Of a DNA stretch of 64,000 nt, positions 1 through 64,000 are shown in pieces. Origin of the DNA: Ruminococcus flavefaciens. Lineage in GTDB: Bacteria; Bacillota; Clostridia; Oscillospirales; Ruminococcaceae. Both the position numbers and the translations under genes were made by a program. The notes below the pieces were generated by a model. That model did not search any database and was not told the origin of the DNA. It saw only the letters and a program-made list of their open reading frames with translations. Numbering within the stretch: the stretch's first letter is position 1; every line of letters begins with the position of its first letter. Location: assembly GCA_015067005.1 (NCBI GenBank), contig SVNH01000002.1:62001-126000 (forward strand), written 5' to 3'.

Positions 1-16
1 TTTTTTACCAAAAGCC

Positions 17-45
17 TTTACTTTTGCGTAATAATGTGTTAAAAT
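17..45 (+). promoter_or_regulatory. Sigma-A promoter of yerC-GH9
   Basis: A -35 box TTTACT at 17-22 and a -10 box TAAAAT at 40-45 are separated by 17 bp. They lie about 55 bp upstream of the TrpR-like gene and probably also drive the GH9 cellulase behind it. Confidence 0.6.
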
Positions 46-99
46 GTAAAGTATAAAATCGTTTATATTCTTACGCCATATGGCAGATTGGAGTTCTAT

Positions 100-402
100 A
101 TGATCGACAAAATTAAATCCGATAGCATGGATCTGCTCTTTGAAGCTATCCTCACACTTGAATCTGTTGATGACTGCTATAAGTTTTTCGACGACCTTTG
201 TACAAGTATCGAGCTTAAATCCTTCGCTCAGCGCCTTCATGTCGCTAAGCTTCTCGATGAACACAGAGTATATAACAGCATCGTCACCGAAACAGGTGCG
301 AGCACCGCAACTATCAGCCGTGTGAACCGTTCCCTCAAAGACGGCAACGATGGCTACAATATTGTATTTGACAGACTCAAAAATAAGAATCTGCTAAAAT
401 AA
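100..402 (+). CDS. YerC/YecD family TrpR-related DNA-binding protein
   Basis: This small cytoplasmic protein of 100 residues resembles the Trp-repressor superfamily YerC/YecD. A helix-rich N-terminal half is followed by a helix-turn-helix around the segment with TETGASTATISRVNRSL, near the C-terminus. Family members are DNA-binding regulators whose ligand is mostly unknown. I chose the ATG at 100 because a GGAG at 91-94 is correctly spaced; an in-frame TTG at 88 has no such site. The GH9 cellulase starts 21 bp after its stop without a terminator between, so the two are probably cotranscribed. That pairing could be functional or chance. Function in tryptophan metabolism is not shown by anything nearby. 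Confidence 0.85.
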   Translation: MIDKIKSDSMDLLFEAILTLESVDDCYKFFDDLCTSIELKSFAQRLHVAKLLDEHRVYNSIVTETGASTATISRVNRSLKDGNDGYNIVFDRLKNKNLLK

Positions 403-423
403 TTACAGAAAGGAAATGTTCCA

Positions 424-3291
424 ATGAAAAAGTTTGATCTGCTTAAAAGATCGTTAGCCTGCCTCTCAACTGCGGCTATGCTCGTTACTGCGATCCCGGT
501 AACCTCCGTGAACGCTGCCTACATCAACGAGAAAGAACCGAATAACTACGACAACTTCCAGGAAGCTCTTCAGCTTGCGCTATGCTTCTACGACGCTAAT
601 AAGTGCGGCGATGAAGTTGCAAATGACGGTTATTACTCATGGCGCGGCAACTGCCACGTTAAGGATGCTGAGATCCCTCTCCAGCCACTTAATCCTATGC
701 CGGAGCTTTACGGCGAATCCCAGAATGACGGTTCTCAGAACGGCAAGGATCAGGATAAAAAAGAGGATAAACAGCCTATCGGTGAAGGTAAGGGCGACGG
801 CGGTCTCAGCGAAGCTAAAGGTCTTTACGAAGGCGTTACAATGTCTGAGGAGTTCATCGAGAAGAACCGCAAGTACCTCGATCCGGATGGTAACGGCACT
901 CTCGATCTTACAGGCGGCTGGCACGATGCCGGCGACCACGTAAAGTTCGGTCTGCCGGGAACTTACTCCGCTTCAACAGTCGGCTGGGGCTACTATGAGT
1001 TCCGTCAGGACTACATTGACATGGGTCTCCAGGAGCATATCGAGGACGAAATGCGCTGGATCAACGACTACTTCATGAAGGCAACTTTCCTTGATGATGA
1101 TGATAATGTTGTTGCTTACTGCTATCAGGTCGGTGAGGGTAACAACGACCATAACTACTGGTGCGCTCCTGAGCTTCAGGTCGATAACACTGTTGTTGCT
1201 TCATCAAGCTGTGCTGTTAAGAGACCTGCTTACTTCGCAACTGAAGAGATGCCAGCCCCTGACCAGTGTGCAGGTGCTTCCGCTTCTCTCGCTATAAACT
1301 ACCTCAACTTCAAGGATACTGATCCCGGATATGCTGCTGAGAACCTCAAGTATGCAAAGGCACTCTATGAGTTCGCAGTCAAGACACATCAGGAAAAATG
1401 GGAGCCGGGTTCTGTTCCGGCATCACTCGTTCTCGGATACGACGGCGGTTTCTACCACTCAAGCTACGACTACGATGAGCTCTCATGGGCTGCTGTATGG
1501 CTCTACTATGCAGAGGTCGCTTTCGCTGAGGACAACGCTCCTAAGACTGTTGATAAGGTCAAGGAGGATGCTTACGATCACTACATCAAGGCTATCATCA
1601 GCGTTGATGAAGAAACTGAAAATGCTAAGGGTGCTCACCCTTACACAGGCTATATGAAGCGTATCATCACTGATACCGGCAACTGCTGGCAGAACATCTG
1701 GGTTCACTGCTGGGATACAGTTTGGGGCGGCGTTTTCGCTAAGCTTGCTCCTATCACCAACACCGCCCGTGACTGGTACATCTTCCGCTACAACCTCGAA
1801 TACTGGTCAGGCTGCACAAAGTCCGTTGACTGCTCCGATTGGGGCTATGAGCCTGTTCACGGTCATAAATACTTCGGTATGGACGATTTCCTCTGGAATA
1901 CTCCTATGACCTGCGATCAGATCCCTGATCTCCCGGACAGCGATACAAGCAGCGACTTTATTGCCAAGTCACCTAAGGGCTGGGCTGTTGTTTCCGGTTA
2001 CGGTTCTGCACGTTACAACACCGCTGCCGGTCTCTGTGCCTGCGTTTACGCTAAGACTACCGGCGATGAGACCTTCCTTCCATGGGCTAAGGCTCAGATG
2101 GAATACATCCTCGGAAATAACCCGATGGGCTACTCATACGAGGTAGGCTACGACAAGAGCTACGCTACTCAGCCTCACCACCGTTCATCACACTGCTCCG
2201 CTAAGCAGAGCCAGGAAAGTCAGATCAACCAGATCCACACTCTCTGGGGCGCTCTCGTAGGCGGTCCTGACCTTAAAGACTACCACCACGACGAAACTAA
2301 GGACTACATCTACAACGAAGTTACCGACGACTATAACGCAGGCTTCTGCGGCGACCTTGCAGGTCTTTACCACTACTACGGCGCTAAGGGCAAGGAATAC
2401 GAAAAGCAGAACCACCTCAAAGAAAACTTTGATATGTCCAAGAACGCTTACGCAGGCTACGATCAGATCGACGAGGACGGCAATCCGATCCCGGTAGGTC
2501 TCTATGCTGCCGGCGGTAAGAATCAGGAACAGACAGGAAGCGTTCAGCTTAAAGTCGTTGTTTACAACAGAACTATTGATCCGCCAAGATTTGAAAGCAA
2601 CCTCAAGGCAAGATATTACTTCAATATCAAGGAACTCGTTGATGCAGGATACAAGCCTGAGGACTACATCTTCTACCGTATCGACTACGATCAGGAAAAA
2701 GGCTACTCAAATAACAAGAACGAGGTTAAGTTCACGCCTCCTACTAAGTACGATGACAACGGTACCTACTACGTTGAGATGCAGTGGAAGGACTGCGACT
2801 TCTACGGAAGCCGTGTATTCCAGTTCGCACTCGGCTACAAGCAGGATCTCGAGACCTATGAGGACGTAGAGTGGGATTCTTCAAACGATTACAGCTACTC
2901 TGACCTCGTTTCATTCGCTGATGTAAACGATGCCGCTGAGATCACTGATAAGATCACAGTTTATGCTGACGACAAGCTTATCTGGGGCGTTGAGCCAGAC
3001 GGCACTACACCTGAGGAAGACAGCACATCCGGCTCTGATAAGAGAGTATGGGGCGATGCTAACTGCGACGGTGAAGTAAATATGTCCGATGTTGTACTTA
3101 TCATGCAGGATTACCTCAATCCTAAGAAGTACGGCGTTAAGGGCACAAGCGAAGACAAGATCACCGCTAAGGGCGAGCTCAATGCAGACGTTGAAAACAA
3201 CGGCAACGGTCTTGACCTCAAGGATGCACTTCTTGTACAGCAGTTCTCGATCAAGCTTATCGACGACCTTACACCTGCTAAAAAGAAGTAA
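424..3291 (+). CDS. Dockerin-bearing GH9 cellulase with CBM3
   Basis: This is a secreted endo-/processive glucanase that cleaves cellulose by inversion. A signal peptide covers residues 1-31. The GH9 domain runs from about 45 to 670, with the DAGD motif (Asp168, Asp171), HHR at 585-587, and the likely catalytic acid Glu632 in NEV just before DDYNAGF. A CBM3-like module lies at about 705-860, which makes the theme-B type GH9-CBM3c layout. A dockerin occupies 877-950, with two calcium loops and an insert containing NPKKYG. Between the first GH9 helix and the DAGD motif sits an insert of roughly 70-80 residues rich in Gly, Asp and Lys, absent from typical GH9 enzymes. The ribosome site AGAAAGGA precedes the ATG. 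The protein should be attached to a cell-surface cellulosome through its dockerin. Confidence 0.95.
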   Translation: MKKFDLLKRSLACLSTAAMLVTAIPVTSVNAAYINEKEPNNYDNFQEALQLALCFYDANKCGDEVANDGYYSWRGNCHVKDAEIPLQPLNPMPELYGESQNDGSQNGKDQDKKEDKQPIGEGKGDGGLSEAKGLYEGVTMSEEFIEKNRKYLDPDGNGTLDLTGGWHDAGDHVKFGLPGTYSASTVGWGYYEFRQDYIDMGLQEHIEDEMRWINDYFMKATFLDDDDNVVAYCYQVGEGNNDHNYWCAPELQVDNTVVASSSCAVKRPAYFATEEMPAPDQCAGASASLAINYLNFKDTDPGYAAENLKYAKALYEFAVKTHQEKWEPGSVPASLVLGYDGGFYHSSYDYDELSWAAVWLYYAEVAFAEDNAPKTVDKVKEDAYDHYIKAIISVDEETENAKGAHPYTGYMKRIITDTGNCWQNIWVHCWDTVWGGVFAKLAPITNTARDWYIFRYNLEYWSGCTKSVDCSDWGYEPVHGHKYFGMDDFLWNTPMTCDQIPDLPDSDTSSDFIAKSPKGWAVVSGYGSARYNTAAGLCACVYAKTTGDETFLPWAKAQMEYILGNNPMGYSYEVGYDKSYATQPHHRSSHCSAKQSQESQINQIHTLWGALVGGPDLKDYHHDETKDYIYNEVTDDYNAGFCGDLAGLYHYYGAKGKEYEKQNHLKENFDMSKNAYAGYDQIDEDGNPIPVGLYAAGGKNQEQTGSVQLKVVVYNRTIDPPRFESNLKARYYFNIKELVDAGYKPEDYIFYRIDYDQEKGYSNNKNEVKFTPPTKYDDNGTYYVEMQWKDCDFYGSRVFQFALGYKQDLETYEDVEWDSSNDYSYSDLVSFADVNDAAEITDKITVYADDKLIWGVEPDGTTPEEDSTSGSDKRVWGDANCDGEVNMSDVVLIMQDYLNPKKYGVKGTSEDKITAKGELNADVENNGNGLDLKDALLVQQFSIKLIDDLTPAKKK

Positions 3292-3301
3292 CAGCTAATA
3301 C

Positions 3302-3340
3302 AACAGCCATAAGGAATCATATCCTTATGGCTGTTTTTTT
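3302..3340 (+). terminator. Intrinsic terminator of GH9
   Basis: A perfect 14-bp inverted repeat (3302-3315 with 3322-3335) is followed directly by a run of T. It lies 10 bp after the cellulase stop codon. Confidence 0.95.
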
Positions 3341-3355
3341 GTATGTGGACATAAA

Positions 3356-3385
3356 AATGGTGCGGTAAATAATTACCGCACCATT
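3356..3385 (-). terminator. Terminator of the DUF624 gene
   Basis: A perfect 13-bp inverted repeat is followed on the minus strand by TTTTTAT. It ends the leftward proC-spoIIM-like-DUF624 transcript. Confidence 0.85.
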
Positions 3386-3396
3386 CATTACATTTA

Positions 3397-4335
3397 TCAG
3401 GAAATGCGTTTGCCATTTCCTTTTTTTCTTTTTTCGATAACACGTTCTTTTTCGTCGAGTTTCTCGAACATCTCGCTGTCCTCATCATCAAACTCATCGG
3501 CAAGTCCCATGAGTTCGGGATTTATCTCTCCGATGCTTGCATAGTACGGATTTATGACGTACTTCTGTATCACAGGATAGCTGTTGAAACAGATAATATA
3601 TCCCATAAACGCTGCCGGAAAGAACGGCAAGAGCGTCATAAACAGCGGTATCGCATAAAGCAGGATAGGATACATGAAAGCAAGTATCAGCACAAGGAAC
3701 AGAGTTGTCAGCAGATTACTCTTCATCGAAACAAATGCAAGCGCAAACGAATTCTTTATGAGATTTTTCAGCGATAAACTCGTTGCAACAAGCATAAGGT
3801 AAATGTAATAGTTCATCATCAGCACAAGAAGCACCACGCTGTAAGTTATCACCATCGGGACATACAGCAGCTTTGTACCCATCTGCACTGCAAGTGCCGG
3901 ATAAACTTGTACTGCGGCAATTGCCGAAAGTACAATAACGCAGTCGATGAAGCCTATTATCGAGGCTTTCTTGAAATTCGCCCTGAAAGCTCTGAAAAAG
4001 TCTCTTACTACAAAAGTGTGCTTCTCGATAAGGTAGCAGCGCAGCACCTTTGTCATACCTGCTGTTGCCGGACCTATGATTATCGCAAAGGTCATTCCCA
4101 GAACCAGCATAGCTATAAGTACGCCCGCATCGCTCGGAATAAACCTTATTGCCGGAACTATCAGCAGAAGCGGCATGAAGAACAGAAAGTAGAGAAGATT
4201 CAGTCCGGCAAGCTGCCAGAATTTTCTTCCAAGTATGTCGAAGAAAAGCCTGAGACCGGTCTTTTTCTTCGGTGAACTGTACCCGGCTGTTTCTGAACTT
4301 CCGTGTTCGTTGTTCAACTGACTCAAATTAAACAT
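3397..4335 (-). CDS. DUF624 (YesL-like) membrane protein
   Basis: This integral membrane protein has about six hydrophobic segments between residues 38 and 245 (numbered from MFNL) and a charged, Glu/Lys-rich C-terminal tail. The overall pattern matches the DUF624/YesL family, often found next to polysaccharide-uptake genes in Firmicutes but without a proven function. The start is uncertain. ATG at 4335 has a GGAGG that is unusually close. ATG at 4359 overlaps the upstream gene by 14 bp and has no clear ribosome site. It follows the SpoIIM-like gene and is probably translated by coupling with it. Confidence 0.65.
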   Translation of the reverse strand: MFNLSQLNNEHGSSETAGYSSPKKKTGLRLFFDILGRKFWQLAGLNLLYFLFFMPLLLIVPAIRFIPSDAGVLIAMLVLGMTFAIIIGPATAGMTKVLRCYLIEKHTFVVRDFFRAFRANFKKASIIGFIDCVIVLSAIAAVQVYPALAVQMGTKLLYVPMVITYSVVLLVLMMNYYIYLMLVATSLSLKNLIKNSFALAFVSMKSNLLTTLFLVLILAFMYPILLYAIPLFMTLLPFFPAAFMGYIICFNSYPVIQKYVINPYYASIGEINPELMGLADEFDDEDSEMFEKLDEKERVIEKRKKGNGKRIS

Positions 4336-4345
4336 TCCTCCATTT

Positions 4346-4942
4346 TCAGCCGACCGCATTGTAAACGAGATACAGCGCTCCCTCGGCTAATGATAATATA
4401 AGCGATATTATGAGCAATACCGCGAATTTCAAGCTGTAAAGCCTGAGGTCGATCACCTTTTCGTTTCTGTTTTCGCCGGTCACCCATATTCTGAGTACGC
4501 TTCCGGAAGCCCTCATAAGCTCCCTGACCGTGACCACAGATACCGCTATCACTGCCATTGAGTATGGCAGGAGCATCACAAAAACCTTTGTCACCGCTGC
4601 TGTACCGTAAGTGCTGTATAGCAGTGCCGAGGACGCTCCTGCGCCGAATCCGCGGTATATCATAAGCACCGCACCTAAAGGTTGTCCGAACGCAAACAGT
4701 CCCGCAAGGTAAGCAACGGCAATATAAGCAGCCGATACGATGAATGTATCACGTATGATACACAGCGCACCGCTGCCACTCAGGAAAGCAAGATAATTCT
4801 GGCTGAGCAGTAAGCTTCCGGCGGTATTATGGGATGCACCGTATACCGCTCCTGAGATAACTCCCGCAACTGCCAGCAGACACAGCGCCGTATTGAACGC
4901 CCTCCTGCTCTGACTTCCTGTGAGATTTCCTATACATTTCAT
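4346..4942 (-). CDS. SpoIIM-like (DUF95) membrane protein
   Basis: This 198-residue polytopic membrane protein has hydrophobic segments near residues 17-35, 45-60, 67-95, 108-140 and 170-190. Small residues are abundant in the helices (GAVYGAS, GFGAGASSALL), which fits the stage II sporulation protein M / DUF95 family. In spore formers SpoIIM works with SpoIID and SpoIIP in engulfment. No spoIID or spoIIP neighbour is present here, so a sporulation role is only a guess. It lies 52 bp after proC. Its ribosome site is inside an inverted repeat. Confidence 0.6.
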   Translation of the reverse strand: MKCIGNLTGSQSRRAFNTALCLLAVAGVISGAVYGASHNTAGSLLLSQNYLAFLSGSGALCIIRDTFIVSAAYIAVAYLAGLFAFGQPLGAVLMIYRGFGAGASSALLYSTYGTAAVTKVFVMLLPYSMAVIAVSVVTVRELMRASGSVLRIWVTGENRNEKVIDLRLYSLKFAVLLIISLILSLAEGALYLVYNAVG

Positions 4943-4943
4943 T

Positions 4944-4975
4944 CCGCATCATCCTTTCTGTTCAAGGATATGCGG
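4944..4975 (-). promoter_or_regulatory. Hairpin covering the SpoIIM-like gene RBS
   Basis: On the minus strand CCGCATATCCTT pairs with AAGGATGATGCGG, with one bulge and a six-base loop. The 3' arm contains the AAAGGA ribosome site of the 4942 start, so translation may be held down or coupled to upstream proC. Confidence 0.45.
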
Positions 4976-4994
4976 AAGCTTGTCTGATTAGAAC

Positions 4995-5801
4995 TTACTT
5001 TGAAAGCTCGTAAGCCCTCTTGGTGCAGCTTTCGCAGCAGTTATTCACTACCTTAGTGAGTTCGCCCTCATAAAGTCTGTCGAGACCTGCAAGAGTTGTA
5101 CCTCCCGGAGATGACACCATTTTGATGAGTTCGTCGATGGTCTTTCCGGAATCGGTTATCATCTTCGCAGAACCGATAAGGCTCTGTGTGAAAAGCTCAG
5201 TAGCAGCAGCACTGTCGATACCGACAGATGCAGCATAGTCGATGAAGCCCTTAGCGAAGAGGTAGATAAATGCCGGACTGCTGCCGTTTATAGCGATGAT
5301 CTCCTTCATCTTGTCCTTGGAAATAACAGCAGCCTTTCCGCAGATCTTAAAGATATTGAGGATAATCCCGAACTCTTCATCTGTTACCCTGTCGTTGCGT
5401 GAGAGTGCGGAAGCGCCCTCGCCGAGAAGAAGCGGAGTGTTCGGCATAACGAGTATCACCTTAGCCTCCGGCAGAGTTTTCTTTGCCACGAATTCATCAG
5501 TGATACCGGCTGCGATAGATACGAAAACTGTATCAGCTGTCGCGCCCTTTGCAGCGGCTTCGAGCACACCTTCTATTATCTGAGGCTTTACTGCAAGAAA
5601 TACATATTTGCACTCAGCTGTGAGACTTGCTTCGCTCTCAGCCGGCTTTACTCCGAACTCTGAAAGTGCTTCTACCTTAGAGGTGTCCGGATCAAACGCA
5701 TAAAGCTGAACGTCACCTGAAAGACTGCTTGAAGCGATGCCCTTCATAATTGCAGTGCCCATATTTCCGGCACCGATGAAACCTATACTTATCTTACTCA
5801 T
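4995..5801 (-). CDS. proC: Pyrroline-5-carboxylate reductase
   Basis: This cytoplasmic enzyme catalyses the last step of proline synthesis, reducing 1-pyrroline-5-carboxylate with NAD(P)H. The N-terminal Rossmann motif G10-A-G-N-M-G15 binds the cofactor. The C-terminal part carries the family signature around SSPGGTTLAGLDRL. Its 268 residues match the family. AAGGAG precedes the ATG. The gene is preceded by an 85-nt leader with competing hairpins and a sigma-A promoter, and is followed by the SpoIIM-like and DUF624 genes in the same direction. Confidence 0.95.
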   Translation of the reverse strand: MSKISIGFIGAGNMGTAIMKGIASSSLSGDVQLYAFDPDTSKVEALSEFGVKPAESEASLTAECKYVFLAVKPQIIEGVLEAAAKGATADTVFVSIAAGITDEFVAKKTLPEAKVILVMPNTPLLLGEGASALSRNDRVTDEEFGIILNIFKICGKAAVISKDKMKEIIAINGSSPAFIYLFAKGFIDYAASVGIDSAAATELFTQSLIGSAKMITDSGKTIDELIKMVSSPGGTTLAGLDRLYEGELTKVVNNCCESCTKRAYELSK

Positions 5802-5886
5802 ATGATTATCTCCTTATGATACGCGGCAGGACCGCTGTATCAGAATATTGTCACGCCGCTGCATATCTGAGCGGTCTCATAACTCA
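5802..5886 (-). promoter_or_regulatory. Structured 5' leader of proC
   Basis: Transcription predicted to start near 5886 gives an 85-nt leader. A hairpin at 5818-5841 (GATAC and GCGG arms closed by CCGC and GTATC, one bulged A) ends six bases before the AAGGAG. Its central AGCGGTC (5830-5836 on this strand) can instead pair with GACCGCT at 5870-5876. The two folds exclude each other, as in attenuators and riboswitches. No known riboswitch class was recognised. Confidence 0.45.
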
Positions 5887-5892
5887 AAATTT

Positions 5893-5921
5893 ATTATACT
5901 ACATTTTCACCAAAATTGCAA
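5893..5921 (-). promoter_or_regulatory. Sigma-A promoter of proC
   Basis: On the minus strand TTGCAA (5916-5921) and TATAAT (5893-5898) are separated by 17 bp. Confidence 0.75.
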
Positions 5922-5960
5922 GTGCTTTTTCGGTAAATTTTCCGGTAAGCGCGTCATTTG

Positions 5961-6749
5961 CTATACAAGATCGAAGTGTTTGAGCGCGTTCAGGATACCG
6001 TCCTCTTCTATCGGAGTGGTGACATATGAAACATATGGGTACAGCAGTTCCGCGCCGCCCATTGCAATACTGTTCGGTACCGCCTGAAGCATAGTCAGGT
6101 CATTCATGCTGTCACCTATCGCATAGGCATTTTCCATAGGTATTGAAAGTCTGTTCAGTATCATATCTATCGCAGTTGCCTTAGAATAGCCAATTGGTAC
6201 CATCTCAAAAAATCTGTTTCCGCGGTCGATGATCGTGAAATGCTTAGATGTCTCGCGCTCAAAGAGTTCAAAATCACATTCATCGTTCTTCCAGATAACA
6301 AACTTATCGAATGTGAAATCGCTGTCTTCAACACGTCCTGAGACATCTATACCGCTTTCAACAAAATTCTCAAGGAAATCAGCAAGATCATCAGTAATCG
6401 GCAGTTTATCATCAAAGAAGTAGCCGTCGGTGTCCTCATAGACCGGAGTTACTCTGCATCGTCTCATGAACTCCGCAACCTCGCGGCAGAAGTCCTGTTC
6501 AAGCTTGTTGCGGAATATAACCTCACCGTTGTACTCAATGTAAGTACCGCAGCCGCAGATGCAGCCGTCGAAGCCAAGTGACTTCACCTTCGGACTGATA
6601 TTGAACGCAGTCCTGCCTGAGTTAATAAAAGTCAGGTTACCTTTTTTACGTGTTTCCGTAATGGCATAGCGAGTGCTTTCAGGAATCATCATACGTGCAT
6701 CCTCGGTTATGAGAGTGCCGTCTACATCGAAAAATATTATGCTGGACAT
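5961..6749 (-). CDS. Cof-type HAD-IIB phosphatase
   Basis: This 262-residue cytoplasmic hydrolase probably removes phosphate from a sugar phosphate or nucleotide. It has the HAD motif I DVDGT with nucleophile Asp8 and acid/base Asp10, motif II in FINSGR, a Lys near SKATAID, and motif IV in GDSMNDLTML, which is the arrangement of the Cof/YbiV subfamily with a C2B cap. GGAG lies 8 bases upstream of the ATG. It is a single gene running leftward. The substrate cannot be read from the sequence. Confidence 0.85.
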   Translation of the reverse strand: MSSIIFFDVDGTLITEDARMMIPESTRYAITETRKKGNLTFINSGRTAFNISPKVKSLGFDGCICGCGTYIEYNGEVIFRNKLEQDFCREVAEFMRRCRVTPVYEDTDGYFFDDKLPITDDLADFLENFVESGIDVSGRVEDSDFTFDKFVIWKNDECDFELFERETSKHFTIIDRGNRFFEMVPIGYSKATAIDMILNRLSIPMENAYAIGDSMNDLTMLQAVPNSIAMGGAELLYPYVSYVTTPIEEDGILNALKHFDLV

Positions 6750-6814
6750 CCAAATTCTCCTTCTGCAAAACTAAATACTATTATAATGCTTTGTCACAGA
6801 ATTGTCAATAAGAC

Positions 6815-6843
6815 TTGAAATGTTTGCCCCGTTGTGGTAATAT
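6815..6843 (+). promoter_or_regulatory. Sigma-A promoter of the cobO-like gene
   Basis: TTGAAA (6815-6820) and TAATAT (6838-6843) are 17 bp apart, just upstream of the GAGGTG ribosome site. No cobalamin riboswitch fits in the short leader. Confidence 0.65.
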
Positions 6844-6860
6844 ATAGGTGAGGTGATACT

Positions 6861-7373
6861 ATGCTTCAGATCTATTGCGGAAACGGCAAGGGCAAGACCT
6901 CTGCCGCAGTCGGGGCAGCTGTACGCGCTTCAGGCGCAGGCATGAGAGTTTACTTTGTGCAGTTCCTGAAAAATGGCAGTTCCTCGGAGATAAGCGTACT
7001 GGATTCGCTTGAAAACATTACCGTCCGGACTTGCAGATGCTGTGATAAATTCACTTTCCTGATGAATGAGGAAGAGCTCGCTGCCCTCACCTGCGAACTT
7101 GAAGATATGCTCGATGATGCACTCAGAACCGCATCGTCCGGCGGTGCAGATATGCTCATCCTTGACGAATTCCTCGATGCTTACGAAAAGGGATTCGTTG
7201 ACAGGCAAAAGGCGGATACACTAACTAAGGTCGCCCGGAACTGTGAGGTCATACTCACCGGACGCAAGCCGCCGGAAAGCTTCGCATCTGCCGCTGACTA
7301 CATAAGCGAGATCACGGCGGTAAAGCACCCATACCAGAAGGGCATTACAGCCAGAAAAGGCATCGAATACTAA
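6861..7373 (+). CDS. Cob(I)alamin adenosyltransferase, CobO/BtuR type
   Basis: The enzyme transfers the adenosyl group of ATP to cob(I)alamin to make coenzyme B12. The P-loop GNGKGKT is at residues 7-13, and the Walker B strand DMLILDEF with its acidic pair follows in the second half. The length of 170 residues matches the CobA/CobO/BtuR family. GAGGTG lies upstream of the start. The ArsC-like gene follows 15 bp later, so the two form a short operon. No other cobalamin gene is in the window, so this may serve salvage. Confidence 0.85.
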   Translation: MLQIYCGNGKGKTSAAVGAAVRASGAGMRVYFVQFLKNGSSSEISVLDSLENITVRTCRCCDKFTFLMNEEELAALTCELEDMLDDALRTASSGGADMLILDEFLDAYEKGFVDRQKADTLTKVARNCEVILTGRKPPESFASAADYISEITAVKHPYQKGITARKGIEY

Positions 7374-7388
7374 CAAAGGAGAATTACT

Positions 7389-7739
7389 ATGCTGTTTATT
7401 TGCTATCCCAAATGCACGACCTGTCAGAAGGCGCAGAAATGGCTCGATTCAAACGGTATCAGCTACGACCTGCGCGACATAAAAAATGATAATCCATCGC
7501 GTGAGGAGCTCGCTGAGTGGTACAGATCAAGCGGACTTCCGCTGAAAAAGTTCTTCAACACCAGCGGTATGCTCTATCGTTCGCTCGAACTCAAAGATAA
7601 GCTTCCGGATATGTCCGAAGACGAGCAGCTCGATCTGCTTGCAGGTAACGGTATGCTTGTGAAGCGTCCTCTGCTCATAAACGGCGGAAAAGTGCTTGTC
7701 GGCTTCAAAGAAAGCGAATGGACTTCCCTGCTTAAATAG
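7389..7739 (+). CDS. ArsC/Spx-like thioredoxin-fold protein
   Basis: This 116-residue cytoplasmic protein of the arsenate reductase/Spx/YffB family starts with a thioredoxin-like strand and CTTC (Cys9 and Cys12). The family motif RPLL near residue 95 marks the cis-proline region. Members either reduce arsenate with glutathione or thioredoxin, or, as in Spx, bind RNA polymerase. The second Cys in a CxxC pair is also seen in Spx. There is no ars gene nearby, so arsenate resistance is not supported. AAGGAG precedes the ATG. Confidence 0.8.
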   Translation: MLFICYPKCTTCQKAQKWLDSNGISYDLRDIKNDNPSREELAEWYRSSGLPLKKFFNTSGMLYRSLELKDKLPDMSEDEQLDLLAGNGMLVKRPLLINGGKVLVGFKESEWTSLLK

Positions 7740-7750
7740 GCAATAATAAA

Positions 7751-7781
7751 GGCAGATACCATGAAAAGTATCTGCCTTTTT
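7751..7781. terminator. Bidirectional terminator
   Basis: A 9-bp inverted repeat (7751-7759 with 7768-7776) is flanked by A-rich and T-rich tracts. It separates two converging genes. Confidence 0.85.
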
Positions 7782-7785
7782 ATGT

Positions 7786-9108
7786 TCAGCTGCTCTTGCG
7801 GAAGTTCTTGTCTGTGAATATTCGCGCAAATACTATTCCAAGCGGAAGTGAAGCTACTATGAGTATTGCCTTTCCAAGCCAGAGCGAAGCCGAGGTCATA
7901 TCGTTATTGCCCAGATAATACACTGCTTTGTACATGAACATTCCGGGAACCATAATTACTATCGAAGGCACTGTAAGCGTAATACGCGGATAAACAGTCC
8001 TTTCTCTTATCAGCGAAGCCAGAAGACCTGACGAAAGTGCGCCGATAAATGCCGCCATAGGTACGGGGATACTCGTGAAGTCTATGAGTTCAAGCCTGAG
8101 AGTGTTGGCTACCATACCGATAAGTCCCGCTGTAAATGCCATTTTACGCTTGCTGTTGTAGAGGAATGAGAAGCCGTATACTCCGCAGAAGCTTGCTATC
8201 AGACGGAATGATATCTTCAGTCTGTCGTCTATTGCCTGTTCAGTGAACTCCGAGGGGTGGAAACTGAATGCATATGCGAGCATTGCTCCCGTCAGCGTTG
8301 CCATACCGATTATCAGTACAGCATATGTAATTCTTTCAAGTCCGGAACGTATATCCAGCTTTGCAAGGTCAAGACCGCCGGTTATAAGCGGAAATCCCGG
8401 TATTATGAACAGCATTGAGCATATATATCCTGCCTGATGCACCGCCGAGACATCCAGCAGCGATTCTGCCGCTTTCATCAGCAGCACGTATGTAGTACAG
8501 GCAGCCGCAACCCCTGCCGTAACATTGGCAAGAAGAGTTATATGCCGCTCTATCAGCTTCTTACGCACAAACTGTCCGACACCTGCGCCGAAAAACGCAA
8601 GTATCATTTCGACTAAACCGCCTCCGAGAAGGAATGTGAACCCGCAGCAGGCAAGTGCTGCTGCCAGCGCAAGATTTATCGCTTTATAGTTTGCCGGCAT
8701 GGACTGGAATTTATCAAGTATCGTGTGGAACTGCTCTATCGAATACCTGTCCGCACGTTCTGCAAAGCCGTCAGTAAATGCTTCAAGCTCTGTGAGCTTA
8801 TCGGTGTTGATACCTGTTGTGCTGAGTGAAAGTGCATTGGTAAATGTCTCGCCCGATTCCATACAGGTATACTCTATCGAAAGAAGCCCTATATCAGCAA
8901 CACATACGATACCGAGTGCACGGGAGATCTTGTTCATTGACGCTCTTACACGCCATGCCGCCGTTCCTACCGAAAGCATCATAAGTCCTACTCTTCCTAC
9001 AAGCAGCGACTTCTCTCTCAGAGTTGCCTCAGCAGCCGGCTGTATATTTTCAGTGTCCACCACATCATGCCACTCTATCGGCATATGCTGTTTTCTGAAT
9101 TTACTCAT
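7786..9108 (-). CDS. ThrE-family threonine/serine exporter-like protein
   Basis: This membrane protein has about ten hydrophobic segments and carries both halves of the ThrE exporter family in one chain: an N-terminal DUF1212-like part (cytoplasmic region about 20-155, then five helices) and a C-terminal DUF3815-like part of five helices. ThrE homologues export threonine and serine, but the substrate here is not proven. The correct start is 9108 because AAGGAG lies seven bases upstream; the longer frame from 9138 has no site. The promoter at 9161-9189 yields an mRNA that begins with a strong hairpin. The gene stands alone on the minus strand. Confidence 0.8.
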   Translation of the reverse strand: MSKFRKQHMPIEWHDVVDTENIQPAAEATLREKSLLVGRVGLMMLSVGTAAWRVRASMNKISRALGIVCVADIGLLSIEYTCMESGETFTNALSLSTTGINTDKLTELEAFTDGFAERADRYSIEQFHTILDKFQSMPANYKAINLALAAALACCGFTFLLGGGLVEMILAFFGAGVGQFVRKKLIERHITLLANVTAGVAAACTTYVLLMKAAESLLDVSAVHQAGYICSMLFIIPGFPLITGGLDLAKLDIRSGLERITYAVLIIGMATLTGAMLAYAFSFHPSEFTEQAIDDRLKISFRLIASFCGVYGFSFLYNSKRKMAFTAGLIGMVANTLRLELIDFTSIPVPMAAFIGALSSGLLASLIRERTVYPRITLTVPSIVIMVPGMFMYKAVYYLGNNDMTSASLWLGKAILIVASLPLGIVFARIFTDKNFRKSS

Positions 9109-9123
9109 TTTCAGGCTCCTTAT

Positions 9124-9189
9124 AAAAAATTCCGGCAAACAATTAGTTCACCGGAAGATTATTATATCACATTGTAGAAAAAATATCAA
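9124..9189 (-). promoter_or_regulatory. Promoter and 5' hairpin of the thrE-like gene
   Basis: TTGATA (9184-9189) and TATAAT (9161-9166) are 17 bp apart. Directly downstream TTCCGG (9151-9156) pairs with CCGGAA (9130-9135), followed by six T. This resembles a very early terminator or an mRNA-stabilising 5' hairpin. Confidence 0.5.
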
Positions 9190-9244
9190 GCACCGTATGC
9201 TTTTTCTCCACACTAAACAAATTACTATTGTTTCCGCGCAGAGT

Positions 9245-10534
9245 TTATGCCATTTTTCCGAAATACGCCCTCTTTAATAATATCAGATCATATCCGTTGC
9301 ACTTACCGTCACCGTTCATATCGGTATACTTGTACTGCTTTCGGGTGAGCTCAGACTTACCGAGAAGAAAGCTCTGATATGTAACAATGTCTGCGATAGT
9401 CAGTTCACCGTCGAGGTCGGCATCACCTGCTGGGTGTATGAGTTCCGCTTCAAATCCCGATTCGATCAGCACATACTTGTTATCTTCCGAATCCTCTGCT
9501 TCGATACGGTAAATGTACTCCCCTTCCGGAAGCTTGTCGAATTCAAGAAGGTAATCGAAATAAGCCGAAAGGTCATAGCTCATCGTGTACGGTGTGTCTT
9601 CACAGTATACATCAGTAGGTACGTTATCAGTTGTATAGACTCCGCCCCATACTCTCTTTATCGGAAGGTTAGAGGTAATAATTCCCTTAACATAGAAGTA
9701 GTCGCCGCACTTATGCTTTTCCGGCGGCACGGTCTGGGAAGCAATTTCCATTCCGCTCTCCGGAAGTTCTATCCTTTCAAGGTAATACATCGAACTATAA
9801 CCAGTAATGCCCTCGTACTCAACGTGCGCCCATGAGCCGTCCGCCTTCGTTACCCTGACCTCAGCTCCTGCCGGTATCTTGCCTACCAGCGAAAAGCCAA
9901 CCCCGTGACCGCTTCTCATATTGAGGTAATCGTCAACGTCAACTACTCTGTATATGCCTGCATAATCGTCAGTACAATTGCACACATCGTGAGGTATATC
10001 CGGAACATCCGCATCAGTGTATTCAAAATACGTCAGCGGATCAAAGAAGGTAACATCCGGCCAGCCGTTTATAAGCGTATCACATATGCCGAAGTGAAGA
10101 TGATTGCCGTATGAAGCGCCGGTATTTCCGACTGTTGCTATGGTCTCACCCCGTGACACATCATCACCCTCAACAACGTCGATAGTGTTCGTGTGAGCAT
10201 AGAAAGTGTAAACGCCTATATCCGCATGATGTATGACTATCATATTCCCGTAGCCGTCACGCCATTCCGCGAGGACTACCTCGCCGCCGCGCACTGCCCG
10301 AATATCAGTTCCCTGCGGTGCAGGAATGTCGATACCGTTGTGTCCGGAACCGTCCTCTTCGTTGCGTCCGGGATCAAAAGCTGTCGTGATCTCAGTGTAA
10401 TCTGACGGCAGCGGCCAGACGGCTGTAATATCCGCCGCAGACGCATTATTTGCCGATAAGCCGGGAAATCCCGGTATTATCAGCATTGCCGCTGAGATCG
10501 CGGCGATTACTGTTCCTATAAATTTTTTCACCAT
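9245..10534 (-). CDS. Dockerin-bearing M23 peptidase with SH3 domain
   Basis: This secreted zinc peptidase probably cuts peptidoglycan cross-bridges. A signal peptide covers residues 1-33. The LytM/M23 domain at about 45-170 keeps the zinc ligands His65 and Asp69 (HNGID) and His145/His147 (HLHF). A bacterial SH3 domain follows at about 190-255, then a beta-rich domain of unknown type at about 260-365. A dockerin occupies about 368-427, with GDADLDG and DMNGDGK loops. This dockerin lacks the NPKKYG insert of the cellulase type. It suggests that wall remodelling is linked to the cellulosome or to surface anchoring. GGGGA precedes the ATG. Confidence 0.92.
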   Translation of the reverse strand: MVKKFIGTVIAAISAAMLIIPGFPGLSANNASAADITAVWPLPSDYTEITTAFDPGRNEEDGSGHNGIDIPAPQGTDIRAVRGGEVVLAEWRDGYGNMIVIHHADIGVYTFYAHTNTIDVVEGDDVSRGETIATVGNTGASYGNHLHFGICDTLINGWPDVTFFDPLTYFEYTDADVPDIPHDVCNCTDDYAGIYRVVDVDDYLNMRSGHGVGFSLVGKIPAGAEVRVTKADGSWAHVEYEGITGYSSMYYLERIELPESGMEIASQTVPPEKHKCGDYFYVKGIITSNLPIKRVWGGVYTTDNVPTDVYCEDTPYTMSYDLSAYFDYLLEFDKLPEGEYIYRIEAEDSEDNKYVLIESGFEAELIHPAGDADLDGELTIADIVTYQSFLLGKSELTRKQYKYTDMNGDGKCNGYDLILLKRAYFGKMA

Positions 10535-10565
10535 AATTATCCCCTGTTTTACAAATTGTAATAAA

Positions 10566-10594
10566 ATTCTACCACATTCCAGTTAAATTGTCAA
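10566..10594 (-). promoter_or_regulatory. Sigma-A promoter of the M23-dockerin gene
   Basis: TTGACA (10589-10594) and TAGAAT (10566-10571) are separated by 17 bp on the minus strand. Confidence 0.8.
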
Positions 10595-10605
10595 CCGCTC
10601 CGGAC

Positions 10606-10634
10606 TTGACAAATCTGTGTCAAAATGCTATGAT
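10606..10634 (+). promoter_or_regulatory. Sigma-A promoter of the DUF1858 gene
   Basis: TTGACA (10606-10611) and TATGAT (10629-10634) are separated by 17 bp. This promoter diverges from the M23 promoter, with the two -35 boxes only 11 bp apart. Confidence 0.8.
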
Positions 10635-10640
10635 ATAGTC

Positions 10641-10674
10641 AGCGGGAATCCGTATCATCCGGTATGCCCCCGCT
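10641..10674 (+). promoter_or_regulatory. Leader hairpin before the DUF1858 gene
   Basis: AGCGGG (10641-10646), at the expected transcription start, pairs with CCCGCT (10669-10674). It is a short structured 5' end of unknown role. Confidence 0.3.
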
Positions 10675-10703
10675 ACTTTAAAGCTTTCAGGAGGTTTATT
10701 ACT

Positions 10704-10904
10704 ATGGCTCAGATCACAAAAGACACAAGGATCGGCGAACTTCTTCAGCTTGATACCGATGTTTCACCTATCCTTCTCAGTATAGGTATGCACTGTCTCG
10801 GCTGTCCTGCTTCTCAGATGGAGACTATCGAGGAAGCTGCTGCTGTTCACGGTGTAAATGTCGATGAACTCGTTAAGGCTCTCAACGACAAGGTAAACGG
10901 CTGA
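10704..10904 (+). CDS. DUF1858 domain protein
   Basis: This 66-residue cytoplasmic protein consists of a single DUF1858 domain. It has the expected CLGCPAS motif (two Cys in CxxC spacing), preceded by PILLSIGMH. The family is sometimes described as a hybrid-cluster-associated redox disulfide domain, and its exact role is unknown. The start at 10704 is fixed by AGGAGG eight bases upstream; the longer frame from 10617 includes the promoter. A hybrid cluster protein gene is not in the window. Confidence 0.85.
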   Translation: MAQITKDTRIGELLQLDTDVSPILLSIGMHCLGCPASQMETIEEAAAVHGVNVDELVKALNDKVNG

Positions 10905-10939
10905 TAATCCACTTCATCCGAAATAAGTTACAGCAAAGA

Positions 10940-10971
10940 AAATGCACGTTCCGCTCTGGAACGTGCATTTT
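10940..10971. terminator. Bidirectional terminator
   Basis: A perfect 13-bp inverted repeat with a 5-base loop is flanked by A/T tracts. It lies between the converging DUF1858 and U32-like genes. Confidence 0.9.
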
Positions 10972-10987
10972 ATGTATATAGTTGAAT

Positions 10988-12436
10988 TTACGCCATATCA
11001 CGGTAGATAGAGCCGTCCTCGATGCTCTGGAGGACACCTGCACAAAGCTTCTTCCACTGCTCGACCTCAGCCTCATCGTAGGAGATGACCTTCTTAGCCC
11101 AGTTGCTGCAATGAGTGCAGGCATTTGGTGCGGTCTGACCTTCTTCGAGGATGTCGTTTACGCAGAGGGACTTAGCGCAGTTGTTGTTATTGATGAAATG
11201 CTCAAGGAAGCCGTCAAGCTTCTTGTTGTCAACATAGAGCTTAGGAAGGTGCATGGTTCTTCCGTAAGCCATCATAGCCTCCGGCTTGAGAAATTCCATC
11301 CATCTCATCTTAGGAGCGCCGATCGGAGGGCCGCCAACCGGCATACCTGCCGGAGGAGCTGTGATACCGTGTGCCTTTCCCCATTCCTCAGCTTCGCCCG
11401 GTCTTGGAGGTCTGCCTTCCATTACCCACGGAGGAGGACCGCCTGCCGGCATTCCCATTGAAGGTCCGCCTGCTCCTACCGGAGGAGCTCCTGCCGGCGA
11501 AGGCTGTACATTTTCCTTATCCGGACGTGTTGCGATAGTCTTAGCCTGCGGCCAGTTTACGATGTCAAGGAGATTTCCGTCGTATGATTCTTCCATGTAG
11601 CCCTTAACTACTCTGTGGAGGAAATCGGTAGTTCTTGTTCTGTCGATAAGCTTGATAGAGAAGTGCTTGTTGCCGGTCTCCTCAGCAAGCTCGCGGTAGT
11701 AGTGAACATCCTCAGGACGGATGAATTCAGCTGTAAGTATAGCAGCCGGATTTGTTACCTTCTTATATGCACAGTTTACGAGTGAATAGTCCATAGAGAA
11801 CTTCTCAGGATCTGAGTGACCTACGAATGAACCGTGTGCAAGACGGAAAGGACATTCTCTGAGGCAGAGATTGTTAGCTATAACGCGGAGATGAAGGTCG
11901 GTATCCTTATACTGAGTAAGAAGATTTCTGAGAACATCAAATTTTCTGTTGAAGCCGTGATCGAGAGTGATCTCGTCAACGCCCCAGTTACGCCAGTATT
12001 CGATATGCTGGATAGTAGTAGGATATGCATAGAGACCAAGAGTTACGAAAGCGTCCTTGAACTCTCTCTTAACGTATTTTACGAGGATAGGCGAATTGAG
12101 CGTATAAGCCTTGATACCCATATCATAGAGAGTATGGATGAATTCCCTGATCTTCTTTCCGACAAACGGATCTATCTCGTTCTGGTCCATAGAAAGCGGA
12201 TTTATGAGATAATTGAATGTAATATCACGCTTCTGACATTCCTTAACGTAGTCGCTGAGTTCATCAAATGTGAAATCAGGGATGATAGAAGCGGTACGTC
12301 CGCCCGGAAGTCCATCGTGCTTTAGTTTACCGAAAAAGCTTGTGATAGCGTGTTTCTTGTCGTACTGATCGACAAAATCAAATAGCTTGTAATCAAAATT
12401 ACAGCCAAGGTCAAATGAGATCGAATCTGTATTCAT
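10988..12436 (-). CDS. U32-like TIM-barrel protein with Pro/Gly/Met-rich insert
   Basis: Residues 1-300 read as a peptidase-U32-like alpha/beta barrel, with the characteristic NLCLRECPF segment (Cys191, Cys195) and Cys222. In related UbiU/UbiV/U32 proteins such cysteines hold an iron-sulfur cluster. A second cysteine group (Cys420, 425, 440, 443, 465) lies at the C-terminus. Between them, residues 311-377 form a low-complexity insert made mainly of Pro, Gly, Ala and Met (APPVGAGGP, PAGGPPP). The reaction is unknown; U32 relatives act as hydroxylases or proteases in nucleotide, quinone or peptide metabolism. It is a single gene with its own promoter. Family assignment is moderate. Confidence 0.6.
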   Translation of the reverse strand: MNTDSISFDLGCNFDYKLFDFVDQYDKKHAITSFFGKLKHDGLPGGRTASIIPDFTFDELSDYVKECQKRDITFNYLINPLSMDQNEIDPFVGKKIREFIHTLYDMGIKAYTLNSPILVKYVKREFKDAFVTLGLYAYPTTIQHIEYWRNWGVDEITLDHGFNRKFDVLRNLLTQYKDTDLHLRVIANNLCLRECPFRLAHGSFVGHSDPEKFSMDYSLVNCAYKKVTNPAAILTAEFIRPEDVHYYRELAEETGNKHFSIKLIDRTRTTDFLHRVVKGYMEESYDGNLLDIVNWPQAKTIATRPDKENVQPSPAGAPPVGAGGPSMGMPAGGPPPWVMEGRPPRPGEAEEWGKAHGITAPPAGMPVGGPPIGAPKMRWMEFLKPEAMMAYGRTMHLPKLYVDNKKLDGFLEHFINNNNCAKSLCVNDILEEGQTAPNACTHCSNWAKKVISYDEAEVEQWKKLCAGVLQSIEDGSIYRDMA

Positions 12437-12482
12437 GATTTTGACAACTCCTTAATAAATTAAAACTATTCAAAGTAATTTA

Positions 12483-12511
12483 ATGATAACATTATCCGGA
12501 AAAAATGTCAA
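12483..12511 (-). promoter_or_regulatory. Sigma-A promoter of the U32-like gene
   Basis: TTGACA (12506-12511) and TATCAT (12483-12488) are separated by 17 bp on the minus strand. Confidence 0.75.
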
Positions 12512-12622
12512 TGTGTCGAATAAACGTATTACCGTTACACGCTTGTAATATTTTTGTTAATGTATACAATTAGTTATATATTATGCCGTGATCATGTAAT
12601 TCAGATTCATTATTTTATCCGC

Positions 12623-13816
12623 TCAGAAATCAAGCTTGCCTATAAGGTCGTAAACGTCGTTCATCAGGTACATCCTTGCAAAGCGTCTGTGAGGCTTCAT
12701 CATTTCCTCAGTTACCGTTTCATTGTCCACAGCCGGTGCAAGTACAAGCTTTAGATAGGCGATACCCCTTATGAACTCGACACGCTTATGGCGTATTTCT
12801 TCGCTGCATGGGAAATATTCGGAAATAAAGGTCCGGAAAAGCGATTCGCGCATATCATCCGAAAAGCCTGTTCCATCGTACCAGCTTCCGTTAAGTGTAA
12901 GCATTGAGGTATCTTCCTCGTTCATGCAGTAGGTTATGTAAATATCGGCAAGATCAAAAACAGGATGCCCCACACGGACATTTGCAAAATCCACAAAGAA
13001 CGGAGAGCCGTATTTCAGCATTATTCCCTCAGTGTCGAAATCACCGTAAAGGAAGGTATTCTTATCCGGTATAGTTGCAAGAAGATCATACATCATGTTA
13101 TAGTCTTCTTCGGAAAAATACTTCTTTGATTTCTCAAGCGCATACTGCAATTCCCTTTTGGCATCCGGCAAATCAGCGCCTTCCATTTCGGTGCAGTGTA
13201 CATCCTTCATAAATCCGGCGAAAACACGGGTATAGTAGCTTATCTTATCGGGATTGAGATATAGTGCAGCTGCAAGCATATGTGCATCCGAAAGCTCGTA
13301 AAGCTGACCGCAGCCCTCCTCAGTATATACTATCTCATAGGCAATTTCTGTCGGTATGCCGTTTATAAACGCTGAACGCGCGATAATATTCTCATTATCA
13401 ATATCATCAATGGTATTCTTCTTCAGATTGACCTTCAGCCAGAAATATTCGTCAACTCTGTAAAGCTTTATCGAATCGCTGCTTGCCTCAAGTTTAAGCC
13501 CCTTCAGCGACAGAGTACGCGGCTTGCGGCGTATCTCGAACATATCCCCCGAACCGCCTGCCATGAACAGTTCGTATAAGTTGTTAGATACGTTTATGAC
13601 ATTGATTTTCTCATCTTCCGAGCTCCTGAATCTAAGCAGAGTTCTGATGCCTTCGGTAGATATATACTCAACTCTGTACATATCAAATACCAGCGGGAGC
13701 CCGATATTATCATCGCATATCTCTCTTACACTTTTTTCGATCCTGTCTGAATGTGCAGAATCCAAACTTCCTTTAAGGTAAATTGTCAACTTGTGATTAG
13801 CTGTTGAAAAATCCAT
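12623..13816 (-). CDS. STAS domain fused to APH-like kinase
   Basis: Residues 1-100 form a STAS domain of the anti-sigma-factor-antagonist kind. Ser53/Thr54 in EYISTEG sit where such proteins are phosphorylated. Residues about 105-395 form an aminoglycoside-phosphotransferase-like kinase: Lys128 in the N-lobe, catalytic loop YGDFDTEG with Asp259, and metal-binding Asp276 in VDFANVRVGHPVFDLAD. The usual Asn of the catalytic loop is replaced by Gly264, so activity may be altered. ATG at 13816 has GAGG seven bases upstream and is preferred over 13834. The fusion suggests a kinase tied to a partner-switching or stress pathway. No anti-sigma gene is adjacent. Confidence 0.75.
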   Translation of the reverse strand: MDFSTANHKLTIYLKGSLDSAHSDRIEKSVREICDDNIGLPLVFDMYRVEYISTEGIRTLLRFRSSEDEKINVINVSNNLYELFMAGGSGDMFEIRRKPRTLSLKGLKLEASSDSIKLYRVDEYFWLKVNLKKNTIDDIDNENIIARSAFINGIPTEIAYEIVYTEEGCGQLYELSDAHMLAAALYLNPDKISYYTRVFAGFMKDVHCTEMEGADLPDAKRELQYALEKSKKYFSEEDYNMMYDLLATIPDKNTFLYGDFDTEGIMLKYGSPFFVDFANVRVGHPVFDLADIYITYCMNEEDTSMLTLNGSWYDGTGFSDDMRESLFRTFISEYFPCSEEIRHKRVEFIRGIAYLKLVLAPAVDNETVTEEMMKPHRRFARMYLMNDVYDLIGKLDF

Positions 13817-13925
13817 CCAAATTCCTCTTTTCACACGATATATCCGGCGAGCGATCCGGAAATCGCCATATTATGATAATAAATTACTGACAGTTGTATC
13901 TTTCTCATAATATACAACTAACTCT

Positions 13926-14153
13926 TCACTGTCCGCTTTGCCGGACCGGAATGTTAATGATTACCAACACCTCTTGTATTTTGCTGCTTTTATAATACTG
14001 TTGGTTGAATAATTTTTTAGTAAAACTATACTCCTTCGATCTTCTCAAAGGAGCGGTATGAATATAAAGTGGCAGACTATCAGCTGATGTATTTGCTGCA
14101 AACAGCTTTGAGAGGGTATTACCGCAAAGCTGAACATACTGATTTGATTGCAT
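13926..14153 (-). CDS. Uncertain small ORF
   Basis: A 75-codon frame starts 9 bases after GGAAAG. The product has no recognised domain and no signal sequence. It lies in a 600-bp stretch otherwise free of genes, so it may be a remnant or a chance frame. The same stretch holds an inverted repeat (14103-14110 with 14125-14132) and the direct repeat listed next. Confidence 0.2.
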   Translation of the reverse strand: MQSNQYVQLCGNTLSKLFAANTSADSLPLYIHTAPLRRSKEYSFTKKLFNQQYYKSSKIQEVLVIINIPVRQSGQ

Positions 14154-14173
14154 ACGAGGGTTCTTTCCGTATA

Positions 14174-14288
14174 TTATAGCATATTATTACAAAAATAGCA
14201 AGATGCGCGGAGAAATTTCTGCGTATTTTTTTGCTTACGCCGCGAAAAAGCCAGCGGGGGCTCCCCGCTTATAGCATATTATTACAAA
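14174..14288. repeat. 20-bp direct repeat enclosing a hairpin
   Basis: The same 20 bases occur at 14174-14193 and 14269-14288, beginning TTATAGCATATT. The 75 bp between them contain a GC-rich hairpin, AGCGGGG with CCCCGCT, ending at 14268, right at the second copy. This could be a footprint of an inserted element or a local duplication. Confidence 0.6.
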
Positions 14289-14383
14289 GAATCATGATGA
14301 TCGGAGAAGAATATAGCGTAAATTTATCTCATTGAAAATACGCTCCTGCTGTACAAATTTCCATTGCATAATGCTTTTCCCTA

Positions 14384-14412
14384 TTGCAAAATAATGCCGA
14401 ATATGGTAAAAT
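14384..14412 (+). promoter_or_regulatory. Sigma-A promoter of the TIR-RyR operon
   Basis: TTGCAA (14384-14389) and TAAAAT (14407-14412) are separated by 17 bp, about 50 bp upstream of the TIR gene start. Confidence 0.65.
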
Positions 14413-14465
14413 ATAAGTTGCTGAGCATAACTCAGTATAACTTCAATTATGAAATGGGTGGAACA

Positions 14466-17400
14466 ATGAGCGATTATAAGTATAAAGCTTTTATAAGCTA
14501 CCGTCATCTGGAACCTGATATGCAGGCAGCAGAAAAACTCCAGAAACTGCTTGAATCATACAAACCGCCGAAGAATCTCGGCAAAGAAAAGGGAAGCTGG
14601 CGTATCTTCCGCGATGTTTCCGAACTCCAGACAAGCTCCGATCTGAGTGAGGACATCCGCAACGCGATCGAGAATTCAGAATACCTGATAGTGATTTGCT
14701 CCCCTAAATATACCGAATCAAAATGGTGTATGCAGGAACTCGTGCGTTTCCGCGAGCTCCATGGCAATACAAATCAGAACATCATCACTCTTCTCGTTGC
14801 CGGAGAGCCTAAGGAAGCTTTTCCGGAGCTTCTGCAATACAACGAAGTCACTACGACCGATGAGAACGGTCAGGAGGTCAAGGTAAAGGTCGAGGTAGAG
14901 CCTCTTGCTGCGAATATCAAGGCTGATACGCTGAAAGAGTCCATGAAGAAGCTCAACACCGAATACCTGCGAATAGCTGCGCCACTTATCGGCTGCGATT
15001 TCAACGACCTCTACCAGCGTGAGAAAAAACGTGAAGCCCGCCGCAGGATGCAGGTCTTTGGTCTTGTTTCGGGAGTCCTTTCCGTTATAACCGTTATCAG
15101 TCTTGTTTCCGCTGTCACTATCAATAAGAAAAACAGCGAGATCAAGAACAAGAACGAACAGATCGAGGCTAAAAATGAGCAGATCGAAAAGAAAAACAAG
15201 GACCTCCTCATAGAGAATGCAGGTCACCTTGCTGCCGAATCTGAAAAATACTACGGCGAGAGCGATCTCATCCCCGCTATTCAGAAGGCTGTTGCCGCTC
15301 TACCTCAGAAAGGCGAGGACAAACCGGCTATCCCTGAGGCTGAGTACGCTCTTTCACGCGAGCTCGGAATGTTCAGATGCGAGCAGATAATACCGCGTCT
15401 TGCACTTAAACACGATTCCGCTGTTGAAAATATCTCCTTCATGGGCGGCGGTAAGTCGATCGTATCTACTGACGCTACCGGTGTTTACTTCTGGGATCCG
15501 GAAACAGGAAAGCTAATAAAAAAGATCGCTCCGTCTGATCCTGAATTCGCTTCCAAAAAGGAAAGCTCCAACCGTATTGACGCTTATTTCGATATTAACA
15601 CCGATAAGACCGGCACTGTCATGAAAAATGTAAGTGCTCCGGGAAGCGTTTCATATGAGATAAACCCTGTCCTCGGCAAGGTCTACAAAACCTATGTACA
15701 CAACCTCACAGACGATGAACCGGGTACAGGCGGCGACGTTTATATCTGCAATTCCGACCGTACCGTATGGCGTCTCGACGGCGCTACCGGTGAAGTAAAA
15801 TGGTGCGCTGAAGCTTCTGAGAAAGCGTATTCCTATGTCAGCATAGCTGAAGACGATGAACACATCCTGCGCGTATATCACGAAGCAAATACAATGCCCG
15901 ACGGCACGCCTATCGCCGGCAAAAGGATCCTCCTCGAAGTCATCGACCGCGAAACAGGCAGTATCAGCATCACTGCCGATCTCTCAGTTCTCGGCGCTAC
16001 CGCATATGATTTCGAGATCAACAACGAGATACAGTGCGTCAAGAACGATAAGCTCTATATTTACAACAGCCAGGATAACCGCATAAACGTCTACACTCTC
16101 AATGACGGCACTGCTGAATCCGAAAAGAGCATCGAAAGCGGTTCCGAAGACGGAAACCTCCTCACAAACGGCAGCCTCTGCTTCATTGATGATGATGCAC
16201 TCGTTTCATTCAACTCCAGCAAATCTCTCAACAGCATTACTTCACTCAGACGCTTCGACAGTGATGTCGCTGAAGAAAAATGGAGAACAGAAGTGCAGCT
16301 GAAGATAAACTCTGATGCCAAAAAATTCCTCTTTAAGAATGAAAATACCAGTGCAGGCTGTGATATCCTTGCGATCGTTACAAACATTGATATTGTGCTT
16401 ATCAACTATGATACCGGCAATATTATCAGGACTATCACTCTTGACAGTCATATCGTTGACACTTCATTCACAAGAACAGGTCTTATTATGATAACTGTCG
16501 AGGACGGTATCGAGTACACGCTCAACGTCGCATCATATACCGCCAGCGATAACCAGAATTCAGCTTACCGTACACAGAATTTCAATATGGGATTCAATCT
16601 TTGCAGTTACAGCAGAAACAAGTACGTTACAGCAGGAAGCTATTCAAGCACAGCATACATTCAGTATACTGCCGAGAATCCGTCTTACACTAAGCTCAAA
16701 GCCGATGATTTCGACCACAAGTACAATATCATCAGTACATCTCCGGACGGCACCTACGCACTCGTCAGTGCCACATGGTATGAGAACAATAAGTATAACG
16801 AGAACAGCCTGTTAAAAAACAATTATTACTTCTATAACACTGATAAGGATGAGATCACTGCGATAAGCTCTCTTGCAGACCTATCAATATCCGATGCTGT
16901 ATTCGTGGACAACAGCTCAGTCATCGCAGCTGTGTTCAATCCTAAGGGTGCAGCAGAGAAAAAGCTTGTCGTTTTAAAACCAGGCTCAGATGTATGCGAG
17001 GAAATTGCTGATCCGCCTGAGTTCGATTCAAACCATATCAAGCTGTTTGCAGCCGGCAGCGGTGTAGTTTATATCCCGAAGGATAAAAGAAGTGCAGCAT
17101 ATGTAGGTCTTGACAAGACTGTCAAGCTGTCTACCATTGATAAGGATGATTTCTACATTCTGGACGAATATACAGAGTACCGCAGCGGAAAGGCTGCTGT
17201 ACTCCTTCAAGAGCACTCATCAGGAAAGCTCATCGTAGAAGTACGTGATCCTGTCAACGGTAAAAATACCGATCTCGCACTTGAATGTCATCCGGATGCA
17301 GGTCTTAACATTTACAGACTCTTCTGGCAGAACGACAATACTGTCGGAGTATTCTTCAGCGACCGCACTGTCAAGCTTTATAACGCTCAGACCGGCGAAC

Positions 17401-17879
17401 TTACCACTTCCGTTGATCTTTCCTCTACTTCGCAGGAGCCGTTATCAGTCATCCCGCTCAGCGATGATACCTTCGGTGTTCTCTGCCGCGATTCCGGTCT
17501 CTATGAGATGAACTCAAACGGCTACACCGGCAGAAAGCTTAAGCTTGATACACCTGAGGACTATGGTGATGCTCTCGTTTCAGGTCTTAACGGCAAGGAC
17601 GCTTCACGTCTGAATGTGTCCGCTTCCGCTGACAAGGGCTACTTATACGTTGTATGGAAAAACGGAGTCGCATGGCTGATCGACCTTGATAACTTCAAGT
17701 GCCGCTATCAGATAGACGGCTATCAGGCTGCACCGTCAGGAAAGAGCATTGTCTATGCAAGCGACCTGTATAACGATAAGGTCGGCTGGTACCCGATATA
17801 TACTACAAATCAGCTTATCCAGACCGCAGGCGAATATCTTGAAAAGATGTCTGAAAAGGTGCAGGAGGCTGCTGAATGA
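14466..17879 (+). CDS. TIR-transmembrane-coiled coil-beta-propeller protein
   Basis: This 1137-residue protein starts with a TIR domain (residues 5 to about 120): FISYRH at 9-14, IFRD at 47-50, and SKWCMQE, whose Glu91 matches the NAD-hydrolysing Glu of active TIR enzymes. A basic stretch (188-194) and one transmembrane helix (196-218) follow, so the TIR should lie in the cytoplasm. A heptad-like coil rich in Asn, Lys and Glu spans 221-250. The remaining 850 residues contain repeated WD40/PQQ-like blades (for example VYFWDPETGKL and VWRLDGATGEV), probably two propellers outside the cell. I chose the ATG at 14466 (GGGTGG upstream), not 14364. Its stop overlaps the next gene by ATGA. Role in defence or signalling is inferred. 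Confidence 0.85.
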   Translation: MSDYKYKAFISYRHLEPDMQAAEKLQKLLESYKPPKNLGKEKGSWRIFRDVSELQTSSDLSEDIRNAIENSEYLIVICSPKYTESKWCMQELVRFRELHGNTNQNIITLLVAGEPKEAFPELLQYNEVTTTDENGQEVKVKVEVEPLAANIKADTLKESMKKLNTEYLRIAAPLIGCDFNDLYQREKKREARRRMQVFGLVSGVLSVITVISLVSAVTINKKNSEIKNKNEQIEAKNEQIEKKNKDLLIENAGHLAAESEKYYGESDLIPAIQKAVAALPQKGEDKPAIPEAEYALSRELGMFRCEQIIPRLALKHDSAVENISFMGGGKSIVSTDATGVYFWDPETGKLIKKIAPSDPEFASKKESSNRIDAYFDINTDKTGTVMKNVSAPGSVSYEINPVLGKVYKTYVHNLTDDEPGTGGDVYICNSDRTVWRLDGATGEVKWCAEASEKAYSYVSIAEDDEHILRVYHEANTMPDGTPIAGKRILLEVIDRETGSISITADLSVLGATAYDFEINNEIQCVKNDKLYIYNSQDNRINVYTLNDGTAESEKSIESGSEDGNLLTNGSLCFIDDDALVSFNSSKSLNSITSLRRFDSDVAEEKWRTEVQLKINSDAKKFLFKNENTSAGCDILAIVTNIDIVLINYDTGNIIRTITLDSHIVDTSFTRTGLIMITVEDGIEYTLNVASYTASDNQNSAYRTQNFNMGFNLCSYSRNKYVTAGSYSSTAYIQYTAENPSYTKLKADDFDHKYNIISTSPDGTYALVSATWYENNKYNENSLLKNNYYFYNTDKDEITAISSLADLSISDAVFVDNSSVIAAVFNPKGAAEKKLVVLKPGSDVCEEIADPPEFDSNHIKLFAAGSGVVYIPKDKRSAAYVGLDKTVKLSTIDKDDFYILDEYTEYRSGKAAVLLQEHSSGKLIVEVRDPVNGKNTDLALECHPDAGLNIYRLFWQNDNTVGVFFSDRTVKLYNAQTGELTTSVDLSSTSQEPLSVIPLSDDTFGVLCRDSGLYEMNSNGYTGRKLKLDTPEDYGDALVSGLNGKDASRLNVSASADKGYLYVVWKNGVAWLIDLDNFKCRYQIDGYQAAPSGKSIVYASDLYNDKVGWYPIYTTNQLIQTAGEYLEKMSEKVQEAAE

Positions 17880-19822
17880 AGAGCAAGGACAACAAACCGC
17901 GTTTCCTATACATATTAGCGATATTGTCGTTCTTTATCGCCACTGTACAGGGTGCATTGTATTACAGCTCGTATGAATTGTTTTTCAAGCTGCTTCTCGT
18001 ACTCCAGAACAGCATCAATGCTTTCGGCTTCAAAGCCACTGTTACGATAAAGGACGTTGTGAGCTACATGAACAGCGAACCAACTGTCCTCAACAAATCA
18101 GTCGGTTACCTTTACTGTATCGCAGTGTTCACCGCGCCTTACTGTACGATCTCATTCATGTACAAATTCCTCGAAAGGATACTAAGGCTGATAATCAACT
18201 TCCGGAGAGGAAAAAACTGCGAGCATATCCTTATCTTCGGTTATAACAGCGATGTGAAGTCGATGCTCCGCAACAACAAAAGCATTGATCTGAAAAAGAA
18301 CTGCGTACACATCATAACCGCCGAAGATCTGGCTACGGATGAATTCTACCGTCTGAACAAAAAAGGCTATCTTGTCCACATGATCGACGTTCTGAAAGCT
18401 AACGAGTCGGAACTTCCTGATCTCCTTGAAAAGATATACGCTGAAAAAGCTAAGAATGTAATTCTCTTCGAGGACTCTTCAATACGCAATTTCTCCCTGT
18501 TACAGCTTTTCAGACTCAACGAAGCGGATGATCCCTCACGTATAAAGCTTCCGGCAGGTGCCAAGATCTCCTGCCGCTGTGAGGAGGACGGTATAAGCCG
18601 CCTTATCGCCGAATACTACGACAAAACGTCCGGCACTGAGGCTTTCTTCGACCTCGAACTCATCGGTCTGCCCGAAATGCAGATACATAAAATGTACAGT
18701 GAAATACCACTGCATACGGTTTATAAAAACAGCGATACTCCCCTGCATGACTGGGATGTTCATCTGCTTGTAGTAGGTCTCGGAACACTCGGTATGGAAG
18801 CTGTATTGCAGGCTATGAACCTCGGAGTTGTCCATGAGGGGAACCGTATCGTGATAGACGTTGCCGATCCCGAAATAGAGTCTAAAAAGCACATCTTTAT
18901 GAATCAGTTCAGTGAAGATACCTTCGATTTTTCAGACTCAAAACTCACTTTGAAAAGTTCTGCTGCCGACGGTCATATGGAGATAAATTTCTACTCCATG
19001 AACGCTAAGTACAACGATTTCTACAATCATATCCGTCAGAACACAAAAACTGATCCCTACACCTATGCTGTGATCACCCTTGAGGACGTTGACCTTTCGG
19101 TCAACTGCGTGATGCAGATAGAGGAGATATTCTGCGAACATTCTGCTCATATACCGATACTCATGCGAATGGATTCCGACCGCCGTCTGGCAGGATATAT
19201 CTCCGATGCTTCCGGAGTCCTTGCTGATGTCTCACTCATCGACGACAGAAGCTGCGTCATAACTCTCGATATGATAATCAACCGCGAGATAGACAAGCGC
19301 GCAAAGGAATACAACCACTTCTACAACAACATCTCCATTATCTCTGCGGACGATACGGGCACTGCCGATAATTCAGATGCGGATGCGGAAAAGGAATGGA
19401 ACAAAATACGTCTTTTCCGCAGACTTTCAAGCAAAGCCGCTGCGTATCACGATGAGGTCAAAAACGATATTATCCCAAGACTCGCCGCCGAAAACGGCGT
19501 TGAACTCAAAGAAAAGCTTGAACAGCTTCTTGGTCCGTCAGGCTTGATCATGCAGTATACCGGTAAGGCTTGGCGCATGAACGGCACTGAACAGGAACTC
19601 CTTGAACAGATCAAAAATGACCGCTTTGCATATACGCTTGCTTCACTTGAACACCGCCGCTGGTGCTGCTACATGGCTTCCATCGGCTGGAGATGCGGTG
19701 AAAGAAGCGACCGCTTCAGACGAAATCCGTGTATCGTAACACAGGAAGAACTAATGAAGAAATTGCCGGATATGTGCAAATACGATCTTATGTCTCTTAT
19801 GGCAAGGTATCAGAAGCTGTAA
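17876..19822 (+). CDS. Two-TM protein with two TrkA_N-like domains and a RyR domain
   Basis: This 648-residue protein is translationally coupled to the TIR gene. Two hydrophobic helices (about 9-29 and 77-100) form a membrane hairpin with no TVGYGD-like potassium filter. A basic segment (101-113) places the rest in the cytoplasm. Two Rossmann-like TrkA_N/RCK units follow: one from 116 (HILIFGYNSD), the second from 294 (HLLVVGLGTLG). Residues 582-648 form a RyR domain with LEHRRWCCYMASIGW and a terminal HPC-like NPCIV. Bacterial RyR domains occur in predicted nucleotide-dependent conflict systems. The pair suggests a membrane effector or channel gated by a nucleotide made or used by the TIR partner. 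This is inference. Confidence 0.8.
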   Translation: MKSKDNKPRFLYILAILSFFIATVQGALYYSSYELFFKLLLVLQNSINAFGFKATVTIKDVVSYMNSEPTVLNKSVGYLYCIAVFTAPYCTISFMYKFLERILRLIINFRRGKNCEHILIFGYNSDVKSMLRNNKSIDLKKNCVHIITAEDLATDEFYRLNKKGYLVHMIDVLKANESELPDLLEKIYAEKAKNVILFEDSSIRNFSLLQLFRLNEADDPSRIKLPAGAKISCRCEEDGISRLIAEYYDKTSGTEAFFDLELIGLPEMQIHKMYSEIPLHTVYKNSDTPLHDWDVHLLVVGLGTLGMEAVLQAMNLGVVHEGNRIVIDVADPEIESKKHIFMNQFSEDTFDFSDSKLTLKSSAADGHMEINFYSMNAKYNDFYNHIRQNTKTDPYTYAVITLEDVDLSVNCVMQIEEIFCEHSAHIPILMRMDSDRRLAGYISDASGVLADVSLIDDRSCVITLDMIINREIDKRAKEYNHFYNNISIISADDTGTADNSDADAEKEWNKIRLFRRLSSKAAAYHDEVKNDIIPRLAAENGVELKEKLEQLLGPSGLIMQYTGKAWRMNGTEQELLEQIKNDRFAYTLASLEHRRWCCYMASIGWRCGERSDRFRRNPCIVTQEELMKKLPDMCKYDLMSLMARYQKL

Positions 19823-19897
19823 CAAATATATTTTGCCGCAGCTATGTGCTATTTTCAATGCAGCATCATTCCCGATAAGCATAATCGGAAATGTATG

Positions 19898-19926
19898 TTG
19901 CATTTTTCTTTCTGTTGTGATATAAT
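19898..19926 (+). promoter_or_regulatory. Sigma-A promoter of cysK
   Basis: TTGCAT (19898-19903) and TATAAT (19921-19926) are separated by 17 bp. Confidence 0.7.
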
Positions 19927-19965
19927 GTAATATGCTGCACTATATTAGAAACGGAGTATTTCACA

Positions 19966-20892
19966 ATGGTATATAATAATGTACTTGAAGCAATCGGTCA
20001 TACACCTATGATAAGGCTTAACCGCATAAACAAAAAAGGCAATGCGGAAATACTTGTAAAGTTTGAAGGTCTTAACGTCGGCGGATCTATCAAGACCAGA
20101 ACAGCTTTCAATATGATAAAAAATGCCGAAAAAGAAGGCAGGATAAATGAAAATACTATCATCGTCGAGCCTACAAGCGGGAATCAGGGTATCGGTCTGG
20201 CACTCGTCGGCGCTGTAAGAGGCTACAAGACAATCATCATAATGCCGGATTCCGTGAGCGAAGAACGCCGCAAGCTCGTTGAACACTACGGCGCTGAGGT
20301 CATACTCATCCATGATGACGGCGACATCGGAAAGTGCATACAGAAATGTCTCGATACCGCGCTTGAAATGGCTGCAAACGATCCTAATGTGTTCGTTCCT
20401 CAGCAGTTCGAGAACATCAACAACACCCGCGCTCACAAATACTTCACAGCGCTCGAAATCCTCGAACAGACCGCCGGCAGGATCGACGGCTTCTGCTCAG
20501 GAATAGGTACAGGCGGTACGATAACAGGTATCGGTGAAACGCTGAAATCACAGAATCCGGATATGGAGATCTGGGCTGTTGAACCTGAACACGCCGCTAT
20601 ACTCGCAGGCGGTACTATCGGAACTCACCTTCAAATGGGCATCGGCGACGGTATCATCCCGTCTATCCTCAATACCGACATCTACGACCACATCCACATC
20701 GTAACAGATGAGGACGCTATCTCAACTGCGAAACAACTCGCTGCTAAGGAAGGCATAATGTGCGGTATATCAAGCGGTACCAATGTAGCCGCTGCACTGA
20801 AGCTCGCAGAAAAGCTCGGTGAGGGCAAAACTGTTGTAACTATCCTCCCGGATACTGCTGAGCGTTATTTCTCAACGCCCCTTTTTGAATGA
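19966..20892 (+). CDS. cysK: Cysteine synthase family PLP enzyme
   Basis: The fold-type II PLP enzyme probably makes cysteine from O-acetylserine and sulfide. Lys43 in GGSIKTR is the cofactor lysine. The substrate loop reads TSGNQG (70-75), where typical CysK has TSGNTG, and GTGGT in the middle binds phosphate. The length of 308 residues is normal. The Thr-to-Gln change and the KTR instead of KDR motif mean that a variant substrate is possible. It stands alone between its own promoter and a strong terminator, with no cysE nearby. Confidence 0.85.
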   Translation: MVYNNVLEAIGHTPMIRLNRINKKGNAEILVKFEGLNVGGSIKTRTAFNMIKNAEKEGRINENTIIVEPTSGNQGIGLALVGAVRGYKTIIIMPDSVSEERRKLVEHYGAEVILIHDDGDIGKCIQKCLDTALEMAANDPNVFVPQQFENINNTRAHKYFTALEILEQTAGRIDGFCSGIGTGGTITGIGETLKSQNPDMEIWAVEPEHAAILAGGTIGTHLQMGIGDGIIPSILNTDIYDHIHIVTDEDAISTAKQLAAKEGIMCGISSGTNVAAALKLAEKLGEGKTVVTILPDTAERYFSTPLFE

Positions 20893-20911
20893 TATAGTTT
20901 CAGAACACGAA

Positions 20912-20958
20912 AACAGTCACAAGGAAGCGAATTCTTCCTTATGACTGTTATTTTTTTC
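20912..20958 (+). terminator. Terminator of cysK
   Basis: AACAGTCA and AAGGAAG pair with CTTCCTT and TGACTGTT, followed by TATTTTTTT. The 175 bp after it hold only the promoter region of the next gene, including TATAAT at 21100-21105. Confidence 0.9.
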
Positions 20959-21134
20959 TCTATATGAGCATTTCCATATCTTCCATATTTTAATTTTATC
21001 CGTTAAATATTCATTTTGTCCACCTTATCTGCAAATCGTTGGTTGTGTTATTATCCAAAATACTTTAAAATTGTACATAGAATTAATATATCGTTCACAT
21101 ATAATTGGTGCAATATGTTTTAAGGAGGTCTGAC

Positions 21135-23996
21135 ATGAACAAAACCAAACACCTATTCAGGTCCGGTATCGCTTTCCTTCTCAGCGCTGCCTTGACCGTA
21201 AACGTTTCTGCTGTTTCTATCGCAGCCGGAAAAAATGACTCAGGGGATGATCTGACTGTTTTCTACGTCTCTCCGGACGGAAGCGATTCCGGCGACGGCT
21301 CCTTCACCTCGCCTTTCGCTACTATATCCGCCGCAAGAGACGCTGTTAGAAAGATCAACGGCGATATGTCCAGTGACATAACCGTCTATCTTCGCGGAGG
21401 CGACTACCGAATCACTGAGGCTATCGAGTTCGATAAGCGCGATTCGGCTACCAATGGTCACCGTATCTCTTACATGGCTTATCCGGGCGAAACTCCGGTC
21501 ATCAACGGCGCTAAGAAGGTCACCGGCTGGACTAAGTATAACGATAAGCTCTATTCCGCTCCTCTTGACCGCGACTATAAGCTCCGCAACCTTTATGTAA
21601 ACGACAAACGCGCAAACATGGGCAGTGTTACTGTCAATTCGATAGACGGCTCAGGCTCTTACGGTATCACCGCAGGTCAGGCTGACTGGGCATGGGCTTC
21701 CGGCGTTAAGAGCGACGGAATAGACTACAAGGCTGATGACATTCCGCGCATACCTTCAAATTTCGATGACCTTGAGATCATAAACGGTACAACATGGAAC
21801 GAAAATATAGTATGCACAAGAGATGTGAAATACAATAACGGCGTTCTCACTCTCCTGCTCCAGCAGCCATACGGCGCTATCGCTCAGACTCCCGGCTGGA
21901 ACGCAGGCTTCGCGGTAAAGGGCACTCATACTATTTACAACTCGTTCTCATTTGTGGATTCTCCGGGCGAATTCTACTTCGACAAGACTGACAAAATACT
22001 GTATTACTATCCGCGTCAGGGCGAGGATATGTCCACAGCTGACGTTGAGGCTCCATTCGCTGACCAGCTTATCGTCATCAAAGGCGATTCTACCAGCGAG
22101 CGAGTTACAGGTCTCGATTTCAGCGGCATCACCTTTGCCAATACCGATTATCAGCTGACTGAGGTCGACGGCTCACACGGAAAGACTACCTGTCAGGCTG
22201 CTCAGTCCTACACTGCCTTTGCTGATTCTGACTGGCATAAGTATAAATACGAAATGGCTGATACTCTTCCGGCTGCTATCCACATCACCAACAGCAGCTC
22301 CGTAAATCTCACCGGAAACGTTGTAAAGCATACCGGTGCCGACGGTATCTCCATGACAAATGACGTTATCGACTCAAACGTTACCGGCAACTACATCACC
22401 GACATAACTTCAAGCGGTATCACTATCGGTCATCCGCAGCATATTTACATCGGCGACGCTTCATGGAACAACCATGAGAAATTCCCTGTCGGCGTTGAAG
22501 GTCTGTGTACCAATGACCTTATCTCGCAGAATATGCTCTATGACATCAGCGTTGTCCACGGATTCGGCGGCTGCGCTGCTATCACCGCTTACTACACCGA
22601 TTCCGTAAAGATACTCAGCAACACTATCGAAAAGACCGCCTATAACGGTATCCACATGGGCTGGGGCTGGTGCAATTTCAAGGACAGCGAAACTTCACGC
22701 GATAACATGATCTGCAACAACCGCGTTATCAACAGCCTTAACCGTCTCCACGACAGCGGCGGTATCTATACTATCGGTCAGATGCCGGGTACTATAATAA
22801 ATGAGAATTACGTTCAGGGCATACCTGCAGCAGCTCAGTGGCAGCCGACATACGGTCTCCACAACGATGAGGGTACTGCTTACATCGAGGAAAATGACAA
22901 CGTCCTCGAGATAAGTCCGAACGTTACCTACACTATAAACTGTGAGGATTACGGTCAGAAGCATCACCTCACTATCAAGCGCACATACGCTACTGTCAAT
23001 AAAATGGGCAAAAATCCGCCCGACAGCGACATTGATGATCCTATCGTGGTATCGGATAACGTATGGCCGCTCGCACAGTATAAGATATGCCTAAACTCCG
23101 GCGTATCGGGCAAGTACAGCAGTCTTGTGCCGACATGGCTGCAATCTGAGGCAGATCAGGTGTTCCCTGCAAGCTGTCAGACTACCGGCGCAAGTGCTCT
23201 TCCTATACGCAAGGGCGGCAGCGGAAATACCGTATGGATCGCTCCTGAGAATACTGTTTCATTCAAGTCAGGTGCTTCAATGACTAAGGCTTCGGGTACG
23301 GCAGAAACTATCAGAACTCCTGAGGAAGAAGGCGAATACCGCATTTACGTCCTCGATAAGGACGGAAAAGTCCTCAGCAGATCATCACATATCCTCCGTG
23401 TAAGCGGTCTTTCATCAGGTATCGAGGCTGAGACCTACGACTATCAGTCAGGTGTCCAGACCGAGAATTGCAGCGAGGGCGGAAGTGATGTAGCCTACAT
23501 CGAAGACGGCGATTACATCGGCTTCAAGAATATCGACCTCACCGGCGGAAAGTCCATAGACTTCCGTATCGGCTCAAACGGCGCTGCTGCTTCAATCGAA
23601 GTGCGTACAGATTCACCTGTCGGCAAGCTTATCGGTACTCTTGATGTCTCATCGACCGGCGGCTGGCAGAAATGGGCTACCCAGAACTGTCCTATCGACA
23701 GCGTTTCGGGAACTCACGATCTCTACTTCGTATTCAAGGGCGGCGAGGGCTACCTCTTCAACATAAACTGGTGGAAGCTCAACGGTGTTGAGGTCAAGGT
23801 CGCATACGGCGATCTCAATAACGACGGAAAAGTCAACGGTTATGACACTATAATCCTCCGCCGCGCAGTAGTTCAAGGCGAGTGTGATTCCTTCAAGGCT
23901 GCCGATCTCGATGGAAACGGCGAACTCGACAGTGAGGACATCCGTCTGCATACTGATTACGTCTTGGGCAAGATCTCAACATTCCCGGTTTGCTGA
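21135..23996 (+). CDS. GH141-like beta-helix protein with CBM6 and dockerin
   Basis: This secreted glycan-active protein has 953 residues. A signal peptide ends near residue 32. A right-handed parallel beta-helix fills about 40-690, opening with the YVSPDGSDSGDGS motif common in GH141 and related enzymes, whose known members act on xylan or fucose-containing pectin. A CBM6 domain lies at about 762-885, and a dockerin at 892-950 with GDLNNDGK and DLDGNGE loops and no NPKKYG insert. The start at 21135 is set by AAGGAGG seven bases upstream. The GH2 gene begins 20 bp after the stop, so the two are cotranscribed and probably act on the same hemicellulose or pectin. Confidence 0.85.
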   Translation: MNKTKHLFRSGIAFLLSAALTVNVSAVSIAAGKNDSGDDLTVFYVSPDGSDSGDGSFTSPFATISAARDAVRKINGDMSSDITVYLRGGDYRITEAIEFDKRDSATNGHRISYMAYPGETPVINGAKKVTGWTKYNDKLYSAPLDRDYKLRNLYVNDKRANMGSVTVNSIDGSGSYGITAGQADWAWASGVKSDGIDYKADDIPRIPSNFDDLEIINGTTWNENIVCTRDVKYNNGVLTLLLQQPYGAIAQTPGWNAGFAVKGTHTIYNSFSFVDSPGEFYFDKTDKILYYYPRQGEDMSTADVEAPFADQLIVIKGDSTSERVTGLDFSGITFANTDYQLTEVDGSHGKTTCQAAQSYTAFADSDWHKYKYEMADTLPAAIHITNSSSVNLTGNVVKHTGADGISMTNDVIDSNVTGNYITDITSSGITIGHPQHIYIGDASWNNHEKFPVGVEGLCTNDLISQNMLYDISVVHGFGGCAAITAYYTDSVKILSNTIEKTAYNGIHMGWGWCNFKDSETSRDNMICNNRVINSLNRLHDSGGIYTIGQMPGTIINENYVQGIPAAAQWQPTYGLHNDEGTAYIEENDNVLEISPNVTYTINCEDYGQKHHLTIKRTYATVNKMGKNPPDSDIDDPIVVSDNVWPLAQYKICLNSGVSGKYSSLVPTWLQSEADQVFPASCQTTGASALPIRKGGSGNTVWIAPENTVSFKSGASMTKASGTAETIRTPEEEGEYRIYVLDKDGKVLSRSSHILRVSGLSSGIEAETYDYQSGVQTENCSEGGSDVAYIEDGDYIGFKNIDLTGGKSIDFRIGSNGAAASIEVRTDSPVGKLIGTLDVSSTGGWQKWATQNCPIDSVSGTHDLYFVFKGGEGYLFNINWWKLNGVEVKVAYGDLNNDGKVNGYDTIILRRAVVQGECDSFKAADLDGNGELDSEDIRLHTDYVLGKISTFPVC

Positions 23997-24016
23997 CCGG
24001 CAGAAAGGTGATTGAT

Positions 24017-27000
24017 ATGAAAAAATTTGGTTCTGCAATTTTAGCTGCTCTTGTAGCAACTCTGTCAGTAGGTGAATATATGCCGCCGATACCGGCTGCA
24101 AATGCCGCCTCATTCACTCACATGGAATGGACAGGTAAAAACGGCAACGAGGATGTTTTCGCAGTCAACCGCGAACCCGCCTCTGTAAACCCTGTCCCCT
24201 ATCAGTCGTCCGCGGCTGCTCAGAGGGCAGTATGGGACTACAATGCGCGTGAGGAATCCGATTATCTCCAGATGCTCACCGGCAAAAATGAGGACTGGCA
24301 GCTTACAGTAGTACAGAACGCTGAAAAGTCTCAGGGATTCTTCAGCAGCGGCTGGCTCGAACGCTCCTACAATGCTAATCCAATGGACGGCTGGAAAACT
24401 GTTCAGTTGCCGAACAGCTGGACCTGTCAGGGCTTCGATTTCCCGATATATTCCAATATCAGCGAGCCCTTCCAGAGCAAATACGATATGTTTGTGACAG
24501 CCCCTAACGCTCCTACAAACTACAATCCTGTCGGACTTTACAGGAAGATATTCACTCCCGACAAGTCCATTCTCGAAAGCGGAAGAAGAGTTTACATCCA
24601 GTTCGACGGCGTTGAGTCCGCTTACTATGTATACATCAACGGCAAACAGGTCGGTTACAGTGAGGATTCATTCAGCCCTCACAGATTCGATATTACCGAT
24701 TACCTCGTTGACGGCGAAAATACCCTCGCTGTTGAGGTACACAAGTTCTGCGACGGTACATGGTTCGAGGATCAGGATATGATCTATGATGGCGGTATCT
24801 TCCGCGATGTTTTCCTCGTAAGTGCTCCTGATTCGCAAATAGCTGACTATACAGTCCGCACCGACCTCGATGATACCTTCACCAATGCTCAGCTTGATGT
24901 ATACTGCGATGTTAAGAACGCTTCCGCCGGCTGGACCGTTGAGGCTGATGTTTTCGATGAATCCGGTAAAGCTATCGTCAAGGGCGCAAGTGCAAAGGTA
25001 AGCGCCGACGGTACTCATATCAGCACTGAGGTCATCGCTCCCAAGCTGTGGTCAGCTGAACACCCCGACCTCTACGCTCTCGTGCTTACCCTCAAAGACG
25101 GCTCAGGCAATGTCCGCGAGATCCTTTCAACTCAGCTCGGTTTCCGCGAGATAGGCTTCACACGCGCTGAGGTCGACTGGAATTACAATGTCACTACGAA
25201 AAACTGGTCACCTATGACTATCAACGGCAAAAAACTCCTGTTCAAGGGCGTAAACCGCCACGATACCGATCCGTTCCACGGCAAAGCCTGCACTCAGGAG
25301 GCTATGTATGAGGACATCCGCCTCATGCAGAAAAACAACATAAATGCTATAAGAACCTCGCATTACAGCAATGATTCCTACCTCTACTGGCTCTGCAACA
25401 AATACGGTATGTACGTTATGGGCGAGACCAATATGGAGTCCCACGCTCTTATGGACGATAACGACTCCAAGGCTCTCTTCTACGAACTCGCTATGGACAG
25501 GACCGAGACCGCTTACAAGCGTCTGAAAAACAATCCTTCTATCGTAGCATGGTCGATCGGAAACGAAATGGCTTACACCGGCGATGCAAGTGCTGCCGGA
25601 GGTATGTTCCGCGACATGATATGGTACTTCAAAAAGAATGATCCTACAAGACCTGTTCACAGTGAAGGTCAGTGCGACGCTATGGGCGTTGACATGAAGA
25701 GCAATATGTACCCGTATACTCAATGGCTCGGTCAGAACGCCGGTGACGGCAAAATGCCTTATGTTATGTGCGAATACGCTCATGCTATGGGTAATTCCGT
25801 AGGTGCGCTCAAGGAATACTGGGACATAGTCCGCAGTTCCGACAATATGCTCGGCGGCTTCATCTGGGACTGGGCTGACCAGTCAAGAGCAGTTGACCTC
25901 AGCAAGGTCGGCGGCGGCTGGGATTACTACTCCGAAAGCTACGCTCACAAGAATCTCTATCAGGAGGAAAGCAAGGGCAAATACTTCGCTTACGGCGGCG
26001 ACTGGGGCGATAGCCCGAACGATAACAGCTTCTGCGAGAACGGTATCGTTTCCCCTGACAGAACCGAACAGCCTGAACTCGCCGAGGTGCGCTATCAGTA
26101 CCAGAACTTCTGGTTCTCGGCAACTCCGGATCAGCTTGCAAACCATGAGATCGGCGTTTACAACGAGAGCAGCTTCACTGACCTTAACGAGTATAACATC
26201 GAATGGTCTGTGCTCAAAAACGGCATAGCTGTTCAGAGCGGAGTTATTGATGATGCTTCTGCTGCTCCGCTTTCCAAAGGCACTGTTGCTGTACCTTTCA
26301 AAACTCCGGCAGGCGGTCTTTCAGGCGATGAATACTACCTCGACATATCTGTAAAGTCCAAGAAGGATAACCGCACTATTCCAGCGGGTACTGAGGTCTC
26401 CTACTGGCAGACATCTCTGAGCGGTCAGGGCAGCAACGCTAAATACGATCACGGCTCTGACGAGGTAATTATCACTGAACAGAACGGCTCCTATGTCACA
26501 GTCGGCAGGAATTTCAACTTCTCGATAAACAAGTCGAGCGGACTTATGTCCATGTACAGCTATGAGGGCGATCTGCTCATTTCGGAAGGTCCGAAGCCAA
26601 ACTTCTGGCGCGGCAACGTTGAAAATGATACCGGCTGGGGCGCTAAGGACGTATATGACAAGACATGGGAACACGCTGCTGATGAGATCAAAGCTGAAAA
26701 GATCGACATCTCGGACGGCGCTGAAGGTCAGAAGATAATCGTTGCACATACTGTTCTCCCTAAAGCCGGATATACCAAAGTGGACATCACCTACACTGTT
26801 TATCCGGACGGCAATGTAAAAGTAGATATGAATGTCGATGCCACAAGTGCAAAGCTTGGTAACTTCCTGAAGGTCGGCTCTATCATGACACTCCCTGACG
26901 GCAGTGAACAGCTCAGCTGGTACGGAAACGGTCCTGTTGAGACTTTCAACGACAGAAAGTCCAATGGCAGACAGGGCGTATGGGAAAGCACCGTTTCAGA

Positions 27001-28264
27001 TCAGTTCTATCCTTATATGAAAGCTGATGACTGCGGCAACCTCACTGATGTTAAGTGGATCTCAGTCAAGGACGAATCCAACAGATACGGGCTGATGATC
27101 GCTGCTGACGGTACTGTCGAAGCAAGTGCGCTCCACTTCACTCCTGAGGATCTCCAGAAAGCAGATCACGTTTACAAGCTTTCTCCGCGTAAAGAAACCA
27201 TGCTAAGCGTTGACTACGGTTCAATGGGTACCGGTACTGCTACCTGCGGTCAGGCAACTCTCGACCAATACCGACTGCCATCAACACGCACCTATAACTG
27301 GAGCTATACTATCGTTCCGGTCGAGACTTCACTGAGCAGTTCAAATATCACAAGCAAAGCGGCTAAACTCCGCTCTGACGGTGTGGCTGTACAGGACAAG
27401 AGCCATAATGCTCTCGTTGTTCCTGTAACTTCATCCGCTTCATTCAAGAATACAACCACAGGCAATGCTGTTTCGGGAGCAGTTTCTATACCTCGCTGCA
27501 CCGACCTTGAAAAATCATTATCAGGCAAGAACTCATTCACTGTTGAAGTAAACGCAGTTCCGACAGGTAATCCACAGTTCAATATGCTCGCCGGCAAGGG
27601 CGATTACGCTTTCGCTCTCAGAGCTGAAAACAACCGCCTTGTATTCTTTGTACGTGCCGGCGGTGAGTGGAGACAGCTTTCATGCGATATTTCCACTACT
27701 GACGGCTGGATAGGCGTTAAGCATCAGGTCGCAGGTATCTACGATGCCGACAACAACACTATAAAGGTCTACTGCGATGGTAAGATACTCGGCGAACAGG
27801 ACATCAAAACTACTGACGGTGTTGCTGCTTCTGAGTATCCGCTTACACTTGGTGCTTGTCCGGAAACAAACAGAAGCTCAGAAGCTGAATTCTATGAGTT
27901 AAGAGTTTACAGCAAGGCACTTTCAGAAAGTGAACTGAAATCTCAGAATACTGCTTCACCTGCTATCTCTCCGGATGACAAATGCGTTCAGCTGTGGCTT
28001 GATTTCGATAATTTAGCCGAAAATACCGAGCCTGAGATAACACGCGGCGATGCTAACTGCGACGGTAATGTTGATATGTCCGATGTAGTAATGGTTATGC
28101 AGGCTTCACTGAATCCAAAGAAGTACGGCGAAGACGGTACAAGCGATGACCGTATCACTCCGCTTGGACTCCTAAACAGCGAGGTCGACGGCAAAGAAGG
28201 CGTAAACCTCAACGACGCACTCATTATTCAGAGATTCTCACTAAAGCTTATTGATACTATCTGA
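24017..28264 (+). CDS. GH2 beta-galactosidase with LamG-like domain and dockerin
   Basis: This 1415-residue secreted glycosidase carries a signal peptide (1-30). It contains the usual LacZ-type series of sugar-binding, Ig-like, TIM-barrel and C-terminal beta domains up to about residue 1110. The acid/base is Glu517 in GNEMAY and the nucleophile is Glu586 in CEYAHAMGNS. A concanavalin/LamG-like domain follows at about 1160-1320, and a dockerin with the NPKKYG insert at 1344-1412. The AAAGG site sets the start at 24017. The dockerin would place it on the scaffold, where it could trim galactose side chains released near the GH141-like partner. Confidence 0.95.
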   Translation: MKKFGSAILAALVATLSVGEYMPPIPAANAASFTHMEWTGKNGNEDVFAVNREPASVNPVPYQSSAAAQRAVWDYNAREESDYLQMLTGKNEDWQLTVVQNAEKSQGFFSSGWLERSYNANPMDGWKTVQLPNSWTCQGFDFPIYSNISEPFQSKYDMFVTAPNAPTNYNPVGLYRKIFTPDKSILESGRRVYIQFDGVESAYYVYINGKQVGYSEDSFSPHRFDITDYLVDGENTLAVEVHKFCDGTWFEDQDMIYDGGIFRDVFLVSAPDSQIADYTVRTDLDDTFTNAQLDVYCDVKNASAGWTVEADVFDESGKAIVKGASAKVSADGTHISTEVIAPKLWSAEHPDLYALVLTLKDGSGNVREILSTQLGFREIGFTRAEVDWNYNVTTKNWSPMTINGKKLLFKGVNRHDTDPFHGKACTQEAMYEDIRLMQKNNINAIRTSHYSNDSYLYWLCNKYGMYVMGETNMESHALMDDNDSKALFYELAMDRTETAYKRLKNNPSIVAWSIGNEMAYTGDASAAGGMFRDMIWYFKKNDPTRPVHSEGQCDAMGVDMKSNMYPYTQWLGQNAGDGKMPYVMCEYAHAMGNSVGALKEYWDIVRSSDNMLGGFIWDWADQSRAVDLSKVGGGWDYYSESYAHKNLYQEESKGKYFAYGGDWGDSPNDNSFCENGIVSPDRTEQPELAEVRYQYQNFWFSATPDQLANHEIGVYNESSFTDLNEYNIEWSVLKNGIAVQSGVIDDASAAPLSKGTVAVPFKTPAGGLSGDEYYLDISVKSKKDNRTIPAGTEVSYWQTSLSGQGSNAKYDHGSDEVIITEQNGSYVTVGRNFNFSINKSSGLMSMYSYEGDLLISEGPKPNFWRGNVENDTGWGAKDVYDKTWEHAADEIKAEKIDISDGAEGQKIIVAHTVLPKAGYTKVDITYTVYPDGNVKVDMNVDATSAKLGNFLKVGSIMTLPDGSEQLSWYGNGPVETFNDRKSNGRQGVWESTVSDQFYPYMKADDCGNLTDVKWISVKDESNRYGLMIAADGTVEASALHFTPEDLQKADHVYKLSPRKETMLSVDYGSMGTGTATCGQATLDQYRLPSTRTYNWSYTIVPVETSLSSSNITSKAAKLRSDGVAVQDKSHNALVVPVTSSASFKNTTTGNAVSGAVSIPRCTDLEKSLSGKNSFTVEVNAVPTGNPQFNMLAGKGDYAFALRAENNRLVFFVRAGGEWRQLSCDISTTDGWIGVKHQVAGIYDADNNTIKVYCDGKILGEQDIKTTDGVAASEYPLTLGACPETNRSSEAEFYELRVYSKALSESELKSQNTASPAISPDDKCVQLWLDFDNLAENTEPEITRGDANCDGNVDMSDVVMVMQASLNPKKYGEDGTSDDRITPLGLLNSEVDGKEGVNLNDALIIQRFSLKLIDTI

Positions 28265-28270
28265 TTTTCC

Positions 28271-28294
28271 GGGACGCACTTTACAGTGCGTCCC
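28271..28294 (+). terminator. Hairpin terminator after GH2
   Basis: GGGACGCACT pairs perfectly with AGTGCGTCCC across a 4-base loop. The T tract after it is short. Confidence 0.7.
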
Positions 28295-28381
28295 TGTTAT
28301 TATACTTATCCTTGTGGACTATGCAGCATAACGGCTTGATTTTTCTTATTTCATGTGGTATCATAACTATTGAGGGTGCAT

Positions 28382-28409
28382 ACCCCGTTTTTGGAAATTT
28401 TCCTGCGTA
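28382..28409 (+). promoter_or_regulatory. SigI-type promoter of sigI
   Basis: ACCCCG at 28382-28387 and CGTA at 28406-28409 are 18 bp apart. The same boxes with the same spacing occur upstream of the Pro-rich protein gene. They resemble Bacillus/Clostridium sigma-I promoters (ACCCCC and CGAA), so sigI is probably autoregulated. Confidence 0.75.
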
Positions 28410-28437
28410 TACTATAATTAATACGGTGGTGATAACT

Positions 28438-29160
28438 ATGGAGTCTGACGCTAAACAGATCATTTCCAGAGTTTATAAAGCTAAAAACGACAGCCATGCT
28501 GCTGATGACCTCATAGAATCTTATCTGCCTTTCATTCGTTCGGAAGCAGCAAAGGTACTGAAACGTCCGGTAGATCAGAGCGATGACGAAATGAGTATCG
28601 CAATGTTCGCTTTCTACGAGGCTATAAAAAACTACTCGCGTCTGCGCGGTTCATTCCTGAAATTCGCAGCGCTTCAGATAAAAAACCGCCTCATAGACTA
28701 CTTCCGAAAAGAAAAACGCAACCGCGGTCATATATCCCTTGATGAGGCTGATGACGATGACAATTCCCTCATTGATTCGATCAGCGATGAACACGATGAC
28801 TACCGCGAAAATGAGATACGTGAGGCTACTCAGCAGGAGATCGCTGAGTTATCAGCTCAGATGGATGATTTCGGAGTTTCAATGTCGGACGTTGCTGATA
28901 ACTCTCCGAAACAGAGACGTACTCTTGAGATATGTCAGAAAGCTATTTACTATGCGCGTAACAATCCCGATATTCTGGAAGATTTCCTGAGGACTAAAAA
29001 AGTTCCTCTTGCGCGTCTTTCAGAGGGCGCAGGCGTTGAAAGAAAAACACTCGAAAGACACCGCCGTTACCTCGTTGCTGTACTTCTTATATGTACAAAC
29101 GGCTACGAGATAATGCGCGGACACATAATGCAGGTTCTGAAAGGCGGTGAAAGATCATGA
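28438..29160 (+). CDS. sigI: RNA polymerase sigma-I factor
   Basis: This cytoplasmic sigma factor of 240 residues fits the SigI group of the sigma-70 family. Its sigma-2 region spans about 20-100, with DEMSIAMFAFYEAIKNYSRLRGSFLKF and RLIDYFRKEKR; the C-terminal region from about 150 carries the promoter-recognising helices. In Clostridium thermocellum such factors switch on cellulosome genes when a membrane anti-sigma RsgI senses polysaccharide. ATG at 28438 follows GGTGG. The gene overlaps rsgI by ATGA, which is the usual sigI-rsgI order. A sigma-I-like promoter lies just upstream. Confidence 0.9.
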   Translation: MESDAKQIISRVYKAKNDSHAADDLIESYLPFIRSEAAKVLKRPVDQSDDEMSIAMFAFYEAIKNYSRLRGSFLKFAALQIKNRLIDYFRKEKRNRGHISLDEADDDDNSLIDSISDEHDDYRENEIREATQQEIAELSAQMDDFGVSMSDVADNSPKQRRTLEICQKAIYYARNNPDILEDFLRTKKVPLARLSEGAGVERKTLERHRRYLVAVLLICTNGYEIMRGHIMQVLKGGERS

Positions 29161-30191
29161 AATATATCGTAATGGAATGTCACAAGGGATACGCTGTACT
29201 TATGGATGAGGAATCCCGTTTCGTAACGGCTGCAAATCTCGGATATAATGTCGGTGACACAATAAGCGATCCTGTACTGATGTCGTCGGGAAGTGACGAT
29301 AATTCACGCAGAAAGATCATGATCACTGCTAAATTCGTAAGTATAGCAGCTTGTCTGATGCTTCTTATCGGCTCAGGATACCTCTATTATTCAAGCAATT
29401 ACAAGACCTACTCGACTGTTATCATTTCAGAAGCGGACGTAAAAATGTCCATTAATAAAAAAGGCAAGGTAATAAAGTTAGAAAGCTGCAATCAGCGCGG
29501 CGAAGAGATAATCAAGGATTACAACGCAAAGGGCAAGGATCAGCTCACAGCTGCAAATGAGATAATTGAGCTCGGTATTGCCAAAGGATACCTCTCCGAC
29601 GGCGAAACTGTTTCACTATATGTCTCGGACGGTGATACCGATAAATTCGATGAGATCTCAGATGATTCCGATAACAATATCAATAAGCACAATCTCAAGG
29701 TAAGCGTTCACAGTATGAATGAATATGATGATCGTCAGTCTGCAACTGTGACGAATCCTGTCACAGCAGCCGCCCCTTCCGCACCGGCTGTACCCGAAAC
29801 ACCGCCGGCAGCACCGGCTGCACCTCAACCCGCTGAGCCTCCGCATGGAGCACCGCTACCGGACGGCAGCGATAAAGCAGTCGTACCGCCTACTGCACCT
29901 AATGCTGATGTTCCGGCACCGGCTGAACCTCCGGTCAAGCCAGACGATAACAACGTAACCCCTCCTTTATCAGAACCAAAGCCGGCTGAACCAGTTTCAC
30001 CTCCTAATGAACCTCACCACGATACTGAGCCGCCCTCGGCACCTGATAAGATAAACGAGCCAAAGCACGATAAACAACCGGATAAAGAGCCTATCCCAAA
30101 ACGTTCGGAAATCAATATCACTCCCAACGGTATTCTGAACAAGGAGCTACCGCATCCGGAAGCAAATATCAAAGCCCCCAATATCCCATGA
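29157..30191 (+). CDS. rsgI: RsgI-type anti-sigma factor with Pro-rich ectodomain
   Basis: Residues 1-50 form the cytoplasmic RsgI_N domain that holds SigI. A single transmembrane helix spans about 58-78. The external part begins with the conserved RsgI middle domain (80-185, including SINKKGKVI). It ends in about 140 residues rich in Pro, Ala, Glu and Lys instead of a carbohydrate-binding or glycosidase domain. In other RsgI proteins an Asn-Pro bond before GVN is cut to trigger release; by my alignment from memory that position reads Glu-Ala here. The signal it senses is therefore unclear. A strong terminator follows. Confidence 0.85.
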   Translation: MKYIVMECHKGYAVLMDEESRFVTAANLGYNVGDTISDPVLMSSGSDDNSRRKIMITAKFVSIAACLMLLIGSGYLYYSSNYKTYSTVIISEADVKMSINKKGKVIKLESCNQRGEEIIKDYNAKGKDQLTAANEIIELGIAKGYLSDGETVSLYVSDGDTDKFDEISDDSDNNINKHNLKVSVHSMNEYDDRQSATVTNPVTAAAPSAPAVPETPPAAPAAPQPAEPPHGAPLPDGSDKAVVPPTAPNADVPAPAEPPVKPDDNNVTPPLSEPKPAEPVSPPNEPHHDTEPPSAPDKINEPKHDKQPDKEPIPKRSEINITPNGILNKELPHPEANIKAPNIP

Positions 30192-30200
30192 TATATATGT

Positions 30201-30257
30201 AAAAGACGGCAGTCAGCTGTGTGAATCAGCTTTGTACTGCCGTCTTTTATTTTTTTC
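30201..30257 (+). terminator. Terminator of sigI-rsgI
   Basis: A 13-bp inverted repeat beginning AAAAGACGGCAGT encloses a second stem (CAGCTG region), followed by TATTTTTTT. Confidence 0.9.
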
Positions 30258-30274
30258 AAAAAAATTTTTGTGCT

Positions 30275-30302
30275 ACCCCGTTTTTGGAATTGCTGGTGCG
30301 TA
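30275..30302 (+). promoter_or_regulatory. SigI-type promoter of the Pro-rich protein gene
   Basis: ACCCCG (30275-30280) and CGTA (30299-30302) are 18 bp apart. The sequence CCCCGTTTTTGGAA is shared with the sigI promoter. Confidence 0.75.
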
Positions 30303-30378
30303 TTCTATTATCAGAATGCAATAAAGCATTTATCTCCGATAAGGAGAAGAATATTTTATTAAAAAGGAGTCGTTAATC

Positions 30379-31152
30379 ATGAAAAGCAGAAAACAAGTAA
30401 TCGCTGCGATTGCAGCAGTATCAGTCCTCTCAGTTGCAACAGGAGTCAGCGCTTTCGCAAGCAATCAGGCTGCAAAAGAAGACAAGCCAGCTGAAAAGCC
30501 GGTAGCTGTTGAAGAGATCGCTTCAGAAGCAGAGAATACAGAAGCAGCTGAAGCTGATGCTCCTGAGGTTTCCGAAGACGCTGAAAAGCCTGAACTTCCT
30601 ACTGAGATAGAAGCACCTTCCGCACCGGGCAAGGAACTCGAAAAGCCGGAAGCTCCTGAAAAGCCTGAACTTGCTGAAAAGGAAGAAGAGAAGGAAAAGC
30701 CTGCTAAGCCAGCTGGTCCTAAGGAGATCAAGGACGAGATAGAGAAGGCATTCGATTTTGATAATTCAAACTTCAAGGATGAAGAGTCCAAGCAGGGATG
30801 GTTCGATTTCTGCATCAAGGATCTCAGAGTAAAGGACAAGGAAAACGAGAAGATCAAGCCAGAGCCGCCTGTTAAGCCTGAGAAGCCGGAAGCTCCTGCA
30901 AAGCCTGAACTCGTTAAGCCTGAGCCGGCTGAGGATATGCCAACCCCTCCGGAGCCGCCTGTAAAGCCTGAAGAGAACGAAAAGCCAGAGCCTCCAAAGC
31001 CTGCCGAGAATGCTCCGGAAGCTCCTAAGCCGCACGAGATCGACAAGCCGGAAGCTCCTAAGCCACACGAGCACAAAGGTCCTAAGGAACTCGAAAACGT
31101 TGAGCCTGCAACAGAGGTTCAGGTTGAAGTTGTTACAGAAATAGCTGAATGA
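30379..31152 (+). CDS. Secreted Pro/Glu/Lys-rich protein, predicted SigI target
   Basis: This 257-residue protein has a clear signal peptide (1-27, ending SAFA) and no recognised domain. Two low-complexity parts made of Pro, Glu, Lys and Ala (about 35-112 and 162-245, with repeats such as KPEAPEKPE and EPPVKPE) flank a more ordered stretch at about 113-160 that contains one Cys (FDFCIKDL). The composition resembles the external part of the neighbouring RsgI. AAAAAGGAG precedes the ATG. Sharing the sigma-I-like promoter suggests that it is a direct output or feedback part of the SigI-RsgI circuit. It has no dockerin or cell-wall anchor, and its function is unknown. Confidence 0.85.
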   Translation: MKSRKQVIAAIAAVSVLSVATGVSAFASNQAAKEDKPAEKPVAVEEIASEAENTEAAEADAPEVSEDAEKPELPTEIEAPSAPGKELEKPEAPEKPELAEKEEEKEKPAKPAGPKEIKDEIEKAFDFDNSNFKDEESKQGWFDFCIKDLRVKDKENEKIKPEPPVKPEKPEAPAKPELVKPEPAEDMPTPPEPPVKPEENEKPEPPKPAENAPEAPKPHEIDKPEAPKPHEHKGPKELENVEPATEVQVEVVTEIAE

Positions 31153-31272
31153 GGGGAGCCCCCCTCTGGCGGAAACGTGGCATATGTTTACCAAGCACAT
31201 ATTTTCAGGCTCGGTAACCCGCTTTTTCCGTTAAATTAAGCTGAATAAGGGTTGCCCCCTCCTGATATTCAG
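31145..31272. repeat. Nested-palindrome repeat, copy A
   Basis: An outer stem (CTGAAT and GAGGGG with CCCCTC and ATTCAG), a middle stem (CGGAAA with TTTCCG) and an inner stem around TTACC and GGTAA are nested. About 70 percent of the bases match copy B at 49421-49550. It begins inside the stop region of the Pro-rich protein gene. Confidence 0.65.
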
Positions 31273-31349
31273 TTCTGATTTTGAGTAATAGATAATGATA
31301 AATTACTAATGATATACTAATATTCTCTAAGTTTCCCAGAAACCACCTC

Positions 31350-31390
31350 GAGTCCCGGTCAGATAAGCCTCCTGACCGGGGCTCTTTTTT
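31350..31390 (+). terminator. Terminator of the Pro-rich protein transcript
   Basis: A 13-bp inverted repeat starting GAGTCCCGGTCAG, with one G-T pair, is followed by TTTTTT. It implies a 200-nt 3' untranslated region containing the repeat. Confidence 0.85.
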
Positions 31391-31401
31391 GCAGTATAAA
31401 T

Positions 31402-31523
31402 CAAAAACCTCCGGCATTGAAGCGGAGGCTCTGACTGTCCCAACATAATAGAACAAACCCAATTACGATCCTCAGATGTGCAGTCAGAGGATCATTAGTT
31501 TAATCGTTTCACGATTTTCACTA
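31402..31523 (-). ncRNA. Predicted small RNA of about 120 nt
   Basis: A strong minus-strand promoter (31530-31558) and a minus-strand terminator (CCTCCG arms at 31408-31413 and 31423-31428, followed by TTTTTGA) bracket a segment with no credible reading frame. The RNA would hold a small hairpin AATCGT-ACGATT at its start and a GATCCTC-GAGGATC hairpin. CTCTGACTG within the latter can alternatively pair with CAGTCAGAG further down. This fits a regulatory RNA with switching folds. No known family was recognised. Confidence 0.55.
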
Positions 31524-31529
31524 CAATAA

Positions 31530-31558
31530 ATTCTAACATTTTTTGTTCTTCTTGTCAA
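31530..31558 (-). promoter_or_regulatory. Sigma-A promoter of the small RNA
   Basis: TTGACA (31553-31558) and TAGAAT (31530-31535) are separated by 17 bp on the minus strand. No minus-strand gene follows before the terminator. Confidence 0.75.
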
Positions 31559-31652
31559 TAAAATTTTAACATCAGCATTTGAATTCTACATCTTTTACAA
31601 ATCCGGACATTCATAATTGGTGAGTTTGTCAGCAGAATATTTTCCTGATCTG

Positions 31653-31681
31653 TTGCTATTTCAGAAATAGTATGCTAAAAT
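31653..31681 (+). promoter_or_regulatory. Sigma-A promoter of the DUF4832-dockerin gene
   Basis: TTGCTA (31653-31658) and TAAAAT (31676-31681) are separated by 17 bp. There is no sigma-I-like box upstream of this dockerin gene. Confidence 0.65.
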
Positions 31682-31718
31682 AATTCTAATAGATCATAAA
31701 TGTCAGTGAGGTGGAATT

Positions 31719-34223
31719 ATGCTCAACAAATGCCTAAGAACTGCCGCTGTTTTAGCCGCTTCTGCTATGCTTCTGAATATGCCTTACGCTCCGGAAAAAT
31801 GCATCGCTGAAGCTTCTGGTCTGACCGACAGCGGCATCGACTATACAGAAACTGTCGGCACTATCTCCAATCCTGCCGCCGGTTATACCAATACAGTATG
31901 GGCTAATTGTGCGCCCGGCAGTACCGAAGTCTATGATCCGCACGGAAGTTTCGTGCTGTTCTTTATTGACATCGGTGCTTTTTCAAGCGGTATCAATGGC
32001 AAAGAGGACTACGACCTTGATGAGACTTTTTTCAATGCATGGCGTCAGACTCTCGATAACTGCCGCAAAAACGGCTGCATGGTAGGTATGCGTTTCCGCT
32101 ATGATGCTGTGGGTACTGCGAACCCTGAACCTGCTTCGTTCGATAAGATACTCGATCATATAGACCAGATCAAGGAAAGCCGTATACTCGAAGACAACCG
32201 TGACATCATCTGTCTCATAGAATCCGGATTCGTAGGCAAATGGGGCGAACAGCACGGCGGTAAATACACTGAGCCAGCCGATAAAGCCAAGCTGCTTGAC
32301 GCACTGATAAAAGCTGTTCCCGATAATATCCCCATAACCGTAAGAACTCCCGATACCTTCGCCGAATGGGTAGGAATAAAGCGTTCTCAGCTAATGGATG
32401 AAGAGCTCAGAAATGCAGCTGCCTTATCTTCAGCGGATCAGCCTGTAAACAATATCCTCTACAAAAGAGTCGGCATCTACGACGACGGCTATATGGGCAG
32501 CGATTCCGATCTCGGAACTTACTCCGACCGAAATACTGAGACCGACTGGATCTCGTCAGTTACCGATAAGACCTACTTCGGCGGAGAGTTCTCAGGCAAC
32601 CTTGAATACGCTTTCTCATTCGATACCTATCTCCCCGAAAACTCTATTAAAGAGATGTACAAAACTCATCTCAGCTACATTAACAGCAATATTTTCCAGA
32701 AATACAAGGACTTCACCTTCGATGAGAAATGCGATGCCGAGAACGTTGACAACTCCGCTTACTACGGCGAAAATGTTTTTCAGTTCATACGCGATCACAT
32801 CGGTTACAGGTTTGTTCTCAGAAAGTCGGAGCTCACTGCCGAGACAGTTCAGGGCGGTGAACTTGATCTGCATTTTAAGGTTGAGAATACCGGCTTCGCT
32901 AATCCTGTACCTGATACGCATACCTGCATTATTCTCGAAAACAACGGCGTTTATATGAAGGTGCCGGTGGATATAGACTGCAATGAATGGTATTCACGCA
33001 CTGTCAGCGACAACTCTGTAAAGCTTCACATTCCGGACAGTATTGCTCCCGGTGAATGGAAGGTGTACATCAATCAGTCTATGGGTATTTCTAAGAATGA
33101 ATTTGAGGAACTGCCCCTGCGCTCGATACGTTTCGCAAACAATGATGTCTGGAACGATAAATTAGGCGCTAATTACCTCGGAACCGTCAGCATCAAGCAT
33201 TCTGATGCCCTCAGCGGCGATAATTCACTCTATGAGATGACCAAAAACGGAAACGGTATCGGCTCGTGTGACTATCTTCTCACAAACCCGCGTACCGTCA
33301 TAGACGGCAAAATAACAAATCCGGACGAGTGGACTGAGGATATGAAGGTCGCTGACGACGGCAAAGGGCAGTCGATCTACGTAAAAGCTGACGAAACATT
33401 CCTCTATGTCATGAGCACTATGCCGGACAACGCCAAAGCGCCGGTCTACAATCTCAGTCTCGTGAACCCTCAGCAGAACAATGAACGCTACTGGCTGTAT
33501 TACGAATCCGGCGGATTCGTCTACTTCAATCATGATTCCAAGGAAGGCTTCGATTGTAAATGGAACGGCAATACTGTTGAATTCCGCGTTTTGCTCAGCA
33601 CATATAACCTCAAAGCCGGTGATAACATCAAGGACCTGAGAGTTTTCCTTCAGGACAGTGCAAACGACTGGGCTGATCTCGGAGATATTACAGCAAAATC
33701 AGCGATTGTTCCGAGCGGTATCGCTGTATATACTGCCAAGCACGATATACGTCTGACATCCGGCAGCAGTCACACTATAAATGTTTATTCGCCGCCCTTT
33801 AATGAAGCTTCCTATCAGTGGTACAAGGATGATTCGCCCATCGAGGGTGCAACAGATGCGTCCTATACCATAAAATCTGCGTCTGAACAGGATCTGGGCA
33901 GCTATTCACTGAGGATAACCGCTCCGGACGGCATTGATGCTGTTATCCCTGCGGCAAACGTTATTGAAGTATCGGACGCTAAAGCCCTGCCTGTGGGTGA
34001 TGCTAACTGCGATGGCGAGGTCGATATGTCGGATGTAGTAATAGTCATGCAGTGCTGCCTTAACCCTAAAAAGTACGATGTGAACGGTCTCAGCGACGAC
34101 CGGATAACCGAAAAAGGCAAGCTTCTCGCTGATGTTGACGGTACACCGGAACTTAGCACAAACGATGCTCTGCTGATACAAAAATTCATCCTGAAACTAA
34201 TAACCAGTCTCACTAATACCTGA
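31719..34223 (+). CDS. Dockerin protein with DUF4874/DUF4832 and Ig-like domains
   Basis: This secreted 834-residue protein has a signal peptide (about 1-31). A DUF4874-like region lies at about 45-190 and a DUF4832-like region at about 195-455 (LIESGFVGKWGEQHG, and YRFVLRKSEL before a beta-sandwich). A CBM9/DOMON-like beta domain follows at about 510-665, then an Ig-like domain at about 670-755 (QWYKDDSPIEGATDASY). The dockerin, with the NPKKYD insert, is at 760-830. The DUF4874/DUF4832 pair is thought to form a glycoside-hydrolase-like barrel, but no activity is established to my knowledge. The dockerin shows that it is a cellulosome component and a possible new enzyme. Confidence 0.85.
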   Translation: MLNKCLRTAAVLAASAMLLNMPYAPEKCIAEASGLTDSGIDYTETVGTISNPAAGYTNTVWANCAPGSTEVYDPHGSFVLFFIDIGAFSSGINGKEDYDLDETFFNAWRQTLDNCRKNGCMVGMRFRYDAVGTANPEPASFDKILDHIDQIKESRILEDNRDIICLIESGFVGKWGEQHGGKYTEPADKAKLLDALIKAVPDNIPITVRTPDTFAEWVGIKRSQLMDEELRNAAALSSADQPVNNILYKRVGIYDDGYMGSDSDLGTYSDRNTETDWISSVTDKTYFGGEFSGNLEYAFSFDTYLPENSIKEMYKTHLSYINSNIFQKYKDFTFDEKCDAENVDNSAYYGENVFQFIRDHIGYRFVLRKSELTAETVQGGELDLHFKVENTGFANPVPDTHTCIILENNGVYMKVPVDIDCNEWYSRTVSDNSVKLHIPDSIAPGEWKVYINQSMGISKNEFEELPLRSIRFANNDVWNDKLGANYLGTVSIKHSDALSGDNSLYEMTKNGNGIGSCDYLLTNPRTVIDGKITNPDEWTEDMKVADDGKGQSIYVKADETFLYVMSTMPDNAKAPVYNLSLVNPQQNNERYWLYYESGGFVYFNHDSKEGFDCKWNGNTVEFRVLLSTYNLKAGDNIKDLRVFLQDSANDWADLGDITAKSAIVPSGIAVYTAKHDIRLTSGSSHTINVYSPPFNEASYQWYKDDSPIEGATDASYTIKSASEQDLGSYSLRITAPDGIDAVIPAANVIEVSDAKALPVGDANCDGEVDMSDVVIVMQCCLNPKKYDVNGLSDDRITEKGKLLADVDGTPELSTNDALLIQKFILKLITSLTNT

Positions 34224-34235
34224 TAACGCAAAAAT

Positions 34236-34276
34236 CACCTCATGGAACAGGCATTTGCCCTCCGTGAGGTGTTTTT
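34236..34276. terminator. Bidirectional terminator
   Basis: CACCTCA pairs with TGAGGTG around an inner GG-CC stem. T tracts follow on both strands, serving the converging dockerin and YdcF-like genes. Confidence 0.8.
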
Positions 34277-34286
34277 CATATTTCGT

Positions 34287-35075
34287 CTACTTAATATAAT
34301 AATAACCAATACCTATTAGTTCGCGCGTCCAGTAGGTCGGAACCAGATACCATGAGGTATCGGCTGATATGTTTGATGTTCCGTTTATCCCCTGCTGCTT
34401 TGCGATCATTTCAGCACGGTACTGGTGATAAGCATCGGTAACGATAGTGATATTTTCACTGAGTCCTTCCCTCCTGATGATCTCCTGCGAAAATCTCAGA
34501 TTCTCCTCAGTATTCACGGAGCGATCCTCCATGTAGATACGCTCCGGCGCGATACCGCGCTCTGTGAGGTAGGTCTTCATACATTCAGCTTCACTTATCA
34601 CTTCATCGCTGCCCTTTCCGCCCGATACCACAACGCTGACGCTCTCATGCTCAGCAAGGTAATCGTAAGCCTTATCAAGGCGCTTTCTCAGCATACGGCT
34701 GGGCGCACCACCCTTGACCTTGCAGCCAAGCACTACAAGTGTTGTATCGTCAGTTTTGGGCGTGTCGTTTGCGGCTCTTACCATAAAGGCACTTATAACT
34801 GCCGCATACACCACAAACAGGACTACCAGTACAGCTGCAATGCTTAAAAACGTCCTGCCCGCGTTGACGTTCCACAACGCTCTCAAACGTCCGGTGAATC
34901 GTCCGTAAAAGACGAAAACCAATATCAGCACAGCTGTAACAGCTATTCCGAAAGCATTTCCGAGGTTGAATATTCCACGGAATATCGGCACAACATAGAA
35001 TACCAGCATTACAATCGAAATAAGTGCCGGAATTATTTTAGTATTCTCTTTCTGTAAAAATCCCATTATCTCCAT
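34287..35075 (-). CDS. YdcF family (DUF218) membrane protein
   Basis: Three or four transmembrane helices fill residues 12-100. A DUF218 domain follows (about 110-250: VVLGCKV, VVSGGKGSDE, EDRSVNTEENLRFS, TDAYHQYRA). Relatives such as ElyC and SanA act in envelope and peptidoglycan-lipid handling, but the catalysed reaction is not settled. The domain should face the outside. It begins 12 bp after the PHP gene. The start could also be 35066, as neither ATG has an ideal ribosome site. Confidence 0.85.
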   Translation of the reverse strand: MEIMGFLQKENTKIIPALISIVMLVFYVVPIFRGIFNLGNAFGIAVTAVLILVFVFYGRFTGRLRALWNVNAGRTFLSIAAVLVVLFVVYAAVISAFMVRAANDTPKTDDTTLVVLGCKVKGGAPSRMLRKRLDKAYDYLAEHESVSVVVSGGKGSDEVISEAECMKTYLTERGIAPERIYMEDRSVNTEENLRFSQEIIRREGLSENITIVTDAYHQYRAEMIAKQQGINGTSNISADTSWYLVPTYWTRELIGIGYYYIK

Positions 35076-35087
35076 AAATGTTCTTCA

Positions 35088-35921
35088 TCACATTTTTGCT
35101 GCAAGTTTTATGATCCTGTCAAGGTTCTCCTTAGTAGTAGTTTCACTGCCAAGATGAGTAGGAACAGCGTTATAAAGTCCGTGGAAATCCGAACCGCCGG
35201 TCTGGATGAGATCATACTTCTCCACAATAGAAACGAGGTCTTTGCGGTAATCAGCGTCAGCGGAATGATGTCCGACCTCAACACCGTCTATCTTGCCCTT
35301 CTGAGCGAGTTCTTCGAGGAGTTCCATATTGTTGTACTGAGCCGGATGCGCCATAACTGCAACACCCTTAGCGGTATGTATGAGGTCAATAACGAAGTTC
35401 ACATCCGGGTATTCACGCTCAACATAGCAGCTGCCTGTTTCAGGATTAAAAAGCTCTCTGTCAAGGTCGCCGTAGAATTCAAGCGCATAGCCGTAGCTGA
35501 TAAGAGCTCTCATTATATGCTGCTTGAAAATACTCTTAGAGGACGTTGTATGCTTGAGTATGCTTTCAAGCGTGATCGGGTATTTTTCAATGACCTTGTC
35601 GATCATTTCCTTTGAAGTCTGCTTTCTTATCTCGCAGCACTTCAGGCAGAGACCTTCAAGGCGGTCAGGCTTCTGCGGAGCGTAGCAGAGTATGTGAACC
35701 TTGCTGTTGCGTTCCTTATCCCAAGCTGAAAGCTCAACGCCGTGGAGTATCTTTATACCGGCTCTTTCCGCGAGTACATCAGCGCGCGAAAAAGATGCCA
35801 TAGTATCGTGGTCGGTGATCGAGAGCCAGTCGATATTGGTACGTTTAGCCTGATCTATAATATCCTCAATACCAAGCGAACCGTCCGAAAGCTTAGTATG
35901 ACAATGCAGATCGCAAATCAT
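35088..35921 (-). CDS. PHP-domain phosphoesterase
   Basis: This 277-residue cytoplasmic metal-dependent phosphoesterase begins with the PHP metal motifs DLHCHTKLSDG and TDHDT. Further ligands are found in HGVEL, in AHPAQY and in the terminal GGSDFHG. It is most like the YciV/RNase AM group, which acts on nucleotide 3',5'-bisphosphates and short RNA 5' ends. The actual substrate is not proven. AAGGAGG lies upstream, and the YdcF-like gene is cotranscribed. Confidence 0.85.
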   Translation of the reverse strand: MICDLHCHTKLSDGSLGIEDIIDQAKRTNIDWLSITDHDTMASFSRADVLAERAGIKILHGVELSAWDKERNSKVHILCYAPQKPDRLEGLCLKCCEIRKQTSKEMIDKVIEKYPITLESILKHTTSSKSIFKQHIMRALISYGYALEFYGDLDRELFNPETGSCYVEREYPDVNFVIDLIHTAKGVAVMAHPAQYNNMELLEELAQKGKIDGVEVGHHSADADYRKDLVSIVEKYDLIQTGGSDFHGLYNAVPTHLGSETTTKENLDRIIKLAAKM

Positions 35922-36090
35922 AAATTCCTCCTTATCTGCTGAATGATCAGCGGTGAATATAATTATATATATTCACAGTTCGTATAGAAGATATACAAAA
36001 CCGACAATAATTATACCACATTATGAAAGAAATTGCAAGCTTTTCACTTATTTTTTTCTTTGAACTAATTCTCGACACACCTCAAAACGA

Positions 36091-36921
36091 CTATTCTTTG
36101 CAGTATGCACTATACAAATCACTTTTGCGGAATCCGTGTTCCTTCGCCACTTCCTTACAGGCATCGACCGGTCTTTCACCCATATCTACCAGCTTCCGGA
36201 CAAGTACAAGAGCCTGTTCGACAGTCATTTCCTCTGAGGATGTATCGCTGCTTCCCTCAAGCACGAGCACGTACTCGCCCTTTGGCTCATGCTCAGAATA
36301 ATACTCAACTGCCTCGCTGAGTGTAAGTCTCAGCACCTCTTCATGAAGCTTTGTAAGCTCACGGCAGAGGGATATTCTCCTGTCGCCGCCGAATGCTCCG
36401 GCGAGGTCTGAGAGTGTCGTTTTCAACTTATGAGGTGCTTCGTAAAATATCATTGCACCTGTTTCATTTCGGAGAGCCTCCAGCCTTTCGGAACGCTCCT
36501 TCTTTGGCACAGGCAGAAATCCCTCGAATGTGAATCGGCGCGTATTAAGTCCCGAAAGCGCCGCAGCTGATACTACCGCACTTGGTCCGGGAACTACCCT
36601 CACCTCAATGTTATTCTCGGCGCAAAGCTTCACAAGAACTTCTCCCGGATCGGATATGCAAGGCATACCGGCATCAGTCACAACTCCACAGCTCTCACCT
36701 GCAATTATCCTGTCGATTATACGCTGAGCATCCGCCTGTGAACTGTGCTCGTGAAAGCTTACAAGCTGATTCTTTATCTCATAGCGATTGAGCAGCTTCA
36801 AGGTGACGCGGGTGTCCTCAGCGCAAATGAAATCGAGTTCCTGAAGCATCCTCAGCTGACGCAGAGTGATGTCCTCCATGTTTCCGATCGGAGTTCCGAT
36901 AATGTAAAGTATACCGCTCAT
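36091..36921 (-). CDS. rsmI: 16S rRNA (cytidine-1402-2'-O)-methyltransferase
   Basis: RsmI methylates the ribose of C1402 in 16S rRNA using S-adenosylmethionine. The N-terminus has GTPIGNMEDITLRQL and CAEDTRVT, and the middle has the glycine-rich VTDAGMPCISDPG and VPGPSAV motifs of the family. The length of 276 residues is as expected. It overlaps the upstream TrmN6-like gene by ATGA, a pairing seen in many Firmicutes. Confidence 0.95.
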   Translation of the reverse strand: MSGILYIIGTPIGNMEDITLRQLRMLQELDFICAEDTRVTLKLLNRYEIKNQLVSFHEHSSQADAQRIIDRIIAGESCGVVTDAGMPCISDPGEVLVKLCAENNIEVRVVPGPSAVVSAAALSGLNTRRFTFEGFLPVPKKERSERLEALRNETGAMIFYEAPHKLKTTLSDLAGAFGGDRRISLCRELTKLHEEVLRLTLSEAVEYYSEHEPKGEYVLVLEGSSDTSSEEMTVEQALVLVRKLVDMGERPVDACKEVAKEHGFRKSDLYSAYCKE

Positions 36922-37640
36922 ACGTTTTCCTTTCCAGTGTTGTATATCTTTCGGAGTTCATCCGAAAAGCCGTCACCGCTGCGAATATAAAGCTGCGGTT
37001 CTATCTTCATGAAAGGCTTTGAACCTTTCTTTCCCTCGATCAGGAACAGCCACGGTGCTTCCTCAGGGTTTTTGGACACCATTCGCAGTCTTTTCGGCTC
37101 TATATCGTTATTCTTCATTGCAAATATGACATCGCTGAGACGTTCCGGACGGTTACACATACATAGTCTGCCGCCGAATTTCAGAAGCTTACCGGCAGCG
37201 CGGCAGATGTCGTCAATATTGCACATAATCTCGTGACGCGCTATCCTCTGGGCTGTTATGGCGCTCTGGAATCCGGCGTTGTCAGCCTTGTAAGGCGGAT
37301 TGCAGGTCACAAGATCAAGCTGTCCGAGCGGAGCATCATCCCACAGCACCTTCAGATCAGCGCAGACCGGTACTATACCACTGGTCTCACTGCGTTCAAG
37401 ACCGAGCTTCAGCTGCTCGATCGCACCCTCCTGAATGTCCACAGCATAGGTTATCTGCGGCGGACGCTGCTTCTGCATAATCATAGGTATTATGCCGCAG
37501 CCTGTACCGAGATCGCAGGCTTTATCCTTAGCGCGGTACTGTGAAAAATCCGCCAGCAGAAAAGCGTCCGTGCCGAAGCGGTGATCAGTGCTGGCGCAGA
37601 CGTATATTTTATCCGTGAGTTTTTCGTATTTGTATTCCAT
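36918..37640 (-). CDS. tRNA1(Val) adenine-37 N6-methyltransferase-like protein
   Basis: This class I methyltransferase (TrmN6/YabB group) has the SAM motif CDLGTGCGIIPM and the catalytic NPPYK of N6-adenine methylases. Its probable target is A37 of tRNA1(Val), by family analogy. It has 240 residues. AAGGAAA precedes the ATG. The downstream rsmI is translationally coupled. Confidence 0.85.
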   Translation of the reverse strand: MEYKYEKLTDKIYVCASTDHRFGTDAFLLADFSQYRAKDKACDLGTGCGIIPMIMQKQRPPQITYAVDIQEGAIEQLKLGLERSETSGIVPVCADLKVLWDDAPLGQLDLVTCNPPYKADNAGFQSAITAQRIARHEIMCNIDDICRAAGKLLKFGGRLCMCNRPERLSDVIFAMKNNDIEPKRLRMVSKNPEEAPWLFLIEGKKGSKPFMKIEPQLYIRSGDGFSDELRKIYNTGKENV

Positions 37641-37676
37641 AGAATTTCCTTATCTTGCTTATTCTTATATCAGATT

Positions 37677-37769
37677 ATAAATCAGAATTTCGAGCTGAGC
37701 CAGCTCGACCGCTTCCACGTTGGTGCTCGTGAACTCGCTTACGGCACTATTAGTATAAATCAGAATTTA
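37677..37769. repeat. 15-bp direct repeat enclosing a 63-bp segment
   Basis: TATAAATCAGAATTT is present at 37677-37691 and again at 37755-37769. The enclosed 63 bp start with the hairpin CGAGCT-AGCTCG. It may be a small inserted element with a target duplication. Confidence 0.55.
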
Positions 37770-38078
37770 TGTAATAACCCATGTAAATGCTAAATACAAA
37801 TATGGAAATACTGTCATTATTACATTATAGATAAACAACTTATTCCCAATTTGAATGCGACGTTTTGTTCTCTCCTTTTTAAAGAAGAACACAGTACAAA
37901 TGAAGGTTAATACTATATGAATAATACCTATTACAAGAATTGCCCAATGTAACTTCAAGTTTTGAAACTTACAATCATATCCAGTTAAATCAAAGCATAT
38001 AATGATAAACCATCCAAGCAAATCATTCATCAAATATGCAAATATATCTATAAGCGTAATCGCTTTGCTTCGTTTCAT
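37767..38078 (-). CDS. Small AT-rich membrane protein
   Basis: This 103-residue protein has three predicted membrane helices (about 8-28, 44-66 and 82-101) and a basic loop KKERTKRR between the second and third. No family was recognised. The coding sequence is clearly richer in A and T than neighbouring genes, which hints at recent acquisition. GAGGTG lies upstream of the ATG. It sits next to the direct repeat at its 3' end. Function is unknown. Confidence 0.65.
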   Translation of the reverse strand: MKRSKAITLIDIFAYLMNDLLGWFIIICFDLTGYDCKFQNLKLHWAILVIGIIHIVLTFICTVFFFKKERTKRRIQIGNKLFIYNVIMTVFPYLYLAFTWVIT

Positions 38079-38120
38079 GTATCACACCTCTAAATTCCGA
38101 TTTATATTAGTATCATATTT

Positions 38121-38468
38121 TCAAAATTTGTCGGTAAACGTAGTTATAACTTCTATAATTCCGATAATATGGCTGTTGAACTCATCAAGCTCATCAGCAG
38201 GCACCCAAAGCTCCTGATGATAGTTCCTGCCAACGGTCTGCACTTCAAAACCGGAGATATACTCATCATCGACCTCAAACCTTGTTACATAGCCCCTGCG
38301 GTCAGACGCTGATTTTACATTCCATTTTTCTGCTATTTCGCAAGCGTACTTCTCGTTCAGAACGGGGTAAAATATCGGCTGTTCAGGCAAGCGCGGCGGA
38401 AAGCACTTATACCCGCTCTGTTTTATCAATTCCAGCTCAGCAGTACCAACTGGTCGGTAAAGTATCAT
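38121..38468 (-). CDS. ADP-ribosylation/crystallin J1-like small protein
   Basis: This 115-residue cytoplasmic protein resembles the widespread family annotated as ADP-ribosylation/crystallin J1: YRPVGTAELELI, GYKCFPPRLPEQPIFYPVLNE and ELWVPADELDEFN, with conserved Trp and Pro residues. The name is historical and the biochemical role is unknown. It overlaps the mnmA stop by four bases and has a GGAGG site, so it is the last gene of the mnmA operon. Confidence 0.7.
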   Translation of the reverse strand: MILYRPVGTAELELIKQSGYKCFPPRLPEQPIFYPVLNEKYACEIAEKWNVKSASDRRGYVTRFEVDDEYISGFEVQTVGRNYHQELWVPADELDEFNSHIIGIIEVITTFTDKF

Positions 38469-39541
38469 ATTATCGTTCCTCCGCCGACAACGACATCCCC
38501 GTCATAGAGGACTACCGCCTGTCCGCTTGTTATAGCTCTCTGCGGCTCATCAAACTCGACCTTGTACTCGCCGTTTCCGAGATATGAGACAGTCGCCGGC
38601 TGTTCCTTCTGACTGTACCTCGTTTTCGCAGTTACACGCATAGGCTCGGTGATTTCCGGCACTGATATGAGGTTGAAATCATCAGCGATAAGCGACTTCG
38701 TATAGAGGTCTTTCTCGTCTCCGAGAGTAACGGTATTCGATGCAACGTCCTTGCTGACAACGTAAGCTGGCTTGCCGAGTGATATGCCAAGATGCTTGCG
38801 CTGTCCGACCGTATAATTAATGATGCCCTTATGCTCTCCGAGGACTTTCCCCTCAGTGTCCACAAAATTACCGTATGGAACGTCCATACCTGCAAAACGG
38901 CGTATAAAGGCAGCGTAATCACCGTCCGGAACGAAACAGATGTCCTGACTATCAGGCTTTTCCGAATTGATAAGCCCTACCTTTCCGGCAAGCTCACGCA
39001 CCTGAGTTTTATCAAGTCCGCCGAGCGGAAATATAGTATGCGAAAGCTGCTCCTGAGTGAGCGAATACAGCACATAGGTCTGATCCTTGCTGCGGTCCTT
39101 TGGACGTTTCAGAAGCCAGCGTCCGGAAGCTTCATCGTATTCATTGACGGCATAGTGCCCCGTTGCTATGTACTCATATCCGAGTTCAAGCGCACGTCTG
39201 AGCATTTTATCAAACTTCACATGGCGGTTGCACTCAATACACGGATTAGGTGTCCTTCCGCAGAGATAGCTGTCGGAGAAGTTTTTCATGACGTATTCGC
39301 GGAAATTATCCTTGAAATTGAATACAACGTGCTCAAATCCAAGCTTGTAGGCAACACTTCTTGCGTCCATTACGTCATTGAGGGCACAGCAGGTCTTGCC
39401 GTCCTTCTGAGCCTGATCTATATCCTCGTCCGAGAAGAGTTTCAGCGTTACGCCCATTACCTCGTATCCCTGATCTCTCAGAAGCATTGCAGCCACAGAG
39501 CTGTCAACTCCGCCGCTCATGCCAACCATTACTTTTTTCAT
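38465..39541 (-). CDS. mnmA: tRNA-specific 2-thiouridylase MnmA
   Basis: MnmA thiolates U34 of Lys, Glu and Gln tRNAs using ATP and sulfur passed by a relay. The PP-loop SGGVDSS lies at the N-terminus, GRTPNPCIECN carries the first catalytic Cys, and DICF the second. Its 358 residues match the family. It follows the HAD gene by 11 bp and is coupled to the small crystallin J1-like gene. Confidence 0.97.
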   Translation of the reverse strand: MKKVMVGMSGGVDSSVAAMLLRDQGYEVMGVTLKLFSDEDIDQAQKDGKTCCALNDVMDARSVAYKLGFEHVVFNFKDNFREYVMKNFSDSYLCGRTPNPCIECNRHVKFDKMLRRALELGYEYIATGHYAVNEYDEASGRWLLKRPKDRSKDQTYVLYSLTQEQLSHTIFPLGGLDKTQVRELAGKVGLINSEKPDSQDICFVPDGDYAAFIRRFAGMDVPYGNFVDTEGKVLGEHKGIINYTVGQRKHLGISLGKPAYVVSKDVASNTVTLGDEKDLYTKSLIADDFNLISVPEITEPMRVTAKTRYSQKEQPATVSYLGNGEYKVEFDEPQRAITSGQAVVLYDGDVVVGGGTII

Positions 39542-39552
39542 ATCATCGTCCC

Positions 39553-40218
39553 TTATATACCAAATTCATCGCCGAGGATGTTTTGCAGCTCCGCAAGAGA
39601 ATCCGCATAAACGTCCGCAAGTCGCTTTATCTCATCACTTTCAGCAGCGGATACCTCATCATATACGGCAGCAGTTCTGAATCCTGCCCTGACAGCAGTC
39701 TCGATACAGTGCAGAGAATCCTCGATAACAAGAGTTTCTTCCGGAAGAGTGCCAAGTCTTTCCGCCGCTCCGAGGAAGATCTCAGGGAATCGTTTACCGC
39801 GCGGATAATCAACATCCGTCAGCACGAATCTGAACCTTTCAAATATTCCAAGACGTTTCAGCACAGCCTCTGCAAGGCTTTTATACGTCGCTGTTGCAAT
39901 ACCGTAGGGTATACCCTTTTCGTCAAGGTGACCGAGTATCTCCTCAACGTGCGGTTTAAGAGGTATGTTCTGCTCATACTCTATCCGGACAAGCTCCTCT
40001 ATCCGGGAAATTATCTGCTCCTGAGTAAGCTTCAGACCGAGCTCCTCAATAAAGAAGCGTGATGACTGCTCTATCGACATCGTTCTTACCTGCTCCGAAA
40101 CGCTTTCAGAAGGTGTCGTTATACCGTTTTCACGCAGAAGCTTCCTGTCGACATCGAACCACACCTTCATTGAATCTATAAGAGTTCCGTCAAGGTCGAA
40201 AATAATCCCCTTTATCAT
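39553..40218 (-). CDS. HAD phosphatase, beta-phosphoglucomutase-like
   Basis: This 221-residue HAD-IA hydrolase has motif I DLDGTLIDS, motif II around TATYKS, a Lys in RGKRFPEIF and motif IV VIEDSLHCIETA. The helical cap fits the beta-phosphoglucomutase/phosphatase group. The exact substrate is unknown. Its start overlaps the stop of the C39-like gene by four bases. Confidence 0.85.
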   Translation of the reverse strand: MIKGIIFDLDGTLIDSMKVWFDVDRKLLRENGITTPSESVSEQVRTMSIEQSSRFFIEELGLKLTQEQIISRIEELVRIEYEQNIPLKPHVEEILGHLDEKGIPYGIATATYKSLAEAVLKRLGIFERFRFVLTDVDYPRGKRFPEIFLGAAERLGTLPEETLVIEDSLHCIETAVRAGFRTAAVYDEVSAAESDEIKRLADVYADSLAELQNILGDEFGI

Positions 40219-41231
40219 CTTCCTACCCTCGCAGAAGGTTCAGTTAAAGGCGAACTTTCCTTTTCTGCCGCTTCATTCTCTTCAATTTCCGCAGGCTCTG
40301 GTTTCAGTTCTTCGTTTTCGGAAGTCAGTTCATTGTATGTTTTCATAGTTACAGCACGTTCCGCATCAGAGGTCACATGATGTCCGCCTGTCTCAGAATC
40401 TCCGCAGATAACCACAGCCTGCTTGCCCATTATATCATACATCGTTCTGAATCTGTCGATGTCGTATTCCACATTTCCTTTGAGAGGATCGGCAACTTTT
40501 ACTGTTTTTGCGTTCTTATCATAGCCATAAAGCACAACACAGTGCTGGAAGGGGTTGAAATAGAAATCGCTGCCATTACCGGCAGTCCACATATATTCGT
40601 CTCTGCACCATGTAAGGTTGATAGTCGTCCATGTAAGAGTCGGTCTGCCGTCTGTTACCTGATAGAGCAGATCATCAAATTCTGTTCCGGTGAGGTCAAC
40701 TCCATAGCACGGCGAATCCAACGAAGCAAAATATCTGTCTGCCGTCTGTACAATTACATTTGCATTGCAGCCGAAGCCGTCGATATGCGGATTTCCGACA
40801 TACGCCTCATCCATTACGACCTCGCCGATGAGAGTTATCGGCATAAAGTCATCAGCAAGAGTTTCTTTATCAACATCAAATCCGAGGTAATTAAGCAGCG
40901 TTGTAAGTGCTGTGACCTCGCAGCCTGTCGGCAGCTCAGGTTCCTGCAAAACAGCCTCTACACCGCCTATCTCAAAGTTATCAGGACAGGTCTCGAACTC
41001 ATGCCTGTTTATATCCACGGTAAACTGTTCGGTAATCGGTTCGGCAATAGTTTCCGTTACTGTCTCACTGACCGTTTCAGCAGCAGTCGTAACAGCTTCT
41101 GTTGTGTTCACGGAAGCCATTTTGCTTTGCAGTATATCCGAATCCGGAACACTGTTTATCGTACCGCATGAACACATGACCAGCGTCAAAGCAGTGCATA
41201 ATGCGAGGTATTTCGCCAATTTCAATATCAT
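40215..41231 (-). CDS. Secreted C39-like cysteine peptidase family protein
   Basis: A hydrophobic signal sequence (about 5-22) ends in a Cys-containing MCSC region that might be a lipobox, though a poor one. A Thr/Glu-rich linker follows. The domain at about 88-270 has LPTGCEVTALTTLLNYLG with the catalytic Cys, then FQHCVVLYGYD with His and VADPLKG, as in C39/YvpB-like peptidases. The last 50 residues are Glu-rich. It lies between tmcAL and the HAD gene, with 6-bp and overlapping junctions. Its target is unknown. Confidence 0.8.
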   Translation of the reverse strand: MILKLAKYLALCTALTLVMCSCGTINSVPDSDILQSKMASVNTTEAVTTAAETVSETVTETIAEPITEQFTVDINRHEFETCPDNFEIGGVEAVLQEPELPTGCEVTALTTLLNYLGFDVDKETLADDFMPITLIGEVVMDEAYVGNPHIDGFGCNANVIVQTADRYFASLDSPCYGVDLTGTEFDDLLYQVTDGRPTLTWTTINLTWCRDEYMWTAGNGSDFYFNPFQHCVVLYGYDKNAKTVKVADPLKGNVEYDIDRFRTMYDIMGKQAVVICGDSETGGHHVTSDAERAVTMKTYNELTSENEELKPEPAEIEENEAAEKESSPLTEPSARVGR

Positions 41232-41237
41232 TAAGTA

Positions 41238-42440
41238 TTACTCCATATCTATCATTATCTTAGCCCTGTAATCTTTCTGCGCCGAATTGATCGCACCAAG
41301 CGCAAGTCCGTAAATATCAGAGGCTCTTATCTCAAGTTCGGCAAATCTTTTTGCCGCAGGACTTGTTTCAGCAAGCTTCGCTATCGAAACTGCAAATGGT
41401 ATCCTTGCTTTGCTCTTTGAAGCAGCAAGGATCTCTCTTCCGCGCTCGTTGAACGCAAGTATGCGTCCATAAGGCGGAAGCACATCCAGATCGTCTTTTT
41501 TTATCCCTATCAGGAGCGACAGTATTATCCTCCTGATACGCGCCATAGTATAGCGCTTGTTCTTAACTGTGAAAAGCAGTTCTTCAAGTGAATTCGCAAA
41601 CTTCGCGCCGGCAATGCGGTATTCAAGTCCCTGAGCAACGTCATATACTTCCGCTATCTCTTCCGGCGAGGATGTTCTTACCTTGTAGAGCATAACCCTT
41701 TCAAGGCGCTTCAGCGATGCTATATTGCCGCTTTTATAAGCAGCGGCTATCTCCTCTGCCCACATGAACGGAAGGTATCTCCTTACTGAGGAAATATCTC
41801 TGTCCTCGATTATCTTTTTCCTTATATAGGAAGCGCTTGCGAACTCGTCATCAGGAACTTCGCTGTCGTGCGATGCGCTCTGACGCTTAACTGTAAAAGG
41901 TTCGATCGCAGATACGCTCTTTTCAAGGGCTTTCATATACTCAATCGCAAGAAGATTGTTAGGTTCGCTGATTATAGCACCTGCCCGCGGATCGAGTCCG
42001 TTCACAACTGAAGTGAGTGCTCGCGGATAAGTGTATCCCTTTTCCATTATCTGCTTTATCTCTTCGGAATGAGTTGCGGCAGCTTCTGAGATTACATCAA
42101 GTGCTTTCCTGAGTCTGACAATATCACCGCACTCGCTTCCGAATGATAGTTCATCCACAACCCCGAGCGAATCGAGGATATGTACTGCGCCTGCCGCAAA
42201 ATTCTCAGCAGACGAAAGACAGTACTGCACCGGAAGCTCGATAACAAGATCTGCTCCCGAACGCACAGCAAGCTTAGCGCGTTCAAACTTGTCCATTATT
42301 GCGGCATCTCCACGCTGGACGAAATTACCGCTCATGACAGCCACAATATGTGTAGCGCCGTTCCTCCTTGTCTGGTCTATATGGTAAATGTGTCCGTTGT
42401 GGAAAGGGTTATACTCGCAGATAATACCACTGATTTTCAT
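41238..42440 (-). CDS. tmcAL: tRNA(Met) cytidine acetate ligase TmcAL
   Basis: TmcAL (formerly YlbM) activates acetate with ATP and acetylates C34 of elongator tRNA(Met). The nucleotidyltransferase motif EYNPFHNGH opens the protein. GNFVQRGDAAIMDKFERAKLA and SFGSECGD follow, which is the family signature. Its 400 residues agree. The start at 42440 is supported by GAGGT; the frame from 42467 is not. It is the first gene of the tmcAL-C39-HAD-mnmA operon and diverges from ackA, an interesting match because acetate kinase also uses acetate. Confidence 0.93.
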   Translation of the reverse strand: MKISGIICEYNPFHNGHIYHIDQTRRNGATHIVAVMSGNFVQRGDAAIMDKFERAKLAVRSGADLVIELPVQYCLSSAENFAAGAVHILDSLGVVDELSFGSECGDIVRLRKALDVISEAAATHSEEIKQIMEKGYTYPRALTSVVNGLDPRAGAIISEPNNLLAIEYMKALEKSVSAIEPFTVKRQSASHDSEVPDDEFASASYIRKKIIEDRDISSVRRYLPFMWAEEIAAAYKSGNIASLKRLERVMLYKVRTSSPEEIAEVYDVAQGLEYRIAGAKFANSLEELLFTVKNKRYTMARIRRIILSLLIGIKKDDLDVLPPYGRILAFNERGREILAASKSKARIPFAVSIAKLAETSPAAKRFAELEIRASDIYGLALGAINSAQKDYRAKIMIDME

Positions 42441-42610
42441 TTTACTACCTCTTCGCTCAAATTTCAACTTATTTTGTACTTTTTTTCTCTAACTTTACGA
42501 TTTATGATAAACCAAGTATCATTTCACATGACTATTTTGTTCCTTTCGCCGGAAGTATACTCTGTAATTGGAATTCTTCCGTTCTAAAATCCAAAATTTA
42601 TAAAAAACAC

Positions 42611-42638
42611 TTGCAATTTGCTGAAAATAGTATATAAT
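42611..42638 (+). promoter_or_regulatory. Sigma-A promoter of ackA
   Basis: TTGCAA (42611-42616) and TATAAT (42633-42638) are separated by 16 bp. Confidence 0.65.
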
Positions 42639-42676
42639 AGAATATGCAGTTATTTTATTTGAAAGGAATATGTATA

Positions 42677-43876
42677 ATGATAATTTTAGTTGTTAATGCA
42701 GGAAGCTCTTCTCTTAAGTATCAGCTCATCAATATGGATGATGAAAGTGTTATCGCTAAGGGAAACTGTGACAGAATCGGTATTGACGGTCACATCGCTC
42801 ACAAAACAAGCGACGGCAGAACCCTCGATATGGACTGCTCATTCCCTACACACACTGAAGCTTTTATGAAGCTTGTTGAGGCTCTTACAACAGGCGATGC
42901 AAAGGTTATCGACAGCATGGATGAGATCTCAGCTGTTGGTCACCGTATAGTACAGGGCGCTGATGTATTTGATAAGTCAGTTCTCGTTACAGACGAGGTT
43001 ATCGACAAGATAGACGAGCTCCGCGAACTCGCTCCGGTACATAACCACGCTCACGCACTCGCACTCCGTGCCTGCAAGAGTGTTATCCCGGCAAATGTTC
43101 CTCAGGTAGTTGTATTCGATACAGCTTTCCACCAGACAATGCCGCCTAAGGCTTTCATGTTCGGTCTTCCATACGATGACTATGAGAACTACCACGTAAG
43201 AAAGTACGGCTTCCACGGTACTTCACACAGATTCGTTTCAAAGGCTCTTGCTGATGCAATGGGCAAGGATGTCAAGGATCTGAAGATCGTTTCATGCCAC
43301 CTCGGAAACGGTTCCTCTATCACTGCTGTTGACGGCGGTAAGTCCGTTGATACTTCAATGGGCTTCACTCCTCTTGACGGTGTAGTTATGGGTACACGTA
43401 CAGGTGCTGTTGACCCTTCAGCTGTAACTTTCGTAGCTGACAAGCACGGCTTCACACCTTCCGAAATGAGCGAATACATGAACAAGAAGTCAGGCTTCCT
43501 CGGAGTTTCCGGCGTTGGCTCTGATAACCGTGATGTTCAGGCTGCTGCTAACGAAGGCAACAAGAGAGCTCAGCTCGTTTCTGATATGCTCATTTACGAG
43601 ATCAGAAAGTACATCGGTTCTTACGCTGCTGCTATGAACGGTCTCGATGCTATCCTCTTCACAGGCGGTATCGGTGAGAATTCATGGGAAGTTCGTGAGG
43701 GTGCCTGCTCAGATATGGACTTCTTCGGTATTAAGATTGACAAGGAACTCAACAAGTCAGTAAGAGGCAAGCTTACAAAGCTCTCAACACCTGATTCAAA
43801 GGTTGAGGTATGGATAGTTCCTACAAATGAGGAACTCCTCATCGCAAGAGATACTCTTGAACTCATCTCAAAGTAA
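42677..43876 (+). CDS. ackA: Acetate kinase
   Basis: AckA interconverts acetyl phosphate and ADP with acetate and ATP, the last step of acetate fermentation. The motifs VVNAGSSSLKYQL, FDTAFHQTMP, RKYGFHGTSH, HLGNGSS and FTGGIGENS are all present. Its 399 residues are typical. AAAGGA and the conserved N-terminus favour ATG at 42677. No pta gene is adjacent. Codon choice is strongly biased, as expected for an abundant enzyme. Confidence 0.97.
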   Translation: MIILVVNAGSSSLKYQLINMDDESVIAKGNCDRIGIDGHIAHKTSDGRTLDMDCSFPTHTEAFMKLVEALTTGDAKVIDSMDEISAVGHRIVQGADVFDKSVLVTDEVIDKIDELRELAPVHNHAHALALRACKSVIPANVPQVVVFDTAFHQTMPPKAFMFGLPYDDYENYHVRKYGFHGTSHRFVSKALADAMGKDVKDLKIVSCHLGNGSSITAVDGGKSVDTSMGFTPLDGVVMGTRTGAVDPSAVTFVADKHGFTPSEMSEYMNKKSGFLGVSGVGSDNRDVQAAANEGNKRAQLVSDMLIYEIRKYIGSYAAAMNGLDAILFTGGIGENSWEVREGACSDMDFFGIKIDKELNKSVRGKLTKLSTPDSKVEVWIVPTNEELLIARDTLELISK

Positions 43877-43907
43877 TTATAGCACAATTCACATTATAAA
43901 TCAAGAA

Positions 43908-43936
43908 AACTCCGGAACTATATCCGGAGTTTTTTC
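43908..43936 (+). terminator. Terminator of ackA
   Basis: AACTCCGGA pairs with TCCGGAGTT, followed by TTTTT. It reaches the stop codon of the converging lipoprotein gene. Confidence 0.9.
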
Positions 43937-44660
43937 ATTCTGATTCTTCCTGCACCTTCGCAAGCCGGCGGCATTTACAATAACGAACAGCGCCGAATAT
44001 ATTAACTATTATAACAATTTGAATAAAGAATAAGATAATTCCAAAGCATTTAAAGCGGTCCTCCCCCGGAGGATTGAAATAGTCGCTGAATGTATCTATG
44101 CACAACAGAGTGATTATGCCGATATTTGGAATATTCAGAACGAGCATCTTCCACAATGCCGATTTATAGTTCTTAGGAGTTATCGAAGTTACAACAATTA
44201 AATATATATTAAAAAATATAAAATCAAGAACAAACAGGCGGAATACCCACTTTGAAATAAAGTTGTCTATTCTTGCGGTTCGTATGCCTTCAACACTGTT
44301 TTTTTCATAGTTATACGCAAGCTTGCTCCAATAATAATTCCTGTCCTCGATAGTAAGCGTGAATTCCGGCGAAACTTTAAGCAGCTTTCCATCCTTGTCA
44401 AAAACCGCTATCTTTATCGTATCGTTTTGCTTAACACTTTCATAATCGTCTGAAATATACTGTATTTTACGCCAGCCGTCCGGCACGTTCTTATTATTAT
44501 CAGACTCAGCAGATGTAGACGTTTCATTGTCTTTTACAAGATAGCTGATCTTTGCCCCTTCCGGAAGTCCATATGTAGCACAATCTACATTCGATTGACA
44601 CCCCGTCAGCAGACACATCATCAGCAGCGAAAGAAATATAAATATCAGTTTCTTTTTCAT
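43935..44660 (-). CDS. Tandem paralogous lipoprotein (second copy)
   Basis: A lipoprotein signal ends in LLTGC with Cys21. An external beta-rich domain follows (about 25-125, with GLPEGAKISYLV, IAVFDKDGKLLKVSPEFTL and NYYWS), then four hydrophobic helices (about 140-230). The upstream neighbour has the same layout and clear sequence similarity, so the two arose by duplication. No family was recognised. GGGAG precedes the ATG. The function is unknown. Confidence 0.8.
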   Translation of the reverse strand: MKKKLIFIFLSLLMMCLLTGCQSNVDCATYGLPEGAKISYLVKDNETSTSAESDNNKNVPDGWRKIQYISDDYESVKQNDTIKIAVFDKDGKLLKVSPEFTLTIEDRNYYWSKLAYNYEKNSVEGIRTARIDNFISKWVFRLFVLDFIFFNIYLIVVTSITPKNYKSALWKMLVLNIPNIGIITLLCIDTFSDYFNPPGEDRFKCFGIILFFIQIVIIVNIFGAVRYCKCRRLAKVQEESE

Positions 44661-44695
44661 AGCACCATCTCCCTACACAGGCGGTTACGAAATTT

Positions 44696-45457
44696 TTAAT
44701 CATGATCCGGCGGAGCGATACGAGCATCAATTTCTGAAAGCCTTTTTTTACGGCATTTCAGGTATCTTTGTACTCCGATAAAATTCAGAAGAAAAAACAC
44801 GCAAAACTCGAAGCAGAACGTGAACTCTTCATCATTTTCAAATCCGTTAGGAGGTGAATAATACTTGCTGAACGCCTCCACAAACGCGCAGGCAACAGAT
44901 ACAATCGCTGGAATATTCAGCAATATTGCGATAAACGGATAATCCTTGCTGCCGTTGGGCGACAATGCAAGTATAAAAATTGATAGCAGCACCAGAGTGT
45001 AAAAAGAAATAACTCCGGACATAGTATGTATTGAATTGAGTCTTGTACTCAGTAGATCGACTTTGACTCCGGTTATCCGATTTTCGTCATAATTATAAAC
45101 TTTTTCACTCCAGTAATAATTCTTCCCCTCGAAACGCAAAGAAAACTCCGGAGAAATTTTGTATATTTTCCCGTCCTCGTCTATCACTGCTACCCGGACT
45201 GAATCGTACTCACTGGCATAGTGTCTTCCGCCGACCTCGATATTATAAACGCCGTGCCAGTCATCCTCATTGTATTCCCCGAGCTCAGTCCCCTTCCATT
45301 CATCCGGAGTTTTTAGTTCGGGAGTTCTTACAAGATAGTTTAACCTCGTTCCCTCGGGCAAGCCCTCTGCCTCCATACTCTGTTCATTAGTTCTGCATCC
45401 TGTCAGCAGAAATATAATCGTGACTGGAAGGAAGAGCAAAAGAAGCCGCTTTTTCAC
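44696..45457 (-). CDS. Tandem paralogous lipoprotein (first copy)
   Basis: The layout is the same as in the neighbour: lipobox LLTGC, a beta-rich outer domain (GLPEGTRLNYLV, VAVIDEDGKIYKISPEFSL and NYYWS), four helices, and a basic C-terminal tail with CRKKR. The start is a GTG at 45457, nine bases after AAGGAG; the ATG at 45466 touches the ribosome site and is unlikely. It is 253 residues long. The two genes are 35 bp apart and probably cotranscribed. The function is unknown. Confidence 0.8.
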   Translation of the reverse strand: MKKRLLLLFLPVTIIFLLTGCRTNEQSMEAEGLPEGTRLNYLVRTPELKTPDEWKGTELGEYNEDDWHGVYNIEVGGRHYASEYDSVRVAVIDEDGKIYKISPEFSLRFEGKNYYWSEKVYNYDENRITGVKVDLLSTRLNSIHTMSGVISFYTLVLLSIFILALSPNGSKDYPFIAILLNIPAIVSVACAFVEAFSKYYSPPNGFENDEEFTFCFEFCVFFLLNFIGVQRYLKCRKKRLSEIDARIAPPDHD

Positions 45458-45626
45458 TCCTACCATCTCCTTTTTTCATGATTATAGCACGACCGCCGCC
45501 GCTTTTCAAGAAAATATCCGGATATTAACAAAACTGTAAATAAATGTAACAATTCGGCGGTATACTGTGATTTAATCTGATTTAAGAAACCTTTGTAGCT
45601 ATTGCACAATCAGGACTTATTTTCAT

Positions 45627-45656
45627 TGTCAAATTGACACAAAACGCCGGTTTTGT
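45627..45656. promoter_or_regulatory. Two adjacent palindromes upstream of the HMA operon
   Basis: TGTCAAATTGACA (45627-45639) is a perfect palindrome. ACAAAAC pairs with GTTTTGT at 45639-45656 around GCCG. They lie in a 300-bp gap, 40-60 bp before a promoter-like TTGACT and TATAAA (15-bp spacing) near 45689-45715. They could be operators. Confidence 0.4.
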
Positions 45657-45766
45657 ATATTTCCTGTAAAATTTCTTATTATAATATTGACTTTGACGCA
45701 AAAAAGGTATAAAATCATTTTGTCAGGTGTTGACACATTATCTATTTTTGGAAGAGGCAAATTTCT

Positions 45767-45913
45767 ATGGATGGTATCGTCTATACTACTGACTTCTGGC
45801 TGGCTGTTTCAGCTGTTATCGCACTTGCAGCTACTAACAGCAAGATCGGCAGATCAGCTTTCAGAAGTTCATCAAAGAACAAGCGCTGCAAAAAAGGAGA
45901 TAAAAATGACTAA
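45767..45913 (+). CDS. 48-residue single-TM protein
   Basis: An ATG at 45767 with GAGG nine bases upstream opens a 48-residue frame. Residues 10-24 (FWLAVSAVIALAATN) are hydrophobic. The C-terminal half is strongly basic (SKNKRCKKGDK) with one Cys. Its last eight bases overlap the start of the HMA gene, a hallmark of coupled translation. A small membrane subunit or adaptor for metal handling is possible. No known family was recognised. Confidence 0.65.
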   Translation: MDGIVYTTDFWLAVSAVIALAATNSKIGRSAFRSSSKNKRCKKGDKND

Positions 45914-46166
45914 GACTGTTATCAGGATCGAAGGCATGATGTGCGGTATGTGTGAATCACACGTAAATGATACCGTTCGCAATACTGTTCCCGCCGTTCA
46001 TGAGGTCAAGTCCTCACGCAAAAACGGTGAAACTATAATCATTACCGATAATGTTCCGGATGAGTCTGAGCTGCGTGCTGCAATTGAAAAGCACGGTTAC
46101 AGGGTGTTGAGCGTGACCTCAGAGCCCTACGAAAAGAAAGGCTTTTCATTATTTAAAAAGAAATGA
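45906..46166 (+). CDS. Heavy-metal-associated (HMA) domain protein
   Basis: This 86-residue cytoplasmic protein has the ferredoxin-like HMA fold with the metal-binding GMMCGMC motif (Cys13 and Cys16). Copper chaperones such as CopZ look like this. The C-terminal tail EKKGFSLFKKK is basic. AAGGAG lies inside the preceding small gene. The longer frame from 45687 crosses the promoter and the small gene and is rejected. A P-type ATPase converges from the right, but its type is not copper-specific. Confidence 0.88.
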   Translation: MTKTVIRIEGMMCGMCESHVNDTVRNTVPAVHEVKSSRKNGETIIITDNVPDESELRAAIEKHGYRVLSVTSEPYEKKGFSLFKKK

Positions 46167-46175
46167 GACAAAACG

Positions 46176-46199
46176 AATGCCTCCCATATGGGAGGCATT
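46176..46199. terminator. Bidirectional terminator
   Basis: AATGCCTCCC pairs with GGGAGGCATT, with T tracts on both sides. It serves the converging HMA and ATPase genes. Confidence 0.9.
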
Positions 46200-46204
46200 T
46201 TCAT

Positions 46205-48619
46205 TTATATAGTTGGTCTGTCGTGCTTCATTTTCTCAACTTTCGTGAAGAGTTCCCTGATCTTATTCAGACCTATCGTGAGGTATCTCATGCACGGCTC
46301 TGCTACGATCGAGAAGTTGATGCAGAGGAGTACGCATCTTGGTGACATTGCTGATATGTCAAAGAATCCGCTTACAAATACCATTGAGAATACAAGTCCG
46401 ACTGCACAGAATATCCACAGCCACATTTTGTAAACATCAAGCGGCTTGCTTATCTCATAAACGATCATCAGTCCGACTATACTAAGCAGTATCGTCGAGG
46501 ATGTTGCAATATCAGCCGCCGTAACGCCGAATATGTCGCCGTAGTAAAGCATCGCGGCAATAATGATCGTATCGGTTATACCTGCCGGCAGCGCTTTAAG
46601 CAGTACGTTAGTCATAAAGCGTCCCTTGATAAGCTGCTTGTTAGGCATCTGCGAAAGGAACAATCCCGGGATTCCTATAGTAAACAGACTTATAAGCGTT
46701 ATCTGTGAAGGCTTCAGCGGATAAGCTATACCGAAACCGATAGTCAGTATCGAAAGTATCAGCGAGAAGATGTTCTTTACAAGGAAAAGACTTCCTGAGC
46801 GTTCAAGGTTATTAACGACCTTCCGTCCTTCGAGGACGACTTCCGGCATCTTTGAGAAGTCTGATTCAAGAAGTACAAGCTGAGAAGCCTGAGCAGCTGC
46901 ATCACTTCCCGAAGCCATTGCAACTGAACAGTCAGCGTCTTTGAGCGCAAGAACATCGTTTACACCGTCGCCGGTCATGGCAACTGTCTTGCCGTTACGC
47001 TTGAGCGCCTGCACAAATTTCCGCTTCTGATCGGGAGTAACTCTTCCGAATACTGTATACCTCATTATCGCATCGTTGATAGAATCATCGGTAATAAGCG
47101 TTGAAGCATCAACGTAGTCCGCTGCGTGTTTGATACCTGCCTGCTTTGCGACCTCGGAGACAGTTACCGGATTATCGCCGGATATAACCTTTATCGCTAC
47201 GCCCTGCTCGGCAAAATACCTGAATGTATCCGGAGCATCCTTACGTATCGGATTTGTAAGGATTATGAAGCAAACCGGAGTTACAGGCTCTGAGAGTGCT
47301 TTACCGTCCGGTCTGCCGTTGTATTTGCCGAATGCAAGAACTCGGTAGCCTTTACGGCTGTTATTCTCAATTGTACTGCGATACCTGTCAAATTCATCCC
47401 TGAGTACGAACTCAGGTGCACCGAGAACATAAGCGCCGGATTCAAATACTACACTGCTGTATTTGAACTCAGAGGAGAATCCCGAATGAGACAGAACATT
47501 CTGACCTGCCGGTCTTTTGAAGTAGTTTTTGACAGCTCGCATGGTCTCGTTATCCGCTGACTGTGCCGCTGCAAAGTCGCTGATAAGACCTTTAATATCG
47601 TCCTCTGTGATGCTCTCATCAGCAGGAACTACTGAATGTACCTGCATAGCATTCTCAGTGATAGTACCCGTCTTGTCAACACACAGAACATCGACTCGCG
47701 CAAGTGTTTCGATACATTTCATATCGTGGATGAGTACCTTCTGATAGGCAAGTCTCATCGCACTGACAGCCATTGTCGTGCTGGCAATGAGGAAAAGTCC
47801 CTCGGGTATCATACCGATAACAGCTGCGACCATTGAACGTATGCTGTCCTTGAAAGGCATATCATAGTAAATGTACTGCTGCCAGAACATCAGTCCGCCG
47901 ATCGGGATGATGATTATACCTGCTAATTTTACTATGCGGTTGAGCGATCTTATCATTTCAGACTGCTCACCTTTTTTGCTTCTCTTTGCCTGTAAAGTGA
48001 GCTTGGATATATAGGAATCCTTGCCGACCTTTTCAAGCCTTGCGTGACATGATCCTGAAACTATATAGCTTCCTGACATAAGCTTATCGCCCGGCTTTTT
48101 TGCGATCTCGTCAGCTTCACCGGTCAGCAGCGATTCGTTTACCGAAGCATTTCCGCTTATCACCCGCGCATCCGCGCTTATCTGATTTCCGGCACCGAAT
48201 ACCGCAATATCGTCAAGAACAAGCTCCTTCGACGGAACTGTTATCTGCTCACCGTTTCGTATTACCGTAGTCACCGGAGCATTCAGCACCGTCAGGCGTT
48301 CAAGTACCTTCTTCGATTTCATTTCCTGTACGATACCAATAAGCGAGTTCGCCATGATGATAGGTATGAACGAAAGATCGCGCCAGCATCCGACTGCTAT
48401 AAGAAATCCGGCAAGCACTACAAACAGAAAATTGAAATAAGTGAAGGTGTTCTCAGCGATTATCTCACGAGTCGTCTTTGAAGGCGATTCGACCGGCTTA
48501 TTGTAAAGCCCCTGAGACATACGCAATTCGACCTGCTCAGTGGTAAGTCCAACGTCAGTATCAGCCTTGAATCGCTCGACATTCTCGACCGATTCAACAA
48601 ATTCCTTTCTTTTCTTCAT
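46205..48619 (-). CDS. CtpE-like cation-transporting P-type ATPase
   Basis: This 804-residue membrane pump hydrolyses ATP to move a cation. It shows the actuator TGE (166-168), phosphorylation site DKTGT with Asp315, PEGL in M4 (272-275), and GDGVND in the P domain. PEGL and the lack of CPC and HMA domains place it near calcium/magnesium-type pumps, most like CtpE, and not among heavy-metal pumps. Ten membrane helices are likely. It has its own promoter and no partner gene. Confidence 0.9.
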   Translation of the reverse strand: MKKRKEFVESVENVERFKADTDVGLTTEQVELRMSQGLYNKPVESPSKTTREIIAENTFTYFNFLFVVLAGFLIAVGCWRDLSFIPIIMANSLIGIVQEMKSKKVLERLTVLNAPVTTVIRNGEQITVPSKELVLDDIAVFGAGNQISADARVISGNASVNESLLTGEADEIAKKPGDKLMSGSYIVSGSCHARLEKVGKDSYISKLTLQAKRSKKGEQSEMIRSLNRIVKLAGIIIIPIGGLMFWQQYIYYDMPFKDSIRSMVAAVIGMIPEGLFLIASTTMAVSAMRLAYQKVLIHDMKCIETLARVDVLCVDKTGTITENAMQVHSVVPADESITEDDIKGLISDFAAAQSADNETMRAVKNYFKRPAGQNVLSHSGFSSEFKYSSVVFESGAYVLGAPEFVLRDEFDRYRSTIENNSRKGYRVLAFGKYNGRPDGKALSEPVTPVCFIILTNPIRKDAPDTFRYFAEQGVAIKVISGDNPVTVSEVAKQAGIKHAADYVDASTLITDDSINDAIMRYTVFGRVTPDQKRKFVQALKRNGKTVAMTGDGVNDVLALKDADCSVAMASGSDAAAQASQLVLLESDFSKMPEVVLEGRKVVNNLERSGSLFLVKNIFSLILSILTIGFGIAYPLKPSQITLISLFTIGIPGLFLSQMPNKQLIKGRFMTNVLLKALPAGITDTIIIAAMLYYGDIFGVTAADIATSSTILLSIVGLMIVYEISKPLDVYKMWLWIFCAVGLVFSMVFVSGFFDISAMSPRCVLLCINFSIVAEPCMRYLTIGLNKIRELFTKVEKMKHDRPTI

Positions 48620-48685
48620 TAACTAAATCCTCACAATCTGCCATTCTGAGCTTAAAAAGCAAAGTAATAAATAATCATACCATTA

Positions 48686-48714
48686 ATTATATCATAATCC
48701 GGAACATTTTTCAA
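48686..48714 (-). promoter_or_regulatory. Promoter of the P-type ATPase gene
   Basis: TTGAAA (48709-48714) and TATAAT (48686-48691) are separated by 17 bp on the minus strand. Confidence 0.7.
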
Positions 48715-48778
48715 TAAGAAGCAGCAACGAAGTGTGATAGTTTGATGAAAATATCGTCACCCGATTTGCAAATCACGG

Positions 48779-48807
48779 TTGACAAAGAGAAGCGTATGTG
48801 ATATAAT
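48779..48807 (+). promoter_or_regulatory. Sigma-A promoter of bioY
   Basis: TTGACA (48779-48784) and TATAAT (48802-48807) match the consensus with 17 bp between them. Confidence 0.85.
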
Positions 48808-48854
48808 ATCATTGTGCAACAAGTTAATAGCCTATTTTTCAAGGAGGTATAGTC

Positions 48855-49418
48855 TTGACACAGACTGCTGACACTATCCGTAATCACTCACCTTTCACCC
48901 TGCGCGAAATGATACTCTGCGCTATGATGACCGCTCTCATGGTTATTTGCGCGTGGATAAGCATACCAACGCAAGTCCCCTTCACGCTTCAGACCTTCGC
49001 TGTTTTCTGTGCAGTTTTCCTGCTCGGCGGACGAAGCAGTTTCTTTTCAATACTAACGTACATAATGCTCGGCGCGGTCGGTATTCCTGTATTTTCGGGT
49101 ATGAAGGGCGGTGTCGGCGTACTCTTCGGTGTGACAGGCGGATATATACTTGGTTTCCTCTTCATTGCCCTTATTTACTGGGGCGTTCAGAAGCTTTTCG
49201 GCGACCATATAGTAACAAATATCGCTGCTGTACTTATCGGACTTCTTGTATGCTATGCTTTTGGCACTGCATGGTTCATACACGTCTATACTGACGCTAT
49301 CAGTATCCATAAGGTGCTGAAGCTCTGCGTTATACCTTTTATTGTACCGGATCTCGCAAAGCTCGCATTGGCTTATATTCTGACTTCAAGAGTTAAGAAG
49401 CAGCTTAACGGCAAATAA
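48855..49418 (+). CDS. bioY: Biotin transporter BioY
   Basis: This 187-residue membrane protein is the substrate-binding S component for biotin of an ECF transporter. It has about six helices and the BioY signatures PFTLQTFAVFCAVFLLGG and GAVGIPVFSGMKGGVG. It starts with a TTG codon, fixed by AAGGAGG seven bases upstream. The energy-coupling ATPases are not nearby and may be shared. A nested-palindrome repeat directly after the stop acts as the terminator. Confidence 0.95.
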   Translation: MTQTADTIRNHSPFTLREMILCAMMTALMVICAWISIPTQVPFTLQTFAVFCAVFLLGGRSSFFSILTYIMLGAVGIPVFSGMKGGVGVLFGVTGGYILGFLFIALIYWGVQKLFGDHIVTNIAAVLIGLLVCYAFGTAWFIHVYTDAISIHKVLKLCVIPFIVPDLAKLALAYILTSRVKKQLNGK

Positions 49419-49420
49419 TC

Positions 49421-49550
49421 AAAAGACTGAGTGAGAGAAGCTCCCTCTGACGGAATCGCGGCAAAAAATTACCGAGCCCATACTTTACAGACTCGGTAAA
49501 CCACTTTTCCGTTAAGAGAAGCTGACTAAATTTCTCTTACTCAGTCTTTT
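49421..49550. repeat. Nested-palindrome repeat, copy B
   Basis: A 19-bp outer stem starting AAAAGACTGAGTG, a middle stem CTCTGACGGAA with TTCCGTTAAGAG, and an inner stem TTACCGAG with CTCGGTAA are nested. The T tract at its end makes it a terminator for bioY. It is homologous to copy A at 31145-31272. Confidence 0.7.
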
Positions 49551-49991
49551 TTATTTCCAGTGATCGAGTGTTGGCAGCATCTGTGTGAAATAGGCTCTTG
49601 CCTGCTCCTGTGGGAACTGCTCGCTGGACATATGCTCAACAAGGAAATCCGTTAGCTGTTCTAACGAGGTATATGCAAATTTACCGTCATTATAGCACCA
49701 TTTGCAGTAGTCCTCATTAAATCCGCCGTCCGGTTCACGGCTGATAGAACTGTCGTCCTCAAGAGGCATTCCGCAGCACTGGCAGACAAGCTTTCGCGGA
49801 GAACCGAGAAGTGTATTGATAGAAACCTCAAACAGATCCGAGAGCAGTTTCAGCGTCTCAGTATTCGGAACTGTTTCTCCGTTCTCCCAGCGGGATACCG
49901 CCTGACGTGTAACAAATACCTTTTCAGCGAGTTCTTCCTGTGATAAGCCCTTTTTATTCCGCAGTTCAAGTATTACTTCTTTTGTTTGCAT
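49551..49991 (-). CDS. XRE regulator with zinc ribbon
   Basis: This 146-residue DNA-binding protein has an N-terminal Cro/C1 helix-turn-helix (about 5-60, LSQEELAEKVFVTRQAVSRWENG) and a C-terminal putative zinc ribbon with CQCCGMPL and CKWCYNDG. Such fusions are common in Firmicutes; the ligand is unknown. ATG at 49991 has GAGG eight bases upstream and is preferred over the GTG at 50000. Confidence 0.85.
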   Translation of the reverse strand: MQTKEVILELRNKKGLSQEELAEKVFVTRQAVSRWENGETVPNTETLKLLSDLFEVSINTLLGSPRKLVCQCCGMPLEDDSSISREPDGGFNEDYCKWCYNDGKFAYTSLEQLTDFLVEHMSSEQFPQEQARAYFTQMLPTLDHWK

Positions 49992-50068
49992 TATTATCAC
50001 CTCAACTATAATATATCACATACCACGCTGAAATTCAAGCAACTGTCTGTTGCTCTTTGAAGTATCGG

Positions 50069-50929
50069 TCATACAGTTTCCTTAACTCTCAGGAACCCCC
50101 TTATATCTTCTAACATCGCAGATGCTGTATTTCTTCCTATACGATACACCTCTCTGAGGACATCAGGATCATGCTCGACATGATTTACCGGCAGTTTCTG
50201 TTCCGGCGCTATGACAAGCGCTCTGCCGTCTGCTTCTGCCGCTGAGACATATTCAAGCTCAGCATTGTACATTTTATGTCTGCGCTTGGCAGCTTTCACG
50301 AATTCGGGGTATTTCCGCATCATGACACGCATAAGATCCGCTGACCTTGAAGGCTTCTTTACGTAGCCGCGCGGCTGTGTAAGTACAACTATATTGCGCT
50401 CGTAGCCGTTCTTCTCCATGAATCTGAGCGGTATTGAATCTGAAATACCGCCATCGAGAAGCTTGCGTCCATCAAGCTCCACTATCCTCGAAACGAGCGG
50501 CATCGAAGCCGAAGCCCTCATCCATTCAAGCATTGAATCGTCAGCTTTTCTGCATCTGTGGTATACGGGTTTGCCTGTCGTTACATCCGTACATACAAGG
50601 TAGAAAGCCTCCGGTGAATCCTCGAATGTTCTGAAATCAAACAGATCAAGCTTTTTCGGGATCTCATGGTAACAGAATTCCGCACCGAACATATCGCCTG
50701 TCTTTATAAACGAGCGCCAGCTGCAATACCTCTTATCTCTTGAAAAGCGAGTGTTATAGCGTATCGCTCTTCTTGGCTGATGCGACTTATAATTACATCC
50801 GAAAGCAGCTCCTGCTGATACGCCAATTATCCCATCGAATTCTATGCCGTTTTCCATCATAACGTCGATAACTCCGGCGGTAAAGAGCCCTCGCATAGCA
50901 CCGCCTTCAAGAACAAGTCCTTTTTTCAT
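50069..50929 (-). CDS. Patatin-like phospholipase
   Basis: This 286-residue serine lipid hydrolase of the RssA/YjjU type has an oxyanion loop GGAMRG, nucleophile motif GVSAGA and catalytic Asp in DGGIS. The start at 50929 is set by GGAGGG; the frame from 51013 includes non-coding sequence. The substrate lipid is unknown. It stands alone on the minus strand. Confidence 0.88.
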   Translation of the reverse strand: MKKGLVLEGGAMRGLFTAGVIDVMMENGIEFDGIIGVSAGAAFGCNYKSHQPRRAIRYNTRFSRDKRYCSWRSFIKTGDMFGAEFCYHEIPKKLDLFDFRTFEDSPEAFYLVCTDVTTGKPVYHRCRKADDSMLEWMRASASMPLVSRIVELDGRKLLDGGISDSIPLRFMEKNGYERNIVVLTQPRGYVKKPSRSADLMRVMMRKYPEFVKAAKRRHKMYNAELEYVSAAEADGRALVIAPEQKLPVNHVEHDPDVLREVYRIGRNTASAMLEDIRGFLRVKETV

Positions 50930-51001
50930 GATGCCCTCCAAAAGAATTGATAGTAACATTATATTACATTTTTTACGAAATGTCAATCGCAAAATATAAA
51001 A

Positions 51002-51027
51002 CTGCCGGGACATCTCTGCCCCGGCAG
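51002..51027 (-). terminator. Terminator of the lipoprotein gene
   Basis: CTGCCGGG pairs with CCCGGCAG, followed on the minus strand by TTTTATA. Confidence 0.85.
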
Positions 51028-51034
51028 CGCCTTA

Positions 51035-51790
51035 TTACTGAAAATCCATGAAATATATGAGATCCGAACCCATCAGCGATGAATAGGAAAGATACCATTT
51101 TCCTTCCTTTTCCACGAAAGAGACACTGTTTCCGGTGAAGCTCTTCCCGTTGGTATCATCGTTGTAGATCATGTACTGACAAGTATATGACTTTGTATAG
51201 TCCGTTCCGAGCGATTTATTGTAATCTTCAAGCACCTCAGGATCAATATCGGAAAGATCATCCATCGTGACCTTGAACGACCACTTATCACCCGCATCGG
51301 TTGCGTAGTATTCCATGATCTTGCGAACGTTGTCCATCGAAGCTTCGATCGCTTTGACGACTGCCGCCTTACGGAATGCTTCATCAGGCGAGATACCGTT
51401 CAGCTGAGGCTCAATAAGCTTGTTATAGCCTTCTATCTCGTCAATACAGAAGAGCGAGTATACGGTCTCAGCATCGTGGTCAAGGTATGCCTGATAGAAT
51501 TTCTGGGCGAGTTCAAGACAATCACTGCACTCTTCTGCGCGTTTTTCTTCAGATTCAGTAGTTTTCTGTTCCTCTCCAGTAGTTTCCTTCGTTGATCCGG
51601 TTGAAGCTTCAGAAGATACAGCAGTTGAAGAAGCCGCAGCAGTTGTTGAATTGACCTCAGTTGCTGATACAGCAGTTGTCTCAGCAGAAGCCGCTGAAGT
51701 CTCTTCGCTGCCGGAGCTGCTGTTCTTGCTGCATCCTGCCAATAGTACCGCTGCTGTACAAAGAATAAGGGAAATTGCGTGTCTGTGCAT
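51035..51790 (-). CDS. Lipoprotein with Ser/Thr-rich linker
   Basis: This 251-residue surface lipoprotein has lipobox LLAGC (Cys20). A low-complexity linker rich in Ser, Thr, Ala and Glu spans about 24-85. A folded alpha/beta domain follows (about 88-250), resembling NTF2-like or DUF4878-type stress proteins in having a LAQKFYQAYLDHDAETVYSLF helix and a sheet ending in GKWYLSYS. That match is weak. The start at 51790 lies 3 bp after the stop of the LRR gene, with AAGGA upstream, so it is cotranscribed. Confidence 0.75.
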   Translation of the reverse strand: MHRHAISLILCTAAVLLAGCSKNSSSGSEETSAASAETTAVSATEVNSTTAAASSTAVSSEASTGSTKETTGEEQKTTESEEKRAEECSDCLELAQKFYQAYLDHDAETVYSLFCIDEIEGYNKLIEPQLNGISPDEAFRKAAVVKAIEASMDNVRKIMEYYATDAGDKWSFKVTMDDLSDIDPEVLEDYNKSLGTDYTKSYTCQYMIYNDDTNGKSFTGNSVSFVEKEGKWYLSYSSLMGSDLIYFMDFQ

Positions 51791-51792
51791 TA

Positions 51793-53505
51793 TCAATAGT
51801 CCTTCTTCTTTCCGCAAAGCTTGCAAGTTTTGCCTATCATTTTGAAATCGCCGCCGCAGTACTGACACTTGTTATCAGCCTTTCTCTGCTCCACAACCAT
51901 ATTCTGGTATGCCGGGAACATTTTAAGGTTATCAACAAGACCTACCCATGTAACGTTAAGAAGCTTCGGGCAGTCTGTGAAAGGCGTTGTGATAGTCTTT
52001 ACTGTGGAAGGTATCTTTATGGATTCAAGGCTTGTACATCCGCTGAAATCGCCGATAGTCTGAACGCCCTCAGGAATATTGATAGCCTTGAGATTTATAC
52101 AGCCTCTGAAACCGTCAACGTGGGTAACGCTGTAAGGAACAGCGACTGTTCTGAGTGAAACGCAGTCCTTGAATGCGAATTCACCGATAGTCTTGACAGT
52201 CTTTGAAATGGTGAGGTTTGAGAGGTTAGTACAGCCTGAGAACGCATTGTTCTCGATAGCAGTAACGCCGTCCGGGATCTCGATAGTCTCGATCTTTTCA
52301 CATCCGGCAAAGGCGTATTTTCCGAGGACCTTGAGCGTATTCGGCAACCATATCTCTTCAAGGCTCTTACAGCCTGAAAATGCGAATGCGCGTATTTCGG
52401 TTATGCGGTTTGGCATTTCTACCTTTGCAAGGCTCTCGCACTCTGCAAAGGTACAGTCAGCGATAGATGTAACTGTATTCGGAAGAAGAATGCTCTTGAG
52501 ACTGGTACAGCCTCTGAATGCCCATTCACCGATAGATATTACATTTACCGGAATGTTGATTGATTCAAGTGCCGAACAGTTTCTGAAAGCATATCCGCCG
52601 ATCTTTGTAACGGTCTGCGGAAGTGTTATCGACTTGATAGTGGAGCAGTCCTCGAAAGCGTTATCAGCGATCTCGCGTACACCCTGAGGTATTTCAAGAT
52701 GCTCTGCCTTACCGGTATATTTTTCAAGAATATCGTACTTCATAACGAAATTTGAACTGATAGGCTGTTTCGGTGCAGGCTTTGGCTCTTCCGGTGTCTC
52801 AGCTGGCTTTGGAGTTTCCTTGACCTCGGCTGGCTTAGGTGCTTCCTTGACCTCAGCTGGCTTCGGTGCTTCCTTGACCTCAGCAGGCTTCGGCACTTCC
52901 TTGACCTCAGCTGGCTTTTGCTCTTCCTTGACCTCGGCTGGCTTAGGTGCTTCCTTGACCTCGGCTTGCTTCGGTGCTTCCTTGACCTCGGCTGGCTTAG
53001 GCTCTTCCTTGACCTCAGCAGGCTTAGGTGCTTCCTTAACCTCGACTGGCTTCGGAGCTTCCTTGACCTCAGCTGGCTTTGGAATTTCTTCCATTTTCAC
53101 AAGCTTTGGCGCTTCTTTAGCCTCGATCTTCTCAGGCTCTTTTTTAGCTGTTATCTGCTTAGGAGCTTCCTTTGCAGCTATCTTCTTAGGTTCTTCCTTT
53201 GCAGTTATCTGCTTCTGCATTTCTTTTGTCTCAGCAGGCTTCGGTGCCTCCTTGACTTCAGCAGGCTTCGGTGTCTCCTTGACCTCAGTCGGCTTCGGTG
53301 TCCCCTTGACCTCAGCAGGCTTCGGTGCCTCCTTCACCTTTACCTCGACCTTTTTACCCTCGCCGTGCTGCGATTCATTGTAAAAAGCTATCGCCTTGTC
53401 CACTATGAACGGCTTTTTACAGAATTTGCAGATCCAAGCATCTTCGGTATCGTTTACCTTCACACGCTTCTTACATTTGTAACATTTTGCAAAAACATAT
53501 GCCAT
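51793..53505 (-). CDS. Zinc ribbon-LRR_5 protein with decapeptide repeats
   Basis: This 570-residue protein lacks a signal peptide. It opens with a zinc ribbon (Cys8, Cys11, Cys26, Cys29). From about 55 to 255 it consists of about 20 tandem units close to PAEVKEAPKP. From about 258 to 540 BspA-type LRR_5 repeats follow (GYAFRNCSALESINIPVNV pattern). It ends in a second zinc ribbon, CQYC and CKLC. BspA-like LRRs are normally secreted or surface proteins that bind other proteins, so a cytoplasmic one is unusual. GGAGGG sets the start at 53505. The lipoprotein gene is cotranscribed downstream. The function is unknown. Confidence 0.85.
   Translation of the reverse strand: MAYVFAKCYKCKKRVKVNDTEDAWICKFCKKPFIVDKAIAFYNESQHGEGKKVEVKVKEAPKPAEVKGTPKPTEVKETPKPAEVKEAPKPAETKEMQKQITAKEEPKKIAAKEAPKQITAKKEPEKIEAKEAPKLVKMEEIPKPAEVKEAPKPVEVKEAPKPAEVKEEPKPAEVKEAPKQAEVKEAPKPAEVKEEQKPAEVKEVPKPAEVKEAPKPAEVKEAPKPAEVKETPKPAETPEEPKPAPKQPISSNFVMKYDILEKYTGKAEHLEIPQGVREIADNAFEDCSTIKSITLPQTVTKIGGYAFRNCSALESINIPVNVISIGEWAFRGCTSLKSILLPNTVTSIADCTFAECESLAKVEMPNRITEIRAFAFSGCKSLEEIWLPNTLKVLGKYAFAGCEKIETIEIPDGVTAIENNAFSGCTNLSNLTISKTVKTIGEFAFKDCVSLRTVAVPYSVTHVDGFRGCINLKAINIPEGVQTIGDFSGCTSLESIKIPSTVKTITTPFTDCPKLLNVTWVGLVDNLKMFPAYQNMVVEQRKADNKCQYCGGDFKMIGKTCKLCGKKKDY
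52790..53340. repeat. In-frame tandem repeats of about 30 bp
   Basis: About 18-20 imperfect units encode Pro-Ala-Glu-Val-Lys-Glu-Ala-Pro-Lys-type decapeptides. They are coding and not CRISPR. Near-identical units in the 52800-53070 half indicate recent expansion, while the 53080-53230 units have diverged (ITAKEEPK types). Confidence 0.9.
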
Positions 53506-53544
53506 ATTTTTACCCTCCATTTTTATGTCGCTATTATTACTCTA

Positions 53545-53573
53545 ATTATACATTAAATTTACTCTTTAGTCAA
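53545..53573 (-). promoter_or_regulatory. Sigma-A promoter of the LRR gene
   Basis: TTGACT (53568-53573) and TATAAT (53545-53550) are separated by 17 bp on the minus strand. Confidence 0.75.
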
Positions 53574-53632
53574 CAATATTTCAGTATTTTCGGTACTATC
53601 CAAGCAACTTTTGTTAAAATTCAATAAAAACA

Positions 53633-53654
53633 GCGGCTGCTTTTATACAGCCGC
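53633..53654 (-). terminator. Terminator of the pyr operon
   Basis: GCGGCTG pairs with CAGCCGC, followed on the minus strand by TGTTTTTATT. It is placed just after carB. Confidence 0.85.
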
Positions 53655-53661
53655 CGCAAAA

Positions 53662-56600
53662 TCATATCTTTGTAATATCTACAAGTTCAACATCATTGAT
53701 AGTACGTCCGGATTCAAGCACCTTTACAAGCGATTTTGCAGTATCTATCGCTGTAAGACTGCATATCGAACGCTCTATCGACTTTCTTCTCATCTTAACG
53801 CTGTCACGCTCCGGGAGACGTCCCTTTGCAGAGGTCGAGATAACATAGTGTATCTTTCCGCTGTCGAGAAGAGTTTCAACATTCGGCTCACCGTCCGAGA
53901 TCTTACGGACAAGGTTTGCTGCGATCATATTTCTGTGGAGTACGCTCTGAGTACCGGATGTTGCATAGAGTTCAAAGCCCATTCTTTCAAGCTTATCAGC
54001 TATCGGCAGAAGCTCCCTCTTATCCGAATCGCGTACTGAAAGAAGCACTCCGCCCTCGCGCTTGAGGTCAAATCCAGCCGCGATAAGTCCTTTGAGCAGT
54101 GCGTCCTCAAGATTTCTACCGATACCAAGACACTCACCGGTAGACTTCATCTCAGGTCCGAGCATAGTATCAACGTCTGTAAGCTTCTCGAAGCTGAATA
54201 CAGGCACCTTTACTGCAACATAGTCGCCAGCCGGGTAAAGACCACTCTCATAGCCCATATCCCTGAGTTTTTCGCCGAACATTATCCTTGTAGCGATGTC
54301 TACCATAGGTATACCGGTTACCTTGCTGATATAAGGCACTGTACGCGATGAACGCGGATTCACCTCGATAACGAATACCTCGTGGTTATATACAACGTAC
54401 TGGATATTGACAAGTCCGATGACATTGAGTTCCTTAGCGAGCAGACGTGTATACTCAACGATTATGCGCTTGATACGCTCTGAAAGGTGCTGTGCAGGAT
54501 AGATCGAAATCGAGTCACCGGAATGTACGCCGGCACGTTCGATATGCTCCATGATACCGGGAATGAGGAAGTCCTCACCGTCACAGATAGCATCAACTTC
54601 GACCTCAGTACCCATCATGTACTTATCAATGAGGACCGGATTCTCGATCATGTGACTTGTAATGATGCCCATATACTCAACAACATCAGCTTTTGAGTGG
54701 GCAATTATCATATTCTGTCCGCCGAGAACATAAGATGGTCTCAGGAGTACCGGGTAGCCAAGATCCTCAGCCGCTGCGACTGCCTCATCGGTAGTCATTA
54801 CTGTATGACCTGCCGGGCGCGGTATACCGCACTTTTCAAGCACTTCGTCAAAGCGCTCTCTGTCCTCGGCGGCGTCGATCATATCAGCGGATGTTCCGAG
54901 TATATTAACGCCCATATCAGAAAGGTGGCGTGTAAGCTTGATAGCAGTCTGTCCGCCGAACTGAACTACAACGCCGTAGGGCTGTTCAGTCTCGATTATG
55001 GACTCAACGTCCTCTTTGGTGAGCGGATCGAAGTAGAGACGGTCGCCGGTATCGAAGTCAGTGGAAACTGTCTCAGGGTTGTTATTGCAGATAACAGCCT
55101 CATAGCCAAGCTGTTTAAGAGTCCATACGCAGTGAACAGAGCAGTAGTCAAACTCGATACCCTGTCCGATACGGATAGGACCTGATCCGAATACGATGAC
55201 CTTCTTTTTGCCCTTGTCGGTACGCTCTATGAACTGCTTTGCCTCGTTCTCACTGTCGAAAGTGGAATAGAAGTAAGGTGTTTCAGCCTTGAACTCGCCG
55301 GCACAGGTATCGACCATTTTGTACACTGCGGATCTGTGCATCGGACACTTCTGTCCGGAAATACGCTCGATAGTGCTGTCGAGGTAGCCGTACTGCTTTG
55401 CGATGCTGTACTTTTCCTCTGTGAGTTCAGAGCCGTCAGCGAGCCACTTTTCGAGTTCAACAAGGTTCAGAAGCTTATAAAGGAACCAGTTGTCGATCAT
55501 AGTGATCTCGTGTATCTCTTCCGGAGTTATACCGCGTTTGAGCGCCTCAAATACGCAGAATGAACGCTCATCATCAATGACATGGAGCTTCTCGCGTATC
55601 TCCTCAGTTGTAAGCTTTTCGAGTTTCTTGAGGTTCATGGTATCAAGTCCGAGCTCGATAGAACGTACAGCCTTCATCATAGCCTGTTCAAAGCTTGTAC
55701 CTATCGCCATTACCTCACCGGTAGCCTTCATCTGTGTACCGAGATTGCGCTTAGCGTAAACGAATTTATCGAATGCCCATTTCGGGAACTTGATTACTAC
55801 ATAGTCGAGTGCAGGCTCAAAGCAGGCGTAGGTCTTTCCTGTTACCTGATTGATGATCTCATCAAGGGTGTAGCCGATAGCAATTTTTGCAGCAGTCTTT
55901 GCGATCGGGTAGCCGGTAGCCTTTGAAGCAAGTGCCGATGAACGCGATACACGCGGATTTACCTCGATAACTGCGTACTGGAAGCTTGTAGGATGAAGTG
56001 CGAACTGACAGTTGCAGCCGCCCTCTACCTTGAGCTCCTTGATAATGTTTATTGCTGCTGTACGAAGCATCTGATACTCTCTGTCGCTGAGAGTTACAGC
56101 AGGTGCGATAACGATACTGTCGCCGGTATGTACGCCGACCGGATCGAAGTTCTCCATAGAGCATACTGTAATTACATTGCCCTTAGCGTCACGGATGACC
56201 TCGAACTCTATCTCCTTCCAGCCGCTGATACACTTCTCAACGAGTATCTGGGTTATAGGAGAAAGTCTGAGACCGTTTGTAGCGATGTCGCGGAGCTCCT
56301 CCTCGTTCTGAGCGATACCGCCTCCTGTTCCGCCGAGAGTGAATGCAGGACGCACAATCACAGGATAGTGTATCACCTGTGCGAAGTCAACAGCGTCCTC
56401 GACTGTCTCGACTACCTTTGAAGGAATGACCGGCTCGCCGATCTTTTCCATAGTATCCTTGAAAGCCTGTCTGTCCTCAGCCTTGTGGATAGTAAGCGGA
56501 TCAGCACCGAGCAGCTTCACATTATGCGAATCAAGGAAGCCCTCCTCAGCGAGCTGCATGGAAAGTGTAAGACCTGTCTGACCGCCGAGCGTGGACAGAA

Positions 56601-56856
56601 GGCTATCCGGCTTTTCGATCTCGATTATACGCTTTACAACATCAAGTGTAAGCGGCTCGATGTAGACCTTGTCAGCCATAGCCTTATCGGTCATGATAGT
56701 TGCAGGGTTGGAGTTAACAAGCACGACCTCAAGACCTTCCTGCTTGAGGGCACGGCAAGCCTGAGTGCCTGCATAGTCAAATTCGGCAGCCTGTCCGATA
56801 ACGATAGGACCTGAACCGATAACGAGTACCTTTTTTATATCACTTCTGAGTGGCAT
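53662..56856 (-). CDS. carB: Carbamoyl phosphate synthase large subunit
   Basis: CarB makes carbamoyl phosphate from bicarbonate, ammonia delivered by CarA, and two ATP. Its two homologous ATP-grasp halves are visible: GSGPIVIGQAAEFDYAG near residue 14 and GSGPIRIGQGIEFDYC near residue 562. A regulatory MGS-like domain is at the C-terminus. Its 1064 residues are standard. It is the last gene of the pyr operon, so this copy serves pyrimidine synthesis. A MITE-like element separates it from carA. Confidence 0.98.
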   Translation of the reverse strand: MPLRSDIKKVLVIGSGPIVIGQAAEFDYAGTQACRALKQEGLEVVLVNSNPATIMTDKAMADKVYIEPLTLDVVKRIIEIEKPDSLLSTLGGQTGLTLSMQLAEEGFLDSHNVKLLGADPLTIHKAEDRQAFKDTMEKIGEPVIPSKVVETVEDAVDFAQVIHYPVIVRPAFTLGGTGGGIAQNEEELRDIATNGLRLSPITQILVEKCISGWKEIEFEVIRDAKGNVITVCSMENFDPVGVHTGDSIVIAPAVTLSDREYQMLRTAAINIIKELKVEGGCNCQFALHPTSFQYAVIEVNPRVSRSSALASKATGYPIAKTAAKIAIGYTLDEIINQVTGKTYACFEPALDYVVIKFPKWAFDKFVYAKRNLGTQMKATGEVMAIGTSFEQAMMKAVRSIELGLDTMNLKKLEKLTTEEIREKLHVIDDERSFCVFEALKRGITPEEIHEITMIDNWFLYKLLNLVELEKWLADGSELTEEKYSIAKQYGYLDSTIERISGQKCPMHRSAVYKMVDTCAGEFKAETPYFYSTFDSENEAKQFIERTDKGKKKVIVFGSGPIRIGQGIEFDYCSVHCVWTLKQLGYEAVICNNNPETVSTDFDTGDRLYFDPLTKEDVESIIETEQPYGVVVQFGGQTAIKLTRHLSDMGVNILGTSADMIDAAEDRERFDEVLEKCGIPRPAGHTVMTTDEAVAAAEDLGYPVLLRPSYVLGGQNMIIAHSKADVVEYMGIITSHMIENPVLIDKYMMGTEVEVDAICDGEDFLIPGIMEHIERAGVHSGDSISIYPAQHLSERIKRIIVEYTRLLAKELNVIGLVNIQYVVYNHEVFVIEVNPRSSRTVPYISKVTGIPMVDIATRIMFGEKLRDMGYESGLYPAGDYVAVKVPVFSFEKLTDVDTMLGPEMKSTGECLGIGRNLEDALLKGLIAAGFDLKREGGVLLSVRDSDKRELLPIADKLERMGFELYATSGTQSVLHRNMIAANLVRKISDGEPNVETLLDSGKIHYVISTSAKGRLPERDSVKMRRKSIERSICSLTAIDTAKSLVKVLESGRTINDVELVDITKI

Positions 56857-56874
56857 ACTATTTACCTCCGTATT

Positions 56875-57006
56875 CTTAATTCGGAATTCTGGATTCGTAA
56901 TTAGGAATTATGGCGTCGGCTTTACCGAATGATTTTAATATTGTGAGCGTAAGCGAACACATTAATTCCGCATTCCTAATTAATTTAAGCATTCCGAATT
57001 TCTGAT
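56875..57006. repeat. MITE-like element between carA and carB
   Basis: Ends containing AATTCGGAATT-like and CATTCCGAATT-like inverted repeats flank two small hairpins, TCGG-CCGA and GAGCGTAAGCG. The core shares CACATTAATTCCG and the same order of parts with the element at 58173-58254. No coding capacity was seen. Confidence 0.6.
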
Positions 57007-58104
57007 TTATTTCTGCATTTTATTAACGAATTCATCAAACAGATACGATGTATCCAGCGGACCGCCGTGGGCTTCCGGATGGAACTGCACCGTAAATGCA
57101 TTGACTGAGGTATAGCGTATGCCCTCACAGGTCTTGTCATTGGCATTGATATGCGAAACGTGTCCGACAGCCGGATCAATGCTGTCGCCTACTACTGCAT
57201 AACCGTGGTTCTGGCTGGTAACATAGGTAAGACCGCTCTCAATGTCGATAACAGGCTGGTTTGCGCCTCTGTGACCGTATTTGAGTTTTTCAGTCCTGCC
57301 GCCGTTGGCAAGAGCCATGAGCTGATGTCCGAGGCAGATACCGAATATCGGTATGCCAAGCTTTTCGATCTCCTTGATATTATCAATTATCTCAACATTT
57401 TCAGCCGGATCTCCGGGGCCGTTTGAAAGCATTATTCCGTCCGGAGCGATCTTTGCGACCTCTTCGGCAGTTGTGTAAGCCGGAACTACAATCACCTCGC
57501 AGCCGCGCTTTACAAGTTCCTGACGTATATTGCGCTTATAGCCGAAATCAAACAGCACAACACGGTATTTCTTCTCCTCAGGTTCATATGTGAGAGTTTC
57601 TGTATTTGTGACGTTCTTTACAGCGTCCCTGACTGAGAAAGCGCGTATCTGCTCAAGGAGCTCATCCTTCTTCGCATAAACGTCCTCAGTTGTGATAACG
57701 CCGTTCATTACGCCGGCTTCACGGATAGTACGTGTAAGGCAGCGTGTGTCAATATTATTGATACCGATTATGTTGTGCTCTTTAAGGAAGTCGTTGATAT
57801 TGCCCTCGCAGCGGAAATTTGAAGGCGCATTGCACCATTCCCTTACGATATAGCCGGATACATAGGACTTTGCAGATTCGTTGTCCTGAGAGTTAACGCC
57901 GTAGTTTCCGATAAGAGGAAAAGTCTGGGTAACTATCTGACCGTAGTAGCTCGGATCAGTAAGAGTTTCCTGATAGCCGGTAAGACCTGTTGTAAAAACT
58001 ACCTCGCCGATCACAGTACCCTTTGCGCCGAAGCTTCTGCCCTCAAACACCTGTCCGTTGGCAAGGAGAAGGTAAGCTTTCTCGCTCATGTTGAATAATG
58101 ACAT
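57007..58104 (-). CDS. carA: Carbamoyl phosphate synthase small subunit
   Basis: CarA is the class I glutamine amidotransferase that feeds ammonia to CarB. The N-terminal domain opens with YLLLANGQVFEG. The C-terminal domain has ICLGHQ with the nucleophile Cys, and FHPEA for the His-Glu pair. Its 365 residues are normal when the ATG at 58104 (AAAGGA upstream) is used; the frame extends to 58239 only through the repeat region. It lies between two MITE-like elements in the pyr operon. Confidence 0.97.
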   Translation of the reverse strand: MSLFNMSEKAYLLLANGQVFEGRSFGAKGTVIGEVVFTTGLTGYQETLTDPSYYGQIVTQTFPLIGNYGVNSQDNESAKSYVSGYIVREWCNAPSNFRCEGNINDFLKEHNIIGINNIDTRCLTRTIREAGVMNGVITTEDVYAKKDELLEQIRAFSVRDAVKNVTNTETLTYEPEEKKYRVVLFDFGYKRNIRQELVKRGCEVIVVPAYTTAEEVAKIAPDGIMLSNGPGDPAENVEIIDNIKEIEKLGIPIFGICLGHQLMALANGGRTEKLKYGHRGANQPVIDIESGLTYVTSQNHGYAVVGDSIDPAVGHVSHINANDKTCEGIRYTSVNAFTVQFHPEAHGGPLDTSYLFDEFVNKMQK

Positions 58105-58172
58105 GGATATCATTCCTTTCGCAGTATTCGCAGATATATTATCAAAACTCACGCCATTGTGAGATGACTTTT

Positions 58173-58254
58173 TTAATTCATAATTCGGAATTTCGGTATC
58201 GCCTCCGGCGATGAATTTAAACCGTGCCGTAAGGCACACATTAATTCCGAATTA
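58173..58254. repeat. MITE-like element between pyrF and carA
   Basis: AATTCGGAATT at one end and AATTCCGAATT at the other form terminal inverted repeats. Between them are two hairpins, TCGCC-GGCGA and GTGCC-GGCAC. It shares its layout and CACATTAATTCCG with the element at 56875-57006. Confidence 0.65.
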
Positions 58255-59181
58255 TTATTTAAGGTTGATGTACTGACAGATGTCGTCTCTCATGCGGATG
58301 ACTTCGCGTCTTGCAGCCTTAGCGAATTCGCGTTCATCGCAGCCTTCCTTCTTGTATGCACACATAACTGCGCGTGAGGAATTTACGATAGCACCGAGAC
58401 CGTTCTCATCGAAGCCGCCCTTCAGACCTTCTGCGCCGCCGCCCTGTGCGCCGTATCCCGGTACAAGGAACATTGTATGCGGAAGTCTCTTTCTGAGCTC
58501 TGTGAGCATTTCCGGATATGTAGCACCAACTACTGCGCCGACTGCGGAATAGCCGAACTTTCCTATTGTATCCTCTCCCCACTTCTCACACATATCACCC
58601 ATTGTCTCGTAGATAGTGCGGCCGTCAGCAAGCTTCATGTCCTGAAGTTCGCCGGAAGAAGGATTGGAGGTCTTGACAAGCACGTATATACCCTTGTCGC
58701 GGTCCTTGCAGACCTTGAGCAGAGGTGAGATACCATCAGTACCAAGATAGCCGTTTACTGTAAGAGCATCCGCGCCGAAGGGCTCGACCTCGTTCTCACC
58801 TACCATAGTTGTACCGATATGAGCATTGGTATAAGCTTCCATAGTTGCGCCGATGTCATTGCGCTTACCGTCAGTTATAACGAACATACCGTTGAGCTTT
58901 GCATAGCGGATAGTCTTTTCAAGTGTACGGACACCATAATGGCCGTACATCTCATAGTAAGCAGCCTGCGGCTTGATAGCCGGAACGATGTCGTGTATCT
59001 CATCAATGATAGCCTGATTGAAAGTGTATATAGCCTTTGCAGCAGCTTTTAATGTCCAGCCGTCATCATCAAGATAGCGGCGCTGGATGTACTGCGGAAC
59101 GTATTCAAGTTTCGGATCGAGACCTACAACAGTAGGATTTTTGAGTTCGATGATCTTTTCGATAAGTCTGTCAAATGACAT
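58255..59181 (-). CDS. pyrF: Orotidine 5'-phosphate decarboxylase, type 2
   Basis: PyrF removes CO2 from OMP to give UMP. The long type-2 form (308 residues) is present, with GLDPKLEYVP at the start, KPQAAYYE and the catalytic DGKRNDIG. AAAGGAGG precedes the ATG. It follows pyrC by 16 bp. Confidence 0.96.
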   Translation of the reverse strand: MSFDRLIEKIIELKNPTVVGLDPKLEYVPQYIQRRYLDDDGWTLKAAAKAIYTFNQAIIDEIHDIVPAIKPQAAYYEMYGHYGVRTLEKTIRYAKLNGMFVITDGKRNDIGATMEAYTNAHIGTTMVGENEVEPFGADALTVNGYLGTDGISPLLKVCKDRDKGIYVLVKTSNPSSGELQDMKLADGRTIYETMGDMCEKWGEDTIGKFGYSAVGAVVGATYPEMLTELRKRLPHTMFLVPGYGAQGGGAEGLKGGFDENGLGAIVNSSRAVMCAYKKEGCDEREFAKAARREVIRMRDDICQYINLK

Positions 59182-59197
59182 ATTTTTCCTCCTTTGG

Positions 59198-60472
59198 TCA
59201 GTTGGTTGGATATTCGTATCTGATTATGCCTTTTGATATTGTCATAAGGGCTTTGCCTGTAAGAGTCATGCCCTTGAAAACTGAATTATGCGATTTGGAA
59301 TGAAGCTTTTCCGGCTCGACTGTCCACTTTTTCTCAGTATCAACGAGTACGAGATCAGCGGTGCTTCCCTCTGTTACACCCGGTATATCAAGACCGAGTA
59401 TCTTTCGCGGATTTATGCACATCAGCTCGACAACTTTATTGAGTGTTATCTCGCCTGTGTGATAGAGAGCGGTAAGAGTTGCAGCAAGAGATGTTTCAAG
59501 TCCGACTACACCGTTAGGTGCCTTTTCAAAGTCAGCTTTTTCATCAGCAGCATGAGGTGCATGGTCGGTGATTATGCAGTCGATAGTGCCGTCTTTAATG
59601 CCGTCGATTATTGCACTTACATCCTCGGGAGTTCTGAGCGGAGGATTCATGCGATAATCCGCATCACGCTTTTCGAGCAGTTCGTCAGTAAGCATGAAGT
59701 AGTGCGGAGCGGTCTCGCAGGTGACTTTAACTCCACGCGATTTCGCAAATCTTATCATCGCAGTGCTGCCCTCAGTGCTGACATGACAAATATGTATCCT
59801 TGCGTCAACAGACGAAGCAAGTATCATCTCACGCGCGGTTATGTAGTCCTCAGAGGCTCTGTCCATTCCCTTAACGCCAAGCTTTTCGGAAACAGCGCCC
59901 TTATTCATGATACCGCCGTTTATAATGCTCAGGTCCTCGCAGTGTGAGGCTACGAGAAGTCCGTTGGACTTTGAAAGCTCAAGTGCCTTCCGCATCATTT
60001 CTGCGTTCTCAACAGGTCTGCCGTCATCAGAGATACAGATACAGCCTGCTTCCTTCAGCGCTTCATAGTCGCAGAGTCCGTTTCCGCTCATACCGCCGGT
60101 AATGCATCCGACCGGATAAACATCAACACCTGTACCTTCGGCTTTGTTCCTGATATAGCGTATGATCTCAGGATCATCGCAGGGCGGCTTTGTATTCGGC
60201 ATTGCAAGAACACCGGTAACTCCACCTGCAAGCGCTGCCGAGCAGCCGGTCAGTACATCTTCCTTGTGAGTCTGTCCGGGATCGCGGAAGTGAACGTGCA
60301 TATCGAACAATGACGGCATCAGCACAAGACCTGTTCCGTCTATGACACGGTCAGCGCTTACATCGAGCGATGTACCGGTCTTTGTGATCTTACCGTCACT
60401 AATGAAAACATCAGTGATATTATCGCTGGCAGCATCGACTGCGCGGACGTTCTTTATAAGTATCGTTGACAT
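59198..60472 (-). CDS. pyrC: Dihydroorotase
   Basis: This zinc enzyme cyclises carbamoyl aspartate to dihydroorotate. DMHVHFRDPGQTHKED holds the first metal ligands, then HCED, HICHVST and ITDHAPH. Its 424 residues fit the type I enzymes common in Firmicutes. TAGGAGG lies upstream. pyrB, pyrD and pyrE are not in this window. Confidence 0.96.
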   Translation of the reverse strand: MSTILIKNVRAVDAASDNITDVFISDGKITKTGTSLDVSADRVIDGTGLVLMPSLFDMHVHFRDPGQTHKEDVLTGCSAALAGGVTGVLAMPNTKPPCDDPEIIRYIRNKAEGTGVDVYPVGCITGGMSGNGLCDYEALKEAGCICISDDGRPVENAEMMRKALELSKSNGLLVASHCEDLSIINGGIMNKGAVSEKLGVKGMDRASEDYITAREMILASSVDARIHICHVSTEGSTAMIRFAKSRGVKVTCETAPHYFMLTDELLEKRDADYRMNPPLRTPEDVSAIIDGIKDGTIDCIITDHAPHAADEKADFEKAPNGVVGLETSLAATLTALYHTGEITLNKVVELMCINPRKILGLDIPGVTEGSTADLVLVDTEKKWTVEPEKLHSKSHNSVFKGMTLTGKALMTISKGIIRYEYPTN

Positions 60473-60510
60473 ATATCCTCCTATCTGTAATAATTCGTGA
60501 ATGTTTGTAT

Positions 60511-61014
60511 TCAGCTGAATATTGAGACCGTATCACAGCCGTCTATCTCCATGACAGAGACCTTGACTTTCTCGCTGTGTGACGTTGGAAGATTTTTTCC
60601 AACGTAATCAGGTCTTATCGGCAGTTCCCTGTGACCTCTGTCCACGAGGACAGCAAGCTGGACAGAACGCGGTCTGCCGCGCTTGATTATGGCTTCAAGA
60701 GCTGCGCGGGAGCTTCTTCCGGTAAAGATGACATCGTCCACGATGATAACGTTCCTGTCCCTGACATCAAACGTTATATCGGTACGTTCAGCATTTCCGC
60801 TGTGGGCTTTGTCGTCGCGGTAGGGGGTGATGTCTATCTGTCCGAACGGGACTTCCACACCTTCAAGTTCAGAGATCTTTTCAGCGATACGCTTGCCTAT
60901 CGTGACGCCTCTTGAAATTATCCCGACAACGCAAAGATCCTCAGCACCCTTGTTATGCTCGATTATCTCATATGAGATCCTTGCAATGGCTCGCTGCATA
61001 GCTTTTTCGTCCAT
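60511..61014 (-). CDS. pyrR: Pyrimidine regulator PyrR
   Basis: PyrR binds UMP and then the pyr mRNA leader, promoting termination. It also has weak uracil phosphoribosyltransferase activity. The PRPP motif VIIVDDVIFTGRS and ISRGV are present. The start is unusual. ATG at 61014 would remove about seven residues (EKKRIIM) that match the usual PyrR N-terminus. A CTG at 61035 lies eight bases after AGGAG and would restore them, so the true protein may begin there. It is the first gene of the operon and sits just after its own attenuator. Confidence 0.93.
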   Translation of the reverse strand: MDEKAMQRAIARISYEIIEHNKGAEDLCVVGIISRGVTIGKRIAEKISELEGVEVPFGQIDITPYRDDKAHSGNAERTDITFDVRDRNVIIVDDVIFTGRSSRAALEAIIKRGRPRSVQLAVLVDRGHRELPIRPDYVGKNLPTSHSEKVKVSVMEIDGCDTVSIFS

Positions 61015-61059
61015 AATGATACGTTTTTTCTCCAGATCTCTCACTCCTTCCGGCAACAA

Positions 61060-61180
61060 AAATACCCGCCTGCGGCACAGACGGGTACACTTATAGTTAT
61101 AGCTAATGTATGTATAGTTATAGCATATGAAGCTTCGCCTTGCCGACCTCACAGGATCGAATTAAAGGGTAGTTATATCA
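61060..61180 (-). promoter_or_regulatory. PyrR-binding attenuator leader
   Basis: GATCCTGTGAGGTC at 61145-61158 (minus strand) fits the PyrR recognition loop ARUCCNGNGAGGYU. Downstream a terminator hairpin (61064-61086, ACCCGTCTG with CAGGCGGGT, then TATTTTTG) includes a G-U pair only on this strand. Between them CTATAACTATA is repeated twice. With UMP, PyrR binding should stabilise the anti-antiterminator and end transcription. Confidence 0.9.
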
Positions 61181-61193
61181 TAAAACTGTAACC

Positions 61194-61222
61194 ATTATAA
61201 CATATCGTGATACGTTTGTCCA
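61194..61222 (-). promoter_or_regulatory. Sigma-A promoter of the pyr operon
   Basis: TGGACA (61217-61222) and TATAAT (61194-61199) are separated by 17 bp on the minus strand. Confidence 0.8.
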
Positions 61223-61257
61223 GTATTTTTGAAAAAATAATTTCTTCCTCAAAGATG

Positions 61258-61286
61258 TTTACAAATATGCAAAAGTGTTATATAAT
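61258..61286 (+). promoter_or_regulatory. Sigma-A promoter of radC
   Basis: TTTACA (61258-61263) and TATAAT (61281-61286) are separated by 17 bp. It diverges from the pyr promoter. Confidence 0.75.
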
Positions 61287-61337
61287 ATTATTGTATATTC
61301 TGGCAAGAAAAGTATTATTTTCAGGAGAGTTATCATC

Positions 61338-62066
61338 ATGCCGAAAAAATACAGAAATTATTACGGCTTAGAGCCTTCCAATCTCAGTATGAACCCGGTG
61401 CCTTCGCCCGATGTGCTGCGGCTTATGTTCAGACTGAGAGAGCAGCGCAATGATCCTGCCGTAAAGCAGCTTATAAAAGTAAGCAAGGTCTCAGAGGACG
61501 TACTTGATATGTCACCCTCTGAATTCGCACAGCGTCTCAGGTCAAATGAAGACCAAAACCTCTTCACCTTCAACCTGATACTTGAATTTGTGTGCAGCCG
61601 CAGCCGTATGAACAGGCAGAGATCCGCCGAACCAGCTAAATACAGCAATAAGGTGCGTCTGCTCATGCGATATTTTGCCTCTTCACAGACGGAACAGATA
61701 GTCTTTATGCCAGCCGACACCCGAAAGCGCAAACCGGATATTATCGTGATCGGTATGGGCGATCCGCTTTCAGTCGCAGCAAATCTGCGCGAGCTCGTAA
61801 AACAGGTCTCGCTCATCGGCTCGCACAGGATAATACTTGCCCACAATCATCCGGATTCTTCGTCAGAGCCATCGGAAAGCGATGTCATCGCTACGATAGA
61901 ACTGAGAAACAGTCTGAGCATATACGACATCGCTCTTGACGATCATATGATCTTCGGCTACAACGCTCCGTTTTCCATGAGATCTGACCGCCGGTACAGT
62001 TACATTTTCAAAGAAGATATACACAAGAAGCAAGGTCCGCCTGCTCCGGAGGAACTGAATGAATAA
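61338..62066 (+). CDS. RadC-like JAB/MPN domain protein
   Basis: The C-terminal JAB/MPN metalloprotein domain has HNHPDSSSEPSESD with two His and the Asp that bind zinc. The N-terminal helical part resembles the UPF0758/RadC family. Its cellular role is still debated. AGGAGA supports the start at 61338, giving 242 residues. The cardiolipin synthase gene starts eight bases before its stop. Confidence 0.85.
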   Translation: MPKKYRNYYGLEPSNLSMNPVPSPDVLRLMFRLREQRNDPAVKQLIKVSKVSEDVLDMSPSEFAQRLRSNEDQNLFTFNLILEFVCSRSRMNRQRSAEPAKYSNKVRLLMRYFASSQTEQIVFMPADTRKRKPDIIVIGMGDPLSVAANLRELVKQVSLIGSHRIILAHNHPDSSSEPSESDVIATIELRNSLSIYDIALDDHMIFGYNAPFSMRSDRRYSYIFKEDIHKKQGPPAPEELNE

Positions 62067-63627
62067 CCAAGAAAACGATATAATTAAACTTCTCCCAAAA
62101 CGCAAAAAAGGTATCCTGAGGATAGTATTCAGCCGATTGTTCGTATTCCTGCTGCTTATAGTGATACAGTTCATCCTTACGATAATGGTGCTGACATGGC
62201 TCGACCAGCACTACAAGGCGGTAGTCATGTTTGAAGGAATACTGAAAATCACCATGATCTTCTACCTTTTCAACTGCAATATGGACTCATCCGCCAAGCT
62301 TTCATGGCTGCTGATAATCGCGGTATTCTCAGTCACCGGCTCAATGCTGCTGTGGTACACGCGGAGAGAATTCGGCAACAATATTGTGCGAAAGAAATCA
62401 GCGGAATTCGTGAAAACTACGCGCGGTATGATCTCTTCCTCAGAGGAAGCCTTCGCTGATCCGGATGTCACCCGTTCAGGCATGGATGATCTCTGCCGCT
62501 ATCTGAGCCGCACAGGCTGCTACCCTCTTTTCAACGGCACGGATGTGACCTATTTTTCCTGCGGCGAAGAGAAATTCGAGTCACTGCTGAATGAGCTCCG
62601 CAAAGCTAAAAAGTTTATCTTCATGGAGTATTTCATCCTTGATGAAGGCTATATGTGGGGCTCTGTACTGAAAATACTCGCTGATAAGGTCAAAGAAGGC
62701 GTTGAAGTCAGAGTGATGTACGATGGGATGTGTGAGATAACAACCCTCTCCCACGACTATCCGCAGCGCATGAAGAAGCTCGGTATAAACTGCAAGACCT
62801 TCATGCCGCTAAAGCCCGTATTCTCGACCTATTACAACTACCGCGACCACAGAAAGATACTCGTTATCGACGGCAATGTCGCTTTCAACGGCGGTATCAA
62901 TCTCGCAGACGAATACATCAACCGCACTGAGCGGTTCGGTCACTGGAAGGACGCCGCTGTAATGGTAAAAGGAAAGGCGGTCAGCAGCTATACGCTCATG
63001 TTCCTGAATATGTGGAACATAACCGAGAAAGAACCGGTATGGGACTACCTTCCCAAGCCTGTGATCCCGGAAAAGCACAGCGGGTATGTCATGCCCTATG
63101 CGGACTGTCCGCTCGATGATGACAAAGTAGGCGAAAATATCTACATGGATATTCTAAACCGCGCCACTACCTACGTTCACATAATGACACCCTATCTCAT
63201 CCTCGACGGCGAGCTCGAATCAGCCTTAAAATTTGCGGCAGAACGAGGTGTTGACATCAAGATAATCCTTCCCGGAAAGCCTGATAAGCCCAGCGCATAC
63301 GCCCTTGCAAAAACGCACTACAAGGCACTCACAAAAGCCGGGGTGCAGATCTTTGAATACGAGCCCGGTTTCGTTCATTCAAAGGTCTTCGTGTGTGATA
63401 ATGAAAAGGCTGTCGTCGGCACGATAAACCTCGATTACCGCAGTCTGTATCACCACTTTGAATGTGCAACATATATGTACAAAACCGACTGCATCTCAGA
63501 CATCGAAAAGGACTTCCTGACCACTCTGAAAATGTGCCGTCCGGTAACAATGGAATCCATCCGCCGCAACAGATTCACCTATGCGCTCAGAGGCAACCTC
63601 CTCAAACTTATAGCACCGCTGATGTAG
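62059..63627 (+). CDS. cls: Cardiolipin synthase (phospholipase D family)
   Basis: This membrane enzyme condenses phosphatidylglycerol into cardiolipin. Three N-terminal helices lie at about 16-40, 52-75 and 76-98. Two PLD/HKD motifs follow: HRKILVIDGNVAFNGG and HSKVFVCDNEKAVVGTINLD. Its 522 residues match Cls. Its start overlaps the radC-like stop, so translation is probably coupled. Confidence 0.93.
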   Translation: MNNQENDIIKLLPKRKKGILRIVFSRLFVFLLLIVIQFILTIMVLTWLDQHYKAVVMFEGILKITMIFYLFNCNMDSSAKLSWLLIIAVFSVTGSMLLWYTRREFGNNIVRKKSAEFVKTTRGMISSSEEAFADPDVTRSGMDDLCRYLSRTGCYPLFNGTDVTYFSCGEEKFESLLNELRKAKKFIFMEYFILDEGYMWGSVLKILADKVKEGVEVRVMYDGMCEITTLSHDYPQRMKKLGINCKTFMPLKPVFSTYYNYRDHRKILVIDGNVAFNGGINLADEYINRTERFGHWKDAAVMVKGKAVSSYTLMFLNMWNITEKEPVWDYLPKPVIPEKHSGYVMPYADCPLDDDKVGENIYMDILNRATTYVHIMTPYLILDGELESALKFAAERGVDIKIILPGKPDKPSAYALAKTHYKALTKAGVQIFEYEPGFVHSKVFVCDNEKAVVGTINLDYRSLYHHFECATYMYKTDCISDIEKDFLTTLKMCRPVTMESIRRNRFTYALRGNLLKLIAPLM

Positions 63628-63632
63628 CATCC

Positions 63633-63661
63633 AGCTTCCGGAAACATTGTTCCCGGAAGCT
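63633..63661 (+). terminator. Hairpin terminator after cls
   Basis: AGCTTCCGG pairs with CCGGAAGCT, followed by TTTGCATTTATT. Confidence 0.7.
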
Positions 63662-63878
63662 TTGCATTTATTGCGGACTTTTCGGGTGTGTTTGCTTAAA
63701 ACAAATAAATAATCCCAAAAACCGGATTTTTTTGCAATAAATGCTTGCTTTTTCTTGTGAAAAGTGTTATGATAATTGTGTAATACAGAATGTTGAATAG
63801 GCACAACATTTTACAAATTTGTGCAGAAGCAGACCGGCATTTCTGCTCTGCAAAAAATTATTATTCAGGAGTGATAAC

Positions 63879-64000
63879 ATGAAAAGAAAACATCTTGTGC
63901 GTCTGGCTTCAACAGCCTGCGCTGCGGTTATGGCGGCCGCTTCGATCCCGTTCTCTTCAAGTCTTTCTCAGGGTCTCAGTTCGGCGGCTGAAACTCTGAA
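63879..64000 (+). CDS. Secreted protein, 3' end outside the window
   Basis: An ATG preceded by AGGAG opens a frame that continues to the window end. The first 40 residues form a signal peptide (MKRKHLVRLASTACAAVMAA, then AASIPFSSSLSQGLSSAAE). Only the export signal is visible. In this genome type such starts often belong to large extracellular enzymes or scaffoldins, but that is a guess. Confidence 0.75.
   Translation, partial: MKRKHLVRLASTACAAVMAAASIPFSSSLSQGLSSAAETL

Follow-up and report, generated by a model that had tools for sequence, protein, structure and literature searches.

TIR enzymes and ADP-ribose (ADPR) signals are an immunity currency common to bacteria, plants, and animals, and each further receptor for a TIR-made signal tells how such a signal is read. 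Thoeris combines a TIR protein (ThsB) with an effector (ThsA), which is of the SIR2-SLOG kind in type I and of the 2TM-macro kind in type II; the type II effector is a two-transmembrane (TM) protein, as is predicted for one of the two gene products described here. Animal ryanodine receptors (RyR) bind nucleotides with a domain related to the C-terminal domain of that same product. RyR domains are reportedly discussed in the 2015 work of Burroughs on nucleotide-centric conflict systems, and a 2025 preprint by Yirmiya, judged by its title, is said to be a survey of TIR-based signaling systems.

RyR-domain proteins from phages bind 2'cADPR and 3'cADPR or cleave them, as described in the available part of a preprint (bioRxiv 2026; PMC13232231; authors including Rotem Sorek). 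One of these, RyDEP, is an anti-Thoeris protein with the catalytic dyad H75 and D117; other tested homologs are highly conserved yet showed no cleavage. The same part of this source presents cADPR as an old proposed modulator of ryanodine receptors, cites Yirmiya (2025), and names no host RyR effector. Thoeris and RyR are also named together in PMC8295901.

Gene Structure and Genomic Context

Within the window (the whole stretch of DNA analyzed, 64,000 nucleotides), two genes, termed g1 and g2, encode a TIR protein with tandem beta-propellers and a two-TM protein ending in a RyR domain (Table 1). Both are confirmed as real genes, as first observed from the letters, and the ATGA overlap between them is present as originally described; the candidate for the single promoter proposed to serve both is weak, because the consensus scan found 19 sites as good in the region, against 11.1 expected. 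The closest neighbors of the pair in the window encode a STAS/APH-like protein, a weakly U32-like protein, and a PLP enzyme; these adjoining genes look ordinary, and an argument from a defense island was dropped for that reason. In none of the other 59 genomes of the genus does the upstream neighbor have a close counterpart (at best 32% identity over part of the protein and 29% over most of it). No match to g2 was found in phage or plasmid collections, and the idea that it is cargo of a mobile element was set aside on this ground.

Table 1. Features of the g1-g2 locus, with positions in the window and the basis of each assignment.
Feature	Position	Strand	Basis or remark
Promoter-like TTGCAA-17-TAAAAT, TG ahead of second hexamer	14384..14412	+	Consensus scan, 9/12
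g1: TIR - TM - tandem beta-propeller protein	14466..17879	+	1137 aa; ORF, Pfam, AlphaFold pLDDT 85.3
TIR domain, residues 1-175	14466..14990	+	Pfam: TIR_2 E 9.8e-14, TIR 1.1e-11, ThsB_TIR 3.2e-6
Glu91 codon, putative NADase glutamate in WxxxE	14736..14738	+	TIR alignment
Single TM, hydrophobic segment, residues 195-219	15048..15122	+	Sequence reading; AlphaFold helix 179-212
WD40-like tandem beta-propellers, residues 306-1110	15381..17795	+	AlphaFold strands; Foldseek
g2 ribosome-binding site AGGAGG, within g1 3' end	17863..17868	+	Sequence reading
ATGA overlap (g2 start and g1 stop)	17876..17879	+	ORF calls, sequence
g1 stop codon TGA	17877-17879	+	
g2: 2TM - RCK-like x2 - RyR protein	17876..19822	+	648 aa; ORF, AlphaFold pLDDT 86.5, pTM 0.78
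TM1, residues 7-29	17894..17962	+	AlphaFold helix 7-29
Short helix 35-50 at pore-helix place	17978..18025	+	AlphaFold
TM2 and extension, residues 71-112	18086..18211	+	AlphaFold
Rossmann unit 1 (RCK1-like), residues 116-263	18221..18664	+	AlphaFold; GsuK/CASTOR/TrkA matches
Rossmann unit 2 (RCK2-like), residues 295-455	18758..19240	+	AlphaFold, alignment
RyR (R12-type) domain, residues 513-648	19412..19819	+	Profile vs. PDB; PF02026
His593 codon, counterpart of RyDEP H75	19652..19654	+	H 58/58 (g2 alignment)
Trp596 codon, counterpart of RyDEP W78	19661..19663	+	W 58/58 (g2 alignment)
Asn617 codon, at RyDEP H100 place	19724..19726	+	N 43, H 13, S 2 of 58
Asp637 codon, probable counterpart of RyDEP D117	19784..19786	+	D 57/58

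Domain Architecture of the Two Proteins

The description of g1 as a TIR domain with Glu91, one TM segment, and a propeller is borne out by Pfam, AlphaFold, and Foldseek, and that of g2 (two TM segments, two Rossmann-like units, and a RyR domain) by AlphaFold and the profile comparison with PDB. The Glu91 column holds glutamate in 30/30 g1-type and 35/35 other TIR sequences (65/65 in all), a count that depends on the alignment, as some TIR rows have inserts directly ahead of this column. In the AlphaFold model of g1, pLDDT falls below 50 at residues 197-222, which cover most of the TM segment, and the top Foldseek matches of the propellers are WD40 proteins (E about 1e-18, with low TM-scores). 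The propellers are probably located outside the membrane, and from this topology, the sole basis for such a role, they could act as an outside sensor. The protein g1 is the probable maker of a small NAD-derived signal.

The predicted fold of g2 is that of a two-TM, tandem-RCK channel with a C-terminal RyR domain, the model containing both the two-TM pore and the tandem RCK ring of RCK channels (Foldseek, VIA vs. GsuK). The closest PDB fold is GsuK, with moderate TM-scores (0.36 by query, 0.56 by target), and pLDDT in the TM part is about 62-84. Across 58 aligned g2-type sequences, residues near the short helix at the pore-helix place are conserved (N45 in 54, F50 in 56, and F52 in 55), and the second Rossmann unit retains its GxG motif (G301 58/58, G303 57/58). 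This alignment leaves out L005, L029, L041, L052, L058, L062, L063, and L065-L068, which were too short or were matched in the RyR part alone; its 30 propeller-partnered rows represent 28 distinct proteins, since L019 and L003, and likewise L038 and L002, are one protein from two collections. The K+ selectivity filter T-x-G-[YFL]-G occurs in none of the 58 sequences (first 140 residues scanned), and on that account g2 was kept out of the K+ channel class. At E up to 1, g2 matched none of the models of PADLOC and NCBIfam. In the g2 tree, the long branches L061, L064, and L109 are unplaced, and the L109 protein matched no Pfam family.

The C-terminal region of g2 is assigned to the RyR/R12 family (PF02026) through its relatives and its family profile. 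The profile matches RyR3 (1.4e-7) and a RyR1 chimera (2.6e-14) in PDB, and PF02026 is matched by 30 of the 34 proteins in the family with E values of 1 or less, the best being 4.3e-9; the sequence of g2 itself scores below the Pfam cut-off, and the PF02026 search was silent in its own genome. The ADPR-ligand residues of RyDEP, H75, W78, and D117, have counterparts in 58/58, 58/58, and 57/58 g2-type sequences, as matched by the H-x-x-W motif and the alignment, with no superposition, and with the assignment of Asp637 to D117 crossing a loop of differing length. The sole row without Asp in this column is the remote L109 protein. At the place of the phosphate-contacting H100 of RyDEP, Asn stands in g2 itself and in 43/58 sequences overall. 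The RyR domain is the likelier receptor in g2, with the TrkA_N units likelier to be an RCK-type gating part. Conservation of Glu91 and a RyR domain at the g2 C-terminus, on which the original prediction had staked its reading, were both found, and the models of the single proteins, which it had proposed as a check, show strands in the propeller region of g1 and the TM helices and Rossmann units of g2.

Genomic Association of g1 and g2

Among 60 genomes of the genus, 15 carry both g1 and g2, one carries g1 alone, none carries g2 alone, and 44 carry neither, which is the kind of co-occurrence that had been anticipated; the spread of the pair is patchy (15/60), and its insertion sites are varied. 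Distant g2 proteins are adjoined by other TIR proteins at 13 of 22 readable loci, at five of which the TIR gene lies on the opposite strand, tail to tail, and different TIR types recur in this position. More broadly, of 26 Clostridia genomes with RyR domains, 9 have one at a distance of no more than 8 kb from a TIR gene, against 0.3 expected. Chance neighborhood of g1 and g2 was dropped in view of the co-occurrence and the recurrence with other TIR types.

At the remaining nine of the 22 readable loci, no TIR gene lies alongside. Two of these (L028 and L039) belong to genomes without any TIR_2 match, and a third (L004) has no TIR in the 8.1 kb on its upstream side or in the 1.6 kb on its downstream side. 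At L048, a TIR gene 5.2 kb away was scored as no neighbor, and L031, L050, and L060, each with one flank cut, have no TIR on the readable side. The first local TIR profile was seeded by motif and its calls were checked with Pfam, which rejected L051:5600-6643 and L068:2853-3338 as false TIRs; these were excluded from the counts.

Some g1-type TIR proteins have a DHH phosphoesterase-type partner of 494-517 aa instead of g2 (L094, L095, L096, L098, L108, and L193), and several more distant ones have neither partner. With these DHH partners and the nine distant g2 loci lacking a TIR gene, strict exclusivity of the pair was dropped. Stand-alone RyR proteins of 93-106 aa adjoin TIR genes at L097, L143, L147, L148, L150, L151, and L152. 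A third gene was considered and rejected. In L040, L045, L049, and L051, a protein of 652-722 aa is encoded near g2; the L049 copy matches nothing, and the other three have RyR matches that fall short of the Pfam cut-off.

Proposed Mechanism and Alternative Explanations

On balance, we favor the reading that g1 and g2 form a two-gene, Thoeris-like signaling system, in which the TIR makes an ADPR-type signal, the RyR domain receives it, and the membrane part acts. Conserved adjacency, co-occurrence, other TIRs beside distant g2 proteins, and conserved residues together give good support to the joint TIR and TrkA_N-RyR system originally proposed. By the best inference, NAD is what the TIR acts on and the response comes from the RyR protein, which is backed by the phage proteins described in the available part of PMC13232231; as a whole, the original interpretation is partly supported. 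In such a system, g1 would span the membrane, with the TIR inside and the tandem propellers outside, and phage adsorption or a disturbance of the envelope could be its trigger. The triggered TIR would convert NAD+ via Glu91 to a cyclic or linear ADPR signal, which the RyR domain of g2 would bind in a pocket including His593, Trp596, and Asp637. The tandem RCK-like ring would relay this binding to the two-TM part, which would open or otherwise breach the membrane, and the infected cell would stop growing or die; the triggered pair may thus cause cell shutdown. A more specific form, namely a bacterial ADPR-gated channel in which TIR-made cyclic ADPR is read by a RyR domain gating an RCK-type channel without the K+ filter, is put forward tentatively, and we lean somewhat toward doubting it. 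Points against the favored reading are the distant loci without a TIR, the opposite-strand TIR genes at five others, the missing filter, the prevalence of Asn at the H100 place, the moderate GsuK TM-scores, the pLDDT of the TM part, the ordinary neighbors in the window, and the lack of PADLOC, NCBIfam, phage, and plasmid matches.

The RyR domain of g2 might instead be an off-switch that hydrolyzes or soaks up the TIR product in the manner of RyDEP, with g2 counteracting or regulating g1 as its antidote and not serving as its effector. The RyDEP dyad is matched at both positions by conserved residues (H593 58/58, D637 57/58), and the small stand-alone RyR proteins at seven TIR loci are consistent with this role; however, other conserved RyDEP homologs showed no cleavage (PMC13232231, available part), and an antidote would not need the conserved two-TM, tandem-RCK body, in which N45, F50, and F52 are kept in 54-56 of 58 sequences. 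We consider this role unlikely. Alternatively, the TIR might simply destroy NAD+, and g2 might act on its own, as a channel gated by nucleotides or a regulator of transporters that reads NAD+, ADP, or ADPR levels for turgor or energy stress and not for defense. In keeping with this, GsuK as the closest fold includes entries with bound ADP and NAD (4gx1, 4gx2), and the second Rossmann unit has its GxG. The patchy presence, varied insertion sites, and partner exchange fit a conflict system better, and the RyR domain would be left without a role, making this explanation quite improbable in our judgment. Finally, the g1 relatives with another partner and the distant g2 proteins lacking a TIR could indicate that the two genes are neighbors by descent only, with no joint function, but the co-occurrence in the genus, the ATGA coupling, and the different TIR types recurring beside distant g2 proteins largely refute this, and we give it very little credence.

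If the TIR-made signal is indeed received by the RyR domain of g2, a host RyR effector beside a TIR would give context to the phage RyR proteins that counter Thoeris. It would also make g2 a small bacterial system in which one can test whether a RyR domain receives cADPR and controls the gating of a membrane protein, something long asked about the ryanodine receptors of animals. An ADPR-gated channel, if true, would make RyR a bona fide bacterial cADPR receptor on a channel, and would suggest a bacterial counterpart, perhaps an ancestor, of the long-debated link between cADPR and the animal receptors.

Comparison With Known Systems

Like Thoeris, the locus consists of two genes, a TIR enzyme with a conserved catalytic glutamate and an adjoining effector-type gene with a nucleotide-sensing domain, and the g1 TIR weakly matches ThsB models. 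It differs in that the sensor of g2 is RyR, as opposed to SLOG or macro in ThsA, that the g2 body is RCK channel-like, and that the g1 TIR is fused to a TM segment and propellers. With this sensor, and no PADLOC or NCBIfam family, g2 is not a ThsA of a type described outside the preprint of Yirmiya (2025), a survey that may already contain the TIR-RyR pair. Compared with the RCK-gated channels GsuK, MthK, BK, CASTOR, and DMI1, g2 lacks the selectivity filter and has an additional C-terminal RyR domain. RyDEP shares the RyR (PF02026) domain with H-x-x-W and Asp ligand residues, but is a phage counter-defense protein, whereas g2 is a host membrane protein coupled to a TIR gene, and its H100 is mostly Asn in the g2 family. 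The animal ryanodine receptors have an R12 repeat homologous by profile to the RyR domain of g2, which is present there as a single unit on an unrelated channel body.

Architecture of the Gene Pair

The two genes overlap by four bases on the forward strand of a 2.79 Mb genome, and encode a TIR-TM-tandem propeller protein (g1) and a protein with two TM helices, two RCK-like TrkA_N units and a RyR domain (g2). A single promoter had been proposed for the pair; a promoter-like site does precede g1, but similar matches are common in the region (19, compared with 11.1 in shuffles). Records containing close relatives are mostly titled as Ruminococcus, with the rumen or omasum as the source in many cases. 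Upstream of the pair lies a gene for a STAS domain fused to an APH-like kinase part; seven matches to it, including short ones, occur within the same genome.

Coordinates of the pair and its signals (in the window) and of related features at loci from other genomes (L-numbers)
Feature	Location	Strand	Size or remark
STAS/APH-like protein	window 12623-13834	-	
Promoter-like site	window 14384-14412	+	5' of g1; sequence match
g1	window 14466-17879	+	1137 residues
g2 ribosome-binding site, AGGAGG	window 17863-17868	+	within g1
g2	window 17876-19822	+	648 residues
DHH proteins	L094:5456-7009; L095:4990-6543; L096:5611-7164; L098:3863-5377; L108:11728-13212; L193:3817-5370		494-517 aa
Stand-alone RyR protein	L097:11650-11940		3 bases from TIR-propeller gene
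Proteins beside g2-type genes	L040:1124-3289; L045:4731-6899; L049:10994-12952; L051:6934-8997		652-722 aa
Large proteins with RyR-like motif	L143:3780-7859; L146:3654-8177		1359 aa; 1507 aa

The g1 protein matches Pfam TIR_2 (residues 9-129, E 9.8e-14) and TIR (residues 43-117, E 1.1e-11), followed by hydrophobic residues 195-219 and then a long helix. In its predicted structure (pLDDT 85.3, pTM 0.71), residues 306-1110 are mostly strand, and its closest structural counterparts in the PDB are WD40 proteins, including Utp21 (tandem WD) and Apaf-1; with query-normalized TM-scores of only about 0.15-0.28, we limit the claim to a general WD40-like propeller character. The TIR, TM and propeller parts originally predicted are recovered. 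Since the TIR domain must be inside the cell if it is to meet NAD+, the propellers would lie outside. The proposed NADase residue, Glu91, sits in a WxxxE motif and is conserved, with glutamate in its column in all 30 g1-type TIRs and in 35/35 others, which are encoded beside RyR or g2-type genes or are related to g1 (64 of the 65 aligned rows are distinct). At L012 and L019/L003, an intact g2 accompanies a g1 that is broken across two frames, which could reflect gene decay, a mistake in assembly or a TIR piece encoded separately.

Co-occurrence and Exchange of Partners

The joint system originally predicted is well supported by adjacency and co-occurrence across genomes. Among 63 loci gathered from genome contigs, 30 have g2 at ≥62% identity; g1 is directly upstream in 29 (in two frames in two of these), and the remaining locus holds a fragment cut off where the contig ends. 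Of 60 genomes from the genus (34 at ≥90% completeness and ≤5% contamination; some overlap with the 63-locus set), 16 carry g1 and 15 carry g2: both in 15, g1 only in one, g2 only in none, and neither in 44 (Fisher 3e-13, uncorrected for kinship). The genes are side by side in 14 of the 15, with g1 in two pieces in G700. In the fifteenth, G710, relatives of g1 (35%) and g2 (46%) lie on different contigs, the g2 relative adjoining another TIR gene, and in G729, the sole g1-only genome, a DHH protein occupies the place of g2.

At six loci, a DHH protein (DHHA1 match weak in most) takes the place of g2 directly beside a g1-related TIR-propeller gene; this second partner may be a further effector or an enzyme that degrades the signal. 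Small RyR proteins that stand alone (93-106 aa), possibly host off-switches, adjoin TIR genes at seven loci (L097, L143, L147, L148, L150, L151, and L152). Large proteins with a RyR-like motif, presumably kinase-like, lie beside such a RyR gene and near TIR genes at L143 and L146.

Phylogenetic analysis of 58 g2-type proteins placed all 30 rows with g1 (28 distinct) in a single clade (support 100). With three remote rows excluded, 25 others were counted, of which three have a cut flank. A TIR gene lies within 1.3 kb in 13 of the 22 readable loci, each with TIR_2 above the Pfam cut-off, and in none of the other nine. These neighbors are on the other strand (362-797 aa; five loci), on the same strand (529, 559, 492, and about 600 aa; six loci), or on both sides (412-674 aa, the downstream ones with a DUF4268 domain; two loci). 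For the nine, TIR_2 occurs elsewhere in seven genomes (5.2 kb away at L048) and was not found in the genomes of L028 and L039. The close loci L042 and L043 differ in that only one has a downstream TIR gene, a recent loss or gain. The 652-722 aa proteins have a C-terminal RyR match below cut-off at L040, L045, and L051, and the L049 copy matches nothing; at L051 this protein occupies the position of the TIR gene in other loci. Remote analogues in Johnsonella (L061) and the alphaproteobacterium Hoeflea (L064) place a TIR-propeller gene (TIR_2 5e-10 and 8.6e-17, respectively, plus WD40-type matches) beside a TM protein, which at L064 matches RyR (6.4e-12) and weakly TrkA_N, and at L061 matched no Pfam family.

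Exchange of partners (g2-type, DHH, stand-alone RyR) behind a similar TIR-propeller, together with differing insertion sites, favors a modular conflict system.

The RyR Domain and a Possible Mechanism

A scan of 391 Clostridia genomes detected the Pfam RyR domain (PF02026) in 26, but not in the window's own genome. Nine of the 26 have TIR_2 no more than 8 kb from the RyR match, compared with 0.34 expected by chance (a Poisson estimate based on the 46 TIR matches that they contain, ignoring kinship); the link is frequent, not universal, since the other 17 have no nearby TIR_2. At L167-L170, a ∼650 aa membrane protein with a RyR-like motif has no TIR neighbor and the same adjoining gene in all four; at L168 and L170 it also lies next to SecD/SecF-like proteins.

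We favor, as more likely than not, a Thoeris-like system: the sensor-TIR of g1 would make an ADPR-type signal, the RyR domain of g2 would receive it, and the RCK ring would relay it to a membrane part that breaches the membrane; that g2 is a true ligand-gated channel is a more doubtful proposition. The strongest rival is that the RyR domain destroys or soaks up the TIR signal. Bearing on both is RyDEP, a phage anti-Thoeris RyR protein, whose residues H75, W78, D117, and H100 are compared here as given in a 2026 preprint (PMC13232231), which showed phage RyR-domain proteins to bind or cleave 2'cADPR and 3'cADPR. By motif and alignment, the first three correspond to g2 H593 (58/58 g2-type proteins), W596 (58/58), and D637 (57/58), and the place of the phosphate-contacting H100 is taken by Asn in 43, His in 13, and Ser in two.

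With an E-value limit of 1, neither PADLOC 2023 nor NCBIfam 2026 contained a model matching the g2 protein, and the open-licence literature yielded neither Thoeris together with TrkA and TIR, nor a TIR domain, RCK domain, and phage together. Because a systematic TIR survey that at least three preprints cite (bioRxiv 2025.12.03.692087) could already include the pair, we only provisionally regard it as a new version of a known type.
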